Assembly: GCF_007858255.1 (NCBI RefSeq)
Contig: NZ_VFEU01000001.1
Coordinates: 372,001 to 436,000, forward strand
Direction: 5' to 3'
DNA from: Pseudomonas rhodesiae
GTDB lineage: Bacteria; Pseudomonadota; Gammaproteobacteria; Pseudomonadales; Pseudomonadaceae
Length of the DNA: 64,000 nucleotides
The position numbers and the translations under genes are program-made. Positions 1 to 64,000 of this stretch are shown here, piece after piece; position 1 is the first letter of the stretch, and each line of letters starts with the position of its first letter. The notes under the pieces were generated by a model. That model made no database searches. It was not told the DNA's origin and saw only the letters and a program-made list of their open reading frames with translations.

Positions 1-160
1 CAGCGGCGCGGAGATTGGCGGCGCGTTTGGCGGTGAGAAAGAGACCGGCGGCGGGCGTGAATCGGGTTCGGATGCCTGGCGCGGCTATATGCGGCGCCAG
101 ACCAACACCGTGAACTATTCGCTGGAGTTGCCGTTGGCGCAGGGCATTACTTTCGACTGA
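1..160 (+). CDS. amaB: L-aminoadipate-semialdehyde dehydrogenase, C-terminal end (partial)
   Basis: Only the last 52 codons are in the window; the reading frame begins at base 2 and stops with TGA at 158-160. The visible tail contains [20 protein letters not shown] followed by [11 protein letters not shown], the characteristic C-terminus of the aldehyde dehydrogenase that oxidises L-2-aminoadipate 6-semialdehyde in pseudomonad lysine/pipecolate catabolism (AmaB/Pcd type). The next gene downstream on the same strand is an AmaA-like pipecolate oxidase, which is the known partner in P. putida, and this supports the call. The catalytic Cys and Glu lie outside the window, so the identification rests on the tail and the neighbour. 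Confidence 0.8.
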
Positions 161-183
161 TTACTGCACGTTGGACTGAATCT

Positions 184-210
184 GGGGAGAGGGCTTGCCC
201 CCTCCCACAT
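184..210. repeat. Degenerate REP palindrome
   Basis: A single imperfect palindrome (GGGGAGAGGGCTTGCCCCCTCCC core) in the short gap between amaB and amaA. It belongs to the GTGGGAGGGGGCTTGCCCCC REP family seen throughout this window, but lacks a partner copy. Confidence 0.6.
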
Positions 211-266
211 TTGATCGCACTAGCACATCAAGATGGTTGTTTGTTGGGTCTCATCGGAGTCTGGCA

Positions 267-1550
267 ATGGCATTACGCGAAACATGTTTGTGGGAACACC
301 TCACCCCCAGCCGGCCGGATCGCGCCGCGCTCAAAGGCGAGGTCAACGTGGATGTGTGCGTAATCGGCGCCGGAATCACCGGCCTGTCGGCGGCCATTCA
401 CTTGCTGGAACAGGGAAAGAGCGTCGCCGTGCTGGAGGCCCATCGCACCGGGCACGGTGGTTCGGGGCGCAATGTCGGGCTGGTCAACGCCGGCTTGTGG
501 ATTCCCCCTGACGATATCGAAGCCGGCTTCGGCGAAGCGGTGGGCAGCCAGCTCAACCGCATGTTGGGTGCGGCGCCGGCGCTGGTGTTCAGCCTGATCG
601 ACAAATACAACATCGATTGCCAACTGCGTCGCGAGGGCACGTTGCACATGGCGCATAACGCCCGTGGCGAGGCGGATCTGCGCAGTCGTGAAGAACAATG
701 GAAGCGCCGTGGCGCGCCGGTGGAATTACTCACCGGCCAGGCGTGCGAGCAAGCCACGGGCACCAAAAAGATCGCTGCTGCGTTGCTGGATCGGCGCGCG
801 GGGACCTTGAACCCGATGGCCTACACCAGTGGTTTGGCCAACGCCGCAATGGGGCTCGGCGGTCAGTTGTTCGACCATTCCCCGGTGACCCAACTGGAAC
901 GCCAGGGCTCGAACTGGTCGGTGCAAACCGAGCGCGGTGCGGTGCGGGCGGCACAGGTGGTGATCGCTTCCAACGCCTACACCGAAGGCGAATGGACCGA
1001 GCTGCGCCGCAACTTTTTCCCCGGTTACTACTACCAGGTCGCCTCGGCGCCTTTGAGTGACGACGCTGCGCGGCAAATCCTGCCTGGCGGTCAGGGCTCC
1101 TGGGACACCCGCCAGGTCTTGAGCAGCATCCGCCGCGATGCCGATGGCCGACTGTTGCTGGGCAGCCTGGGCAACGGCAACCAGAAACCGGCATGGTTTC
1201 TCAAGGCGTGGGCCGATCGGGTGCAGCAGCACTATTTTCCTTACCTCAAATCGGTGCAGTGGGAGTACACCTGGACCGGCTGCATTGCCTTCACACCCGA
1301 CCATTTGATGCGCCTGTTCGAACCGGCCCCGGGGCTGGTGGCGGTCACTGGCTACAACGGCCGCGGCGTGACCACCGGCAGTGTGGTGGGCAAGGCGTTT
1401 GCCGACTACATCTGTCACCAGAATCCCCAGGCATTGCCGATTCCGTTTGCGCCGATGCAGCCGTTGGCGGCGGTGGGCCTGCGCAGCTGCCTGTATGAGG
1501 CAGGATTCTCGCTGTATCACGCGGGGCAGTGCTTGAGGATTGTCATCTGA
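267..1550 (+). CDS. amaA: L-pipecolate oxidase, FAD-dependent (DAO family)
   Basis: A 427-residue FAD-dependent amine oxidoreductase. Near the N-terminus, VDVCVIGAGITGLSAAIHLL is the Rossmann dinucleotide-binding fingerprint, followed by GHGGSGRNVGLVNAG typical of DadA/DAO-fold oxidases. A C-terminal GYNGRGVTTG motif closes the FAD site. The protein probably oxidises L-pipecolate to piperideine-6-carboxylate at the membrane, feeding the aminoadipate semialdehyde that AmaB oxidises. The frame is open from 195, but ATG at 267 is preferred: GGAG at 256-259 lies 7 bases upstream and the protein then begins MALRETCLWEHLTP like known homologues. The length agrees with AmaA of P. putida. A generic glycine/D-amino-acid oxidase is the alternative. 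Confidence 0.82.
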   Translation: MALRETCLWEHLTPSRPDRAALKGEVNVDVCVIGAGITGLSAAIHLLEQGKSVAVLEAHRTGHGGSGRNVGLVNAGLWIPPDDIEAGFGEAVGSQLNRMLGAAPALVFSLIDKYNIDCQLRREGTLHMAHNARGEADLRSREEQWKRRGAPVELLTGQACEQATGTKKIAAALLDRRAGTLNPMAYTSGLANAAMGLGGQLFDHSPVTQLERQGSNWSVQTERGAVRAAQVVIASNAYTEGEWTELRRNFFPGYYYQVASAPLSDDAARQILPGGQGSWDTRQVLSSIRRDADGRLLLGSLGNGNQKPAWFLKAWADRVQQHYFPYLKSVQWEYTWTGCIAFTPDHLMRLFEPAPGLVAVTGYNGRGVTTGSVVGKAFADYICHQNPQALPIPFAPMQPLAAVGLRSCLYEAGFSLYHAGQCLRIVI

Positions 1551-1626
1551 TCAGCGAAATACCCTTCAAATCCCTGGGTTTTCTTAGCAAGCTACTAATC
1601 TGTATTGGTGCAAGTCGTAGCAATCA

Positions 1627-1643
1627 CGCACTGTAAATGTGCA
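1627..1643. promoter_or_regulatory. Putative NtrC binding site upstream of livK
   Basis: CGCAC-N7-GTGCA matches the 17-bp NtrC dyad consensus TGCAC-N7-GTGCA in nine of ten arm positions. It is centred about 205 bp upstream of the -24 element at 1841, within the range at which enhancer-bound NtrC acts. A GGTGCA half-site lies just upstream near 1605. Binding is inferred only. Confidence 0.5.
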
Positions 1644-1838
1644 GTTCCGTTACGCCTTGGGTTACCGCTGTAGGAACTGTCGTTTGTGGTTCTGGTTGCA
1701 GGTGGCACCGGTAGAGGTTGTACCTTTTTGGGCTTGCGGTTGCGCCTGTGCGCGCCAGGGGGTTGCACGTCCTGGCGAGCGGAGCCGAAACACCTGTAAT
1801 AACAATGACACCGTGTCTTTTTGAAGAATAAAAACGTA

Positions 1839-1855
1839 ATGGCACGAGGCTTGCT
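1839..1855 (+). promoter_or_regulatory. Sigma-54 promoter of the liv operon
   Basis: TGGCACG-AGGC-TTGCT matches the RpoN consensus TGGCACG-N4-TTGCW at every defined position, with GG at 1841-1842 and GC at 1853-1854 exactly 10 bases apart. The predicted start would be near 1866, giving a leader of about 59 nt before the livK ATG at 1925. With the NtrC-like dyad upstream it implies nitrogen-limitation control. Confidence 0.8.
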
Positions 1856-1924
1856 CTGAGCTTTCGGTGAAAGGTTTGAATGCAAGTTGTCGTGCCAATA
1901 ATCAAAAATATCGGAGCACCACTC

Positions 1925-3061
1925 ATGTCCCAGACGTTTTACAAGAAAGGCTTTCTTGCTCTCGCCGTTGCAGCGGCGCTGGGTGTTTCTACGTTTGTTC
2001 AAGCTGATGTGAAGATCGGCGTAGCGGGGCCGATGACCGGCGCCAACGCGTCGTTCGGTGAGCAGTATATGAAGGGTGCCCAGGCGGCGGCCGACGCCCT
2101 GAACGAGACTGGCGGTATCAACGGCGAGAAAATCGTGCTGGTAGCCGGTGACGACGCATGCGAACCCAAGCAAGCCGTGGCCGTGGCCAACCGCCTGGTG
2201 GACCAGGACAAAGTGATTGGCGTGGTCGGGCACTTCTGCTCGTCGAACACCATCCCCGCGTCTGAGGTGTACGACGAGGCCGGCGTGATCGCAATCACCC
2301 CAGGCTCCACCAACCCGCAAGTGACCGAGCGCGGCCTGGGCGCCATGTTCCGTATGTGCGGGCGTGACGACCAGCAAGGCATCGTGGCCGGCGACTACAT
2401 CGTCGATGTGCTCAAGGGCAAGAAGGTCGCGGTGATCAACGACAAGGACACCTACGGTAAAGGTCTGGCCGACGCCACCTCGGCGCAGTTGACCAAGCGT
2501 GGCGTCAAGCCAGTGCTGGAAGAAGGCCTGACCCGCGGCGAGAAAGACTTCAGCGCCCTGGTCACCAAGATCCGTGCCACCGGTGCTGACGTCGTGTACT
2601 TCGGCGGCCTGCACCCGGAAGCCGGCCCGCTGGTGCGTCAGCTGCGCGAGCAGGGTCTCAAGGACGTCAAGTTCATGTCCGATGACGGTATCGTCACCGA
2701 CGAGCTGGTGACCACTGCCGGTGGCGCGAAATACGTGGACGGCGTGTATATGACCTTCGGTGCCGACCCGCGTCTGCTGCCGGACAGCAAGGCCGTGGTG
2801 GAAGAGTTCCGCAAAAAGGGCTACGAGCCGGAAGGCTACACCCTGTATGCCTACGCCTCGCTCCAGGCCCTGGCCGCCGGCTTCAATGGCGCCAAATCCA
2901 ACAAAGGCGAAGACGCGGCCAAGTGGCTCAAGGCCAACCCAGTCAAAACCGTGATGGGCGAGAAGAACTGGGATGCCAAAGGCGACCTGAAAGTCTCCGA
3001 CTACGTGGTTTACCAGTGGGATAAAGACGGCAAATACCATCAGTTGGAAAAGCAGAAGTAA
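1925..3061 (+). CDS. livK: Branched-chain amino acid ABC transporter, periplasmic binding protein
   Basis: 378 residues, homologous to LivK/LivJ and Pseudomonas BraC. A signal peptide is visible (KKGFLALAVAAALGVSTFVQA, cleaved before DVKIGVAGP). The mature start and the GTPGSTN-like segment (ITPGSTNPQVTERG) with CxxxDxQ around RMCGRDDQQG are family hallmarks. It binds leucine, isoleucine and valine in the periplasm and delivers them to LivHM. The open frame begins at 1880, but ATG 1925 is chosen because GGAG at 1913-1916 is 8 bases upstream and it gives a proper signal peptide. First gene of a five-gene operon behind a sigma-54 promoter. Confidence 0.92.
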   Translation: MSQTFYKKGFLALAVAAALGVSTFVQADVKIGVAGPMTGANASFGEQYMKGAQAAADALNETGGINGEKIVLVAGDDACEPKQAVAVANRLVDQDKVIGVVGHFCSSNTIPASEVYDEAGVIAITPGSTNPQVTERGLGAMFRMCGRDDQQGIVAGDYIVDVLKGKKVAVINDKDTYGKGLADATSAQLTKRGVKPVLEEGLTRGEKDFSALVTKIRATGADVVYFGGLHPEAGPLVRQLREQGLKDVKFMSDDGIVTDELVTTAGGAKYVDGVYMTFGADPRLLPDSKAVVEEFRKKGYEPEGYTLYAYASLQALAAGFNGAKSNKGEDAAKWLKANPVKTVMGEKNWDAKGDLKVSDYVVYQWDKDGKYHQLEKQK

Positions 3062-3068
3062 TCCATGC

Positions 3069-3155
3069 GAGAGGGGGCTTGCCCCCGATAGCGGTGTGTC
3101 AGTCAACAGTTGTCTAGCTGACCCACCACGTCGGGGGCAAGCCCCCTCCCACATT
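3069..3155. repeat. REPIN (two inverted REP copies)
   Basis: Two REP palindromes in opposite orientation (GGGGGCTTGCCCCCGATAGC ... TCGGGGGCAAGCCCCCTCCC) separated by about 40 bases containing GTGTCAGT, between livK and livH. In this position it can fold into hairpins that trim or stabilise the livK part of the operon transcript, consistent with the binding protein being needed in excess; that role is inferred. Confidence 0.9.
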
Positions 3156-3244
3156 GGGACTGCGTTGTGATTGAGATCTGACTTTTCCTCCAGAAGCGCC
3201 GCGCACCTCCGGGTGTGCAGGTGCTCACCGCGTGAGATTGCGTT

Positions 3245-4159
3245 ATGGATGGTATTTTCCTGCAGCAACTGGTCAACGGCCTGACCCTCGGGTCGGTCTA
3301 TGGCCTGATCGCCATCGGCTACACAATGGTCTATGGCATCATTGGCATGATCAACTTCGCCCACGGCGAGGTTTATATGATTTCCGCTTACCTCGCGGCG
3401 ATCAGTCTGGCACTGCTGGCTTACTTCGGCATCGAATCCTTCCCGCTGCTCATTCTCGGCACCTTGATCTTTACCGTGGTCGTCACTGGCGTTTACGGGT
3501 GGGTCATCGAACGTGTCGCCTATAAACCGCTGCGCAACTCCACCCGACTGGCGCCGCTGATCAGTGCCATCGGCATCTCATTGATCCTGCAGAACTACGC
3601 ACAGATCGCCCAGGGCGCCAAGCAACAAGGCGTGCCGACGCTGCTCGCCGGCGCATGGCGTGTCGATATCGGCACCGGCTTCGTGCAGCTCACCTACACC
3701 AAGGTGTTCATCCTGCTGGCGGCCTTCGCCGGCATGGCATTGCTCACCTACGTCATCAAGTACACCAAACTCGGCCGCATGTGCCGCGCCACTCAGCAAG
3801 ACCGCAAGATGGCCTCGATCCTGGGGATCAACACCGACCGCGTGATCTCCTACGTGTTTGTGATCGGTGCCGCCATGGCGGCCCTGGCCGGCGTATTGAT
3901 CACCCTCAACTACGGCACGTTCGACTTCTATGCCGGCTTCATCATCGGCATCAAGGCGTTTACCGCAGCGGTACTCGGCGGCATCGGCTCCCTACCTGGG
4001 GCGATGCTCGGCGGGATCATCCTCGGGATCTCCGAATCGCTGTTCTCGGGGTTGATCAACTCTGACTACAAAGACGTGTTCAGTTTCTCCCTGCTGGTGG
4101 TGATTCTGATTTTCCGTCCTCAGGGCCTGCTGGGTCGTCCGCTCGTGGCTAAGGTGTAA
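3245..4159 (+). CDS. livH: High-affinity branched-chain amino acid ABC transporter permease LivH (BraD)
   Basis: 304 residues, highly hydrophobic with about eight membrane segments. The opening LQQLVNGLTLGSVYGLIAIG and INFAHGEVYMI are diagnostic of the LivH/BraD permease family, as is the ATQQDRKMASILGI cytoplasmic coupling loop around residues 180-195. With LivM it forms the inner-membrane channel of the transporter. It follows livK after a REPIN and ends 3 bases before livM, so it is co-transcribed and translationally coupled to it. Confidence 0.93.
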   Translation: MDGIFLQQLVNGLTLGSVYGLIAIGYTMVYGIIGMINFAHGEVYMISAYLAAISLALLAYFGIESFPLLILGTLIFTVVVTGVYGWVIERVAYKPLRNSTRLAPLISAIGISLILQNYAQIAQGAKQQGVPTLLAGAWRVDIGTGFVQLTYTKVFILLAAFAGMALLTYVIKYTKLGRMCRATQQDRKMASILGINTDRVISYVFVIGAAMAALAGVLITLNYGTFDFYAGFIIGIKAFTAAVLGGIGSLPGAMLGGIILGISESLFSGLINSDYKDVFSFSLLVVILIFRPQGLLGRPLVAKV

Positions 4160-4162
4160 AAC

Positions 4163-5436
<1,274 letters not shown>

Positions 5437-5440
<4 letters not shown>

Positions 5441-6312
5441 GCAAGGAAGTTGTGCTTTGCGTGGAACACCTGATGATGCACTTCGGTGGCATCAAGGCCT
5501 TGAGCGATGTGAGCCTCAAGGTCGAACGCAACTCGATCTTCGCCCTGATCGGCCCCAACGGCGCCGGCAAGACCACGGTGTTCAACTGCCTCACCGGTTT
5601 CTACAAAGCCAGTGGCGGCAAGATCGAGCTCAACGTGCGGGGCAAGCAGACCAATGTGATCCAACTGCTGGGCGAGCGCTTCCAGGCTACCGATTTTGTA
5701 TCGCCGAAAAGCTTCCTCAGCCGCGTCTACTACAAGATGTTCGGCGGCACCCACTTGGTGAACCGGGCGGGGCTGGCGCGTACGTTCCAGAACATTCGCC
5801 TGTTCAAGGAAATGTCCGTAGTGGAAAACCTGCTGGTGGCCCAGCACATGTGGGTCAACCGCAATATGTTGGCGGGCATCCTTAACACCAAGGCGTATCG
5901 CAAAGCCGAGAGTGATGCCCTCGACCACGCGTTTTACTGGCTGGAAGTGGTGGACTTGGTGGACTGCGCCAACCGTCTGGCCGGCGAGCTTTCCTACGGC
6001 CAGCAGCGGCGCCTGGAAATCGCCCGGGCCATGTGCACCCGGCCGCAGATCATCTGCCTGGACGAGCCGGCGGCGGGCCTCAACCCCCAGGAAACCGAAG
6101 CCCTCAGCGCGATGATTCGCCTGTTGCGCGACGAACACGACCTGACGGTGGTGCTGATCGAACACGACATGGGCATGGTGATGAATATTTCCGACCACAT
6201 CGTGGTGCTGGACCACGGCAACGTGATCGCCGAAGGCGGGCCGGATGCGATCCGCAACGACCCGAAAGTGATCGCCGCTTACCTGGGCGCTGACGAAGAG
6301 GAGCTGGTATGA
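5437..6312 (+). CDS. livG: Branched-chain amino acid ABC transporter ATP-binding protein LivG (BraF)
   Basis: 291-residue ABC ATPase. Walker A is GPNGAGKTT near residue 37, the LivG-type insert with GLARTFQNIRLF follows, the signature is LSYGQQRRLEIARA, Walker B is QIICLDEPAAGLNP, and the switch His is in VLIEHDMGMV. The long insert between Walker A and the Q-loop (NVRGKQTNVIQLLGERFQAT region) is longer than in E. coli LivG but normal for Pseudomonas BraF. It energises leucine/isoleucine/valine import with LivF. Overlaps livM and livF by 4 bases each. Confidence 0.94.
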
Positions 6313-7025
6313 GTGCACCTATCCTCGAAATGAAGGAACTGGACGTGTTCTACGGCCCGATCCAGGCCCTGAAAAAAGTCTCGCTGCACATCAATGAAGG
6401 CGAAACCGTCAGCCTGATCGGCTCCAACGGTGCGGGTAAGTCCACACTGTTGATGTCGATCTTCGGCCAGCCTCGGGCCGAGTCCGGGCAGATCCTCTAC
6501 AACGGCGTCGACATTACCCACAAGTCGTCCCACTACATCGCCTCCAACGGCATCGCGCAGTCGCCGGAAGGGCGGCGGGTGTTCCCCGACATGACCGTCG
6601 AGGAAAACCTGCTGATGGGCACCATCCCGATCGGCGACAAGTTCGCCAGCGAAGACATGCAGCGCATGTTCGAGCTGTTCCCGCGCCTCAAGGAGCGGCG
6701 TAACCAGCGCGCCATGACCATGTCCGGCGGCGAGCAGCAAATGCTCGCCATCGCCCGTGCGTTGATGAGCCGGCCCAAGTTGTTGCTGCTGGATGAACCG
6801 AGCCTGGGGCTGGCGCCGATTGTGGTGAAGCAGATCTTTTCCACCCTGCGCGAATTGGCGGCTACCGGGATGACGATCTTCCTGGTGGAACAGAACGCCA
6901 ACCACGCGTTGCGTCTGTCGGACCGCGCCTATGTGATGGTCAACGGTGAGATTCGCCTGACCGGCACCGGCAAGGAGCTGTTAGTGAACGAGGAAGTGCG
7001 CAACGCCTATCTCGGCGGGCACTGA
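6309..7025 (+). CDS. livF: Branched-chain amino acid ABC transporter ATP-binding protein LivF (BraG)
   Basis: 238 residues. Walker A GSNGAGKST, the LivF-type QSPEGRRVFPDMTVEENL Q-loop region, signature MSGGEQQMLAIARA, Walker B LLLLDEPSLGLAP and the H-loop region LVEQNANHAL are all visible. Second ATPase of the LivFGHMK transporter. ATG 6309 overlaps the livG stop (ATGA). Last gene of the operon; a GC-rich palindrome at 7030-7058 immediately follows. Confidence 0.94.
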   Translation: MSAPILEMKELDVFYGPIQALKKVSLHINEGETVSLIGSNGAGKSTLLMSIFGQPRAESGQILYNGVDITHKSSHYIASNGIAQSPEGRRVFPDMTVEENLLMGTIPIGDKFASEDMQRMFELFPRLKERRNQRAMTMSGGEQQMLAIARALMSRPKLLLLDEPSLGLAPIVVKQIFSTLRELAATGMTIFLVEQNANHALRLSDRAYVMVNGEIRLTGTGKELLVNEEVRNAYLGGH

Positions 7026-7029
7026 GTAC

Positions 7030-7058
7030 GTGGGGGAGGGGGCAAGCCCCTCCCCCGC
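7030..7058. terminator. REP-type palindrome at the end of the liv operon
   Basis: GTGGGGGAGGGGG-CAAG-CCCCTCCCCCGC starts 5 bases after the livF stop and is followed by a T-rich run (TTTCTTTT at 7060-7067). It is a single REP-family palindrome and could act as the intrinsic terminator or 3'-end stabiliser of the liv transcript. Confidence 0.55.
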
Positions 7059-8497
<1,439 letters not shown>

Positions 8498-8517
8498 GGC
8501 TTTAGACCGGGTCGCTG

Positions 8518-8586
8518 CCATCGGGGGCAAGCCCCCTCCCACACTCGACCGTGTACAACTGTGGGAGGGGGCTTGCCCCCGATGGC
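8518..8586. repeat. REPIN, short tail-to-tail form
   Basis: CCATCGGGGGCAAGCCCCC...GGGGGCTTGCCCCCGATGG: two REP copies as a ~69-bp near-perfect inverted repeat between ydfG and the cation-efflux gene. As a large hairpin it may end or protect the ydfG transcript. Confidence 0.9.
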
Positions 8587-8676
8587 GTCAAACCGGCCAA
8601 AACACGACATAAGGTACACTCCCTGCCTGAAAGCCCCTCCGCATCGTGCGGATTCAGGGTTTTGACGGGAGGAAAT

Positions 8677-9582
8677 GTGAGTAACCGAGGTGAGCAGGCA
8701 CTGCTCAAACAATCGACGATTCTGATGTTCGCAGTCGCGATCGCCGGGATTGTCACGGGTGTGATATCCGGCGCCCAATCCATTCTGTTCGACGGCTTTT
8801 TCTCGCTGATCGCCACCGCCATCAAGGTGCTGATGCTGATCACGGCCAAGCTGATCGCCAAGAAAAGCAACGAGCGTTTCCAATTTGGCTACTGGCACCT
8901 GGAACCCATGGTGCTGCTGATCGAAGGCAGTTTCCTGCTGCTGATCGCTATCTATGCGTTTCTCAACGGTGTGTTCGGCATTATCAATGGCGGGCGTGAG
9001 ATCGAGTTGGGGCTGGTGATCATCTATGCGGCGGTGTTTACCGTTGTTGAATTCGCTTACTTCTTCTATGTGCGCTACCGCAATCGCAAGCTCAAATCAT
9101 CGCTGATCCAGTTCGACAACATCAGTTGGCTGGTGGACGCGATGCTGTCGGTGGGGCTGCTGATCAGCTTTCTGGCCGCGCTGTTGCTCAAGTCCCAGGG
9201 CTATGGCGAATGGGCGGTGTATGTCGACCCCATGATCCTGATCCTGCTGGCCCTGAGCATGCTGGCGCCGGCGTTCAAGATCCTGCGCCCGGCGTTGCGC
9301 GACGTGCTGGGGATTGCCCCGGATCATCTGGACGACAAGGTCCGCGAGGTAATGGACGCCGCGACGGCGAGACATGGTTTCGAAGAGTACGTGTCGTACG
9401 TGCAGAAGCATGGACGCGCTCGGTTTATCGAAATCCATGTGGTGTTGCCAGCGGATTACCCGGTGGATAACGTTGCGACCCTCGACGGACTGCGCGAAGA
9501 GATATCCACAGGGCTCGGCACGCCGGATGCGGCGCGCTGGTTGACGATCAGCTTTACCGCAGATCGTAAGTGGATTGCGTAA
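8677..9582 (+). CDS. Cation diffusion facilitator family transporter
   Basis: 301 residues with about six membrane segments in the first 200 residues (ILMFAVAIAGIVTGVISGAQ, then LFDGFFSLIATAIKVLMLI with the CDF-type DxxxS pattern) and a soluble C-terminal domain of about 90 residues carrying H residues (ATARHGFEEYVSYVQKHGRA, FIEIHVVLP). It probably exports a divalent cation by proton antiport. The frame is open from 8551, but GTG 8677 is selected since GGGAGG at 8667-8672 lies just upstream and the upstream frame reads through the REPIN. The metal cannot be told from sequence. Its 3' end overlaps the convergent AGE gene by 29 bases. Confidence 0.8.
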   Translation: MSNRGEQALLKQSTILMFAVAIAGIVTGVISGAQSILFDGFFSLIATAIKVLMLITAKLIAKKSNERFQFGYWHLEPMVLLIEGSFLLLIAIYAFLNGVFGIINGGREIELGLVIIYAAVFTVVEFAYFFYVRYRNRKLKSSLIQFDNISWLVDAMLSVGLLISFLAALLLKSQGYGEWAVYVDPMILILLALSMLAPAFKILRPALRDVLGIAPDHLDDKVREVMDAATARHGFEEYVSYVQKHGRARFIEIHVVLPADYPVDNVATLDGLREEISTGLGTPDAARWLTISFTADRKWIA

Positions 9583-10672
9583 GGCCCTGGTAGCAGGTCG
9601 CCAAGTGATACGGCGTGGTCGACGGCATGTCCCGTCGGCTCACGGCGCCGTTGGCATCCAGGCATTCGTGCCAGCCTTTGTCGTGCAGGAAGTGCTGCTG
9701 CAGCGCCAGCAATTGGCGTTGCAACACGGCCTGGCTGTTGGGGCGCAGAGTCAGCGCGCGCAGGTATTCGGCCTGGGCCCAAATGCGTTGGGTGCCGTCG
9801 CGCACGCTGCCATCGAGGGCAAGCATGCCGCTGACCGCGCCGGTCACGTTATCTACACCCTTGAGTTCGGCATAGGCAAACGCCCGCGTCAGTGAGGCGT
9901 GCAACGGCGTACCGCGCAGCACATCCGACGATTCCAGCAAAAAGAACCATTCGAACTGGTGCCCGGGCTCAAACCAGTTATCCACAGCATTCAGCGGTTT
10001 TTCCATCATCACGTCGTGCTGGCGGTCGATGAAGCGCTTTTGCATAGCGGTTGCCAGGCTGAGCAGAGCGGCTTGCACGGCGGCGTCCTCACGCACCGCG
10101 AGGGTGGCCAGAAAGCCTTCGGCCAAATGCATCAACGGGTTCTGCAGCGGGCCGGAATCGAGCGACGACCAGTTGCGCTCCAGTACGGCTTCGTACAGGC
10201 CGTCATCTATGGCGAAGCGTTGCGCGACGACTTCCAGGGCCGCGTTGAGTACCGATTCCACCAACGGTTCGCGCACCTTGGCCCAGTAATGGGCACAGGC
10301 GAAGATGATGAATGCGTGGGTGTAGAGGTCTTTGCGCATGTCCAGCGGCTGGCCGGCGGGGTCGATGCTGTAGAACCAGCCGCCGTGTTCGGCGTCGTGG
10401 AAGTGCCGCTGCAAGGAGCGAAACAACGCCGCTGCCCGCACTTGGGCAAACTCGGCATCGGGTTGGCCGATCAGGCTGGCGAACAGATACAACTGCCGGG
10501 CGCAGGCCATGGCGCGGTAGCGTTGCGGCGGTAAAGGATGGTGATCGGCGTCCAGCGCCTCGTAAGGCAACGCCAGCTCGGCATTCCAGCCTGGGCCCTG
10601 CCATAGCGGCACGATCAGGTCATGGAAGTGGGTGAGCACGGTGTTCAAAGAGGGTTGGGAAGCGCTGGGCAT
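9554..10672 (-). CDS. AGE-family epimerase/isomerase (N-acylglucosamine 2-epimerase fold)
   Basis: 372 residues of an (alpha/alpha)6-barrel type protein. Recognisable family segments are RAMACARQLYLFASLIGQP, HGGWFYSIDPAGQPLD, KDLYTHAFIIFACAHYW and NWFEPGHQFEWFFLLES, the last with the conserved histidines of AGE/YihS/mannose-isomerase active sites. The reaction is probably interconversion of mannose/fructose or a similar aldose-ketose pair in the cytoplasm, but the substrate is not evident. Convergent with the cation-efflux gene, overlapping it by 29 bases. Alone as a transcription unit. Confidence 0.78.
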   Translation of the reverse strand: MPSASQPSLNTVLTHFHDLIVPLWQGPGWNAELALPYEALDADHHPLPPQRYRAMACARQLYLFASLIGQPDAEFAQVRAAALFRSLQRHFHDAEHGGWFYSIDPAGQPLDMRKDLYTHAFIIFACAHYWAKVREPLVESVLNAALEVVAQRFAIDDGLYEAVLERNWSSLDSGPLQNPLMHLAEGFLATLAVREDAAVQAALLSLATAMQKRFIDRQHDVMMEKPLNAVDNWFEPGHQFEWFFLLESSDVLRGTPLHASLTRAFAYAELKGVDNVTGAVSGMLALDGSVRDGTQRIWAQAEYLRALTLRPNSQAVLQRQLLALQQHFLHDKGWHECLDANGAVSRRDMPSTTPYHLATCYQGLTQSTYDLR

Positions 10673-10747
10673 TGGCTGGCGTCGTCACGGCAGAGGTGTA
10701 GGCGCGCATGGTAGCAGGCTTGGGTTCTGTGGTGTCTGTGGCACAGC

Positions 10748-11270
10748 TATCGGGGGCAAGCCCCCTCCCACCTTTTGATAGCAATGCAGCCAAATGTGGG
10801 AAGGGGCATGCCCCCGATGAGGCCTTTAGCCGCACTACCAATCAGCCCGCCAGCAACCAGGTCTCTCATACCTTTTGATAGCAATGCAGCCAAATGTGGG
10901 AGGGGGCTTGCCCCCGATGAGGCCTTCAGCCGCACTGCCAATCAGCCCGCCAGCAACCAGGCCTCTCATACCTTTTGATAGCAATGCAGCCAAATGTGGG
11001 AGGGGGCTTGCCCCCGATGAGGCCTTTAGCCGCGCTGTAAATCAGCCCGCCAGCCACCAGACCCCTTCCACCGTTTGATAGCGCTGCAGCCAAATGTGGG
11101 AGGGGGCTTGCCCCCGATGAGGCCTTTAGCCGCGCTGCCAATCAGCCCGCCAGCAACCAGGCCTCTCATACCTTTTGATAGCAATGCAGCCAAATGTGGG
11201 AGGGGGCTTGCCCCCGATGAGGCCTTCAGCCGCGCTGCCAGTCAGCCCGCCAGCAACCAGACCCCAGTCG
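10748..11270. repeat. Five-copy 100-bp tandem array (hupE 3' end plus REP)
   Basis: An exactly 100-bp unit repeats five times, each beginning CCTTTTGATAGCAATGCAGC (or close variant) at 10771, 10871, 10971, 11071 and 11171. Each unit contains a REP palindrome (GTGGGAGGGGGCTTGCCCCC) and the segment CAGCCCGCCAGCAACCAG. In the last copy that segment encodes the C-terminus (VWLLAG-stop) of hupE, so the other copies look like duplicated, non-coding gene tails. An inverted REP at 10748-10770 caps the left end, next to the AGE gene. Copies differ at a few positions (copies 2 and 5 share GGCCTTC; copy 4 starts CCGTTTGATAGCGCTGC). Small open frames in the array are repeat artefacts. Confidence 0.95.
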
Positions 11271-11814
11271 CCGCCGAAGCCGCCCCGGCCACTCGCACCA
11301 ATGGCGCCGCTGCCGCCGGCAGGAAGCGCACCAGTGCATAACCGGCTGCGTGCAGTGCTGCCGTCGCGCCGACAAAACCGGCGGCGTATGCCCAAGGGCT
11401 GGACATCTCCGGCAGTTCCAGGCCATGGGCCACACCGTGAAACAGCGCAAACAACGCCGTGGCGCCCATCGCCATCAACAGCGGCGGCCGCACCGCCAGC
11501 GCCACGGCCAGGCCCAGGGCCAGCACCGAGGCGGCAATCCCGTTTTCCAGCGCCGGCAGCGCCAGGCCTTCGAAACCCAGCAAGCCGCCGATCAGCATCG
11601 TGCCCACAAACGTGCACGGCAGCGCCCAGCGCGCGGCGCCTTTTTGCTGGGCGGCCCACAAGCCCACCGCCAGCATGGCCAGCAAATGATCGAGGCCGCC
11701 CAAGGGGTGGCTGATACCGGCCACCAGGCCGTTATCGCCGTGGCCGGGATGGGCGAAGGCCAGCGCCGGAGCGAGAAGCAGGGCAGCGGTGGCAAAGAGT
11801 TTGTTGAGGCTCAT
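11242..11814 (-). CDS. ureJ: HupE/UreJ family metal (nickel) transporter
   Basis: 190 residues. A cleavable signal (ATAALLLAPALAFA) precedes the HupE/UreJ fingerprint HPGHGD and then six hydrophobic segments with SHPLGGLDHLLAMLAVG and ALFHGVAHGLELP, whose His/Asp residues are typical of this family of secondary Ni/Co permeases. It lies directly downstream of ureG-ureF-ureE, so it probably supplies nickel for urease. AAGGAAG precedes the ATG. Its last codons fall inside the fifth unit of the 100-bp tandem array, which has copied this gene end four more times downstream. Confidence 0.88.
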   Translation of the reverse strand: MSLNKLFATAALLLAPALAFAHPGHGDNGLVAGISHPLGGLDHLLAMLAVGLWAAQQKGAARWALPCTFVGTMLIGGLLGFEGLALPALENGIAASVLALGLAVALAVRPPLLMAMGATALFALFHGVAHGLELPEMSSPWAYAAGFVGATAALHAAGYALVRFLPAAAAPLVRVAGAASAATGVWLLAG

Positions 11815-11836
11815 AACTAGCTTCCTTGAAGAGAGA

Positions 11837-12451
11837 TCAGGCGGCGGTCAGCAGACCCTGGCGTTCGATAAAGGCCACGATGTCGTCCAGGCCGACCCCG
11901 GTTTTTTGGTTGCTGAACACAAAGGGTTTACCGTTGCGCATGCGCTGGGTGTCGCTGTTCATCAGTTCCAGCGAGGCGCCGACCAAGGGGGCGAGGTCGA
12001 TCTTGTTGATCACCAGCAGGTCGGATTTGCAGATGCCCGGGCCGCCTTTGCGCGGCAGCTTGTCGCCGGCGGACACATCGATCACGTAGATGGTCAGGTC
12101 CGACAGTTCCGGGCTGAAGGTCGCCGACAAGTTATCCCCACCGGATTCCACCAGGATCAGGTCCAAGCCGGGGAAGCGGCGGTTGAGTTGATCCACCGCT
12201 TCGAGGTTGATGGAGGCGTCTTCACGAATCGCCGTGTGCGGGCAGCCGCCGGTTTCCACGCCGATGATGCGCTCGGGCGCCAAAGCCTGGTTGCGCACCA
12301 GAAAATCGGCGTCTTCGCGGGTGTAGATGTCGTTGGTGACCACCGCCAGGTTGTAGCGATCGCGCAGGGCGAGGCACAGGGCCAGGGTCAGGGCGGTCTT
12401 GCCGGAGCCTACCGGGCCGCCAATGCCGACGCGCAAGGGTTGTGTGTGCAT
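11837..12451 (-). CDS. ureG: Urease accessory GTPase UreG
   Basis: 204 residues. The P-loop GPVGSGKT is at residues 12-19, with [14 protein letters not shown], the [17 protein letters not shown] metal-binding CPH motif and [10 protein letters not shown] (NKxD) all present. UreG is the GTPase/nickel chaperone that works with UreF and UreD(H) to load nickel into UreC. The frame extends 9 codons further upstream, but ATG 12451 (MHTQPLRVG) has GGAG 6 bases ahead and matches the family start. 39 bases after ureF. Confidence 0.95.
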
Positions 12452-12490
12452 GTGCTTCTCCGAAGTAAAGGGCGCCAAAATTAAAAGAAC

Positions 12491-13165
12491 CTATGAACGA
12501 AACAGGCGGCTGTACTGGCGCTCGTGGGCCATGCACGCCAGGGACAGGCCAAACGCGGCGCTGCCGCAATGGTCGGGGTCGATGCGACTGGCGTCCTGCT
12601 GGGCTTGTTGCAACAGCGGCAGCAGTTCGCTGGTCAGGCGCTGGGCAGCTTGCTGGCCCAGGGGCAGGGTTTTCATCAGCACGGCCAATTGGTTTTCCAG
12701 CCAGCTCCACAGCCACGCGGCGAGGGCGTCTTCGGCGCTGATGCTCCAGGCGCGCGCGGCCAACGCCCAGCCAAGGGCCAGGTGTGGTTCGCTGAGGTGG
12801 TCGAGAAAGTGACGTGCGGCGGCGTCCAGTTCGGGCAATCCGTTGAGCAGTTGTTGCAGGGAATAGCCCATCTGCCGACTTTCTTGATACAGCTCGCGAG
12901 TCTCACGGCTGGCGCGGTGTTCTTCGCACAATTGCGTCAGCCGCGTCCAATCCTGAGCGGCGGCCGCCCGGCAGTGGGCGAGCAGCAAAGGCGCTTCGAA
13001 GCGCGCCAGGTTGAGCAGCAACTGGTCGCCGATCCAACGCCTGGCGCTGGCCGCATCGCAGACGCGGCCGTTCTCCACGGCCATCTCCAGGCCCTGGGAA
13101 TAGCTGTAGCCGCCAATCGGCAATTGCGGACTGGCCAGACGCAGCAACGCCCAAGCTGGGTTCAT
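12491..13165 (-). CDS. ureF: Urease accessory protein UreF
   Basis: 224 residues, all-helical UreF fold. N-terminal LLRLASPQLPIGGYSYSQGL is the family signature. UreF bridges UreD and UreG in the maturation complex and acts as fidelity checkpoint for GTP hydrolysis. Start codon overlaps the ureE stop (ATGA at 13162-13165), so translation is coupled to ureE. Normal length. Confidence 0.94.
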   Translation of the reverse strand: MNPAWALLRLASPQLPIGGYSYSQGLEMAVENGRVCDAASARRWIGDQLLLNLARFEAPLLLAHCRAAAAQDWTRLTQLCEEHRASRETRELYQESRQMGYSLQQLLNGLPELDAAARHFLDHLSEPHLALGWALAARAWSISAEDALAAWLWSWLENQLAVLMKTLPLGQQAAQRLTSELLPLLQQAQQDASRIDPDHCGSAAFGLSLACMAHERQYSRLFRS

Positions 13166-13662
13166 AGACGCACGCCGAACTGATGCAGCTTGGGCGGGTA
13201 GTTGAAGTCTTCATCGCCATGGCGCGAGTGGTGATGGCCGCCGCCGTAGGCACCGTGCTCCGGTTGAAAGGGCGCCTCGATGGTTTCGGTGTGGGCGCCC
13301 AGTTGTTCGAGCATGGCCTTGAGCACGTAGTCATCGAGCAGGCGCAACCAACCATCCCCGACCTGCAGCGCCACATGGCGGTTGCCCAGGTGATAGGCGG
13401 CGCGGGTCAGCTCATAAGCGCTGCTGCAGGTGACGTGCAGCAGCTGTTCAGGGCGTGCAGTGACGCGTACGACACGTCCGTCTTCCGCCTGTAGGCATTC
13501 GCCATCGTGCAGCGGCGGCTGGCCACGCTCCAGAAACAGGCCGACGTCTTCACCATCGGCACTGAAACAGCGCAGGCGGCTTTTGCTGCGCGCTTCGAAA
13601 TTCAGCTGCAATTCAGCGGCCCAGAGGGCTTGGGGGGCAATTCGGCGATGGATCACCAGCAT
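13162..13662 (-). CDS. ureE: Urease accessory nickel chaperone UreE
   Basis: 166 residues with the N-terminal peptide-binding-like domain and the C-terminal metal-binding domain (GNRHVALQVGDGWLRLLDDY, then QLGAHTETIEAPFQPEHGAYG). It ends in a histidine-rich tail GGGHHHSRHGDED, which binds nickel. Delivers nickel to UreG. The frame is open from 13686; ATG 13662 (MLVIHRRIA) is preferred because GGAAG lies 7 bases upstream and the length matches the family. First gene of ureE-ureF-ureG-ureJ. Confidence 0.93.
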   Translation of the reverse strand: MLVIHRRIAPQALWAAELQLNFEARSKSRLRCFSADGEDVGLFLERGQPPLHDGECLQAEDGRVVRVTARPEQLLHVTCSSAYELTRAAYHLGNRHVALQVGDGWLRLLDDYVLKAMLEQLGAHTETIEAPFQPEHGAYGGGHHHSRHGDEDFNYPPKLHQFGVRL

Positions 13663-13930
13663 CAGAAAGCTTCCAGCTAGGGGCAATGAACCAGCTAGAG
13701 CAAGGGCCTTGCCAACCCCGCAAAAGCGTAGGAATTACCTGTAGGTGGGGAGGCGGCTGCCACCGAATGGGGCAGTGCTGTGCGCAGGGAGCGCCTCAAT
13801 ATGGTGCGTCTGCCGGTGGCTTGCCCCGGACATGGGCGCTTTGGGATTTTTCCTACGACATCTCGGGATTCGGCGCTCAGCGCGCTACACGGCCGGTGAT
13901 TAGGCTCTGCGCCGTGTTTAATCCGCTGCG

Positions 13931-14446
13931 ATGTTCATCATGTTTAAGTCATTTTTATGTTCGTTTTTTATCGGCTTGTCGTTTGTTGTGTCGTCGGCTT
14001 CAGCCAACTATCAACCGCGTCCGACCCTCGGCGCGTCACTGCAAAGCCTGCCGTCTGCCTCGATTACCAATGTGATCGACCGGGCCCATGAATTGTTGGG
14101 CACACCTTATAAGTGGGGCGGCATGTCGGTGGAGCAAGGCTTCGATTGCAGCAGCTTGCTGGTCTACCTGTTCAAGACCCAAGCCAATATCCAGATCCCA
14201 CGCACCACGGCGGCGATGCACCGTTCAACGGCCGCCACCATCCAGCGCAACGCCCTCAAACCCGGCGATGCGGTGTTTTTCAAGGGCAATGGTCGCGGGC
14301 AAGTCAGTCACGTAGGGCTTTACATTGGCGAGGGCAAATTCATTCACTCGCCCCGTACCGGCAAGAACGTACGCATCGACTCGTTGAGCAACAGTTATTG
14401 GAACAAGCACTACACCACCGCCAAGCGTTTCCACGCGGCGGGTTGA
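13931..14446 (+). CDS. Secreted NlpC/P60-family cell-wall peptidase
   Basis: 171 residues with a signal peptide (FLCSFFIGLSFVVSSASA, cleaved near Ala-26/Asn) and one C-terminal NlpC/P60 domain. GTPYKWGGMSVEQGFDCSSL carries the catalytic Cys, SHVGLYIG the catalytic His and FIHSP the third polar residue. Probably cleaves the D-Glu-DAP type peptide bond in peptidoglycan in the periplasm. ATG 13931 or 13940 are both possible; neither has a strong Shine-Dalgarno. It sits alone between ureE and a TetR gene. Confidence 0.85.
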   Translation: MFIMFKSFLCSFFIGLSFVVSSASANYQPRPTLGASLQSLPSASITNVIDRAHELLGTPYKWGGMSVEQGFDCSSLLVYLFKTQANIQIPRTTAAMHRSTAATIQRNALKPGDAVFFKGNGRGQVSHVGLYIGEGKFIHSPRTGKNVRIDSLSNSYWNKHYTTAKRFHAAG

Positions 14447-14451
14447 TTGGT

Positions 14452-15084
14452 CTACTCGGTGCTGCCCAGCCCTTGCCAGTGCTTGAGGCCGATAAAGATA
14501 AAGCGCAGCTGTTGAGTGATCTTCGCCTGGGGCGTGAGGTGGGCCGGCAGAGCCTGGGCCGGAGGGTCGATGATATCGGGCAGGGTGGCGAACACGCTCT
14601 TGACGATCAGGTCGGCCATCACATGCAAGCCTTCGGCATTCAGGTGTTGCAGCTTTGGCATCAGCGTCAGGTCGGCCGCCAGGTCGCGGGTAATGTCTTC
14701 GCGCAGTGCGGCGATGGCCTGACGCACGGCGAGGCAGCCGCCATATTGCTCGCGGGCCAGAAACAGGAATTGCGAGCGATTGGCCGACACCACATCGAGA
14801 AAGATGCGTACGGAGGCATCAATGATGCCGCCCATGACGAATTCGTTATGGCGCACCAGGCGAATGGTGGCGCGGAAGGTCTGGCCGACTTCGCTGACCA
14901 GCACCAGGCCCAGTTGATCCATATCGGCAAAGTGTCGATAGAAACCGGTGGGGACAATGCCGGCCGTCTTGGCCACTTCGCGCAGGCTCAAGCTGCCAAA
15001 CCCACGGCCGCACTCCATCAGATGACGAGCAGCGTCCATCAGGGCAAGGCGGGTCTGTTGCTTTTGTTCGGCACGGGGCAGCAT
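14452..15084 (-). CDS. desT: TetR-family regulator, DesT/FabR type
   Basis: 210 residues. The N-terminal helix-turn-helix is SLSLREVAKTAGIVPTGFYR followed by HFADMDQLGLVLV, which closely resembles DesT, the repressor of acyl-CoA desaturase genes that senses saturated/unsaturated acyl-CoA. In P. aeruginosa desT (PA4890) is next to ureE, the same neighbourhood as here. The frame runs on to 15192 but ATG 15084 (MLPRAEQKQQTRLALMDAA) fits the family start. The desaturase genes it controls in P. aeruginosa are not adjacent here, so its target is uncertain. Confidence 0.72.
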   Translation of the reverse strand: MLPRAEQKQQTRLALMDAARHLMECGRGFGSLSLREVAKTAGIVPTGFYRHFADMDQLGLVLVSEVGQTFRATIRLVRHNEFVMGGIIDASVRIFLDVVSANRSQFLFLAREQYGGCLAVRQAIAALREDITRDLAADLTLMPKLQHLNAEGLHVMADLIVKSVFATLPDIIDPPAQALPAHLTPQAKITQQLRFIFIGLKHWQGLGSTE

Positions 15085-15190
15085 GGGCGGGCGGGCTTTG
15101 TGGACAAGTACAGCGACGCACTCTAGCAAAACCGCTTGATCGGCGTCGAACTTGGCGGGGTCAGTGGCGAGACAGGTTCTGCAGAAAGTC

Positions 15191-15220
15191 AAAAGCCCGA
15201 TCGGCGGATCGGGCTTTTTT
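15191..15220 (-). terminator. Intrinsic terminator
   Basis: AAAAGCCCGATC-GGCG-GATCGGGCTTTTTT: an 11-bp-plus stem with a tetraloop and flanking A/T tracts. It ends the minus-strand repeat-protein gene at 15237 and could also stop plus-strand transcription. Confidence 0.9.
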
Positions 15221-15236
15221 CTGGGCCACCACAGGC

Positions 15237-15641
15237 TCAGCTCTGTGCTTGATGCATTTCTTCCAGGCGGTCGGCACCACCTTCGGCAACGGCATTGCGT
15301 TCCAGCAGACGATCAGCACCACCTTCGGCAACACCTTCAGTGTAGGTGCGTTTGTTGGCACGGTCGGAACCACCTTCGGCCACTGCGTTGCGCTCCATCA
15401 AACGATCCGCGCCGCCTTCGACCAAACCTTTTTCTTGCAGACGATTAAAGCCATTTTCAGCAACGGCGCCTTTGGCGTAGTCGCGGTTCTCTTCTTCTTG
15501 CGAACCGCTGCGTGCCAGGGTTTGGCTGGTCTGCACGGCTTGGGCTTTATTTTGTGGGATCGCTTGTTCGGCAGCTGGCAGGGCGAAAGCGCTCGAAGCC
15601 AGGACAGATAACAGGGCGGTAGCGAGTATTTGGCGTTTCAT
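15237..15641 (-). CDS. Small secreted protein with degenerate AEGGADR repeats, function unknown
   Basis: 134 residues. A clear signal peptide (MKRQILATALLSVLASSAFA) is followed by a Q/A-rich linker and then about five degenerate ~12-15-residue repeats of the form (V)AEGGADRLxERN: AENGFNRLQEKG, VEGGADRLMERNA, AEGGSDRANKRT, AEGGADRLLERNA, AEGGADRLEEM. No cysteines, no membrane segment, and strongly charged. The frame continues upstream to 15740, but ATG 15641 has AAGGAG 9 bases upstream. It ends at a strong terminator. No enzymatic motif is seen; a periplasmic or secreted role is inferred from the signal peptide only. Confidence 0.75.
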   Translation of the reverse strand: MKRQILATALLSVLASSAFALPAAEQAIPQNKAQAVQTSQTLARSGSQEEENRDYAKGAVAENGFNRLQEKGLVEGGADRLMERNAVAEGGSDRANKRTYTEGVAEGGADRLLERNAVAEGGADRLEEMHQAQS

Positions 15642-16011
15642 GATCAGTTGCTCCTTGGGAGGGCGATAAAGTGGGTACGTGGCTAATGCTACTCTCGATA
15701 AGTCGATATAAAAGTTCATAAACACAATGGTAATAATCAACAGAATTGATTGTTCCCGCCGAAGGCTCTAGATCGCGCCTCTCAAGCACGCGGTTTTGCA
15801 CCGTGGTGGGTATTTTCGACACGTTGGCGGGTAACATTGGTGCGCCATCGATGGTAGAAACTGTCGGTCCGGTCAGGAAAACCAGTGTTTTGCGCGACTT
15901 CTCGCCCTTAAAACGCGATCAGGTTAAACCCGTGGGCGGTTTGCCAGTCGTAGTCTTGTAAGCTGTTCTAAAGGCTGTCACCCAGCCGGTCGTATTCAGG
16001 AGTTCTGTGCA
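15642..16011. other. Intergenic region between divergent genes
   Basis: About 370 bases between the repeat-protein gene (minus) and the AsmA gene (plus). The left part is AT-rich (15690-15745) and likely holds the minus-strand promoter. A 71-codon plus-strand open frame (15746-15961) has no ribosome-binding site or family likeness and is not called. No repeat or RNA element recognised. Confidence 0.4.
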
Positions 16012-18081
16012 ATGACGCGCACTCGTAAAGTCGTGGTTTGGAGCTGCGCCAGCTTCGTCGTGTTAATCGCTGCGGTAGTGCTGTTTCTAGTGTTTTTTGA
16101 TTGGAACCGCATCAAACCGCCCCTCAATGCCAAAGCGTCCGAAGAGCTGCATCGCCCGTTTGCCATCAATGGCAACCTTGCCGTGAAGTGGCAGCGCGAG
16201 CCCGACGAAGGCGGCTGGCGCGCCTGGGTGCCGTGGCCCCATGTGATTGCCGAAGACCTGACCCTGGGCAACCCCGACTGGTCGAAAAAGCCGCAGATGG
16301 TCACCCTCAAAAAAGTGGAGCTGCGCATTTCGCCCCTGGCATTGTTGGCGCAACGGGTGGTTATCCCACGTATCGACCTCACTGAGCCGAGTGCCGAGTT
16401 GCAGCGCCTGGCCGATGGCCGCGCCAACTGGACCTTCACGTTCGACCCTAAAGACCCCGACGCCGAGCCCTCCAATTGGGTGGTGGACATTGGTGCCATC
16501 GGGTTCGACAAAGGCCATGTGACCCTCGACGATCAAACCCTCAAAACCCAGCTCGACGTGATCATCGACCTGTTGGGCAAACCCATTCCCTTCGGCGAAA
16601 TCGTCGGCGATGCCGATGCCAAAAAAGCCTTGGAAAAAGGCTCGGCTCCTCAGGACTACGTGTTCGCCCTCAAGGTCAAAGGCCAGTACCACGGCCAGAA
16701 GCTCGACGGTGCCGGCAAAATCGGCGGGCTCTTGGCTCTGCAGGACGCAAACAAACCGTTTCCGCTGCAAGCTCAGGTCAAGATCGCCGACACCAGCATC
16801 GCCCTGGCCGGCACGCTGACCGACCCTCTTAACCTTGGCGCCCTTGACCTGCGCCTCAAGCTCGCCGGCACCAGCTTGAGCAACCTGTACCCGCTGACCG
16901 GCGTGACCTTGCCCGATTCACCGGCGTACGCTACCGACGGTCACCTGATCGCCAAGCTGCACGACGCCAGTGGTGCGTCGTTTCGCTACGATAACTTCAA
17001 CGGCAAGATCGGCAACAGTGATATCCACGGCGACCTGGCCTATGTCGCCAGCCAGCCAAGGCCCAAACTCAGCGGTACGCTGGTGTCCAACCAGTTGCTG
17101 ATGACCGACCTCGCGCCCCTGATCGGCGCCGATTCCAATGCCAAGCAAAAGGCCCGTGGCGGTGACAGCAAGCAGCCGGCGACCAAGGTGCTGCCGGTGG
17201 AAGAGTTCCGCACCGAGCGCTGGCGCGACATGGACGCCGATGTGGAATTCACCGGTAAGCGCATCGTGCACAGCGCCGACTTGCCTTTCACCGACCTCTA
17301 CACGCACCTGGTGCTCAACGATGGCGAACTGAGCCTGGAACCCCTGCGTTTCGGCGTGGCCGGCGGCAAGCTCGATGCGCAGATTCGCTTGAATGGCCGC
17401 ACCACGCCAATGGAAGGTCGCGCCCGGCTCACCGCGCGCAACTTCAAGCTCAAGCAACTGTTCCCCAGCTTCGAACCGATGAAAACCAGCTTCGGCGAAC
17501 TCAACGGCGATGCGGATATTTCCGGGCGCGGCAACTCCGTCGCGGCGCTGCTGGGCACCTCTAACGGTGATCTGAAGATGCTGATCAACGACGGCGCCAT
17601 CAGCCGTGGCCTGATGGAAATCGCCGGCCTCAACGTGGGCAATTACGTAGTGGGGCGCCTGTTCGGCGACAAGGAAGTAAAGATCAACTGCGCGGCGGCG
17701 GACTTCGGCGTCAAGAGCGGCTTGGCCACCACGCGGCTGTTCGTGTTCGACACCGAGAACGCGATCATCTATGTCGACGGCACGGCCAACATGGCCACGG
17801 AGCAGTTGGACCTGACCATCACCCCTGAGTCCAAAGGCTTTCGCCTGTTCTCCCTGCGCTCGCCGCTGTACGTCAACGGCCCATTTATCAAGCCCAACGC
17901 GGGCGTCAAAGCCATTCCCCTGGCCCTGCGCGGTGCAGGCATGGTGGCACTCGGTGTGATCGCCGGCCCGGCCGCCGGTCTGCTCGCCCTGGTGGCCCCG
18001 AGCGGTGACGCGCCGAACCAGTGTGCGCCGTTGTTGCAGCAGATGAAGGAAGGCAAGGCGCCGAAGACGGTGAAGGGGTGA
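16012..18081 (+). CDS. AsmA-family protein (YhjG-like)
   Basis: 689 residues. One N-terminal membrane anchor (VVVWSCASFVVLIAAVVLFL) followed by FDWNRIKPPLNAKASEELHR, RPFAINGNLAVKW and WVPWPHVIAEDLTLGNPDW, which closely follow E. coli YhjG (about the same length). The long periplasmic beta-rich region ends with the AsmA_2-type KSGLATTRLFVFDTENAIIY and GTANMATEQLDLTITPESKG. AsmA-like proteins are bridge-type or envelope-homeostasis proteins in the periplasm facing the outer membrane; the exact role is not known. Followed by a strong bidirectional terminator. Confidence 0.85.
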   Translation: MTRTRKVVVWSCASFVVLIAAVVLFLVFFDWNRIKPPLNAKASEELHRPFAINGNLAVKWQREPDEGGWRAWVPWPHVIAEDLTLGNPDWSKKPQMVTLKKVELRISPLALLAQRVVIPRIDLTEPSAELQRLADGRANWTFTFDPKDPDAEPSNWVVDIGAIGFDKGHVTLDDQTLKTQLDVIIDLLGKPIPFGEIVGDADAKKALEKGSAPQDYVFALKVKGQYHGQKLDGAGKIGGLLALQDANKPFPLQAQVKIADTSIALAGTLTDPLNLGALDLRLKLAGTSLSNLYPLTGVTLPDSPAYATDGHLIAKLHDASGASFRYDNFNGKIGNSDIHGDLAYVASQPRPKLSGTLVSNQLLMTDLAPLIGADSNAKQKARGGDSKQPATKVLPVEEFRTERWRDMDADVEFTGKRIVHSADLPFTDLYTHLVLNDGELSLEPLRFGVAGGKLDAQIRLNGRTTPMEGRARLTARNFKLKQLFPSFEPMKTSFGELNGDADISGRGNSVAALLGTSNGDLKMLINDGAISRGLMEIAGLNVGNYVVGRLFGDKEVKINCAAADFGVKSGLATTRLFVFDTENAIIYVDGTANMATEQLDLTITPESKGFRLFSLRSPLYVNGPFIKPNAGVKAIPLALRGAGMVALGVIAGPAAGLLALVAPSGDAPNQCAPLLQQMKEGKAPKTVKG

Positions 18082-18123
18082 CGTGACGCACGTTGAATAA
18101 GTGGGAGCAGGCAGGCCCTCTGC

Positions 18124-18173
18124 CACACAAACAAAAGGGGAGCTGACTGATCAGCTCCCCTTTTGTTTGTGTG
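18124..18173. terminator. Bidirectional intrinsic terminator
   Basis: A near-perfect long hairpin: CACACAAACAAAAGGGG AGCTGA-CTGA-TCAGCT CCCC TTTTGTTTGTGTG. A and T tracts flank the GC core on both sides, so it can end both the AsmA gene (plus) and the ferritin-like gene (minus). Confidence 0.92.
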
Positions 18174-18178
18174 GCGTT

Positions 18179-18709
18179 TTACAGGCTTTCGAGAATATCC
18201 GCCATGTCGTCCGCGTGCTCTTCTTCCTGGGCCAGGATGTCTTCGAAGATGCGGCGGGTGGTCGGGTCTTTGTCGCCGATGTATTGGATGATCTCGCGGT
18301 AGCTGTCTACGGCGATGCGCTCGGCCACCAGGTCTTCGTAGACCATTTCTTTGAGGGTGTTGCCCGCCACGTATTGCGCGTGGGAGTTCTTCGACAGCAG
18401 GTCGGGGTTGAACTCCGGTTCACCGCCCAATTGCACAATGCGCTCGGCGAGTTTGTCGGCGTGTTCGGCTTCCTGGGTGGCGTGTTCGAGGAATTCCTGC
18501 GCGGCGACGGCGGCTTTGATGCCGCTGGCCATGAAGTAGTGGCGCTTGTAACGCAGCACGCACACCAGTTCAGTGGCGAGGGACGCGTTGAGCAGGCGAA
18601 TGATTTCTTCGCGGTCAGCGTCATAGCCCTCGGTCACGGCACCGTTTTCGACGTTCTGGCGGGCGCGGCTGCGCAGGGTGGCAACGTCGGTCAAGTTTGC
18701 TTCAGTCAT
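18179..18709 (-). CDS. Ferritin-like / bacterioferritin-type protein
   Basis: 176 residues, four-helix bundle. Iron-ligand patterns are visible in each helix: ATELVCVLRYKRHYF, EFLEHATQEAEHADKLAERI, VAERIAVDSYREII and ILAQEEEHADDMADIL (two ExxH motifs). The P. aeruginosa neighbour at the syntenic position (PA4880) is annotated as a bacterioferritin, but the protein lacks the usual haem-Met segment near residue 52 and is nearer to Dps-like/ferritin-like proteins. Likely cytoplasmic iron storage or stress protection. Ends 6 bases from a shared terminator. Confidence 0.8.
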   Translation of the reverse strand: MTEANLTDVATLRSRARQNVENGAVTEGYDADREEIIRLLNASLATELVCVLRYKRHYFMASGIKAAVAAQEFLEHATQEAEHADKLAERIVQLGGEPEFNPDLLSKNSHAQYVAGNTLKEMVYEDLVAERIAVDSYREIIQYIGDKDPTTRRIFEDILAQEEEHADDMADILESL

Positions 18710-18884
18710 CTCAATCTCCTGGGGCTAATCCGGGTTACGCCACGCTCTGTCGGCGTGATCGCTACAAGTTGTGAGTGCCGGGCGAGGCAAAAAGTTTTAT
18801 CGGATTTGGCGCTGGCGTCATCAGCCGGACTTGCAGTTGGGCTAGGCTGCACGGCATCCAAGTATTTTCGAGGACGTTCGCTTC

Positions 18885-19775
18885 ATGCCGCAGTCGTTAG
18901 CCACACGTTATCCGTTGGTACTGGTGCCCGGCATGCTGGGGTTCGTGCGTATCGGGCTGTTCCCCTATTGGTACGGCATCGTCCCGGCCCTGCGCGCGGG
19001 TGGGGCGCAAGTCTTCCCGGTGCAGGTGGCGCCGTTGGATTCCAACGAGGTGCGCGGCGAGCAATTGCTGGTGCAGATCGAGCGCATCCGCCGCGAGACC
19101 GGCGCAGAGAAGGTCAACCTGATCGGCCATAGCCAGGGCTCGCTCACCGCACGCTATGCGGCGGCCAAACGGCCGGAGTGGGTGGCGTCGGTGACGTCGG
19201 TGGCTGGGCCCAATCACGGCTCGGAACTGGCCGACTACTTCCACACCCATTACCCCATCGACAGCGTCAAGGGGCGGCTGGTGAGCGCGTTGTTGCACCT
19301 GGTGGCCTGGCTAATGGGCCTGCTGGAAACCGGCTATCGGGGCCCGCGCTTCAAGGCGGACTTGCAGGCGTCGCATCAGTCCCTGACCAGTGCCGGCGTG
19401 GCGCTGTTCAATCGCCAATACCCCCAGGGGCTGCCCGACAGCTGGGGCGGTCAGGGCGCGGCGCAGGTCAACGGCGTGCGTTATTACTCATGGTCCGGCA
19501 CCTTGCAGCCAGGCAAGACCGACCGCGGGCGCAACCTGTTCGATGGCACCCACCGCAGTTGCCGCCTGTTCGCCCGCAGTTTCGTACAGGAGAAAGGCCA
19601 GTGCGATGGCATGGTCGGGCGATACAGTTCGCACCTGGGCGTGGTGATTGGCGACGACTATGCGCTGGACCACTTCGACATCGTCAATCAGTCCCTGGGC
19701 CTGGTGGGCAAGGGCGCCGAGCCGATCCGCCTGTTTGTCGAGCACGCACGACGCTTGAAGGACGCCGGGGTTTAG
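18885..19775 (+). CDS. Triacylglycerol lipase, family I.1 (P. fragi/Proteus type)
   Basis: 296 residues, alpha/beta hydrolase. The nucleophile elbow is NLIGHSQGSLTARY (Ser in GHSQG), followed by VTSVAGPNHGSELADYF, FNRQYPQGLPDSWGGQGAAQ and YYSWSG, all closely resembling P. fragi and Proteus lipases. The Asp is probably in QCDGMVGRYSSHLG and the His in YALDHFDIVNQ. There is no signal peptide and no lif foldase gene nearby, as in other foldase-independent members. The oxyanion-region motif reads LVPGMLGF where relatives have LVHGLFGF. Overlaps the convergent EamA gene by 4 bases. Confidence 0.85.
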   Translation: MPQSLATRYPLVLVPGMLGFVRIGLFPYWYGIVPALRAGGAQVFPVQVAPLDSNEVRGEQLLVQIERIRRETGAEKVNLIGHSQGSLTARYAAAKRPEWVASVTSVAGPNHGSELADYFHTHYPIDSVKGRLVSALLHLVAWLMGLLETGYRGPRFKADLQASHQSLTSAGVALFNRQYPQGLPDSWGGQGAAQVNGVRYYSWSGTLQPGKTDRGRNLFDGTHRSCRLFARSFVQEKGQCDGMVGRYSSHLGVVIGDDYALDHFDIVNQSLGLVGKGAEPIRLFVEHARRLKDAGV

Positions 19776-20650
19776 GCGGATCGACGCACCGGTGTGGTCC
19801 AGCGTTCCGACAGAACCACGCCGCCCAGGGTCAGCAACCCACCCACCAAGTGATACAACGCCAGTTCTTCCTTGAGCACCGCCGCCGCAATGAGTGCGGT
19901 GATCAACGGCAGCAGGTTGAAAAACAGCGTGGTGCGGCTCGGCCCGAGGGTTTTGACCGAATGCATCCACGCCAGCGGTGCGAGCATCGACGCCAGCACG
20001 CAGGCGTACAGCACCAACGGAATATTCGCCCAGCCCAGGCCGGCCTTTGCGGAGAACAGGTACAGCGGCAACAGCACCACCACCGCCACCAGTATCTGCA
20101 AATACAACAACACCAACGGCGGCAGGCGCAGCTGCCATTTTTTCAGCAGCGTGCTGTAGACCGCGTAGGCCAGGGTGGCCACCAGCATCATCGCGTCGCC
20201 CAGGTTGACCCCATGTTGCAGCAGGGCGCCGAGGCTGCCGGCCGACACCACTACCGCCACCCCGGCAAACGACAGCACCGCACCGGTGAGCGCGCCGAAG
20301 GTCAGGCGCTGGCCGAGGCTGATAATGGCGGCGGTCAACGCCATCAACGGCATCAGCGACAGAATGATGCCCATATTGGTGGCGCTGGTCAGCGACGCGG
20401 CGTAATACGCCAGGCTCTGGTACACCGCCATGCCTAGTACGCCGAGGATGCAGACCTTGCCCAGGTTGGGGCGGATGGTCGGCCAATGAGCGATCACCGG
20501 TTTGAGCATGAACGGGGTAAACAGCAGGGCCGCCAGCAGCCAGCGGTAGAAACCGATTTCGGCAGGGAAGATCGAACCCACGGCCAATTTGTTGACCACG
20601 GTGTTGCCGGCCCAGATAAAGATGGCCAGCAAGGGATAAGCGTATTGCAT
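19772..20650 (-). CDS. EamA-family (DMT superfamily) inner-membrane transporter
   Basis: 292 residues and about ten membrane segments in two EamA repeats, the first around IFIWAGNTVVNKLAVGSIFP and FYRWLLAALLFTPF, the second around DAMMLVATLAYAVYSTLLKK with LGPSRTTLFFNLLPLITALI near the end. Drug/metabolite exporters of this type export amino acids or metabolites; the substrate cannot be read from sequence. Monocistronic, tail-to-tail with the lipase. Confidence 0.85.
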   Translation of the reverse strand: MQYAYPLLAIFIWAGNTVVNKLAVGSIFPAEIGFYRWLLAALLFTPFMLKPVIAHWPTIRPNLGKVCILGVLGMAVYQSLAYYAASLTSATNMGIILSLMPLMALTAAIISLGQRLTFGALTGAVLSFAGVAVVVSAGSLGALLQHGVNLGDAMMLVATLAYAVYSTLLKKWQLRLPPLVLLYLQILVAVVVLLPLYLFSAKAGLGWANIPLVLYACVLASMLAPLAWMHSVKTLGPSRTTLFFNLLPLITALIAAAVLKEELALYHLVGGLLTLGGVVLSERWTTPVRRSA

Positions 20651-20770
20651 GACAGCGCCGCATGGATGAATGAGCGGGGATTATCCTCTCTCAGCGCCGG
20701 AAGGTGTAACAAGGTTTGACTACACTCTCCACAGGCCGTGCCCTCCGCATGGTAACCGGGAGAAAACTCC

Positions 20771-21073
20771 ATGAAGATGCTGCGTATTCCGTTGTTGATG
20801 ATGGGCCTGCTGATGTGTGCCGAGGGCTTTGCCGCCACCGCCCAGCAGACCAAGATGACCACCTGCAACGCCGAAGCCACCACCAAGACGCTCAAGGGCG
20901 ATGAGCGCAAGGCGTTTATGAAAACCTGCCTGTCGGCCCCGGCCGCCAACGATGCCAAGACGCTGACGCCGCAGCAGCAGAAAATGAAGGATTGCAACGC
21001 GTCGGCGAAGACCAAGGCGCTGACCGGTGATGCGCGCAAGACCTTTATGAGTAGCTGCCTCAAGGGCAGTTGA
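20771..21073 (+). CDS. psiF: PsiF repeat protein (phosphate-starvation-inducible family)
   Basis: 100 residues with a signal peptide (LRIPLLMMGLLMCAEGFAA) and two PsiF repeats: KMTTCNAEATTKTLKGDERK with AFMKTCL, then KMKDCNASAKTKALTGDARK with TFMSSCL. Each repeat has a conserved Cys pair. Periplasmic small protein of unknown biochemical role, phosphate-starvation inducible in E. coli. No Pho box was recognised upstream. GGGAG precedes the ATG by 8 bases. Confidence 0.88.
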   Translation: MKMLRIPLLMMGLLMCAEGFAATAQQTKMTTCNAEATTKTLKGDERKAFMKTCLSAPAANDAKTLTPQQQKMKDCNASAKTKALTGDARKTFMSSCLKGS

Positions 21074-21102
21074 GTAGGCGACTCCTCTTGGGCGACTCAT
21101 CG

Positions 21103-21181
21103 ACTTGCCCCCGATAACGGTGTATCAGTCAGCTCTTGCGTCCACTGATGCACCGCAATCGGCGGCAAGCCCCTTCCCACG
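21103..21181. repeat. Degenerate REPIN
   Basis: Two diverged inverted REP copies (CTTGCCCCCGATAACGG ... CAATCGGCGGCAAGCCCCTTCCCAC) with a GTATCAGTCAG spacer, between psiF and the AI-2E transporter gene. More eroded than the other copies in the window. Confidence 0.75.
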
Positions 21182-21255
21182 CTTGATCGCACTCGCTTGA
21201 TTCCCTTAAGGCTGGCAGACTGCCCATCCTTTAACGCCGTTCGTTTTGAGGCTGT

Positions 21256-22269
21256 ATGCCAACGTTTTCTCAGCGTCATATGTTGTTGCTGGCCAGCTAC
21301 ATCATTATTTTTGGCGGATTGCTGCTGGTATTGCCGCTCAAGTTGCTACCCAGCCTGCTGGCCGGTCTGTTGGTCTACGAACTGGTCAACATGCTCACCC
21401 CTCAACTGCAACGGCTGATCGAAGGCCGGCGCGCGCGCTGGCTGGCGGTGGCCTTGCTGGGCACCGTGATCGTCAGCGTGCTGACGCTGATCTTTGCCGG
21501 CGCTATCAGCTTCCTGCTCCACGAAGCGGAAAACCCTGGCGCTTCCCTCGACAAGTTCATGGGCGTGGTCGATCGTGCGCGCGGCCAACTGCCGCCGTTC
21601 CTCGACGCCTACCTGCCCGCCAGCGCCGCCGAGTTCCGCGTGGCCATCGGCGACTGGCTGAGCAAGCACCTGAGCGAACTGCAACTGGTGGGCAAAGACG
21701 CGGCGCACATGTTCGTGACACTGCTGATCGGCATGGTGCTCGGCGCGATCATTGCCCTGCAACGCATTCCCGACCTGACCAAGCGCAAGCCCCTGGCCGC
21801 AGCGTTGTTCGACCGCCTGCACCTGCTGGTCCAGGCGTTTCGCAATATCGTCTTCGCGCAAATCAAAATCGCCGCCCTCAACACCGCCTTCACCGCCGTG
21901 TTCCTGGCCGTGGTGCTGCCGCTGTGCGGCATCCACCTGCCGCTGACCAAGACCCTGATTGTGCTGACCTTCCTGCTCGGCCTGTTGCCGGTGATTGGCA
22001 ACCTGATGTCCAACACCCTGATCACCATCGTCGCGCTGTCGTTGTCGATCTGGGTCGCCGTGGCTGCGTTGGGCTATCTGATCGTGATCCACAAGGTCGA
22101 GTACTTCCTCAACGCCCGCATCGTGGGCGGGCAGATCAGTGCCAAGTCGTGGGAATTGTTGTTGGCGATGCTGGTGTTCGAAGCGGCATTCGGTTTGCCG
22201 GGGGTGGTGGCGGGGCCGATTTACTATGCGTACCTCAAGAGTGAGTTGAAGCTGGGGGGGATGGTTTAA
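21256..22269 (+). CDS. AI-2E family transporter (PerM-like)
   Basis: 337 residues, with N-terminal hydrophobic segments (MLLLASYIIIFGGLLLVLPL), a central amphipathic soluble region about residues 95-155, and a C-terminal membrane domain with QIKIAALNTAFTAVFLAVVL and FLLGLLPVIGNLMSNTLITI. The GxxPVIGNL/xP region is typical of the AI-2E/PerM (UPF0118) family. Some members export quorum-sensing molecules or act as Na/H antiporters; no specific substrate can be given. Followed by a REPIN. Confidence 0.82.
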   Translation: MPTFSQRHMLLLASYIIIFGGLLLVLPLKLLPSLLAGLLVYELVNMLTPQLQRLIEGRRARWLAVALLGTVIVSVLTLIFAGAISFLLHEAENPGASLDKFMGVVDRARGQLPPFLDAYLPASAAEFRVAIGDWLSKHLSELQLVGKDAAHMFVTLLIGMVLGAIIALQRIPDLTKRKPLAAALFDRLHLLVQAFRNIVFAQIKIAALNTAFTAVFLAVVLPLCGIHLPLTKTLIVLTFLLGLLPVIGNLMSNTLITIVALSLSIWVAVAALGYLIVIHKVEYFLNARIVGGQISAKSWELLLAMLVFEAAFGLPGVVAGPIYYAYLKSELKLGGMV

Positions 22270-22292
22270 GGCTTGTTTTGCCTGGGCTGACG

Positions 22293-22368
22293 CCATCGGG
22301 GGCAAGCCCCCTCCCACCTTTGAATGCGTTCACAAATCAAAATGTGGGAGGGGGGCTTGCCCCCGATA
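22293..22368. repeat. REPIN, short tail-to-tail form
   Basis: CCATCGGGGGCAAGCCCCC ... GGGGGGCTTGCCCCCGATAA, a ~76-bp inverted pair located between the convergent AI-2E transporter and yegD genes, where it can act as a shared 3'-end hairpin. Confidence 0.9.
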
Positions 22369-22394
22369 ACACACCTCGGTATCCCAGGTGAAAT

Positions 22395-23663
22395 TCAGCA
22401 GCCGTAGCGCTTACTCGCCTCAATCGCCAACCCGCTGCCGATACTGCCGAAAATATTCCCTTCCACATGCCGCGCATTCGGCAACATCGCCGCGATGCTG
22501 TGGCGCAGTGCCGGGATGCCGCTGGAGCCGCCGGTGAAGAACACGGTGTCTACCTGCGCCACGCTGACCGAGGCATCGTTGAGCAGTTGAGTCACGCTGC
22601 CACGTACACGTTCGAGCAGCCCGTCGATGGCTGACTCGAACAAGCTGCGGCTCAGGTCCACGCTCAAGCCACGCTCGATGCGGTCGAGCGGCACATGGCG
22701 ATTGTCGTCGTGGGTCAGCTGGATCTTGGTTTCTTCCACTTCCATCGCCAGCCAGTGCCCGGCGCGCTGTTCGATCAGCTTGAACAGGCGGTCGATGCCG
22801 CCGGTGTCTTCGATGTCGTAGCGCATGCTGCCCAGGGCCAACTGGGATTTTTGCGAGTACACCGAGTTGATGGTGTGCCAGGTCGCCAGGTTCATGTGGT
22901 GGCTGGTGGGCATGTAGGCGCCGCTCTTCATGCGGCTGCCGTAGCCGAACAGCGGCATCATGCCGGCCAGCGAGAGTTGCTTATCGAAGTCGGTTCCGCC
23001 GATGTGCACGCCGCCGGTGGCGAGGATGTCATCGTGACGGTTGTCGTTGTGGCGACGCTCCGGTGACAGGCGCACCAGCGAGAAGTCGGACGTACCGCCG
23101 CCGATGTCGACGATCAGCACCAGCTCCTCCTTTTCGATGGTGGATTCGTAGTCGAACGCTGCGGCAATCGGTTCGTACTGGAACGAGATGTCCTTGAAAC
23201 CGATCTTGCGGGCCACATCTACCAACGTGTTTTCCGCTTCCTGGTCGGCCAGCGGGTCGTCATCGACAAAGAACACCGGGCGCCCCAGCACCACTTCTTC
23301 GAACTCGCGGCCGGCGTTGGCTTCGGCGCGGCTCTTGAGCTGGCCGATAAACAGCGCCAGCAGGTCGGTGAACGGCATCGCCGTGCCCAATACGCTGGTG
23401 TCGTGCTTGATCAGCTTGGAACCCAGCAGGCTCTTGAGCGAGCGCATCAGCCGGCCTTCGTAGTTTTCCAGGTATTCGTGCAGGGCCAGGCGACCGTAGA
23501 CCGGGCGACGCTCCTCGAAGTTGAAGAACACCACCGACGGCAGGGTGATTTTGTCGTCCTCCAGCGCAATAAGCGTCTCCTCGCCGGGGCGGATCCAGCC
23601 GACGGTGGAGTTGGACGTGCCGAAGTCGATGCCGCAGGCACGGGCTGGGGATGGGTTTTTCAT
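22395..23663 (-). CDS. yegD: Hsp70-family chaperone-like ATPase YegD
   Basis: 422 residues, the actin-like ATPase domain of Hsp70 without the full substrate-binding domain, as in YegD. ACGIDFGTSNSTVGW is the phosphate-1 motif, VLGRPVFF and YEPIAAAFDYE follow, LVLIVDIGGGTSDFSLVRL is phosphate-2, and VFFTGGSSGIPALRHSI the adenosine motif. Divergent from cbpA with 239 bases between, so the two chaperone genes probably share a control region. Client proteins are unknown. Confidence 0.88.
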   Translation of the reverse strand: MKNPSPARACGIDFGTSNSTVGWIRPGEETLIALEDDKITLPSVVFFNFEERRPVYGRLALHEYLENYEGRLMRSLKSLLGSKLIKHDTSVLGTAMPFTDLLALFIGQLKSRAEANAGREFEEVVLGRPVFFVDDDPLADQEAENTLVDVARKIGFKDISFQYEPIAAAFDYESTIEKEELVLIVDIGGGTSDFSLVRLSPERRHNDNRHDDILATGGVHIGGTDFDKQLSLAGMMPLFGYGSRMKSGAYMPTSHHMNLATWHTINSVYSQKSQLALGSMRYDIEDTGGIDRLFKLIEQRAGHWLAMEVEETKIQLTHDDNRHVPLDRIERGLSVDLSRSLFESAIDGLLERVRGSVTQLLNDASVSVAQVDTVFFTGGSSGIPALRHSIAAMLPNARHVEGNIFGSIGSGLAIEASKRYGC

Positions 23664-23748
23664 GTCTATCGGGTTCCGGTCGAAAAACGGCCGCGCAGTG
23701 TATGCCAGTCCAGAGCCGATGCGTAGGCCGACTATCTGTTAAATCACG

Positions 23749-23776
23749 CTTGAAAGTCGCCGATTTGCCCCCACAT
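23749..23776 (+). promoter_or_regulatory. Sigma-32 (heat-shock) promoter of cbpA
   Basis: CTTGAAA at 23749-23755 and CCCCACAT at 23769-23776, 13 bases apart, closely match the RpoH consensus CTTGAAA-N11-16-CCCCATNT. It points toward cbpA (ATG 23903), leaving a leader of about 120 nt. Confidence 0.65.
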
Positions 23777-23902
23777 CTGTTGCATACGGCTAGCGCCGAT
23801 AACACTTTGACGCACCCCCAGGCCATAAGACTCAACAAGTGCAAAGCATCGCACCTTGTGCCCTGGGCTGTGCGATCCCGATGAGAGGATGGTGAACCGC
23901 CG

Positions 23903-24841
23903 ATGGATTTCAAAGACTACTACAAGATTCTGGGTGTCGAGCCGACGGCCGATGACAAGGAAATCAAGACCGCCTATCGCAAGCTGGCTCGCAAATATCA
24001 CCCCGATGTGAGCAAGGAAAAAGACGCCGAAGCCAAGTTCAAGGACGCGTCCGAAGCCTATGAAGCGCTCAAAAGCGCGGATAAGCGCGCCGAATACGAC
24101 GAGCTGCGCAAGTATGGCCAGCATGGTCAGCCGTTCCAGGGGCCACCGGGCTGGCAGAGCCGTGGCGGCTTTGGTGGCGGCCAGGACGCGGGCGATTTTT
24201 CGGACTTCTTCAGTTCGATCTTCGGCTCCCGTGGCGACGCTTTTGGCGGCGGCCAGCGCCGCTCCGCAGCGCGCAAGGGCCAGGACGTGGAGATGCAACT
24301 TTCGGTATTCCTTGAGGAGACGCTGTCCACCGAGTCCAAGCAGATCAGCTTCCAGGTGCCGCAATACGACGCCTCGGGCCGGCATGTCAGCAACACCACC
24401 AAGAGCCTGAACGTGAAGATCCCCGCCGGCGTCACCGACGGCGAGCGTATCCGCCTCAAGGGGCAAGGTGCGCCCGGCGTGGCCGGTGGGCCCAATGGCG
24501 ATCTGTACCTGATCATCAAGTTCGCGCCGCACCCCAAGTTCGAAGTGGACGGCGAAAACCTGATCACCCACTTGCCGCTGGCACCGTGGGAATTGGCGTT
24601 GGGCGCGGAAGTCGCGGTGCCGACCTTGACCGGCAGGATCAACCTCAAAGTGCCGGCCGGCAGCCAGAACGGCCAGCGCATGCGCGTTAAGGGGCACGGT
24701 TTGATGAACAAGGCCGGGCAGCGCGGGTTCCTCTACGTGCAGCTCAAGGCAGTGATGCCTAAGCAGGCCGACGACGAAACCATCGCGCTGTGGCAGGCGC
24801 TGGCCAAGAAGGCCAACTTCAACCCGCGCGAAAACGTCTAA
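23903..24841 (+). CDS. cbpA: Curved-DNA-binding DnaJ-class co-chaperone CbpA
   Basis: 312 residues. J domain at 1-70 with HPD at 33-35 ([20 protein letters not shown]), then a G/F-rich linker ([13 protein letters not shown]) and two DnaJ C-terminal beta domains ([40 protein letters not shown]). The zinc-finger region of DnaJ is absent, which marks CbpA. It stimulates DnaK and binds curved DNA. No cbpM modulator gene follows; the next gene is a convergent sensor kinase. A sigma-32-like promoter lies upstream. Confidence 0.92.
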
Positions 24842-24862
24842 ACCCGCCCCGGCGCGGGACCG

Positions 24863-25990
24863 TCACAGCGAGCGCGGCAGCACCACGGTAAAGGTGGTGC
24901 CGTCCGCCTCGCTGGACGTCACTTCAATGCTGCCCCGATGGGCCAGCACCACTTCCTTGACGATAAACAAACCCAACCCCAGGCTGGTCGACGTGCTGCC
25001 CGGTTCCTCATTGGCGCTGCGCACCAGTGGGTCGAATACCGTGCCCAGGGCGGCTTCGGGGATCGGCGGGCCGTAGTTGTGCATGCGCAATTCCACGCTG
25101 TCCGCCGTGCCTTTGAGCGTCAGGGTCACCGCCTGGCTGTGGGTGCCGTGCTGCAAGGCGTTGCCGATCAGATTCTGCAGCAGTTGGTCGACGCGGCCAC
25201 GGTCCCACTGACCGTGGGTGTCGCCATGGATGATCAGGGCCGGGTTGCATTCCGGGCGACCTGCGCACGCCTCGTCGATGGCCTCGCGCGCGGCGTCCGC
25301 CAGGCTCATGGGTTTGGGGTCGATGGGCAGGCTGCTGCCCAAACGGCTGCGTACGAACTCCAGCAGGTCGCTGACCATCGCCCCCATGTGGCGCGCGCCG
25401 TTGCGGATATTGCCCAGCAGGCTCAACCCCTGGTTATCCAACTGGGCCTTGCGCAACAGCATCTCGCTCGACATGTTCACTGCCTGCAACGGCGCGCGCA
25501 GGTCGTGGCCGAGGATCGCCAGGAAGATGTCCCGCGAGCGCGCCACTTGTTCGGCGTAGGCTGCGGTGGACTCGGCCAGGGCTTCGTCGATGGCTTCATT
25601 GAAGCGGATCATGTCTTGCAGGTCTGCCCGTTGCGGGGTTTGCACGCTGTCGACCCACAGCCGGATCACGCAGGCGCGCAAATGGCGGAACTCGGAGGTC
25701 ATCTGCACCAGGTCAAAGCCCACGGTATGGCGCAGCTCGCCATGGCTGGCGGCGGCTTGATCCAGGCTGGGGGTTTTCTCCGGGCCTTCGCCCTTGGCCT
25801 TGGCGGCTTGTTCGCTGGCGCTTTGGCGGGTGTTCATGTCACGGGCGGCGGCCAGCAGGATCGAATGGGCGTGGTCGCGCAATTGTGTGCGGTTGAGGGT
25901 GTCGGCGGCGGGTGTCAGGGTCTGGGCGAACAGCTCCCATTCATCAACGATCTGCTCGGCGTGTAACACGATGAATTCGGATAAACGCAT
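24863..25990 (-). CDS. Soluble sensor histidine kinase with RsbRD-like N-terminal domain
   Basis: 375 residues with no membrane segment. Residues 1-150 look like the helical RsbRD N-terminal sensor domain (FIVLHAEQIVDEWELFAQTL; VGFDLVQMTSEFRHLRACVI). Then HisKA with the phospho-acceptor in FLAILGHDLRAPLQAVN, and HATPase_c with the N-box in NLIGNALQHG and G-box in SLGLGLFIVKE. The frame extends to 26038; ATG 25990 (MRLSEFIV) fits the domain start. No response regulator gene is adjacent, so it is an orphan kinase. Its stimulus is unknown. Confidence 0.85.
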   Translation of the reverse strand: MRLSEFIVLHAEQIVDEWELFAQTLTPAADTLNRTQLRDHAHSILLAAARDMNTRQSASEQAAKAKGEGPEKTPSLDQAAASHGELRHTVGFDLVQMTSEFRHLRACVIRLWVDSVQTPQRADLQDMIRFNEAIDEALAESTAAYAEQVARSRDIFLAILGHDLRAPLQAVNMSSEMLLRKAQLDNQGLSLLGNIRNGARHMGAMVSDLLEFVRSRLGSSLPIDPKPMSLADAAREAIDEACAGRPECNPALIIHGDTHGQWDRGRVDQLLQNLIGNALQHGTHSQAVTLTLKGTADSVELRMHNYGPPIPEAALGTVFDPLVRSANEEPGSTSTSLGLGLFIVKEVVLAHRGSIEVTSSEADGTTFTVVLPRSL

Positions 25991-26084
25991 GGCCAGGTTT
26001 CCAGAACGATGAAAGCGCGTGGCGCATCGTAGCGCCATACGCGTGCTTCATTCACTGGCCCTGCAGGCCTGTGCCGATGAACGG

Positions 26085-27785
26085 TCAGAACAGGAAGTAA
26101 CGCTGCGCCATCGGCAGCACATCGGCCGGTTCGCACCAGAGCAATTGCCCGTCCGCCTTGACCTGATAGGTCTGCGGGTCCACGTCGATCTCCGGCAGGT
26201 AATCGTTGTGGATCAGGTCGGTTTTCTGCATATCACGGCAGCCCTTGACCACGCCGATGCGTTTCTTCAAACCCAGCGCTTCGGGCAGCCCCTCGTCCAG
26301 CGCCGCCTGGCTGATAAACGTCAGGCTGGTGGCGTGCAATGAGCTGCCAAAGCTGGCGAACATCGGGCGGTAGTGCACCGGTTGCGGGGTCGGGATCGAA
26401 GCGTTGGCATCGCCCATCAGGCTGGAGGCAATCGCGCCGCCCTTGAGGATCAGCGTCGGCTTGATCCCGAAAAATGCCGGACGCCACAGCACCAGGTCGG
26501 CCCATTTGCCCACTTCGATGGAGCCCACCTCATGGCTGATGCCATGGGTGATCGCCGGGTTGATGGTGTACTTGGCGATGTAGCGTTTGGCGCGGAAATT
26601 GTCGTTGCCCGGACCGTCGCCGGGCAGGGCGCCGCGTTGCTTTTTCATTTTGTCGGCGGTTTGCCAGGTGCGCGTGATCACTTCGCCGACGCGGCCCATA
26701 GCCTGGCTGTCGGAACTTATCATCGAGAACGCGCCGAGGTCGTGCAGGATGTCTTCGGCGGCGATGGTTTCGCGGCGGATGCGGCTTTCGGCGAAGGCCA
26801 CGTCTTCGGCAATGCTGGGGTCCAGGTGATGGCAGACCATCAACATGTCCAGGTGCTCGTCAATGGTGTTGCGGGTGAACGGCCGCGTCGGATTGGTGGA
26901 GCTGGGCAGTACGTTGGGGAAGCCGCACGCCTTGATGATGTCCGGCGCGTGGCCGCCGCCGGCGCCCTCGGTGTGGTAGGTATGGATGGTGCGACCCTTG
27001 AGCGCGGCGAGGGTGGTTTCGACAAAACCGGACTCGTTGAGGGTGTCGCTGTGGATCGCCACTTGCACGTCGTAGTCGTCCGCCACCGTTAGGCAGTTGT
27101 CGATGCTCGCCGGGGTGGTGCCCCAGTCTTCATGCAGCTTCAAACCGATGGCGCCAGCCTTGACCTGTTCGATCAATGGGCCCGGCAGGCTGGCGTTGCC
27201 CTTGCCGGTAAAGCCGATGTTCATTGGGAACGAATCGCTGGCCTGCAGCATGCGCGCCAGGTGCCACGGCCCCGAGGTGCAGGTGGTGGCATTGGTGCCG
27301 GTGGCCGGGCCGGTACCGCCGCCGATCATGGTGGTGACGCCGCTGGTCAGGGCTTCTTCGATCTGCTGCGGGCAAATGAAATGCACATGGGAGTCGATGC
27401 CGCCGGCGGTGAGGATCATGCCTTCGCCGGCGATCACTTCAGTGCTGGCGCCGATGGCCATGGTCACGCCGGGCTGGATATCCGGGTTACCGGCTTTGCC
27501 GATGGCGTGGATGCGCCCGTTCTTGAGGCCCACGTCGGCCTTGACGATGCCCCAGTGGTCGATGATCAATGCATTGGTGATCAAGGTGTCGACCACCTCG
27601 GCGGCGAGCAACTGGCTCTGGCCCTGGCCGTCGCGGATCACCTTGCCGCCACCGAATTTGACCTCTTCGCCGTACACGGTGAAGTCCTGTTCCACTTCGA
27701 CGAACAGCTCGGTGTCGGCCAGGCGGACCTTGTCGCCGACGGTGGGGCCGTACATATCGGCGTAGGCTTGGCGGCTGATTTTCAT
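26085..27785 (-). CDS. ureC: Urease alpha subunit (catalytic, nickel-binding)
   Basis: 566 residues, the usual length. Nickel and active-site elements are all visible: [14 protein letters not shown] (two nickel His), [12 protein letters not shown] (carbamylated Lys), [10 protein letters not shown] and [14 protein letters not shown] (His ligands), and the mobile flap LMVCHHLDP with the flap Cys and catalytic His. Hydrolyses urea to ammonia and carbamate as (UreABC)3. The open frame runs on upstream through a REPIN to 27848; ATG 27785 ([15 protein letters not shown]) is the family start. Separated from ureB by 111 bases holding a REPIN. Confidence 0.97.
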
Positions 27786-27823
27786 GTGTGTGCCCTGAAA
27801 TATTTGTGTTGAATGTGAAATCG

Positions 27824-27890
27824 CTATCGGGGGCAAGCCCCCTCCCACCTTTGGAATGCGTTCCCCTGTGGGAGGGGGCTTGCCCCCGAT
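27824..27890. repeat. REPIN inside the urease operon (ureB-ureC gap)
   Basis: CTATCGGGGGCAAGCCCCC ... GGGGGCTTGCCCCCGATGA inverted pair in the 111-base gap between ureB and ureC. It separates two subunit genes needed in equal amounts. Confidence 0.9.
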
Positions 27891-27896
27891 GAGGCC

Positions 27897-29250
<1,354 letters not shown>

Positions 29251-29259
29251 GAGCGTGCC

Positions 29260-29562
29260 TCAGGCAATCGGTTGATGAACGGTGACCAGCTTGGTGCCGT
29301 CCGGAAAAGTGGCTTCCACCTGGATATCCGGGATCATCTCCGGGATGCCTTCCATCACTTGTTCACGGCTCAGCAGGGTGGTGCCGTAGTGCATCAGGTC
29401 GGCCACCGTGCGGCCATCACGGGCGCCTTCCATCAAGGCGGCGGAGATGTAGGCGATGGTTTCCGGGTAATTGAGCTTCACCCCACGCGCCAGGCGGCGC
29501 TCGGCAACTAAGCCGGCGGTGAAGATCAGCAGTTTGTCTTTTTCCCGTGGGGTCAGGTCCAT
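29260..29562 (-). CDS. ureA: Urease gamma subunit
   Basis: 100 residues, full length. [40 protein letters not shown] and [20 protein letters not shown]-like segments (here [20 protein letters not shown]) define UreA. Structural subunit. 146 bases holding a REPIN separate it from ureD; the first GNAT gene follows 9 bases downstream. Confidence 0.96.
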
Positions 29563-29610
29563 GGTTCAGTCCGTCGTGAAATACATTCGTAAATACAGTG
29601 AAGATTAAGT

Positions 29611-29698
29611 GTGGGAGGGGGCTTGCCCCCGATAGCAGTGGGTCAGTGAAAAATGCTCTGCTTGACACGCCACTATCGGGAGCAAGCCCCCTCCCACA
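29611..29698. repeat. REPIN inside the urease operon (ureD-ureA gap)
   Basis: GTGGGAGGGGGCTTGCCCCC ... ATCGGGAGCAAGCCCCCTCCC, the ~88-bp form with a GGTCAGTG spacer. It sits between the accessory gene ureD and the structural gene ureA. Confidence 0.9.
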
Positions 29699-29708
29699 TT
29701 TTTGATCT

Positions 29709-30548
29709 TCATGTGCTCCAGATTCTCGGTGATACCGCTTCTCGGCCCAATATGGCCGGGCGCAACAGCCGCCACACATCAATCAACCATCCCCGCGCCA
29801 GCAACGCCTCGCTGGCCAGGCAGCGGGCCACCAGCAAGCCGGGCAATTGGGTCAGGTCGCCGCGCACGGCGTGGGGCAGCGCGCGGCAACGTTCCAATAA
29901 CTCAGGGTCGATATCGCCCGTCACCAGCAACGTGGCGAACACCGGTTGCCCGTCCAGGCCGATGGGCGAATCCAGCAGCCCGTCGCCGCCGACGATGCGT
30001 TGGCGTTCATGCCAGAGCGACTGCCCGTCGCGGCGGATATCCAAGTGCGATTGAAAGTGCCCAAGGTCGAAGCGTTCGTCACTGGCCGGGCGGCCCAGCG
30101 CAACCACGTCCCAATAGAACAGCCGGGCATCGCCGTGCAGGTCGATGCGCGTGGTGAGTTCGGCTTGGGCCGCACTGAACACGATGGTTTCCTGGGGCAG
30201 CCACTCCAGCGTGGCGCCGGCCTCCACCGTCAGCGCCAGTTGCTGAAACGCCGGGCCGCTGGCGCGGTACCACTTGGCCGCGCCGGGGCTGGTCAGTTGT
30301 GCCCAGGCGCCCTCGGCGACGTGGGCGCTGATGTCCAGGCGGTCGCCGCCGGCAATGCCGCCCGGTGGATGCACAATGATGTGCTGGCACACCTCGGGGC
30401 CTTCGGCATACAGATGCTTTTGCACGCGCAGCGGGCCGAGGTGGCGGCGCATCACCGGGCGCGTGGTGTCGCCGAAGCGCGCGTAGCCTAGCTCCAGCGC
30501 GGCGTGCCAGCTGGGGGTGAACAGGGCAGGGGAAACGGGCAGGTTCAT
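29709..30548 (-). CDS. ureD: Urease accessory protein UreD (UreH)
   Basis: 279 residues. Family segments are [55 protein letters not shown] and [12 protein letters not shown], then [13 protein letters not shown]. UreD is the scaffold that docks on apo-urease and recruits UreF-UreG for nickel insertion. ATG 30548 ([16 protein letters not shown]) is the family start; the frame is open 9 codons further. 31 bases after urtE, so urea uptake and urease genes form one long unit. Confidence 0.94.
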
Positions 30549-30579
30549 AACGGCGTGCTTTTCGTGAGGTCGCAACAGA

Positions 30580-31278
30580 TTAGATGGTTACCAGGCCGCG
30601 CACACCTTCGCTTTCCATATTTTCACCACGGCCTTGCTGGACGATTTCCCCACGTGACATCACCAGGTACTGGTCGGCCAGCTCGGCGGCAAAGTCGTAG
30701 AACTGCTCCACCAGCAGGATCGCCATATCGCCCCGGGCCGCGAGTTTTTTGATCACCGCGCCGATCTCCTTGATCACCGACGGCTGGATGCCCTCGGTGG
30801 GTTCATCGAGGATCAACAGGCGTGGGCGACTGGCCAGGGCGCGGCCGATTGCCAATTGCTGCTGCTGACCGCCGGACAAGTCACCGCCACGACGATGCTT
30901 CATTTGCAGCAACACCGGGAACAGTTCATAGATAAACGCGGGCACTTCCTTGGCCTCGGCGCCGGGGAATCGCGACAGGCCCATCAGCAGGTTTTCTTCC
31001 ACCGTCAGCCGCCCGAAAATCTCCCGGCCCTGAGGCACATAGGCGATCCCGGCGTGTACGCGCTGATGGGGCTTGAACCCGGTGATCGGCTTGCCCTCCC
31101 AATTCACCGCGCCTTCTTTGGCCGGCAGCAACCCCATCAGGCACTTGAGCAGGGTGGTCTTGCCCACGCCGTTGCGCCCGAGCAGGCAGGTCACTTCGCC
31201 GATCTTCACGTCAAACGTAAGCCCGCGCAGGATGTGGCTACCGCCGTAGTACTGATGCAGCTTGTCGACTTGCAGCAT
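30580..31278 (-). CDS. urtE: Urea ABC transporter ATP-binding protein UrtE
   Basis: 232 residues. [20 protein letters not shown], Walker [10 protein letters not shown], the Q-loop region [20 protein letters not shown], signature [14 protein letters not shown], Walker [14 protein letters not shown] and [20 protein letters not shown] are diagnostic for UrtE (the TEGIQPS motif in particular). ATPase of the high-affinity urea importer, paired with UrtD. ATG 31278 has GGAG 8 bases upstream. A 180-base gap with two repeat elements separates it from urtD. Confidence 0.95.
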
Positions 31279-31295
31279 GTTCAATTCTCCCCAAT

Positions 31296-31324
31296 GATCG
31301 TTCCCATGCTCCGCGTGGGAATGA
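31296..31324. repeat. GTTCCCA..TGGGAA palindrome, common pseudomonad intergenic repeat
   Basis: GATCGTTCCCATGC-TCC-GCGTGGGAATGATC forms a hairpin upstream of urtE. The core matches the widespread CGTTCCCACGCTCCGCGTGGGAATG element of pseudomonads; this is the only copy noticed here. Confidence 0.6.
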
Positions 31325-31347
31325 TCAACGAACTCCGTTAGTTGGCG

Positions 31348-31450
31348 TTAAGCGGCAAGCTTCAAGCTTCAAGCTTCAAGCTGCAAGTAAGAGCGGGCGG
31401 ATGCCTGCTTTGCTTTAACTTGCCGCTTGAAGCTTTAGGCTCGAAGCTGG
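31348..31450. repeat. AAGCTTGCAGCTT-type imperfect inverted repeat
   Basis: AAGCGGCAAGCTTCAAGC with three TTCAAGC units on the left is mirrored by CTTGCCGCTTGAAGC on the right, about 60 bases apart. A related element lies at 54835-54975. Both sit in gaps between genes on the same strand. Confidence 0.7.
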
Positions 31451-31458
31451 CCGATGTA

Positions 31459-32280
31459 TCACCGTCCCAAATACACCTCGATCACCCGTTCATTTTCCTG
31501 CACCTGCTCCAGCGATCCTTCGGCCAGCACGCTGCCCTGGTGCAACACCGTCACGTGGTCGGCAATCGCGCCGACAAAGCCCATGTCGTGTTCCACCACC
31601 ATCAGCGAATGCTTGCCCGCCAGGCCCTTGAACAGTTCGGCGGTGAATTCGGTTTCGGCGTCGGTCATGCCGGCCACCGGTTCGTCCAGCAACAGCAACT
31701 GCGGGTCTTGCATCAACAGCATGCCGATTTCCAGGAATTGCTTTTGGCCGTGGGACAGCAGCCTGGCCGGGCGATGCACCGAAGCGCTGAGGCGGATGGT
31801 GTCGAGCACTTCATCGATACGATCCTTTTGTTCGCCGCTCAGGCGCGCACGCAGGCTGGCCCATACCGACTTGTCGGTCTTTTGCGCCAGCTCCAGGTTT
31901 TCGAACACGCTGAGAGCTTCGAACACCGTGGGTTTCTGGAACTTGCGACCGATGCCGGCCTGGGCGATCTGCACTTCGCTCAGGCTGGTCAGGTCCAGGG
32001 TTTCGCCGAACCAGGCATTGCCGTGGCTGGGGCGGGTCTTGCCGGTAATCACGTCCATCAGCGTGGTTTTGCCCGCGCCGTTGGGGCCGATGATGCAGCG
32101 CAGTTCGCCGACGCCGATGTACAGGTTCAAGTCGTTGAGCGCCTTGAAACCATCGAAGCTCACGCTGATATCTTCCAGGGTCAGGATGGTGCCATGGCGG
32201 GTGTTCAGGCCCTTGCCGGCCACCTGGCCCAAGCCGATGGCGTCGCGGCCGCTGCCCGCATCGAGAATAGGTTCAAGCAT
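31459..32280 (-). CDS. urtD: Urea ABC transporter ATP-binding protein UrtD
   Basis: 273 residues. After a ~35-residue lead the ABC domain begins at LTLEDISVSFDGFKALNDLN; Walker A GPNGAGKTT, GIGRKFQKPTVFEALSVFEN, signature LSHGQKQFLEIGMLL, Walker B LLLLDEPVAGMTDAE and the H-loop VVEHDMGFV are all clear. Two starts are possible: ATG 32292 overlapping the urtC stop, or ATG 32280 with GAGG 6 bases upstream; the latter is preferred. A longer open frame reaching 33018 is a shadow of urtC. Confidence 0.94.
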   Translation of the reverse strand: MLEPILDAGSGRDAIGLGQVAGKGLNTRHGTILTLEDISVSFDGFKALNDLNLYIGVGELRCIIGPNGAGKTTLMDVITGKTRPSHGNAWFGETLDLTSLSEVQIAQAGIGRKFQKPTVFEALSVFENLELAQKTDKSVWASLRARLSGEQKDRIDEVLDTIRLSASVHRPARLLSHGQKQFLEIGMLLMQDPQLLLLDEPVAGMTDAETEFTAELFKGLAGKHSLMVVEHDMGFVGAIADHVTVLHQGSVLAEGSLEQVQENERVIEVYLGR

Positions 32281-32288
32281 CACATTCC

Positions 32289-33356
32289 TCATTTCTTCAG
32301 CAGCCCGATCACGCCCTTGGGCAGGTACAGGGTGACGATGATGAACAGCGCCCCGAGGAAGAACAGCCAGTATTCCGGGAAGGCCACGGTGAACCAGCTC
32401 TTCATGCCGTTGACCACCCCGGCACCCAGCAGCGGACCGATCAGCGTGCCGCGCCCGCCCAGGGCCACCCACACGGCGGCCTCGATAGAGTTGGTCGGCG
32501 ACATTTCGCTGGGGTTGATGATGCCCACCTGCGGCACATACAGCGCCCCGGCCAGGCCGCACAGCACCGCGCTCAACACCCACACGAACAGCTTGAACCC
32601 GCGTGGGTCGTAGCCGCAGAACATCAGGCGGTTCTCGGCGTCGCGCAGGGCGGTCAGCACCCGGCCGAACTTGCTGCGCGCCAGGCGCCAGCCGATGAAC
32701 AGACTCGCCACCAGCAACAGCACCGTGGCCAGGAACAACACCGCCCGCGTGCCCGGCTCGGTGATGCCGAAGCCGAGGATGCTGCGAAAGTTGGTGAAGC
32801 CGTTGTTGCCGCCAAAGCCGGTCTCGTTGCGAAAGAACAGCAGCATGCCGGCAAAGGTCAGGGCCTGGGTCATGATCGAGAAATACACGCCCTTGATTCG
32901 CGAGCGAAAGGCGAAGAACCCGAACACCAGGGCCAGCAACCCCGGCGCCAGCACTACCAGGCACAAGGCCCAGAGAAAGTGATCGGTGCCGGCCCAATAC
33001 CAGGGTAATTCGGTCCACGATAAAAAGGTCATAAACGCCGGCAGCTCACTGCCGGCAGCCTGGCGCATCAGGTACATGCCCATCGCGTAACCGCCCAGGG
33101 CAAAGAACAAACCGTGGCCGAGGGACAGCATCCCGGCGTAACCCCACACCAAGTCCAAGGCCAGGGCGACGATGGCATAGCACAGGATTTTGCCCACCAG
33201 GGTCAGGGTGTAGGCCGATACGTGCAAGGCGTTGTCCACCGGCAACAGCGACAGCAATGGCAACGCCAGCAGCAGCGCCAGGATCACCGCGCCCACGGCG
33301 ATGGTCACCTTGGGGCCGGCCTTTTGCGTGGCCGTGAGCATCAATGGCTGGTTCAT
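32289..33356 (-). CDS. urtC: Urea ABC transporter permease UrtC
   Basis: 355 residues, about ten membrane segments of the LivM-like permease type. Conserved parts are LVWGYAGMLSLGHGLFFALG, IKGVYFSIMTQALTFAGMLL, NGFTNFRSILGFGI and the coupling loop FGRVLTALRDAENRLMFCGY. Forms the urea channel with UrtB. The start overlaps the urtB stop (ATGA-type junction at 33354-33358). Confidence 0.94.
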   Translation of the reverse strand: MNQPLMLTATQKAGPKVTIAVGAVILALLLALPLLSLLPVDNALHVSAYTLTLVGKILCYAIVALALDLVWGYAGMLSLGHGLFFALGGYAMGMYLMRQAAGSELPAFMTFLSWTELPWYWAGTDHFLWALCLVVLAPGLLALVFGFFAFRSRIKGVYFSIMTQALTFAGMLLFFRNETGFGGNNGFTNFRSILGFGITEPGTRAVLFLATVLLLVASLFIGWRLARSKFGRVLTALRDAENRLMFCGYDPRGFKLFVWVLSAVLCGLAGALYVPQVGIINPSEMSPTNSIEAAVWVALGGRGTLIGPLLGAGVVNGMKSWFTVAFPEYWLFFLGALFIIVTLYLPKGVIGLLKK

Positions 33357-34858
33357 CAGTCGATCACCCGTCCTTTCAGTGCGAAGAGTCCTTGCGGGCG
33401 TTTCTGGATAAACAGAATGATCAGCGCGAGGATCAGGATCTTGCCCAGCACCGCGCCGATCTGCGGTTCCAGAATCTTGTTGGCGATGCCCAGGCCGAAG
33501 GCGGCCATGACGCTACCGGCCAGTTGGCCGACGCCGCCGAGTACAACCACCAGGAACGAGTCGATGATGTAGCTCTGGCCCAGGTCCGGGCCGACGTTGC
33601 CGATCTGGCTGAGTGCGACACCGCCCAAGCCGGCGATGCCGGAACCCAGGCCGAACGCGAGCATATCCACACGCCCGGTGGGTACGCCGCAGCAGGCGGC
33701 CATGTTGCGGTTCTGGGTCACGGCACGCACGTTGAGCCCCAGGCGCGTCTTGTTCAACAGCAGCCAGGTCAACACCACCACGCACAGCGCGAAGGCGATG
33801 ATCACGATGCGGTTGTACGGCAACACCAGGTTGGGCAGTACTTGAATACCGCCGGACAGCCATGCCGGGTTGGACACTTCGACGTTCTGCGCACCGAACA
33901 CCAGGCGCACCAGTTGGATCAGCATCAGGCTGATGCCCCAGGTGGCCAGCAGGGTTTCCAGCGGTCGACCGTACAGGTGACGAATCACCGTGCGTTCCAG
34001 GGCCATGCCGATGGCGGCGGTGACAAAGAAGGCCACCGGCAACGCGATCAAGGGGTAGAACTCGATGGCCGCGGGCACGTAGCGCTGCATCAGCAACTGC
34101 ACCACATAGGTGGAATAGGCGCCGAGCATCAGCATCTCGCCGTGGGCCATATTGATCACGCCGAGCAGGCCGAAGGTGATCGCCAGGCCGAGGGCGGCCA
34201 GCAGCAGGATCGAGCCCAGGGACATACCGCTGAACGCCTGGCCGAGGATTTCACCCAGCATCAGTTTGCGTTTGACTTGGGCCAGGCTGGTTTCGGCGGC
34301 GGTATGCACGGCGGCGTCGGTTTCCACGCCCGGCGCCAGCAGCGCTTCCAGGCGCGTGCGCGCCAGCGGGTCGCCGGTGCTGCCTAGCAGGCGCACGGCG
34401 GCCAGGCGTATCGCCGGGTCGGCGTCGACCAGTTGCAGGTTGGCCAGGGCCAGGCTGAGGGCGGTGTGAACGTCCTCATTGGTTTCGGCGGCGACCTGCT
34501 GGTCGAGAAATTTCAATTGCGCCGGTTGGGCGCTTTTTTGCAGGGTTTGCGCAGCCGCCAGACGCACTTTGGGGTCGGCGGCCAGCAGTTGTTGGCTGGC
34601 CTGTACGTTATCGATCAAGCCGCGCAGACGATTGTTCAAACGCACGGTCTTGGTTTCGCCATTGACGGTGAGTTGGCCCTGTTGCAGGGCGTCCACCAGC
34701 TCGATGCGCGCAGGGTCGGGGTTGGCGGCCCAGTCCTGCAACAGCTTGGCCTGTTGCGTCGGGTTGGCGGCCAGGAAGTCTTCGGCATCGCCGGCGTGTA
34801 CCACCAAAGGCAGCAACAGCAAGGCTGTGACGATGAAACGGTGCAGGGCAGTGGGCAT
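33356..34858 (-). CDS. urtB: Urea ABC transporter permease UrtB
   Basis: 500 residues. A signal peptide (FIVTALLLLPLVVHA) and a ~200-residue periplasmic region with HEAT-like repeats (DPKVRLAAAQTLQ; DADPAIRLAAVRLLG) precede a LivH-like permease (MSLGSILLLAALGLAITFGL, GVINMAHGEMLMLGAY, RAVTQNRNMAACCGV). The long extracytoplasmic extension is usual for proteobacterial UrtB. The frame is open to 34918 but ATG 34858 gives the proper signal peptide. Partner of UrtC. Confidence 0.94.
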   Translation of the reverse strand: MPTALHRFIVTALLLLPLVVHAGDAEDFLAANPTQQAKLLQDWAANPDPARIELVDALQQGQLTVNGETKTVRLNNRLRGLIDNVQASQQLLAADPKVRLAAAQTLQKSAQPAQLKFLDQQVAAETNEDVHTALSLALANLQLVDADPAIRLAAVRLLGSTGDPLARTRLEALLAPGVETDAAVHTAAETSLAQVKRKLMLGEILGQAFSGMSLGSILLLAALGLAITFGLLGVINMAHGEMLMLGAYSTYVVQLLMQRYVPAAIEFYPLIALPVAFFVTAAIGMALERTVIRHLYGRPLETLLATWGISLMLIQLVRLVFGAQNVEVSNPAWLSGGIQVLPNLVLPYNRIVIIAFALCVVVLTWLLLNKTRLGLNVRAVTQNRNMAACCGVPTGRVDMLAFGLGSGIAGLGGVALSQIGNVGPDLGQSYIIDSFLVVVLGGVGQLAGSVMAAFGLGIANKILEPQIGAVLGKILILALIILFIQKRPQGLFALKGRVID

Positions 34859-34876
34859 ACAAAATGTCCTGATCGT

Positions 34877-34960
34877 GTGGGAGGGGGCTTGCCCCGATGG
34901 CGGCGTATCAGTCAGCACATGCAGTGCCTGACACTCAGCTATCGGGGCCCCCCTCCCACA
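34877..34960. repeat. REPIN in the urtA-urtB gap
   Basis: GTGGGAGGGGGCTTGCCCCGATGGC ... TATCGGGGCCCCCCTCCCAC, the ~85-bp form with ATCAGTCAGC and a slightly eroded second copy. As with livK-livH, it follows a binding-protein gene expected to need higher expression than the permease genes. Confidence 0.88.
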
Positions 34961-34978
34961 GTTGGCCTGTGGCGGGGC

Positions 34979-36244
34979 TTAGTTGCTCTTCACCGCATAG
35001 TCCGGCTTTTTGTCATTGCCTGGGATGTATGGGCTCCACGGCTGTGCTCGAATCGGCTCCTGGGTCTGCCACACCACCGAGAACTGCCCGTCGGCCTGGA
35101 TCTCGCCGATCATCACCGGCTTGTGCAGGTGGTGGTTGGTCTTGTCCATGGTCAGGGTAAAGCCCGACGGCGCGGCGAAGGTCTGGCCGCCCAGCGCTTC
35201 ACGCACTTTGTCGACGTCGGTGGACTTGGCTTTCTCCGCCGCCTGCGCCCACATATGGATACCCACGTAGGTGGCTTCCATCGGGTCGTTGGTCACGGCT
35301 TTGTCGGCGCCCGGCAGGTTGTGTTTCTTCGCATAGGCTTTCCAGTCGGCGACGAATTTCTGGTTCACCGGGTTCTCCACCGACTGGAAGTAGTTCCAGG
35401 CGGCGAGGTTGCCCACCAGCGGCTTGGTGTCGATGCCGCGCAGTTCCTCTTCGCCCACAGAGAACGCTACTACCGGCACTTCGGTCGCTTTGAGGCCCTG
35501 GTTGGCCAGCTCTTTGTAGAACGGCACGTTGGAGTCGCCGTTGACGGTGGAGATCACGGCAGTCTTGCCGCCGGCCGAGAACTTCTTGATGTTGGCGACA
35601 ATGGTCTGGTAATCGGCATGGCCGAACGGGGTGTAGACCTCTTCGATGTCTTTATCCGCTACGCCTTTGGAATGCAGGAACGAGCGCAGGATTTTGTTGG
35701 TGGTGCGCGGGTACACGTAGTCGGTGCCGAGCAGGAAGAAACGCTTGGCGCCGCCGCCTTCTTCGCTCATCAGGTATTCAACGGCCGGGATCGCCTGCTG
35801 GTTCGGCGCGGCACCGGTGTAGAACACGTTCGGTGACATCTCTTCGCCTTCGTACTGCACCGGGTAGAACAGCAGACCGTTGAGTTCCTCGAACACCGGC
35901 AATACGGATTTGCGCGACACCGAAGTCCAGCAGCCGAACACCACGGCGACTTTGTCCTGGGTCAGCAACTGCCGACCTTTTTCAGCGAACAGCGGCCAGT
36001 TCGACGCCGGGTCAACCACCACAGGCTCCAACATTTTTCCGTTCACACCACCCTTGGCGTTGATCTCGTCGATGGTCATCAACGCCATGTCCTTAAGCGA
36101 CGTTTCGGAGATAGCCATGGTCCCGGACAGCGAGTGCAGGATGCCGACCTTGATGGTCTCGGCGGCCTGGACGGTCCAAGTCATGCCCATGGCGGCAATG
36201 GATGCCGAAAGAGTGAAAGCCTTGATCAAGCTGCGACGCTTCAT
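34979..36244 (-). CDS. urtA: Urea ABC transporter substrate-binding protein UrtA
   Basis: 421 residues. A signal peptide (RRSLIKAFTLSASIAAMG... to VQAAET) is followed by IKVGILHSLSGTMAISETSL, VVFGCWTSVSRKSVLPVFEE, LLFYPVQYEGEEMSPNVFYT and FFLLGTDYVYPRTTN, all distinctive of the periplasmic urea-binding protein UrtA. First gene of the urtABCDE-ureD-... unit, behind a sigma-54 promoter. ATG 36244 (MKRRSLIKA) is preferred over the longer frame from 36301, which would start upstream of the promoter. Confidence 0.95.
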   Translation of the reverse strand: MKRRSLIKAFTLSASIAAMGMTWTVQAAETIKVGILHSLSGTMAISETSLKDMALMTIDEINAKGGVNGKMLEPVVVDPASNWPLFAEKGRQLLTQDKVAVVFGCWTSVSRKSVLPVFEELNGLLFYPVQYEGEEMSPNVFYTGAAPNQQAIPAVEYLMSEEGGGAKRFFLLGTDYVYPRTTNKILRSFLHSKGVADKDIEEVYTPFGHADYQTIVANIKKFSAGGKTAVISTVNGDSNVPFYKELANQGLKATEVPVVAFSVGEEELRGIDTKPLVGNLAAWNYFQSVENPVNQKFVADWKAYAKKHNLPGADKAVTNDPMEATYVGIHMWAQAAEKAKSTDVDKVREALGGQTFAAPSGFTLTMDKTNHHLHKPVMIGEIQADGQFSVVWQTQEPIRAQPWSPYIPGNDKKPDYAVKSN

Positions 36245-36296
36245 GGTGCGATCTCCGAGTACCCAAGTGTTGTTGTTGGACAGATACTCCGGTGAT

Positions 36297-36313
36297 TGCA
36301 AGGGCTGTGCCTG
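36297..36313 (-). promoter_or_regulatory. Sigma-54 promoter of the urt-ure operon
   Basis: Read on the minus strand: AGGCACAGCCCTTGCA, with GG and GC exactly 10 bases apart and TTGCA at the -12. Only two defined positions differ from TGGCACG-N4-TTGCW. Predicted start near 36287, giving a ~43-nt leader before the urtA ATG at 36244. Confidence 0.72.
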
Positions 36314-36364
36314 CTTGCCCTAACGAGTGAATACGGCGCTCACACCGCGCTGGCGGCCAGGCTC

Positions 36365-36381
36365 TGCACCGAATCGGCGCC
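36365..36381. promoter_or_regulatory. Putative NtrC site, proximal
   Basis: TGCAC-N7-GCGCC matches the left arm of the NtrC dyad completely and the right arm partly, ~55 bp upstream of the -24 element of the urtA promoter. Confidence 0.4.
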
Positions 36382-36405
36382 TGAACCTGGCCGTGGTGCG
36401 GGGCC

Positions 36406-36422
36406 GGCACTGCACTGGTGCG
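36406..36422. promoter_or_regulatory. Putative NtrC site, distal
   Basis: GGCAC-N7-GTGCG matches the NtrC dyad TGCAC-N7-GTGCA at eight of ten arm positions, ~95 bp upstream of the -24 element. The spacing fits an NtrC enhancer. Confidence 0.5.
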
Positions 36423-36438
36423 TTGGCCCCGGCTTGTG

Positions 36439-37815
36439 TCATGGGCGCGCCGATTGGCCTTGCCCGAACCACCGCGACAGCACCAGGCGATCCAACACCC
36501 ACACCGCAATCAACGAGGCGCCCACCAAGGGGAAGATGATCGCCAGCGCCAGCATGATGGCCATCGCGGTTTTCCACTTCGGCAGGTCATGGCGCAATGG
36601 CGGCACCCCGACCCCGCCCTGGGGCCGGCGCTTCCACCAGATCACCACGCCGCTGACCGCGCTGAGCAGGATCATCAGGCAGATCAGCAACACGAGCAGT
36701 TGGTTGACCCAGCCGAACATCTTGCCTTCGTGCAGCATCACGCCGGTCTCGGTGGCCCGCGCGACCAGGTTGTAGTGCGCCCAGCGCACGTCGGCCAGGA
36801 CCTTGCCGGTGTATTGATCCACATGCAGGGTCGCGTCGTTGCGCGGGTCGTCGGCGAACACGGCGATGGTGAAAACGCCGTCGGCGGTGGTGGGGAAGGT
36901 GATGCTGTAGCCGGGCTCGACCTGGCGCGCGGTGGCCAGGTCGACCACCTGTTGCAGGCGCACGGTCGGCGCGGCCGGGCCCGAATGCATGGCGCCGTGA
37001 TTCATGTGTTCAGCATGGTCGCCGGACATCGGCATCGGCGTGTTTTCCATGGCCCAGGGCACGGTCTGTTGCGTCGCGGTGTTGAGTGCCCGCGCTTGCT
37101 GATCGGACTGCGGCACGTCGTTCCACATCGCTGCGGGGAAGCGGTTCCAGAGCTCGGCGTATTGCTTGCCCCAGAAGCCGGTCCACGTCATGCCGCTGAG
37201 CAGCATCACCAGCAGAAACGCCGCACCCCAGAAGCCCACCACCGCGTGCAGATCGCGCCAGAACAGCCGCCCGCGACTGCCGAGACGTGGCCACAGCACG
37301 CCGGCTGAAGACTTGCCGCGCGGCCACCACAGGTACAGGCCGGACACCACCAGCATCACGCCCCAACCGGCGGCGAGTTCTACCAAGCGATCGCCGGTGG
37401 TGCCGATCATCAATTCACCGTGCAATGCACGGGCGATGGCTTGCAGATTGTATTGGGCGTCCTGCTCGCCGAGCACGGTGCCGCGATAGGGGTCGACAAA
37501 CACCGTCACTTCGCGGCCATCGTTGCGCATCACAAACTGTGCGCTGCTGGTGGCGGTGGCCGGCGGTAGGTATTTGCTGATCTTGCCCTGGGGAAAGGCC
37601 GCCTGGGCCCGTTGCAGTTGCTCGTCGGCACTCAGCGCGTGTTCGGCGCTTTGCACCGTGAGCAGGTCGCCGTACATCAGCGGATCGAGCTGGGGTTTGA
37701 ACAGGTAGATGATGCCGGTCAGGGCCAGCAGCACCATAAAGGGAGCGACAAACAGGCCGGCGTAGAAATGCCAGCGCCAGGCCAGGTTGTAGAAGGAAAC
37801 TTTTTGAGTGCTCAT
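36439..37815 (-). CDS. PepSY-associated transmembrane protein
   Basis: 458 residues, four or more membrane helices: FYAGLFVAPFMVLLALTGII near the start, then GWGVMLVVSGLYLWWPRG, FWGAAFLLVMLLSGMTWTGF and two more near the C-terminus, with PepSY repeats in the periplasmic loops (ITFPTTADGVFTIAVFADDP; LHVDQYTGKVLADVRW). A Met/His-rich loop (PMPMSGDHAEHMNHGAMHSG) suggests metal, perhaps copper, contact. Next to a TonB copper receptor. ATG 37815 (MSTQKVSFYN) is chosen; the frame upstream crosses a REPIN. Such proteins are thought to act as inner-membrane ferric or metal reductases. Confidence 0.85.
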   Translation of the reverse strand: MSTQKVSFYNLAWRWHFYAGLFVAPFMVLLALTGIIYLFKPQLDPLMYGDLLTVQSAEHALSADEQLQRAQAAFPQGKISKYLPPATATSSAQFVMRNDGREVTVFVDPYRGTVLGEQDAQYNLQAIARALHGELMIGTTGDRLVELAAGWGVMLVVSGLYLWWPRGKSSAGVLWPRLGSRGRLFWRDLHAVVGFWGAAFLLVMLLSGMTWTGFWGKQYAELWNRFPAAMWNDVPQSDQQARALNTATQQTVPWAMENTPMPMSGDHAEHMNHGAMHSGPAAPTVRLQQVVDLATARQVEPGYSITFPTTADGVFTIAVFADDPRNDATLHVDQYTGKVLADVRWAHYNLVARATETGVMLHEGKMFGWVNQLLVLLICLMILLSAVSGVVIWWKRRPQGGVGVPPLRHDLPKWKTAMAIMLALAIIFPLVGASLIAVWVLDRLVLSRWFGQGQSARP

Positions 37816-37858
37816 CAGGGGCTCCGCAAGGCTTTGTTTTTTTTGTTTCAGATGTACC

Positions 37859-37928
37859 GCCATCGGGGGCAAGCCCCCTCCCACATTGGGTGCGCATCTC
37901 AAAATGTGGGAGGGGGCTTGCCCTGATG
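37859..37928. repeat. REPIN, short tail-to-tail form
   Basis: CCATCGGGGGCAAGCCCCC ... GGGGGCTTGCCCTGATG between the receptor gene and the PepSY gene; the second copy lacks three Cs. Confidence 0.88.
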
Positions 37929-37931
37929 CTT

Positions 37932-39992
37932 TTAGAAGCTCATGTCCACCTTGGTCCAGAGCGTGCGCCCCGGCTCCTTGAGGGCTTGCGGATCGCTCGC
38001 CGGGTAGCCGAACCCGGCGTTGCCGGCCAGGTTCAGGTGCTCGGCGTAGGCCTTGCCGAACAGGTTGTCGACGCCGGTGCTGACTTTGAAGTTTTTATTG
38101 ATGCGATAAGCCCCGTTCAGCGAGAACACGCCAAACCCGCCGCTCTTGTCATAGTCCTTGCCGACCACATTGCCTTTGTTCTGGTCGATGCGGTTTTGCG
38201 CCGCGACTACCCGCCACAGGGCTCCGGCGCTCCAGTTATCCTCGCTGTACGTCAGGCCCAGGCGGGTATCCAGCGGCGGCATTTGCGGCAGGGCCTGGCC
38301 GTCGCTGCTGTTCTTGCCCCAGGCGTAGGCCAGGGTCGCATCGGCTTTCCAGTGCTGGGTCAATTTGTAAGCCGCGCCCAGTTCGCCGCCCATGATGCGT
38401 GCGTCCACATTGCGTGCCTGGGAGGTGGTGCCCATCATGCCGGGCTTGTAATCGAACAGGATAAAGTCGCGCACCTGGCCGACGTAGCCCGATGCCCAGG
38501 CTTCGAGCGTGTCGGTTTTGTACTGCGCGCCGACGTCGAGCTGGGTGGTTTTCTCCGGCTTCACACCCTCGAATGCATTCACCGAACCGACCGCGCCGGT
38601 GTTGGGCGAAAACAGCTCCCAGTAGTCCGGGAAACGCTGCGAATGGCCGAGCCCGGCGTAGACAGTCGTGGGGCTGTCCGCCAGGTCGTGCTCATAGCGC
38701 ATAAAGCCCGACGGCAAAGTGTCGGCGCGGGTCTCGTCGGCGGTGGGGTTGGCGCGTTTGCTCATGCCCGAGCCGGTGGTCTGGCGAAAGTCCTTGGCCG
38801 AGGCGCGGTCCAGGCGCGCGCCGCTGACCAGGCGATCACGGTCGGCGGCATACCAGGTGAGTTCGCCAAACACGCCGTAGTTGTGGAAGTCGGCGTCCTT
38901 GTCGCGCGGCAGGTTTTTGTAGGTGTCGATGCCCATACTGCTGCGTTGGCGGTGTTCGTTGGTCTGGGCGTCCAGGCCGCCGATCAACTGCACGTCGGCC
39001 CAGCGCCAAGTGGCCTTGATGCGGGCACCGAGGGTGCGTCGGTCGACGTTGGAGGCCATGGGGCCGGCCATCATCCCGGTGCCCGACGGCGTGCGCAGGC
39101 TGTAGTTGTCCATCACATGGTCGGCGTAGTTGTAGTAAACCTGGGCTTCGACCTTATCCAGCACCTCGCCGATATTCGACTTTTCGAAGCGCAGCCCCAG
39201 GCTCTCGCGCAGGAACTGCGAACCGTCCATGCCGCGCCCGGCGTAGCGCGCTTCGCCGTCGCCACGGCCAGCGGTAAGTTCCAGCAAGGTGTCGGCGTCG
39301 GGGGTGAAACCCACCGCAACGTCACCGTTCCACTTGTCATAGCGCGAGGCGACTGTGTCGTTATGGCCGTCCTTGTAGTCATCGGCGTGGGCCTGGTTGC
39401 CGATCACTCGCACGTAGCCCAACGGCCCGCCGGCGGCGGCATCGATGACCTTGTCGAAGCGTCCGTTGGAGCCGGCCAGCACACTGGCGTTGAGACGCGT
39501 GCCGAGTTCGCCGAAATGCTCAGGCTCACGGTCGAACAGGATCGTGCCGGCCGAGGCGCCCGGGCCCCAGAGTACGGTTTGCGGGCCTTTGATCACGGTG
39601 AGAGTGTCGTAGGTTTCCGGCGAGATGTAGGAGGTGGGCGCATCCATACGACCGGGACAGGCACCGAGCATCATGCTGCCGTTGGTGAGGATATTCAGGC
39701 GCGAACCGAACATGCCGCGCAGCACCGGGTCGCCATTGGTGCCGCCGTTGCGTACCAGGGCGAAGCCGGGGATGGTCTTGAGGTAGTCGCCGCCATCGCT
39801 GGCGGGCACCGGTTGACGGGGATCCTTGGGGTTGGTGACCACGGTCAGCGGCGAGCTGGGGGCGATTGCGGTGATCACCGTGGGGCTCAATTCATGTTCG
39901 TCGGCGTGGGCCATCGGAACCAACAGTGCGCCGCACAGAACGGCGAACACGGGGGTGCTTCCCAAACGGGAGTCAGCAGAAAACCTGGACAT
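37932..39992 (-). CDS. oprC: TonB-dependent copper receptor (OprC/NosA type)
   Basis: 686 residues. A signal peptide (TPVFAVLCGALLVPMAHA) is followed by a plug domain: DGGDYLKTIPGFALVRNGGT, GDPVLRGMFGSRLNILTNGS, MMLGACPGRMDAPTSYI and VIKGPQTVLWGPGA. The CPGRMD segment and Met-rich patches (DYKPGMMGTTSQ; TGMMAGPMASN) match the copper receptor family OprC. A 22-strand barrel ends in TLWTKVDMSF with terminal Phe. Imports copper across the outer membrane. ATG 39992 (MSRFSADSR) is preferred, with 39992 or 40007 as choices. The neighbours also bind copper. Confidence 0.9.
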   Translation of the reverse strand: MSRFSADSRLGSTPVFAVLCGALLVPMAHADEHELSPTVITAIAPSSPLTVVTNPKDPRQPVPASDGGDYLKTIPGFALVRNGGTNGDPVLRGMFGSRLNILTNGSMMLGACPGRMDAPTSYISPETYDTLTVIKGPQTVLWGPGASAGTILFDREPEHFGELGTRLNASVLAGSNGRFDKVIDAAAGGPLGYVRVIGNQAHADDYKDGHNDTVASRYDKWNGDVAVGFTPDADTLLELTAGRGDGEARYAGRGMDGSQFLRESLGLRFEKSNIGEVLDKVEAQVYYNYADHVMDNYSLRTPSGTGMMAGPMASNVDRRTLGARIKATWRWADVQLIGGLDAQTNEHRQRSSMGIDTYKNLPRDKDADFHNYGVFGELTWYAADRDRLVSGARLDRASAKDFRQTTGSGMSKRANPTADETRADTLPSGFMRYEHDLADSPTTVYAGLGHSQRFPDYWELFSPNTGAVGSVNAFEGVKPEKTTQLDVGAQYKTDTLEAWASGYVGQVRDFILFDYKPGMMGTTSQARNVDARIMGGELGAAYKLTQHWKADATLAYAWGKNSSDGQALPQMPPLDTRLGLTYSEDNWSAGALWRVVAAQNRIDQNKGNVVGKDYDKSGGFGVFSLNGAYRINKNFKVSTGVDNLFGKAYAEHLNLAGNAGFGYPASDPQALKEPGRTLWTKVDMSF

Positions 39993-40085
39993 GACAAATT
40001 CCATCAATCAATCGTAAACAACACGGCCAGCAGCCTGCGGCTGTCTATCTAAAGTCGGCCGGGGTGAAGTAACGGGGTTGAGTGC

Positions 40086-40487
40086 TTACGTTGCGATGGG
40101 CGGCGCACGGCTGCGGGCGCCGGGGAAGATGCTCTGCCGGGCATGGCCCAGGCGCGTGGCGGGGGTGAGGGCGTTGGCCGGCGGTGGGGCGCCGACGGCC
40201 ACGAAGGACGCGTTGCCGGGCAGGGCCGGGCAACTGAACAGCAGCTCGCAGTAGCCGCATTTGGCCCACAGCGCGTGGTGCTCGCTAGGGGCCTTGGGAT
40301 GATGGGAGTCGCCGTGGTCAGCGGGCATCTCCATGGGCATTGCCATGGACATACCGGCGTGATGATCCATCGGCATCGCTTGGGAAATCAGCGGGCCGAT
40401 AAAGATCATCAGCATGGCGAACAGGCTGATCCAACTGCCGCGTGTTACACGGCGGCGGGGAGACAACCTGGCGCGAGGGGCGCCCAT
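40086..40487 (-). CDS. DUF2946 family protein (copper-locus)
   Basis: 133 residues. One N-terminal membrane segment (SWISLFAMLMIFIGPLISQA), then a Met/His-rich stretch (MDHHAGMSMAMPMEMPADHG, DSHHPKAPSEHH) and KCGYCELLFSCPAL with three Cys, typical of DUF2946 proteins found next to copper receptors. Likely anchored in the periplasm and metal-binding. Between the PCu(A)C chaperone and oprC genes, 11 bases from the former. Confidence 0.82.
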   Translation of the reverse strand: MGAPRARLSPRRRVTRGSWISLFAMLMIFIGPLISQAMPMDHHAGMSMAMPMEMPADHGDSHHPKAPSEHHALWAKCGYCELLFSCPALPGNASFVAVGAPPPANALTPATRLGHARQSIFPGARSRAPPIAT

Positions 40488-40498
40488 CGAGCTTCAGC

Positions 40499-40981
40499 CT
40501 ATTGCGGGTGCTGGTGCTCGTGACTGGCCATGGGCGGCATTTTCTGCACTGACACTTGCACCTCGACCTTGCCGGCCTTTTCGAAGGTCAGGGTCAGCGG
40601 GAACTGTTTGCCATCGGCCAGCAGGCTGCGGTCTTTGAGGCCCAGCAACATCACATGGTAGGCCATGGGCGCGAACGTCAGATCGCCTTTGGCCGGCACG
40701 GCCACGTTGGGCACCTTTTGCATTTTCATCAGGGCGCCTTGCATGACGTGCTCGTGCAACTGCGCCTCTTGCGCCACTGGCGTCTCGGCGCTGAGCAGGC
40801 GGTCCGGTGTTTCTGCGGTGTTATGCACCACGAAATACGCCGCGACGGTGGGCGCATTGGGTGGCAACTCCTGGGACCAGGGATCGCTGACCAGCAGGTC
40901 GCCGGCCTTGTAGTCTTGAGCATTGGCAGCACTGAACACCGGCAGCAGCAACGCGGCCAGAAGCAGGGAAGATTTGAGCAT
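40499..40981 (-). CDS. PCu(A)C-family periplasmic copper chaperone
   Basis: 160 residues with a signal peptide (LLLAALLLPVFSAANA). The PCu(A)C copper site is visible as HEHVMQGALMKMQKV followed by LTFAPMAYHVMLLGL (HxnM...HxM pattern), and a His tail (HEHQHPQ). It binds Cu(I) in the periplasm and is often linked to copper acquisition or cytochrome oxidase assembly. First-strand order puts it upstream of DUF2946 and oprC in one unit. Confidence 0.9.
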   Translation of the reverse strand: MLKSSLLLAALLLPVFSAANAQDYKAGDLLVSDPWSQELPPNAPTVAAYFVVHNTAETPDRLLSAETPVAQEAQLHEHVMQGALMKMQKVPNVAVPAKGDLTFAPMAYHVMLLGLKDRSLLADGKQFPLTLTFEKAGKVEVQVSVQKMPPMASHEHQHPQ

Positions 40982-41027
40982 GGCAGTTCTCCAGAACGGT
41001 TCTAAACGCAGTTCACTTGCGAAAAAA

Positions 41028-41423
41028 CTAGACCGTTGGAGAGGCGCGGGGGTTGAGGCTCGGCCATTGTTGGCGCGGGGTGGGGGTCTGCAATAACGGC
41101 GGCGATAGGCTTTGTAGCGGCTCGAAGCGCGTCACATACAACTGCGGCACATGCCCCGGCAATGCCACCAACGAAGGTGAGCCCGAGCAACACCAGCAAT
41201 GCTGCATGGTGGAATGATCGTCCGGCTGCGGTGCCGGAATCTCCAGTTTGCCCAGTTCGATAGTCTTGAGGCTGGCGCCATTGGATGAACAGAAACTACC
41301 CCACAGCAGTTGCTGCACAGGGTCCTTGGACTGCTGCATCGCTCCGGCCAGCGGCATGGCAAACGCGTTGAACAGCACTGCAAAGCAGGCGATCCAGACG
41401 ATTGCAAAGCGTTGACGGGCCAT
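41028..41423 (-). CDS. DUF2946 family protein (second copy, copper-locus)
   Basis: 131 residues. Membrane-spanning or signal segment (AIVWIACFAVLFNAFAMPLA), then GSFCSSNGAS and HCWCCSGSP, the Cys-rich DUF2946 signature. It is 46 bases upstream of the PCu(A)C gene on the same strand, forming the likely head of the copper operon. Low sequence similarity to the first copy apart from the Cys motif region. Confidence 0.78.
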   Translation of the reverse strand: MARQRFAIVWIACFAVLFNAFAMPLAGAMQQSKDPVQQLLWGSFCSSNGASLKTIELGKLEIPAPQPDDHSTMQHCWCCSGSPSLVALPGHVPQLYVTRFEPLQSLSPPLLQTPTPRQQWPSLNPRASPTV

Positions 41424-41520
41424 GGCGGAAAATCCGTAGGGTTAAACGATCAGGCCGGTATTTAGCCTGATCGGCGGGGATAAGTAAAAAGCGGCGGTGT
41501 GGTTTGGTGTCGCAGTGCTA

Positions 41521-41811
41521 TCAGATCACTGTGGCGTGCAGCTTGAGGCCCAACGCTTTCATGACTTTCATGATAGTCGCGAACTCGGGATTGCCACTGT
41601 TGGAGAGGGCTTTGTACAGACTTTCTCTGCCGAGGCCGGCGTCGCGGGCTACTTGGGTCATGCCTTGGGCGCGGGCGATGTCGTTGAGAGCGGTGCGAAT
41701 CAATAGACCATCGCCAGCATCATCCTCAAAGCAGGTCTCTAAATATGCAGCCATTTCCAGAGGGGTTTTCAGATATTTTGCCGCATCGAAGCGGGAAAAG
41801 GACTCGCTCAT
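41521..41811 (-). CDS. HigA2-like antitoxin (addiction-module XRE family)
   Basis: 96 residues. The tail region carries a helix-turn-helix (GMTQVARDAGLGRESLYKAL) and SGNPEFATIMKVMKALGLKL, typical of the putative addiction-module antidote family. It lies 3 bases after the toxin gene on the same strand, so the order is toxin then antitoxin as in higBA. Expected to bind the toxin and repress the operon. Confidence 0.88.
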   Translation of the reverse strand: MSESFSRFDAAKYLKTPLEMAAYLETCFEDDAGDGLLIRTALNDIARAQGMTQVARDAGLGRESLYKALSNSGNPEFATIMKVMKALGLKLHATVI

Positions 41812-41814
41812 AAT

Positions 41815-42120
41815 TTATTCCTCACTACCAAAATTTATCGCAATTTGCTTTGCTCGTTTGATGTCTCTGCTCTGTGTTGATTTATCACCGCCGATTAGTA
41901 ATAGATAAACCACTTCGTCTCGGCGGGTGAAGTAAACGCGATACCCAGGGCCGTAATGGATCCGCATTTCAAACACTCCATCCCCCACTGATTCGCAGTC
42001 GCCAAAATTTCCGGCTTCAGCCATTCGCACTCTCTTGACCACACGAACTTTTACGAACGGGTCCCGAACAGCTTCCAGCCAGTTGGCAAACTCAATGGTT
42101 TCATTGAACTCGATTGTCAT
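41815..42120 (-). CDS. RelE/HigB2-like toxin (addiction-module killer protein)
   Basis: 101 residues. FANWLEAVRDPFVKVRVVKR, GDCESVGDGVFEMRIHYGPG, YRVYFTRRDEVVYLLLIGGD and KSTQSRDIKRAKQIA are the conserved blocks of this RelE/ParE-fold family (C-terminal GGDKxTQxxDI). Probably a ribosome-dependent mRNA interferase. Paired with the antitoxin gene 3 bases downstream. Confidence 0.9.
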   Translation of the reverse strand: MTIEFNETIEFANWLEAVRDPFVKVRVVKRVRMAEAGNFGDCESVGDGVFEMRIHYGPGYRVYFTRRDEVVYLLLIGGDKSTQSRDIKRAKQIAINFGSEE

Positions 42121-42331
42121 GGATCGTATTCCTCAGGATACAAGTTGGCAAGCTGTGACACGTTGTCGAAACGGCGTGCCCCCCCTCGCGGGCGCTGACG
42201 CAAAACCGCGAAACGGGAGGTTAGGGCGGGGGCTTTTGGCTGAGCCAGCCAGCTGGCTCGGAAGTGTCTGTAGGTGGATTCTGCATTTAAGGCGGGGTAA
42301 AAATCGGCGACCGTTCGGGTGGTATCGGCGT

Positions 42332-42507
42332 CTGTTTACCGTAGCCGCTGGCATCAGCACCGGAGACCTGTTGGTCAACCTCAGCGAAGCACTCGCCTCG
42401 GCCAATGCGCTGAGTAGCGATTGCTCGGCGTTGCGCAGTTGATCAAACTGGCGCAGTGACTGGCGGATCGTGTGCACAGTGGTGTCGGACAGGCGATAGC
42501 CACAAGC
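42332..42507 (+). pseudogene. Possible remnant of a DUF3077/DUF6124-type protein gene
   Basis: On the plus strand, LFTVAAGISTGDLLVNLSEA followed by LASANALSSD resembles the conserved core of small pseudomonad proteins of the DUF3077/DUF6124 kind, but the frame stops at 42440 and the following sequence (QLIKLAQ, LADRVHSGVG) continues only in another frame with an in-frame stop. No start or ribosome-binding site is seen. A 131-codon minus-strand frame covers the same bases and is an alternative reading. The likeness is from memory. Confidence 0.3.
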
Positions 42508-42529
42508 CGCTAACGCCACAACAAACAAG

Positions 42530-42616
42530 GTGGGAGGGGGCTTGCCCCCGATAGCGTTGTGTCAGTCGCTGATTTGCTGGCTGAACTATCGCCATCGGGG
42601 GCAAGCCCCCTCCCAC
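42530..42616. repeat. REPIN downstream of cobK
   Basis: GTGGGAGGGGGCTTGCCCCC GATAGC ... GCCATCGGGGGCAAGCCCCCTCCCAC, ~87-bp form with GTGTCAGTCG spacer. It begins right after the cobK stop codon region on the minus strand and may end the cobL-cobK transcript. Confidence 0.92.
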
Positions 42617-42617
42617 A

Positions 42618-43352
42618 TTAGGTTTGTGGTGCTCCACGAGTGTGTATTGCCTGTAGCAGCGCTGACACGGCTGTGAATTCTCGGTCCACCGCCGCCAACA
42701 CTGGCCGCTTCAACACCAGCACTGGCACCCCGCGTTCCCGCGCCACTTCCAGCTTCGGCTCGGTGGCGGCACTGCCGCTGTTCTTGCTGATCAGTACATC
42801 GATCCCACGCCGTTCAAACAGCGCGCGTTCATCTTCGAGCAGAAACGGCCCGCGTGCGCCAATCACTTCACAGCGATCATTGCCGGGGTACACATCCAAT
42901 GCGCGCAGTGTCCAGAATTGCTCGGCGGGGATTTCGTCGAGGTGCTGCAACGGTTCGCGGCCCAAGGTGAAGAGCGGGCGCTTGAAGGGTTTCAGGGCTT
43001 CGATCAGCTCGGCCCAGTCACTCACTTCGCGCCAGTCATCACCGGCCTGCGGCTGCCACGCCGGACGGCGCAGGGCCCAGCAAGGGATGCCACTCAACCG
43101 CGCAGCCTCGGCGGCGTTACGGCTTATCTGCGCCGCATAGGGATGGGTCGCGTCGAGGATCAGGCTGATTCCTTCATCACGGACAAACTGCGCCAGGCCC
43201 TCAGCGCCGCCATAACCACCGACACGCACTTGGCAGCTGAGATCGGTCGGCACACGCCCCACCCCCGCCAAACTGTAGGTGTGCTGCGGGCCCAATGTGC
43301 GGGCAATGGCGAGGGCCTCGGTCACACCCCCCAGCAGCAGAATCCTGTTCAT
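42618..43352 (-). CDS. cobK: Precorrin-6A reductase
   Basis: 244 residues. [17 protein letters not shown] is the opening Rossmann-like motif, then [44 protein letters not shown] and [20 protein letters not shown], the last being the C-terminal signature. Reduces precorrin-6A to precorrin-6B with NADPH in aerobic cobalamin synthesis. Starts within the cobL stop (ATGA overlap). Confidence 0.93.
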
Positions 43353-44554
43353 AGTGGCTTGATCACTTCGAGCAAAGTGATCGGCAGCGCCTGGCGCCAG
43401 GTATCGAAGTCGCCCAACGGCTGGGCCTGGGCCACATGGATGCGCGTCAGTTCGCCGCCGTGCCGGGCGCGCCAGTTCATCAGGGTTATTTCGCTTTGCA
43501 GAGTGACCGCGTTGGCGACCAGTCGGCCGCCGGGGCGTAGGTGTTGCCAGCAGGTATCGAGTACGCCGTCGCGGGTGACGCCGCCGCCGATGAAGATCGC
43601 GTCCGGGGCTTCAAGGCCTTGCAGCGCGTCCGGCGCTTTACCACGAATCAGTTGCAGGCCGGGTACACCAAGGGCGTCGCGGTTATGTTCGATCAGGGTT
43701 TGGCGGCCTTCATCGGCCTCGATCGCCAGCGCGCGGCAGCTGGGGTGGGCGCGCATCCATTCGATGCCGATGGAGCCGCTGCCCGCGCCCACATCCCACA
43801 GCAGTTCGCCGGGCATGGGGGCGAGGCGGGCGAGGGTCATGGCGCGCACGTCGCGCTTGGTCAGTTGGCCGTCGTGCTGGAACGCCGAATCGGGCAACCC
43901 CGCCAGGCGTGACAGGCGCGGCGCCGTGGCATCCGCCACACAGTCGATGGCAACCAGGTTCAAATCGGCCACGCATGTGTGTTGCCACGCCTGCGCCAAC
44001 CCATCGATGCGCTGTTCCTGCGCCCCGCCCAGGTGTTCGAACACGCTCAACCGGCTAGGTCCAAAGCCTGACTCAGCCAATAGCGAGGCGATCAAGGCAG
44101 GGCTGCGACCGTCATTGCTCAACACCAACAACCGCACGCCGCTGGCCAGATGCGCGTTAAGCGCCGCCAACGAGCGCGCCACCACGGAGAGCGTCACTAC
44201 GTCCTGCAACGGCCAGCCCAACCGCGCCGCCGCCAACGACACCGACGACGGCGCCGGCAAGATCAGCAACTCCTGTGCGGCCACTTGCCGCGCCAGGCTG
44301 GCCCCTACGCCGTAGAACATCGGGTCGCCGCTGGCCAGCACGCACACAGGCTCACCGCGCCGCGCCAACACCGGCTCCAGGGAAAACGGGCTCGGCCATA
44401 ATTGCCGCTCGCCTCGAATACACATCGGCAACAGATCCAACTGGCGTTGCCCGCCGATTATCCGTGAGGCGCGCAACAGGGCGTGCCGGGCGTTCCTGCC
44501 CAGCCCCTTGAAGCCGTCTTCACCGATGCCTACTACCGTCAGCCAGGGCGACAT
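43349..44554 (-). CDS. cobL: Precorrin-6B C5,15-methyltransferase (decarboxylating)
   Basis: 401 residues in two domains: an N-terminal CbiE-type methyltransferase ([40 protein letters not shown]) and a C-terminal CbiT-type domain ([59 protein letters not shown]). Methylates C5 and C15 and decarboxylates precorrin-6B. Divergent from cobG with 95 bases between; no cobalamin riboswitch was recognised in that gap. Confidence 0.94.
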
Positions 44555-44649
44555 AGGGATTCCTTGAACGACATCCGACGGGCAGGCTTTTCATGCCGCC
44601 GGACAAAGCAGGCATAATACCGCGCCTTTGCCCATGAACCGGTAGCCCC

Positions 44650-45939
44650 GTGAAGCCAACGCCCGCTGTGAATACCTTGCGCCCCTCGGCTTGTCCGGGG
44701 TTGCTGCGTATTGTCCAGGCGCTGGATGGCGGCATCTGCCGGATCAAATTGGCCGGCGGTTCCATCACCGCCGCCCAGGCCCACGCGGTGGCGGACGCCG
44801 CCCAAGCCTATGCCGGTGGGGTGATCGAGGCGACCAATCGCGCCAATCTGCAGATTCGCGGCATCGGCGCCGAGCAGGACGCGTTGATTGCCATGCTGCT
44901 CGCCGCCGATCTTGGGCCGAATAACCCCGCCGGCGATGACGTGCGCAACCTGATGCTCAGCCCCAGCGCCGGCATTGACCCACAGATGCTGTTCGATACC
45001 CGCCCGCTGGCCGAGCAGATTCTCGCCACCTTGCAAAACCATTCGCGGTTTCACCAACTGTCGGCCAAGTTCGCGATCCAGTTGGATGGCGGCGAGGCCC
45101 TGGCGATGCTCGACCATCACCATGACCTGTGGCTATCGGCGTTTGTGCGCGATGGCAAGACATTGCTGGCGTTCGGCCTGGCCGGCTGCCCAGGCCAGGA
45201 TGCCCCCGTGGCGGCGGTGCCGCTGGAGCAGGGCCATGCGCTGGTGGTGGCAGTGCTGGAAGCTTTTCTCGACCTGGCGACCCCCGAGCAAACCCGCATG
45301 CGCCATCTGGATGTGGATAACCTCATGCGCCGCCTGCGTCTGCCGCTGCTGTCGGTGGAGGACTTCAAACGCCCGGCCACTGGCGCGTTGCTGCACATCG
45401 GAAGTTATCCACAAGAGCAAAAGAATCAGTTCTATGTCGCGGCAGGCGCGCCGCTGGGCCGCCTGGACTCGATGATGCTCCAGGGCGCCGCGCAACTGGC
45501 CTGCGAGTACGGCGATGGGACGTTGCGCCTGACCCCTTGGCAGGGCGTGTTGCTGCCCAATATCGAGCGTCCGGTCGTGGTGACCCAGCGCTTGGCGCAG
45601 TTGGGCTTCCTGTGTGCAATCGACGATCCCCTCGCGTGCCTGATCGCCTGCACCGGTTCCAGCGGCTGCGGCAAAGCCCTGGCCGATACCAAAGCTGACG
45701 CTGTGCAACTGGCCGCGCTGCAACCCGGCGTGGAGGTGCACCTGTCCGGCTGCCCGCGCTCCTGCGCTGCGGCGCACACCGCGCCGGTTACCTTGCTGGC
45801 GGTAAGCCCCGGTCACTACGACGTCTATTTTCGCGATGCAGCCCAGCCCGGTTTTGGCCGGCTGCAGGCGCGCACCCTTTCTATTGAAGCGACGGGCACC
45901 TTGCTGCGTGCCCGCCCACGGAGCAACACCGATGATTGA
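44650..45939 (+). CDS. cobG: Precorrin-3B synthase (oxygen-dependent ring contraction preparation)
   Basis: 429 residues. Sulfite/nitrite-reductase-like half domains: GGICRIKLAGGSI, EATNRANLQIRGIG and, at the C-terminus, CTGSSGCGKALADTK with LSGCPRSCAAAH, which carry the Cys ligands of the [4Fe-4S] cluster. CobG hydroxylates precorrin-3A with O2, so the pathway is the aerobic one. Start is GTG at 44650. It overlaps cobH by 8 bases and opens cobG-cobH-cobI-cobJ. Confidence 0.92.
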   Translation: MKPTPAVNTLRPSACPGLLRIVQALDGGICRIKLAGGSITAAQAHAVADAAQAYAGGVIEATNRANLQIRGIGAEQDALIAMLLAADLGPNNPAGDDVRNLMLSPSAGIDPQMLFDTRPLAEQILATLQNHSRFHQLSAKFAIQLDGGEALAMLDHHHDLWLSAFVRDGKTLLAFGLAGCPGQDAPVAAVPLEQGHALVVAVLEAFLDLATPEQTRMRHLDVDNLMRRLRLPLLSVEDFKRPATGALLHIGSYPQEQKNQFYVAAGAPLGRLDSMMLQGAAQLACEYGDGTLRLTPWQGVLLPNIERPVVVTQRLAQLGFLCAIDDPLACLIACTGSSGCGKALADTKADAVQLAALQPGVEVHLSGCPRSCAAAHTAPVTLLAVSPGHYDVYFRDAAQPGFGRLQARTLSIEATGTLLRARPRSNTDD

Positions 45940-46558
45940 TTACATCCGCGACGGTCAGGAGATCTATCGCAACTCCTTCGCCATTATTCGCGCGGAAGCC
46001 AACTTGGCCCGTATCCCGGCTGATTTGGAAAAACTCGCGGTGCGCGTGATTCATGCCTGCGGCATGGTCGAGGCCATCGACGGCTTGCAGTTTTCCGACG
46101 GCGCAGGCAAGGCCGGGCGCGATGCACTGGCCGCCGGCGCGCCGATCCTGTGCGACGCGCGCATGGTCTCCGAGGGTGTGACCCGTGCGCGCCTGCCGGC
46201 CAACAACCCCGTGATCTGCACCCTGCGTGACGACAGCGTGCCGGAATTGGCGCGGGAGCTGGGCAACACCCGTTCCGCCGCCGCCCTGGAACTTTGGCGC
46301 CCACACTTGGAGGGCAGCGTGGTGGTGATCGGCAACGCGCCGACGGCGCTGTTCTATCTGCTGGAGATGCTCGATGCCGGCGCACCGAAACCGGCGTTGA
46401 TCCTGGGCTTTCCGGTGGGGTTTGTCGGTGCCGCCGAATCCAAGGCGATGCTGGCCGCCGACAGCCGTGGCGTGCCGTTCGTGATCATGCAAGGTCGCCT
46501 GGGCGGCAGCGCCATGGCCGCCGCAGCGGTGAATGCGCTCGCCACGGAGGTTGAATAA
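45932..46558 (+). CDS. cobH: Precorrin-8X methylmutase
   Basis: 208 residues. [40 protein letters not shown] (His of the CobH active site), [15 protein letters not shown] and [20 protein letters not shown] are family blocks. Moves the C11 methyl to C12, giving hydrogenobyrinate. ATG 45932 has GGAG upstream; the longer frame from 45836 is inside cobG. Confidence 0.94.
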
Positions 46559-47289
46559 TGTCGGCGCGCGGACGCTTGATCGGCCTGGGCGTGGGCCCCG
46601 GCGATCCTGAACTGATCACCGTCAAGGCGCTGCGCCTGCTGCGTGAGTCGCCGGTGGTGGCGTACTTCGTGGCCAAGGGCAAGAAGGGTAACGCCTTCGG
46701 CATCATCGAAGACCATCTGGTGCCACAGCAGACCCTGATGCCGCTGGTGTACCCGGTGACCACCGAAGCGCTGCCGGCACCGCTGTCCTACGAGCAGGTG
46801 ATCAGCGATTTCTACGACACCGCCAGCGTCGATGTGGCCGCGCACCTGGATGCCGGCCGCGACGTGGCGGTGATCTGCGAAGGCGACCCGTTCTTCTACG
46901 GCTCCTATATGTACCTGCACGACCGTCTGGCCGAGCGCTACGAAGCGCAGGTCATCCCTGGCGTGTGCTCAATGCTCGGCGGCGCCTCGGTGCTCGGCGC
47001 GCCACTGGTGTATCGCAACCAGAGCTTGTCGGTGCTTTCGGGCGTGTTGCCCCATGACGACCTCAAGCGCCGCCTGGCGGACGCTGACGCGGCGGTGATC
47101 ATGAAGCTGGGGCGCAATTTCCCCAAGGTGCGCCAGGTGCTCGAAGAGCTCGGCCTGGCCGAGCGCGCGCTGTATGTGGAACGCGCGACCATGGCCAACC
47201 AGAAGATCGTGCCGCTGGATCAAGTGGAACCGATGTCGTCGCCATATTTTTCGCTGATCATCGTGCCCGGTGAACGGTGGCAAGGATGA
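46558..47289 (+). CDS. cobI: Precorrin-2 C20-methyltransferase
   Basis: 243 residues, SAM-dependent. [20 protein letters not shown] is the family opening, with [40 protein letters not shown] (the GDP(F/M)FYGSxM motif) and [14 protein letters not shown]. Methylates precorrin-2 at C20. Start overlaps the cobH stop by one base; end overlaps cobJ by 4 (ATGA). Confidence 0.95.
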
Positions 47290-48926
47290 TGCGCCCGGCG
47301 ATTGTCATCCTGGGCCAAGGCAGCTTGGCTACGGCGCGCAAGATCCAGCAGGTTTACCCTGGCGCGCTGATCCACGGCCTGGCGGGGCGTATTGAGGGTG
47401 CGGACACCCTCTACAGCGAGTTCGGCACCACCCTGCGCCAGCTCTATCAACAGGGCGCGCCGTTGATTGCGTTGTGCGCGGCCGGCATCGTGATTCGCAC
47501 CCTGGCGCCGTTGCTGCTGGAAAAAGGCGAAGAGCCTGCGGTACTCGCGGTGGCCGAAGACGGCAGCGCTGTGGTGCCGTTGCTGGGGGGCCTGGGTGGG
47601 GTCAACGTCATGGCCCGCGAGATCGCGGCGGCGTTGAACGTGGCGGCGGCAATCACCACCAGTGGTGAACTGCGTTTCGGCACTTGCCTGCTCAACCCTC
47701 CGAGTGGTTATGAGTTGGCCGATCTGGAGTTGGGCAAGCGTTTCGTCTCCGACCTGCTGGCCGGTGAAAGCGTGCGCATCGAAGGCGCGGCGCCGTGGCT
47801 GGAACAGGCCAATCTGCCCCAGGATCAACAGGCGCGCCTGGCGATTCATGTGGGCAGTGCCGAGCGCAAACCTGCGGCCAATGAATTGCTGATCTATCCG
47901 AAAACCGTGTGTGTGACCTGTGCTCCGGGCCCGTACTTGGCCGAACGCGTGCGCAGCGCTTTGGGAGAAGCTGGTATTGCCGTGCAATCCCTGGCCTGCC
48001 TGCTGGCCAGCCACAAGCAGATGGCCGACTCGACGCTGCACGAAGCCGCGCTGGCGCTGGGCGTGCCGCTGCGGTTTGCCGATGTGCAGCCCGGCGCGCA
48101 GTTGCTGATCGATGTTGCCGAGCAACCATTGGATGTGTCCAAGCTGGGCCGCGCCCGTGGTCGCCTCGCTGTGATTGGCCTGGGCCCCGGCGCCGCCGAG
48201 TTGATGGTGCCGGCGGTGAAAGCCGAACTGGCGCGCTGCACCGATGTACTGGGTTATGAAACCTACGTGCGCATGGCCGGCCCATTCCGTGACGATCAGG
48301 TACAGCATTGCACCGACAACCGCGAAGAAATGCAGCGTGCGCGCCATGCTTTCGAACTGGCCGCCCAGGGCCGTTCGGTGGTGGTGGTGTCGTCCGGCGA
48401 TCCGGGTGTGTTCGCCATGGCGGCGGCGGTAATCGAGGCGTTGCACGAGTCCGACGATCCGGCCTGGCATCAGGTCGACCTGGAGATCCTACCGGGCGTC
48501 TCGGCGTCCCTGGCCACTGCCGCTCAGGCCGGCGCGCCGTTAGGGCATGACTTCTGCGTGATGTCGCTGTCGGATAACCTCAAGCCCTGGTCGATCATCG
48601 AAAAACGCCTGGACCTCGCGTCCCAGGCCGACCTGGCCCTGGCGTTCTACAACCCGATTTCGCGTTCGCGCCCGTGGCAACTGGGCCGCGCCCTGGAAAT
48701 CGTCGCGCTGCATCGCATGCCGCAAACGCCGGTGGTGCTGGGCCGCGACATTGGCCGCCCTGGCCAGACGCTGCGCGTAACCACCCTGGGTCAACTCACC
48801 CCGGACCAGGTGGACATGCGCACCATGGTGCTGATCGGCTCGTCTACCACCTGCACATTCCCGCGGGCCGATGGCGGTACATGGGTCTATACACCGCGTT
48901 GGTACGGCGAAAAAACCGGCGCCTGA
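47286..48926 (+). CDS. cobJ: CbiG-CobJ fusion: precorrin-3B C17-methyltransferase with N-terminal CbiG/CobE domain
   Basis: 546 residues from ATG 47286. Residues ~1-285 form a CbiG-like region ([57 protein letters not shown]; and a CobE-like part [20 protein letters not shown]). Residues ~290-546 form a SAM methyltransferase of the CobJ type ([72 protein letters not shown]). It does ring contraction and C17 methylation. The CbiG domain is otherwise associated with the anaerobic pathway. Followed by a terminator. Confidence 0.92.
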
Positions 48927-48936
48927 GGCTGCACGA

Positions 48937-48986
48937 AAGCTCCGATAAACCCTGGGCGATCACCGGGTGTGTTCGGAGCTTTTTTC
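48937..48986 (+). terminator. Intrinsic terminator of the cobGHIJ operon
   Basis: AAAGCTCCGA ... TCGGAGCTTTTTTCTTTT: a 9-bp stem enclosing a smaller CCCTGGGCGATCACCGGG stem, then a T-rich tract, 10 bases after the cobJ stop. Confidence 0.85.
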
Positions 48987-49153
48987 TTTTTTGCACAAGG
49001 AAAACCGGAAGGTCCGGCGATGTGCCCCGCAATTGCTGGGCTGCGTTTCGCGCGGCGTGGCGGCGAGCGTTGTTTGTCGTGTGGAAACCCCGCCGGGCGC
49101 TGGACTAGGGTGAAGGCAAGCCCCATGTTGGGGTGCTTGTGGAGAACTGGAAA

Positions 49154-49933
49154 ATGGAGCGACATCACAAACGGATCAACAATGTAAAACGGCGCAAATT
49201 GATCGCCGCCTACAAACTGCCGGGAGCGCCCGGGGCGCACGCCACGTTACCGCTGGAAACCGATGAAGACAGCAACGCCGCGGTGGTCAACAACAGTGTC
49301 ATGTCGTTTGCCGAGGGCCTGTCCGGGCTGAACCGCGAATACATCCGTAAAAGCTATCTGCTGGCCAGCAGTTACGTGAGCGATGTGTTGAAAGTCCAAC
49401 GCGGCAGCGAGGCGTGGTATGACGAATTTATCAAGGTGATGATCAGTCTGGGCTGGCTACCGGTGCGCAGTCGGTTCGAGCGCGTCTCCAGCGTCGGCAA
49501 GGGCCTGACGGTGCAACTGGCGGCGTTGAATATGATTGCGACGTTGCTGGCCTCGACGTCATTGAGCGGGCCGTTGCTGGCTACGCTGCCCAAGCTCGCG
49601 GCGGATGCGCTGGAGGCGCTGAAGCAGCAGCCGACTTCTTTCGAACTGTTCAAACGCAACAGCGCCGTGCACCAGGGCGGTGATTTCGGCCTGGCGTCCT
49701 GCGCCGAATCCGACGGTGAATTGACGATGGTGCTGGTGACCTACAGCACCCAGGGCGTGAGTAAACAGGTGGGGTTGCCATTCCTGGAGTGGGATAGCTC
49801 CTCGTTCGAGGCCTTCAGCGGGCAAACCTGCCTGGTGCTCAATACCTCGGTGGTCAACGAAAAAACCATCCAGCTGATGCGCGAGAGCGCGGGAGACAAA
49901 GTACAGCTGGCAATCGCGAAATACCGGATTTAG
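49154..49933 (+). CDS. Conserved-looking protein of unknown function
   Basis: 259 residues, soluble, no signal peptide and no recognised catalytic motif. The N-terminal 20 residues are very basic (MERHHKRINNVKRRKLI). A central block, LNREYIRKSYLLASSYVSDV ... WYDEFIKVMISLGWLPVRSR, is followed by an alanine/leucine-rich helical stretch (LTVQLAALNMIATLLASTSL, LLATLPKLAADALEALKQQP) and a beta-like C-terminus (ELTMVLVTYSTQGVSKQVGL; QTCLVLNTSVVNEKTIQLMR). GGAG 9 bases ahead supports ATG 49154. Codon use looks like its neighbours. The NRE...WYxxxIxVxxxLGW pattern recalls a family of uncharacterised proteins but no name can be given. Overlaps the convergent marC gene by 4 bases. Confidence 0.75.
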   Translation: MERHHKRINNVKRRKLIAAYKLPGAPGAHATLPLETDEDSNAAVVNNSVMSFAEGLSGLNREYIRKSYLLASSYVSDVLKVQRGSEAWYDEFIKVMISLGWLPVRSRFERVSSVGKGLTVQLAALNMIATLLASTSLSGPLLATLPKLAADALEALKQQPTSFELFKRNSAVHQGGDFGLASCAESDGELTMVLVTYSTQGVSKQVGLPFLEWDSSSFEAFSGQTCLVLNTSVVNEKTIQLMRESAGDKVQLAIAKYRI

Positions 49934-50526
49934 GGCACCAGATAGCCGCGCACGCCCGTAAAAATAATCTGCGCGGCAAGGGCGCAAACAAACAAGCCCA
50001 TCAATCGACTGACAATCTGCAAGCCCTGGTCACCCAAAATGCGTTCGATGCGGTTGGACAAGTACAGCACCACACCCACCGTGAAGCTGGCCAGGGCGAT
50101 GCTGAGGATGGCCATGATTTTGTCATCCCAGTGCGGCTGGCTGACCCCCATTACCAGCAACGCACCGATGGTGCCGGGGCCGACGGTGAGGGGGATGGTC
50201 AGCGGCACGATGGTTACGTCCTGCTGCACGTTATCGGTCTGCACGGCCGACTTACCTTGAGCCATGCCCAGAGCAGAGATGAACAGCACACTGCCGGCGC
50301 CGATGCGGAATGCGTCCACGGTGATGCCGAACACACTGAAAATCAACCGGCCGAACAGGTAGAGCAACACACTGGACGCCAGTGTTGCCAAGGCCACTTT
50401 CCAGGCCAGGCGGCGTCGTTCTTTGCTGGAATAGCCGCGAGTCAGGCTGATAAAGCAGGACAGCACGAAGAACGGGCTGTAGAGCACCAGCATCTTCAGG
50501 TAAACGCTGAATAACACGTGGAGCAT
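49930..50526 (-). CDS. MarC/YhgN family inner-membrane protein
   Basis: 198 residues with six membrane segments: MLVLYSPFFVLSCFISLTRG, VALATLASSVLLYLFGRLIF, ITVDAFRIGAGSVLFISALG, and the family block IVPLTIPLTVGPGTIGALLV with MGVS. MarC-type proteins are multi-pass membrane proteins of unknown transport role (not truly linked to multiple antibiotic resistance). ATG 50526 (MLHVLFSVYLK) is the family start; the upstream frame is a shadow. Convergent with the unknown gene and downstream of retS on the same strand. Confidence 0.85.
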   Translation of the reverse strand: MLHVLFSVYLKMLVLYSPFFVLSCFISLTRGYSSKERRRLAWKVALATLASSVLLYLFGRLIFSVFGITVDAFRIGAGSVLFISALGMAQGKSAVQTDNVQQDVTIVPLTIPLTVGPGTIGALLVMGVSQPHWDDKIMAILSIALASFTVGVVLYLSNRIERILGDQGLQIVSRLMGLFVCALAAQIIFTGVRGYLVP

Positions 50527-50580
50527 GGAGGAGGCTCGCGGCAGGAGAAGTGGGGAGAGTCTAACAGGCGCCAGGGGGCA

Positions 50581-50611
50581 AATGTGGGAGGGCAAGCCCT
50601 CGCCCACATGG
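50581..50611. repeat. Degenerate single REP palindrome
   Basis: ATGTGGGAGGGCAAGCCCTCGCCCACAT, a shortened REP palindrome at the 3' end of retS. It may serve as an mRNA 3'-end hairpin. Confidence 0.7.
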
Positions 50612-50620
50612 GATTTCAGG

Positions 50621-53392
50621 TCACGAGGGGGCGTGTTCGGGGCGCTGTTGACGCTGTGCCACCCAGAACTCCACCAGTTCACGCAGTTGCGACAGTTCCA
50701 CTGGCTTGGCCATATGCCCGTCCATGCCGGCTTGGCGTGCGCGCTCTTTGTGTTCCGAGAGAATGTGCGCGGTGAGCGCGACCACCGGCGTGCGGATGCG
50801 TTGGTGGCTGACTTCCCAGGCGCGCAGTTGTTGGGTGGCCGAAAAACCGTCGAGGATTGGCATCTCGCAGTCCATCAACACCAGGTCATAACGCTGGGCT
50901 TTCATGGCCTCCAGCGCTTCTTCGCCGTTGCTGGCGGTGTCCGGGTTGAGGTTGAGCTTGCCGAGCATGCCGCGGATAACCTTGGTGGAAATGCTGTTGT
51001 CTTCGGCCACCAGGATGCGGAAATCGCTGGGCACGGTGACCGGTTCCGGCGTAGTGGGGACCGGGCGCGGCGTGGCGCTACCTTTGCTGCGTTGGGTCAG
51101 TTCGTCGGCCAGGGTGGTCTTGAGGGTATAGCCGGCCACCGGCTTGGCCAGGATGCGCTTGATCCCGCAGTTACGCGCGATGATCTTGCTCGGCGCGTTG
51201 CTGATGCCGGTGAGCATGATCAACAGAATGTCGTGGTTCAGGCTAGGGTCTTCCTTGATCTTCGCCGCCAGTTGCATGCCGGTCATGCCTGGCATGTTCT
51301 GGTCCAGCAGCACCACGTCGAAGTAGTCGCGCAGGTGCGCTTTGGTGCGCAGCAGGGCCAGGGCTTCTTTGCCCGAGGGCGCGGCACTGACGTTCAGGCC
51401 CCAGGCCGAGCACTGTTGCACCAGCACTTTGCGGCAGGTGTCGTTGTCGTCCACCACCAGCACGCGGGCGCCTTTGAGCGGGCCGTCGAGGTCGGACGTC
51501 GGGTGTTCCAGGCGCTCCGGGTCCAGCGGCAGGGTCAGCCATAAGGTGCTGCCCTGATGGCTGCCGCTCTTGATGCCGAATTCGCCGTTCATCAACAGGA
51601 TCAGCTGGCGCGCGATCACCAACCCCAGGTGGCCGCTCAAACGGGTGGCCGACAGGAAATTCTTACTGTGCAGTTCGCTATGCAGCAGGGCATCGCGCTC
51701 GGCGGCTTCCATTGGAATGCCGCTGTCTTGCACGGCGATGCGCAGGCGCGGTTTGGTGCTGCGATCGTCCAAGGCCACCACGATCAGCACTTCGCCTTCG
51801 TCGGTTTTCTGCAGGGCGTTTTCCAACAGGCTCAACAGCGCCTGGCGCAGGCGTGTCGGGTCGCCGCTGATAACGCGCGGCACCTGGGGCTGGATAAAGC
51901 TGATCAGTTCGACATTCTGCTGCTCGGCCTTGGCGCGGAAGATACTCAGGCAGTCCTCGATCAGCGCATTGAGGTCGAACTGCACATCGTCCAATTCGAT
52001 CTGCCCGGATTCGAGTTTGGAGATGTCGAGAATCTCGTTGATCAGCGTGAGCAGTTCGTTACCGGCGCTGTGGATGGTCTGCACATAGTCCCGTTGCTTC
52101 ACCGACAGCGGAGTGCCCAGCAGCAGTTCGGTCATGCCCAGCACGCCGTTCATAGGGGTGCGGATTTCGTGACTGATTTTTGCCAGGAACTCGGCCTTGG
52201 CGGCGATCTCGGCATTGCTGGCGGCCAGGTCGCGGCTGAGGCTGAAGCGTGCCTCGACAATCGCGCGCTGACGCTCGCCCAGAGCCAGGCTCATCAACAG
52301 GCCACTCAGGCAAATGAATGCCAGCAACGTCACGATCAGGCCCTGTGGCGAGACCATCGTCAGGCCCAGCAGCGCCGGCAGGATAATCAGAGTGCCGATA
52401 TTGAAGACCACCATCGCCGCCACGAACAGTCGCGCTGGACGGTAGCCTTTCTGCCAGTGATACGCTGAAACGAACAACATGCTCAGCCCCGCCAACGCCA
52501 CCAGCGCGTAGGTGATGATATTCAGGGGCAGGGTGTTGACGAACAACAACAGCAGACCGCACAGCACGATGAGCAGGATGTCGGCCATCAGCAGCTTGTT
52601 CAGTACATGGGGGCCGAGCGGCATAAAGAAGCGATAGGCAAACATCAGCCCGCACGGTGCGGTCAGCAGCAGGGCCAGGTACGCGCCGGGGGTCTGCACT
52701 GCGTGCCAGTTGGGCAGCCACGGGCCGACCAGGTTAAGCAGCAGCGCCACGCTTAGCATTAGCAGGGCCTCGCAGGCGGCTAGCCATAGGCTGCTGCGCG
52801 AGCGGTGGTAGGCGAAGCGTGTGAGGTTATGCAGGATCAGCATCAGCAGGCAGCCGAACAGCAGGCCGTAGATCAGCGTCTGCGTTTGGTCGGCGGCGGC
52901 CAATACGGCCGGTTCCAGGGTGATATAGGGGCGCAACTCGTGTTCCGAGACCAGCCGCACGTAGACCTCAAGGACGTTCTGACTTTGCGGCAGCGGTAGC
53001 ATGAAGTCGCTGCTGGGCAGCGGGCGTTCCGTCTGGGCCTGGCGGGTGCCGGTGCTTTGTTGCTCTACCAGGGTGTCACCATCGAGCACGTACAGGTTCA
53101 GGTGGGACAGGTCCGGGGCGAAGATGCGCAGCACTTGCTCGTGCTTGCCGGGTTGCAACTTGAAACGTACCCACAACGCACCGTCCGGCTCCGCGGCGGT
53201 AATACGGTCCAGTTCGATGGGGCTGAATTGATTGGTGTAACGCGAGGAGCGGATGTCGCTCAGTTGCAGGTCGGCCTGTTCATCAAGCAATACTGCCCAG
53301 CCACTGCCTTGCGCGGCGGCCTGGGCCGGGAGCAAACAGAGCAGCGTCAGCAGACTGACAGTGAAACCTATGGCGATCCTGAGCCAGCGCAC
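50621..53392 (-). CDS. retS: Hybrid sensor kinase RetS
   Basis: 923 residues. Signal peptide (LTLLCLLPAQAAAQ), periplasmic 7TMR-DISMED2 domain ~35-165 (LWVRFKLQPGKHEQVLRIFA), seven membrane helices ~185-375, HisKA with the acceptor His in FLAKISHEIRTPMNGVLGMT, ATPase region, then two receiver domains (RVLVVDDNDTC...LLDQNMPGMTG; RILVAEDNSIS...LMDCEMPILDG). The ATPase D-box reads QDSGIPME with Pro replacing the usual second Gly. Adjacency to purD matches P. aeruginosa PA4856-PA4855. RetS binds GacS and blocks the GacA-RsmY/Z route, switching between acute and biofilm lifestyles. Confidence 0.9.
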   Translation of the reverse strand: MRWLRIAIGFTVSLLTLLCLLPAQAAAQGSGWAVLLDEQADLQLSDIRSSRYTNQFSPIELDRITAAEPDGALWVRFKLQPGKHEQVLRIFAPDLSHLNLYVLDGDTLVEQQSTGTRQAQTERPLPSSDFMLPLPQSQNVLEVYVRLVSEHELRPYITLEPAVLAAADQTQTLIYGLLFGCLLMLILHNLTRFAYHRSRSSLWLAACEALLMLSVALLLNLVGPWLPNWHAVQTPGAYLALLLTAPCGLMFAYRFFMPLGPHVLNKLLMADILLIVLCGLLLLFVNTLPLNIITYALVALAGLSMLFVSAYHWQKGYRPARLFVAAMVVFNIGTLIILPALLGLTMVSPQGLIVTLLAFICLSGLLMSLALGERQRAIVEARFSLSRDLAASNAEIAAKAEFLAKISHEIRTPMNGVLGMTELLLGTPLSVKQRDYVQTIHSAGNELLTLINEILDISKLESGQIELDDVQFDLNALIEDCLSIFRAKAEQQNVELISFIQPQVPRVISGDPTRLRQALLSLLENALQKTDEGEVLIVVALDDRSTKPRLRIAVQDSGIPMEAAERDALLHSELHSKNFLSATRLSGHLGLVIARQLILLMNGEFGIKSGSHQGSTLWLTLPLDPERLEHPTSDLDGPLKGARVLVVDDNDTCRKVLVQQCSAWGLNVSAAPSGKEALALLRTKAHLRDYFDVVLLDQNMPGMTGMQLAAKIKEDPSLNHDILLIMLTGISNAPSKIIARNCGIKRILAKPVAGYTLKTTLADELTQRSKGSATPRPVPTTPEPVTVPSDFRILVAEDNSISTKVIRGMLGKLNLNPDTASNGEEALEAMKAQRYDLVLMDCEMPILDGFSATQQLRAWEVSHQRIRTPVVALTAHILSEHKERARQAGMDGHMAKPVELSQLRELVEFWVAQRQQRPEHAPS

Positions 53393-53451
53393 GGCGAAAT
53401 CCCTTCGTAGGTTGATGCACGGGTTAACTATGCGCGGGGTGGCGGGTATAC

Positions 53452-53474
53452 GGCAAGGGCCTTGAGCCCTTGCC
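53452..53474. other. Small inverted repeat between purD and retS
   Basis: GGCAAGGGC-CTTGA-GCCCTTGCC, a perfect 9-bp stem just after the purD stop on the minus strand. No T tract follows, so it may be a weak attenuator or a structure rather than a terminator. Confidence 0.4.
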
Positions 53475-53518
53475 TAACCGAACGGATAGCTACTGACAAT
53501 GCTAGCGATGTTCGAGAT

Positions 53519-54811
53519 TTACTGGCTCTCACCACGCTCGCGGGCAATGGCGCGATAGCCGATGTCCTTGCGGTAGAAGCAGCCCTTCCAGTCGATTGCC
53601 GCGGCCAGTTTGTACGCTTGCTGCTGCGCGGCGTCGACACTGGCGCCCATGGCGGTGGCGCACAGCACGCGGCCGCCGGCGGTGACGACCTGGCTGTCCT
53701 TGAGCGCAGTGCCCGCATGGAACACCTTGCCTTCCAGCTTAGCCGCCGCTTCCAGGCCCTCAATCACGTCGCCCTTGGCGTAGTCGGCAGGGTAGCCGCC
53801 GGCTGCCAGCACAATGCCGACGCTCGGACGTGGGTCCCACTGTGCTTCAACCTTGTCCAAGGCCTGGGCCAGGGCGGCTTCCACCAGCAGCACCAGGCTC
53901 GATTGCAGGCGCAGCATCACCGGTTGGGTTTCCGGATCGCCGAAGCGGCAGTTGAACTCGATGACTTTCGGATTGCCGGCCTTGTCGATCATCAGACCGG
54001 CGTAGAGGAAACCGGTGTACACGTTGCCTTCGTCGGCCATGCCGCGCACGGTCGGCCAGATCACCTGATCCATCACACGCTGGTGCACGTCGCTGGTCAC
54101 CACAGGCGCCGGGGAGTAGGCGCCCATGCCACCGGTGTTCGGGCCAGTGTCGCCGTCGCCGACGCGCTTGTGGTCCTGGCTGGTGGCCATTGGCAGCACG
54201 TTCTTGCCGTCGACCATCACGATGAAGCTGGCTTCTTCACCGTCGAGGAATTCTTCGATGACGACACGCGAGCCCGCATCACCGAAGGCGTTACCGGCGA
54301 GCATGTCGCGTACGGCGTCTTCGGCTTCCTGCAGGGTCATCGCTACGATCACGCCTTTACCGGCGGCCAGGCCGTCGGCCTTGATCACGATTGGCGCGCC
54401 TTTTTCACGCAGGTAAGCCAGGGCCGGCTCGATCTCGGTGAAGTTCTGGTAATCGGCGGTCGGGATCTTGTGGCGGGCGAGGAAATCCTTGGTAAAGGCT
54501 TTCGAGCCTTCCAATTGCGCAGCACCGGCGGTGGGGCCGAAGCAATCCAGGCCACGGCTGCGGAACAGGTCCACCACACCGGCTACCAGCGGTACTTCCG
54601 GGCCGACGATGGTCAGGGAAACGTTTTTCTCGGCGAAATCGGCCAGTTGCTCAAGGGCCAGCACGTCGATGGCAACGTTCTGGCACTTGGCTTCAATGGC
54701 GGTGCCGGCATTGCCGGGTGCTACGAAAACTGTCTGGACGCGAGGGTCCTGGGCAACTTTCCAGGCCAAGGCGTGTTCACGGCCGCCGCTGCCGATGATC
54801 AAAACATTCAA
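53519..54811 (-). CDS. purD: Phosphoribosylamine-glycine ligase
   Basis: 430 residues, full length. MNVLIIGSGGREHALAWKVA is the N-terminal signature, KIPTADYQNF and IKADGLAAGKGVIVAMTLQE form the ATP-grasp nucleotide site, and DGDTGPNTGGMGAYSPAPVV with EFNCRFGDPETQPVMLRLQS close the active site. Second step of purine synthesis. Downstream of purH on the same strand after a 177-base gap with a repeat element. A long antisense open frame over purD-purH is a codon-bias artefact. Confidence 0.97.
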   Translation of the reverse strand: MNVLIIGSGGREHALAWKVAQDPRVQTVFVAPGNAGTAIEAKCQNVAIDVLALEQLADFAEKNVSLTIVGPEVPLVAGVVDLFRSRGLDCFGPTAGAAQLEGSKAFTKDFLARHKIPTADYQNFTEIEPALAYLREKGAPIVIKADGLAAGKGVIVAMTLQEAEDAVRDMLAGNAFGDAGSRVVIEEFLDGEEASFIVMVDGKNVLPMATSQDHKRVGDGDTGPNTGGMGAYSPAPVVTSDVHQRVMDQVIWPTVRGMADEGNVYTGFLYAGLMIDKAGNPKVIEFNCRFGDPETQPVMLRLQSSLVLLVEAALAQALDKVEAQWDPRPSVGIVLAAGGYPADYAKGDVIEGLEAAAKLEGKVFHAGTALKDSQVVTAGGRVLCATAMGASVDAAQQQAYKLAAAIDWKGCFYRKDIGYRAIARERGESQ

Positions 54812-54834
54812 GTCAGACTCCTTCGAAGGAAGTT

Positions 54835-54975
54835 AAAAGCTGCAAGCGGCAAGTTAAAAGCAATCTGCATTGCCTCACCCTACGTTGCGCAGCCTCTAAT
54901 GAATAAGGCTGCAAGCGAAAGTAAAAGCGATCCCGGTCTACTCTTGCTTGCCGCTTGCAGCTATAAGCTCGCTAC
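54835..54975. repeat. AAGCTGCAAGCGGCAAG-type imperfect inverted repeat
   Basis: AGCTGCAAGCGGCAAGTTAA at the left is mirrored by CTTGCTTGCCGCTTGCAGCT at the right, ~140 bp end to end, with internal GGCTGCAAGCG. Same family as the element at 31348-31450. It fills the purH-purD gap. Confidence 0.75.
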
Positions 54976-54988
54976 TTCACGCAGTGGA

Positions 54989-56596
54989 TCAGTGGCGGAA
55001 GTGACGCATGCCAGTGAAGACCATGGCAATGCCAGCTTCGTCGGCCGCGGCGATCACTTCGGCGTCGCGCATCGAGCCGCCTGGCTGGATCACGGCGGTC
55101 ACACCGGCCTTGGCGGCGTTGTCCAGGCCGTCACGGAACGGGAAGAACGCGTCGGACGCCATCACCGAACCGGCCACCTGCAACCCGGCGTGCTCGGCCT
55201 TGATCGCGGCGATACGCGCCGAGTTCACGCGGCTCATCTGGCCGGCGCCGACCCCGATGGTCTGGCGGTTCTTGGCGTAGACGATGGCGTTGGATTTAAC
55301 GTACTTGGCCACTTTCCAGGCGAAGATCAGGTCGTGGATTTCCTGTTCGGTCGGCGCCCGCTGGGTCACCACTTTCAGGTCGTCGGCGCTGATCATGCCG
55401 ATATCGCGGCTCTGCACCAGCAGGCCGCCGTTGACGCGCTTGTAGTCCCATGCCGCGGCGCGGTCGGCCGACCACTCGCCGCAGGCCAGCAGGCGCACAT
55501 TGGCCTTGGCTGCGACGATGGCGCGGGCTTCTTCGCTCACGGATGGGGCGATGATCACTTCAACGAATTGACGATCGACGATGGCCTTGGCGGTCTCGGC
55601 GTCCAGTTCGCGGTTGAAGGCGATGATGCCGCCGAACGCCGACTCGGTGTCGGTGGCGTAGGCCAGTTCGTAGGCCTGGCGAATGCCGCCTTCGGCGTCC
55701 GGGCTGACGGCCACGCCGCACGGGTTGGCGTGCTTGACGATCACGCAGGCCGGCTTGACGAAGCTCTTGACGCATTCCAGCGCAGCGTCGGTGTCGGCCA
55801 CGTTGTTGTAGGACAGCTCTTTGCCTTGCAGCTGGGTCGCGGTGGCGATGCCCACTTCGGCAGGCTTGGCTTCCACGTAGAACGCCGCGCTCTGGTGCGG
55901 GTTCTCGCCGTAGCGCATTTCCTGGGCCTTGATGAACTGGCTGTTGAAGGTGCGCGGGAACTGGCTGCGGCCTTCGGTGCTGAGGGTTTCGGCGGCTTGA
56001 TTAACGGTGCCCATGTAGTTGGCGATCATGCCGTCGTAGGCGGCGGTGTGTTCGAACGCCTTGAGCATCAGGTCGAAACGCTGAGCGTAGGTCAGGCCAC
56101 CGGCCTTGAGGTTTTCCAGCACGCTGGCGTAGTCGCTGGCATTGACCACAATGGCCACGTCTTTGTGGTTCTTGGCCGCCGAGCGGACCATGGTAGGGCC
56201 GCCGATGTCGATGTTTTCGATGGCGGTCGGCAGGTCACAGCCGGGTTTGTTGATGGTGGCTTCGAATGGGTAGAGGTTGACGGCCACCAAGTCGATCGGC
56301 TTGATGCCGTGCTCGTTCATGATCGCGTCGTCGGTGCCGCGACGGCCGAGGATGCCGCCGTGGATTTTCGGGTGCAGGGTCTTGACCCGACCGTCCATCA
56401 TTTCTGCGAAACCGGTGTAGTCCGCGACTTCTACTGCGGCCACGCCGTTGTCCTGCAGCAGTTTGAAGGTCCCGCCCGTGGAGAGGATTTCCACGCCCAG
56501 AGCTTCCAGCTCACGGGCAAATTCGAGGATCCCGGTCTTGTCGGAGACACTGATCAAGGCGCGGCGGATCGGCAGGCGGGTGGTCTGGTCGGTCAT
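54989..56596 (-). CDS. purH: Bifunctional AICAR transformylase / IMP cyclohydrolase
   Basis: 535 residues. N-terminal MGS-like cyclohydrolase domain ([55 protein letters not shown]) and C-terminal transformylase domain ([52 protein letters not shown]). Last two steps of IMP synthesis. GGAA precedes ATG 56596; the longer frame is not needed. Preceded by fis with a terminator between them. Confidence 0.97.
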
Positions 56597-56628
56597 TTCA
56601 ATTTCCATCAAAAGCAAAGGAGTCAGCA

Positions 56629-56660
56629 AAAAAGGCGACCGGTTTTACGCGGGCGCCTTT
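56629..56660 (-). terminator. Intrinsic terminator after fis
   Basis: Minus-strand reading: AAAGGCGCCCGCG...GGTCGCCTTTTTTGC, a 7-bp stem (AAAGGCG/CGCCTTT) with a T run. It lies between the fis stop and purH. Confidence 0.75.
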
Positions 56661-56677
56661 CTGGTTGGATTGAATGC

Positions 56678-56998
56678 TTACAGCAAATCGTACTGCTTGA
56701 GCTTCTTGCGCAGGGTCCCACGGTTGAGGCCCAGCAGCTCACTGGCTTTGGTCTGGTTGCCCTTTACGTAGTTCATCACGCTTTCGAGCAAGGGCGCCTC
56801 GACTTCGGAGAGCACCAGGTTGTACACGTCCGTGACGGAAGCGCCCTCAAGGTGGGCGAAATAATTGTGCAGCGCCTTCTCGACACTCCCGCGAAGGGTC
56901 TGACCTTCTTCGCTCGGCGTGTTGAGGTGCTGTTTCAAATTGACGTTGTCGCTCACGGGTGCTGTTCCACTCACTAAAGTCTCGGTCATCATCGTCAT
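56678..56998 (-). CDS. fis: DNA-bending protein Fis
   Basis: 106 residues. The C-terminal helix-turn-helix [20 protein letters not shown] with LKQYDLL is identical in style to gammaproteobacterial Fis, preceded by [10 protein letters not shown]. It bends DNA and controls growth-rate-dependent genes. Start overlaps the dusB stop by 4 bases, giving the conserved dusB-fis operon. Confidence 0.96.
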
Positions 56999-58008
56999 GC
57001 GGCCACCCCCTCTCCGTCCCCTGTCACCAGGCTCTTGTAACGTCCGGCGAAGAACTCACGAACGTTGGCGCACTGTGCTTCCGTATCATCCAAACGATTG
57101 AAGTGGGCGCGAAACTCCTTGGCGCCCGGCAAGGTTGCGAGATACCAGCCCACATGCTTACGAGCAATGCGTACTCCCATGACGTCTCCATAGAAGGCGT
57201 GCAGGGCGGCCAGATGCTCTAGCAGAATACGTTCCACCTCGATCAGCTCCGGCGCCGGCAAGGTTTCGCCGGTGCGCAGGAAGTGCTCGATCTCACGAAA
57301 AATCCACGGCCGCCCCTGGGCAGCACGGCCAATCAACAGGCCATCGGCACCGGTCGCGTGGAGTACGCGCCGGGCTTTCTCGGCGGAGTCGATATCGCCA
57401 TTGGCAAAGACCGGCATCGACACCGCCTGCTTGATCGCGGCGATGGTGTCGTACTCGGCTTCACCGGTGTAAAGGTCGGCGCGGGTGCGGCCATGCACCG
57501 CCAGCGCTGTAATACCTGCCTGTTCGGCGATCTTCGCCACCGTCAGACCATTCTTGTTGTCCCGGTCCCAGCCGGTGCGAATCTTCAGGGTTACCGGCAC
57601 ATCGACTGCGGCGACAACGGCCTGCAGGATCTCGGCAACCAACTGCTCATCTTTCAACAGCGCTGAACCGGCGGCCTTGTTGCAGACCTTCTTGGCCGGG
57701 CAGCCCATGTTGATATCGATAATCTGCGCACCCAGCTCCACGTTGGCTCGGGCCGCATCCGCCAGCATCTGCGCATCTCCACCGGCGATCTGCACCGAGC
57801 GGGGCTCGGGATCACCTTCGTGGATCATGCGCATCCGCGACTTGCGGGTGTTCCACAGACTCATGTCGCTGGTGACCATTTCCGAGACTACTAGGCCGGC
57901 GCCCAATCGTTTGCACAGCTGACGAAAGGGCTGGTCGGTGACGCCCGCCATGGGGGCGAGAATCAAGCCGTTCTGCAATGTGTATGGGCCGATGCGTACC
58001 GCCGACAT
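56995..58008 (-). CDS. dusB: tRNA-dihydrouridine synthase B
   Basis: 337 residues, FMN-binding TIM barrel. [40 protein letters not shown] (the active-site Cys in GCPAKKVC), [33 protein letters not shown] and [18 protein letters not shown] are DusB hallmarks. Reduces uridine to dihydrouridine in tRNA. First gene of dusB-fis. Confidence 0.96.
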
Positions 58009-58193
58009 AGGACTTCCCTGTTGTGGGGCCGGATCATTAGAGTTCGAAAAAGGGTTGGCATGATACCCGCTCTCGATGACTGGATAAAGGCTGAATTGGA
58101 TAAAATCTGAACAGTTATTTCTTTATCGCCGTCGGTTTGGTTGAGCGGCGCGCAGTCAATCTTCCACCGTCAGGTTTCGCTGGTTGAGTGGTT

Positions 58194-59441
58194 TCACTCG
58201 GGGGAGTGGAAGCTCAGGCTGTAATTCACGGCTTTGTTGCCCGGATCGAGGATATCCAGGGAGATATGGATCGGGGTCTGCGATGGCATTTCGCTAACGC
58301 CGGCCAGCTCGCCGCTGAGGTATTCGCTCGGTTTGAACCGACGGCTGGCAATCAAGCCGCCGTTGAGGTCGGCGAAACGCAGCTCCAGCAGCGGGAAGGG
58401 CTGGGAGAAGGTTGCACGGTTGTAGATGATTGCGTCCACCACCAGCGCCCCCGCAAACTCAGGGTGGCTGCGCACCACCAGGTTGCTGCTCTTGATATGG
58501 GCGATATCGACCCGTGACGGCACCGTGCAGCCCAGTGTGGGGCACAACTGCTGGAACCACGGACGGTAGGCGTCCTGGCGGGCCAGGTCGTCGAATTGAT
58601 AGGCGATGTACTGGCCCGCCAGGCCGGCTGCGGCGAGCAGCACCAGCAATAGCCAGATCAGGCGGCGGCCCAGCCCTGAAGGGCGTTTTTGCGCGTAGAG
58701 GTGCAACGGGTCGTCTTCCAGGTCCTGAAGCACGTCGTCGTGGACGCTGGCCGCGGGGCGCGCACGCTTGCGGCGCGGCTGAGGCTGTTCTTCCGGCTCT
58801 GGGGTGGGGGCCTCATCGTGTACTGGAGTGACGGGGGGATCGAATGCGTCGGTGTCGCGTATCGACCGCAACGGCGGCTCATCCTCGATCTCGTCGGTGT
58901 GGAACGACATCGACGGTTCGGTGCGCTGACGTGTCGCAGCGCCTGGGGTCGCTTCGGGTTCGTCTTCGTCGGCTTGGTCACGTTCTTCACCGGGTTCGCT
59001 GAACAGGCTGGCGGCCCACTTTTCCTCTTCGGCCTTGAGCGTGTCGCGGCTGGCGCTGAGGGGTTCTTCCTTCTGCCGACGATCGCCGGGTTGGCGACGG
59101 TCGGCGCTCACCGATGCGGCGGGCTGAGTGGGGCGGCGTTCCAGCTTGGCCAGTTCTTCGTCCAGGTCCAGGTGATCCAGATCCAGCTCTTCGGCGCTCC
59201 ATTGCTTCTGGCTGATCGCGCGCGGCGCCTCGGGCAAGGCCTCGGCGGCTGTCGTCGGCTCGGTCGTCGGCGCAGGCGCAGGCGCATGGGCCGCGCGTTG
59301 CTCCAGTAACTGACGAGCCGCGTTGAACACTTGCAGGCACGAGCCACAACGAACTACGCCGCGGGCCACGCTCAATTGAGCATGGTTGACGCGAAAGCGA
59401 GTCTGGCAATGTGGGCACTGGGTGACGAAACTGTCGGTCAT
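58194..59441 (-). CDS. Zinc-ribbon and DUF3426 domain membrane protein
   Basis: 415 residues. N-terminal MJ0042-type zinc ribbon (QCPHCQTRFRVN ... VVRCGSCLQVFNA, two CxxC pairs), a long acidic, low-complexity linker (60-265), one membrane helix (LIWLLLVLLAAAGLAGQYIA) and a C-terminal periplasmic DUF3426 domain (LCPTLGCTVPSRVDIAHIKS; DAIIYNRATFSQPFPLLELR). Role unknown; conserved next to prmA in pseudomonads. ATG 59441 (MTDSFVTQCPHC) is preferred. Confidence 0.85.
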   Translation of the reverse strand: MTDSFVTQCPHCQTRFRVNHAQLSVARGVVRCGSCLQVFNAARQLLEQRAAHAPAPAPTTEPTTAAEALPEAPRAISQKQWSAEELDLDHLDLDEELAKLERRPTQPAASVSADRRQPGDRRQKEEPLSASRDTLKAEEEKWAASLFSEPGEERDQADEDEPEATPGAATRQRTEPSMSFHTDEIEDEPPLRSIRDTDAFDPPVTPVHDEAPTPEPEEQPQPRRKRARPAASVHDDVLQDLEDDPLHLYAQKRPSGLGRRLIWLLLVLLAAAGLAGQYIAYQFDDLARQDAYRPWFQQLCPTLGCTVPSRVDIAHIKSSNLVVRSHPEFAGALVVDAIIYNRATFSQPFPLLELRFADLNGGLIASRRFKPSEYLSGELAGVSEMPSQTPIHISLDILDPGNKAVNYSLSFHSPE

Positions 59442-59471
59442 GCGGCCATCCGATTCAGGCAAGCGCTCATT

Positions 59472-60350
59472 CTAGCGCCGACGACCGCTGATGCGTACCC
59501 AGCCATCGCGGTTAGCGATCGGGTCCAGGTCGAAGTCCTGGGCATAAGCGGCGGCGACTTCATCGCCCTGTTCGGCGAGGATCCCCGACAGCGCCAGGCG
59601 CCCGCCGGGCTTGACCAGGCTCGATAGCTGCGGCGCCAGGGACACCAGCGGCCCGGCGAGGATATTGGCCACCAGCACATCGGCCTGCACCTGGGGCAAA
59701 TCCTGCGGTAGGTAAAGCGGGAATTTACCTTCAGGAATGTTGTTGCGCCCGGCGTTGTCGCGCGACGCTTCCAAGGCCTGTACATCGATATCGGTGCCGA
59801 CGGCTTCCTTGGCACCCAGCAGCAGAGCGGCAATTGCCAGAATCCCCGAGCCGCAGCCGAAGTCCAGTACGTGGCTGTTGCGCAGGTCCTGACCGTCGAG
59901 CCATTCCAGGCAGAGGGCGGTGGTGGGGTGGGTGCCGGTGCCGAACGCCAGGCCCGGGTCGAGCAGCAGGTTCACCGCGTCCGGTTCCGGGGCCGCGTGC
60001 CAGCTCGGCACGATCCACAGGCGCTGGCCGAAACGCATGGGCTGGAAGTTGTCCATCCAACTGCGCTCCCAGTCCTGGTCTTCGATCACTTCGCTGTGAT
60101 GTTCCGGCAGCGGGCTGCCGGTGAGCAGTTCCAGATGGGCCAGTACGCTGGCGGCTTCGGTGCCGCCCTCGAACAGGGCCAGCAAGTGGGTGTGGGACCA
60201 CAGTGGGGTGGTGTTCAGCTCGGGTTCGAAGATCGGCTGGTCTTCGGCATCCATAAAGGTCACCGACACGGCGCCCACTTCGAGGAACGCGTCTTCGTAG
60301 GTTTCGGCTTGTTCTGGGCTGATGGCGAGTCGGACTTGCAGCCAAGGCAT
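59472..60350 (-). CDS. prmA: Ribosomal protein L11 methyltransferase
   Basis: 292 residues. [20 protein letters not shown] (N-terminal substrate-recognition domain), [60 protein letters not shown] (SAM site) and [18 protein letters not shown] (NILA motif) define PrmA. Trimethylates L11. ATG 60350 fits the family; the frame open to 60458 is not used. Shares the strand with the DUF3426 gene 30 bases downstream. Confidence 0.95.
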
Positions 60351-60460
60351 GGCGGGCACCTTTGAAAATAATGAGTGTGCGACGACAGGGTCGCGAAAGC
60401 GCGCAAGTTTACGCGAGCGGCGGGCAGAAGACGACACTACTGACTGCACGCCGGTCAAAT

Positions 60461-60545
60461 GTGGGGAGGGGGCTTGCCCCCGATAGCGTTGGACCAGTTA
60501 GAGATGCTCAGACTGACACACTGCAATCGGGGGCCCCCTCCCACA
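60461..60545. repeat. REPIN between prmA and accC
   Basis: GTGGGGAGGGGGCTTGCCCC CGATAGC ... CAATCGGGGGCCCCCTCCCAC, ~85-bp form; the second copy has lost the CAAG centre (GGGGGCCCCC). Confidence 0.88.
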
Positions 60546-60585
60546 TTTGGCTTGTGTACATTTTCACAATAGAGGGGCCACAAAC

Positions 60586-60613
60586 AACAAAACCGCCCGA
60601 AGGCGGTTTTGTT
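60586..60613 (-). terminator. Intrinsic terminator of aroQ-accB-accC
   Basis: AACAAAACCGCC-CGA-AGGCGGTTTTGTT: perfect 11-bp stem with A/T tracts either side, 12 bases after the accC stop. Confidence 0.9.
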
Positions 60614-60624
60614 GGGTGGAGCAC

Positions 60625-61986
60625 TTACTGGTCGGCCAGTTTGTGTTCCAGGTAGTGAATGTTCACACCACCTTCGCAGAAGCCTTCATCGCGGACCAGT
60701 TCCCGGTGCAGCGGAACGTTGGTCTTGATGCCGTCGACCACGATTTCGTCCAGGGCGTTGCGCATACGGGCCATGGCCTCGTCGCGCGTGGCGCCCCAGG
60801 TGATCAGCTTGCCGATCAGCGAGTCGTAGTTGGACGGAACCTTGTAGCCGCTGTACAGGTGCGAATCGACGCGAACGCCGTTGCCGCCCGGAGCATGGAA
60901 GTGCTTGACCAGGCCTGGGCTCGGCATAAAGGTTTTCGGGTCTTCGGCATTGATCCGGCACTCCAGGGAGTGGCCATGAATCTTCACGTCAGCCTGGGTG
61001 AACGACAGCACGTTGCCGGCGGCGATGCTTAGCATCTCCTTGACGATGTCGATACCGGTGACCATCTCCGAAACCGGATGCTCCACCTGCACGCGAGTAT
61101 TCATCTCGATGAAGTAGAAACGACCGTTCTCGTAGAGGAACTCGAAGGTACCGGCGCCACGGTAGTTGATGTCGATGCACGCCTTGACGCAGCGCGCCAG
61201 AACTTCCTGGCGAGCGGTTTCGTCCAGGCCCGGAGCCGGCGCTTCTTCCAACACCTTCTGGTGACGGCGTTGCAGCGAGCAGTCACGGTCGCCCAGGTGG
61301 ATGGCGTGGCCCTGGCCGTCGGACAGTACCTGCACTTCCACGTGACGTGGATTGGTCAGGTATTTCTCCAGATAGACCATCGGGTTGCCGAACCAGGCGC
61401 CGGCTTCCGCACGGGTCTGCTTGGCCGCTTCGATCAGGTCTTCTTCCTTGTGCACCACGCGCATGCCGCGACCACCGCCGCCACCGGCGGCCTTGATGAT
61501 CACCGGGTAACCGACTTCGCGACCAATGCGCAGGGCGGTTTCCTCGTCTTCAGGCAGTGGGCCGTCGGAACCTGGAACGGTTGGCACGCCGGCCGCAATC
61601 ATGGCGTCCTTGGCCGACACCTTGTCGCCCATCAGGCGAATGGTCTCGGCTTTCGGGCCGATGAAGGCGAACCCGGATTTTTCCACCTGTTCGGCGAAAT
61701 CGGCGTTTTCCGCGAGGAAGCCGTAGCCGGGGTGGATGCCATCAGCGCCGGTCACTTCTGCCGCGGCGATGATGTTCGGGATATTCAGGTAGGAGTTCGA
61801 GGCCAGTGGCGGGCCGATGCAGATGCTCTCGTCCGCCAGCTTAACGTGCATCAATTCGGTGTCGGCCGTCGAGTAAACAGCGACGGTCTTGATGCCCTCT
61901 TCCTTACAGGCGCGCAGGATACGCAGCGCGATCTCGCCGCGGTTGGCGATCAGGACTTTTTGCAGTTTCTTCGCAGGTTTCAACAT
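60625..61986 (-). CDS. accC: Acetyl-CoA carboxylase, biotin carboxylase subunit
   Basis: 453 residues. [20 protein letters not shown], the ATP-grasp glycine loop [53 protein letters not shown] and [10 protein letters not shown] are all family signatures. Carboxylates biotin on AccB using ATP and bicarbonate. ATG 61986 (MLKPAKKLQ) is used; 17 bases after accB. Terminated by a strong hairpin. Confidence 0.97.
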
Positions 61987-62003
61987 CGAAGGTGCTCCGC
62001 GGT

Positions 62004-62468
62004 TCAAACGATGGTGAACAGCGGCTGGTCGTACTCAACCGGCTGACCGTTTTCTACCAGGATGGACTCGATCACGCCGGCTTTTTCAGCGGTGATGTGG
62101 TTCATCATTTTCATCGCTTCGACGATGCAAATGGTGTCGCCCACTTTCACGGTCTTGCCCACTTCAACGAAGGCTGGCGAGGTCGGTGCCGGGGTGCGGT
62201 AGAAAGTACCGACCATTGGCGACTTGACCACGAAACCGTTCAGCGCAGGAGCTGCCGGTGAGGCAGGAGCAGCCGGGGCAGCCGGTGCAGCGGCTGGTGC
62301 AGCAGCAGCCGGAGCCGGCGCTTGCATCTGCGGGGCATAGAATTGTTGAGCCGGGGTCTTGCTGTGGCGGCTGATCCGTACGGACTCTTCGCCTTCCTTG
62401 ATTTCCAGCTCGTCGATACCGGATTCTTCCAGCAGTTCGATCAACTTCTTAACTTTACGGATATCCAT
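62004..62468 (-). CDS. accB: Acetyl-CoA carboxylase biotin carboxyl carrier protein
   Basis: 154 residues. N-terminal [20 protein letters not shown], a Pro/Ala-rich linker ([20 protein letters not shown]) and the biotinyl domain [20 protein letters not shown] with the biotin Lys in [20 protein letters not shown]. Carries carboxybiotin between AccC and the carboxyltransferase. Upstream of accC in the usual order. Confidence 0.97.
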
Positions 62469-62492
62469 GAATCATCAACTCCCAAGGGTCGG

Positions 62493-62948
62493 TCAGGGGC
62501 GCTTGGCCGGTTGTTCAAGCTGTTCCAGGGCGGCCTCCAGGGCCAGTCGGTAACCGCTGGCGCCAAGGCCGCAGATCACTCCTACCGCTACGTCGGAGAA
62601 GTAGGAGTGATGGCGGAAAGGTTCGCGTTTGTGCACGTTCGACAAATGCACTTCGATGAATGGGATGCTCACCGCCAGCAGCGCGTCACGTAATGCAACG
62701 CTTGTATGCGTAAAAGCGGCTGGATTGATCAGGATAAAGTCCACACCTTCGTCGCGCGCGGCATGGATGCGATCAATCAATTCGTACTCGGCATTGCTTT
62801 GCAGGTATTGCAGATGGTGGCCGGCATCACGGGCCCTCTGTTCCAGATCGAGGTTGATCTGATCGAGGGTCACTGCCCCGTAGACGCCCGGTTCACGGGT
62901 GCCAAGCAGGTTCAGGTTGGGTCCGTGAAGAACCAGTAAGGTCGCCAT
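62493..62948 (-). CDS. aroQ: Type II 3-dehydroquinate dehydratase
   Basis: 151 residues. [20 protein letters not shown] (with catalytic Tyr in GVYG), [40 protein letters not shown] and [20 protein letters not shown] (catalytic His) are the type II signature. Third step of the shikimate pathway. 24 bases before accB, forming aroQ-accB-accC. Confidence 0.97.
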
Positions 62949-63127
62949 CGGCTGTTCCTTGTTATAGAGGTGGGTACGTCAGAACCCGGCGACTATGCCG
63001 CAAAGCCTTTGTGACTGTCCAGTTCTATGCAGTAGCCGGCACGATTAGCGAGGATTGCGCAAAATTTATGACTGTGGGCCAGTATCCGGTCATAGGCGAC
63101 ACGTCCTTGAACCCTATGGAGATCAAG

Positions 63128-63216
63128 TGTGGGAGGGGGCTTGCCCCCGATTGCAGTGTGACAGTCTCAGTATCTCTAACTGATCCACCGCTATCGGGGG
63201 CAAGCCCCCTCCCACA
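63128..63216. repeat. REPIN between the chemoreceptor and aroQ genes
   Basis: GTGGGAGGGGGCTTGCCCCC GATTGC ... GCTATCGGGGGCAAGCCCCCTCCCAC, ~88-bp form with GTGACAGTCTC spacer, near perfect. Confidence 0.92.
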
Positions 63217-63244
63217 TTAGTTCTTCATATGACGCTGGATCGGA

Positions 63245-64000
63245 TTAGACGCGGAATGCCTGTACGGCGGTATTGAGCTGCCCACCCAGCACCAGCAAAT
63301 GCTCACCCTGGCTGCGACCTTGGCCGATACGCAGCAAATTATCTTCGCCCAGTTGATGAATCCGCTCGCTGTTATCGCGAATCTCACTCACCGCGCCACT
63401 CTGCTGCGCGGTGACATCGGCGATACGCACGGCGGTGTCGGAAATGGTCTGGATCGCGCCGACGATTTCGTCCAATGCGCCGTCGGCGGCCTGGGCCTGC
63501 TGGGCGGTGGCTTCGGCGTGTTCCACCTGGGCGCGCATGCCTTCCACCGATTGGCGGGCGGCGCTTTGCAGGCCGGCGATCAAGCCTTGGATTTCGGCGG
63601 TGGCACCGGCGGTGCGCTGGGCCAGGGAGCGGACTTCGTCGGCGACCACCGCAAAACCGCGGCCGGCCTCCCCGGCGCGGGCGGCTTCGATGGCGGCGTT
63701 GAGCGCCAGCAGGTTGGTCTGGTCGGCGATGGAGCGGATCACCGTCAGCACGCCGCCGATGGTGGCGGATTCTTCGGCGAGTTTTTCGATCATCTGCGCG
63801 TTTTGCTGTACTTCGCCCACCAGGGCATGCAGGCCGGTCAGGCTCAGGCCGATCACCCGCTGGCCCTGTTCCACCGCCTGGCCTGCGCTGCGGCTGGCGC
63901 CGGCGGCTTGGCTGGCGTCGCCGGCCACTTGCTGAATGGTCGCTTCCAGCTCACCCAGGGAGTCGCGGATCTGCGCGGTATCGCCGGCCTGGCGCTCGGC
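63245..64000 (-). CDS. Methyl-accepting chemotaxis protein, C-terminal signalling domain (partial)
   Basis: The last 251 residues are in the window; the gene continues past 64000. The conserved hairpin tip [20 protein letters not shown] with [20 protein letters not shown] is fully present, flanked by coiled-coil stretches ([40 protein letters not shown]), and the protein ends [11 protein letters not shown]. It couples an unseen N-terminal sensor to CheA/CheW. The ligand cannot be inferred without the N-terminus. Confidence 0.93.

Follow-up and report, generated by a model that had tools for sequence, protein, structure and literature searches.

The gap between the hupE/ureJ gene of Pseudomonas rhodesiae and the GlcNAc 2-epimerase family gene downstream of it raises the question of how the end of a protein-coding gene came to be repeated there in tandem with a REP, and whether the repeated DNA has a selected role. 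The window, i.e., the whole stretch of 64,000 nucleotides that was analyzed, carries hupE/ureJ at positions 11242–11814 of the minus strand (190 amino acids, Pfam HupE_UreJ), preceded on the same strand by ureG and ureF (Pfam), while the epimerase gene occupies 9554–10672, likewise on the minus strand. The gap between them holds five head-to-tail units of 100 bp with 0 indels. TRF reports a single array at 10770–11260 (period 100, 4.9 copies, 92% matches, 0% indels), and the direct-repeat search places five copies at spacings of 100, 100, 100, and 100; together with the alignment of the units, both bear out the five-copy array proposed in an earlier sequence-only reading of this DNA. Since a CCCC tract in the capping REP (10762–10765) and another one in hupE (11262–11265) are offset by exactly 500, the limits of the array are set at 10762–11265, corresponding to 5 × 100 bp plus a terminal match of 4 bp (CCCC on the plus strand), with no strand assigned to the array as a whole.

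Each unit comprises, on the hupE side, the final 24 nt of this gene, which is the donor of the copied gene end; one REP and the spacer of the REPIN follow, and the unit reaches into the first arm of the second REP. As these 24 nt comprise just seven codons and the stop, the gene tail in question is a short piece. Unit T1 (11166–11265) adjoins hupE and holds its genuine terminus, with the stop codon at 11242–11244 and the last seven sense codons reaching 11265, in agreement with the claim that the last unit still encodes the HupE C-terminus. T2 (11066–11165), T3 (10966–11065), T4 (10866–10965), and T5 (10766–10865) follow, all listed on the minus strand. The five GI REPs of the units are all in plus orientation, at 11196–11218 (T1), 11096–11118 (T2), 10996–11018 (T3), 10896–10918 (T4), and, with two mismatches, 10796–10818 (T5). 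The REP of T5 is at the same time the first half of an inverted REP doublet, the REPIN at 10749–10818, whose second half is the capping GI REP in minus orientation (10749–10771); the doublet folds into one long hairpin. GI REPs are abundant in the window (22 matches at ≤3 mismatches versus a mean of 0 in shuffles), and no Rfam family was found at 9500–12500. Elsewhere in the window, inverted GI REP pairs are located at 3067/3130, 8520/8561, 27826/27868, 29611/29675, 42530/42594, and 63129/63193; they fall into two spacing classes, at about 41–64 bp from start to start.

The genome is a draft of 82 contigs with 349 exact copies of the REP 23-mer, and the copy number of the array may be wrong in such an assembly. 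It is very improbable, however, that the array is an assembly artefact, be it a different true copy number or a mis-join of REP-rich reads. The units differ from each other at 5–13 of 100 positions in pairwise comparison, which speaks against an invented array, and the period is exact; moreover, what the junctions link to the hupE tail is the REPIN spacer of this very locus and not foreign REP flanks.

The single-copy state of the locus is found in a relative. For comparison, 80 + 30 = 110 hupE loci were sampled from genome collections with one genome per species, including the window itself (L089), and the position of hupE was established for 109 of them (all except L106). In P. lurida (L009), the HupE protein of which is 96.3% identical, the gap measures 168 nt and contains a single pair of inverted REPs, located +23 and +70 from the stop; two further sequences (G039 and L090) are identical to it in the hupE gap. 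The corresponding gap of the window measures 569 nt and its REPs stand at +24, +124, +224, +324, +424, and +471, meaning that it has been lengthened from about 168-169 nt while HupE stayed intact. A period scan finds a tandem period behind hupE in only one of the 109 loci, which is the window's own. From the single REPIN in P. lurida and the restriction of the array to this locus, it follows that the REPIN came first and that the array is lineage-specific as sampled. The earlier view of the unit as a gene end plus a REP, with a REPIN as founding element, is thereby supported, and the origin of the array by duplication of the REPIN together with the gene end can be taken as shown.

Gaps of more than 400 nt occur in three loci, namely the window, L049 (571 nt), and L077 (608 nt). 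The latter two were considered as further arrays and rejected; they contain a different insert and no tandem period. By eye, their hupE-epimerase inserts of about 400 nt seem to be the same element in opposite orientation, with TATCTACACAACTTT-like ends. The array is absent from the 108 other hupE loci examined. A genus-wide search with the exact pattern of GCGGGCTGA repeated at the array spacing matched 42 of 398 genomes; only the four matches in the own genome fall into this array, the others being unrelated as judged by eye. Because the pattern is exact, divergent hupE tails would escape this search. Copies of a CCCTCTCCCGAGGGAGAGGG palindrome unit were seen at G018 C1:1284562-1284797 and G146 C1:2864633-2864754, and in G018 two matches form a head-to-tail pair spaced by about 113 bp.

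The mode of duplication may be read from the junctions. In transcript sense, the junction between T2 and T3, at the far end of T2, reads GGTGGAA-GGGGTCTGG, a sequence in which the start of the second REP is fused to the end of hupE, and it is only one change off the expected founding junction GGTGGGA-GGGGTCTGG, which makes it the nearest of all to the latter. The remaining three junctions have four further changes in common, all within 12 bp. The founding junction probably used a match of four bases, GGGG in transcript sense. At random pairs of breakpoints 100 bp apart, the frequency of a match of at least four bases is 0.016 if the hupE-ureGF stretch is taken with the array excluded and 0.15 if the array is included, and alternative 4-base matches exist when the offset is moved by 1 or 4; the breakpoint match would, thus, lend modest support to microhomology. 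Concerning the order of events, two columns of the unit alignment, 32 and 39, combine in all four possible ways among T1, T2, T4, and T5, from which it is concluded that the units either swapped sequence with one another or underwent parallel mutation and that no clean serial order can be derived. Duplication of the gene end together with the REP stands, but its description as serial is not confirmed, and the unit alignment that had been suggested for inferring the duplication order yields an ancestral-looking junction lying between derived ones. The idea that the junction changes rebuilt a hairpin was rejected; the changed junction, at -27.3 kcal/mol, is less stable than the inferred founding one (-35.0 kcal/mol), and among 5,000 junctions given four random changes, 22.5% fold equally well.

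Based on these data, the array would, with good though incomplete confidence, represent a lineage-specific expansion of a REPIN and a gene tail by microhomology slippage, most likely without a selected role. The sequences show that the starting point was a single minus/plus REPIN, placed as in P. lurida about 23 nt past the stop of hupE, and that the unit consists of the 100 bp extending, in transcript sense, from GGGG in the last hupE codons to another GGGG, with which the stem of the second REP begins. During replication, a strand end copied up to the base of the REP hairpin would re-pair with the GGGG of hupE and recopy the 100 bp. Two copies would then become five via slippage or unequal exchange of the 100-bp repeats, accompanied by some exchange between units. 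Slippage at microhomology is considered likely.

One end of the array lies inside a REP, as do 6 of 20 ends overall in ten arrays, and a role of the transposase is therefore conceivable. According to this explanation, the RAYT transposase would nick a REP and the nicked end would prime recopying, making array growth enzymatic. The genome does encode one RAYT-type gene (PF01797, 27.5 bits at a cut-off of 23), located about 270 bp from a REP array of 116-bp period, and Nunvar et al. proposed that RAYT drives the growth of BIMEs, to which slippage alone seemed to them insufficient (PMC2817692). The other breakpoint of the window array, however, is hupE coding sequence without a REP, and the ends found in REPs are about as many as coverage predicts (6/20 versus 5.1), for which reason RAYT-specific breakpoints were rejected. 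Enzymatic amplification is, thus, regarded as unlikely, and slippage is preferred.

Fixed-period arrays, taken as products of the same process, also occur at other places in this genome. Ten REP stretches were sampled, consisting of nine groups of at least three exact REPs chosen by eye among the first 100 places listed and one other trio. Nine of these ten clusters contain a fixed-period array, with L133 as the exception; the periods (in bp) and copy numbers are 460 × 3.0, 116 × 6.2, 131 × 5.1, 195 × 5.9, 181 × 6.5, 184 × 3.7, 214 × 3.1, 172 × 6.7, and 312 × 3.0. Two of them, L131 and L132, share the layout of the window array, with evenly spaced REPs in the same orientation and one inverted cap. 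The array next to the RAYT-type gene (L131:1486-2208, G000 C1) consists of seven same-strand REPs every 116 bp and one inverted cap. The arrays L130:1337-2715 and L139:1181-2109 include a REPIN and the terminal part of a long open frame, amounting to about 318 and 213 nt, respectively. In L134, the outermost copies near 1292 and 2441 seem, by eye, to be REPs without the palindrome core. When four array loci were checked in three relatives, the array of the own genome was absent from all of them. In all three relatives, L139 and L132 each correspond to one REPIN; the site of L130 contains no GI REP in the three, and the RAYT-side locus L131 shows a different arrangement in each.

What the amplification did to the transcript end can be approached by RNA folding. 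The predicted fold energies are -10.1 kcal/mol for a single unit REP, -20.7 to -28.1 kcal/mol for junction-spanning segments, and -53.4 kcal/mol for the REPIN at the far end. The claim that each copy adds another strong hairpin can consequently not be upheld: the copies are half-REPINs that contribute REP singlets or junction hairpins, and the sole long REPIN hairpin stays single and has been displaced from hupE by an additional 400 nt. The RNA of the full 608-nt array shows strong long-range folding (z -4.4; 20 shuffles), and z is -3.3 for the corresponding stretch of P. lurida. From these results it is concluded that the array keeps the RNA structured but takes the long hairpin away from the hupE stop.

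Among the relatives, a strong hairpin behind hupE is the rule. The first 120 nt past the stop have a median fold z of -7.4, with 91 of 107 distinct regions below -2, versus a median of -0.9 and 14 of 107 for the hupE coding control. An inverted repeat (14-base arms, ≤2 mismatches) is present in 88 of 107 regions versus 1 of 107 mononucleotide shuffles. By keyword sorting, these 88 inverted repeats comprise GI (9), CGCGAGCA-type (29), CGCGGGCAAGC (13), CGCAGGCAAGCC (7), CGCCGGCAAGCC (3), and CGCCAGCAGGC (2) elements, AAGCTGCAAGC palindromes (7), CCACGCTC/GCGTGG palindromes (4), and others (14), where the labels REP and non-REP for the individual classes are presumed. The palindrome class of the strong hairpin changes with the species (L009-L118). 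Within the window, a short AAGCTGCAAGCTTC tandem at 31350-31387 resembles the palindrome behind hupE in L010 and its like.

The prevalence of this hairpin would favor the explanation that the array is kept for its extra hairpins and its 400-nt spacer, be it to the benefit of the ure-hupE 3′ end or as insulation of the epimerase gene. Against it stands that the window itself, with a z of +0.8 over the first 120 nt, belongs to the 16 regions departing from this rule, short hairpins having replaced the long one nearby, and that none of the 108 other loci has the array. An intrinsic terminator with a T-run was looked for on the transcript strand (minus) and none was found; the one terminator-like site is on the plus strand, with 0.8 expected by chance, and promoter-like sites were not found. 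Retention by selection is hence rated as quite unlikely, and a by-product of slippage without a selected role is the most likely interpretation of the array.

A more general proposal links both observations. REPINs behind stop codons would repeatedly seed tandem duplication of the adjoining gene end, with slippage at the base of the hairpin rather than the transposase as the mechanism. The ure-hupE end, for its part, would need a hairpin and would have obtained it time after time from whatever mobile palindromic family was available, including several classes of REP and two or more further types of palindrome. The window array would then be one of the few instances of a near hairpin taken apart by amplification. 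Taken jointly, these ideas are tentative and on balance doubtful; an insertion preference for short gaps past stops would explain the hairpins equally well as a need for them.

Arrays of this general kind have been described. P. fluorescens SBW25 contains 16 REPIN clusters and two evenly spaced arrays of GI REPs (Bertels and Rainey 2011, PMC3116915), to which the window array is similar in REP type and in tandem units carrying flanking sequence. In contrast to the SBW25 arrays as described there, the unit of the window combines one REP with the end of a protein gene and is capped by a complete REPIN, and its single-copy state is visible in a relative. Large clusters of GTAG-type REPs are depicted as single REPs or dimers that recur along with the DNA flanking them (PMC3733652); in the description considered here, neither a gene tail nor a junction analysis figures, both of which are available for the window array. 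As in the BIMEs in which 3′ ends of rayt were captured between REPs (Nunvar et al. 2010, PMC2817692), gene 3′ termini lie between the REPs of the array, but in the BIMEs as presented there the gene is that of the transposase and the REPs alternate, whereas here it is hupE and the unit REPs have the same direction. The alternation of REPs within the unit that characterizes the BIME-2 of E. coli type is likewise not seen, five REPs being plus and the cap minus; the GI-type palindromes, the inverted doublet, the tandem repetition together with flanking DNA, and the presence of a RAYT gene in the genome are those of the tandem REP/REPIN clusters of fluorescent pseudomonads. Given such published clusters, the window array belongs to an already known kind. 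A literature search for hupE together with a REP element found nothing, and one pairing REP with tandem duplication or microhomology returned no bacterial REP arrays among the matches listed.

Summarizing, the locus bears on the question of how REP arrays grow, that is, by slippage or by the RAYT transposase. It is a datable case, in which the single-copy state is known, a breakpoint lies in unique coding DNA, and the junction is legible. It also calls for caution, since copies of gene ends inside REP arrays can pass for coding sequence. Otherwise, the array is an ordinary outcome of hosting hundreds of REPs.
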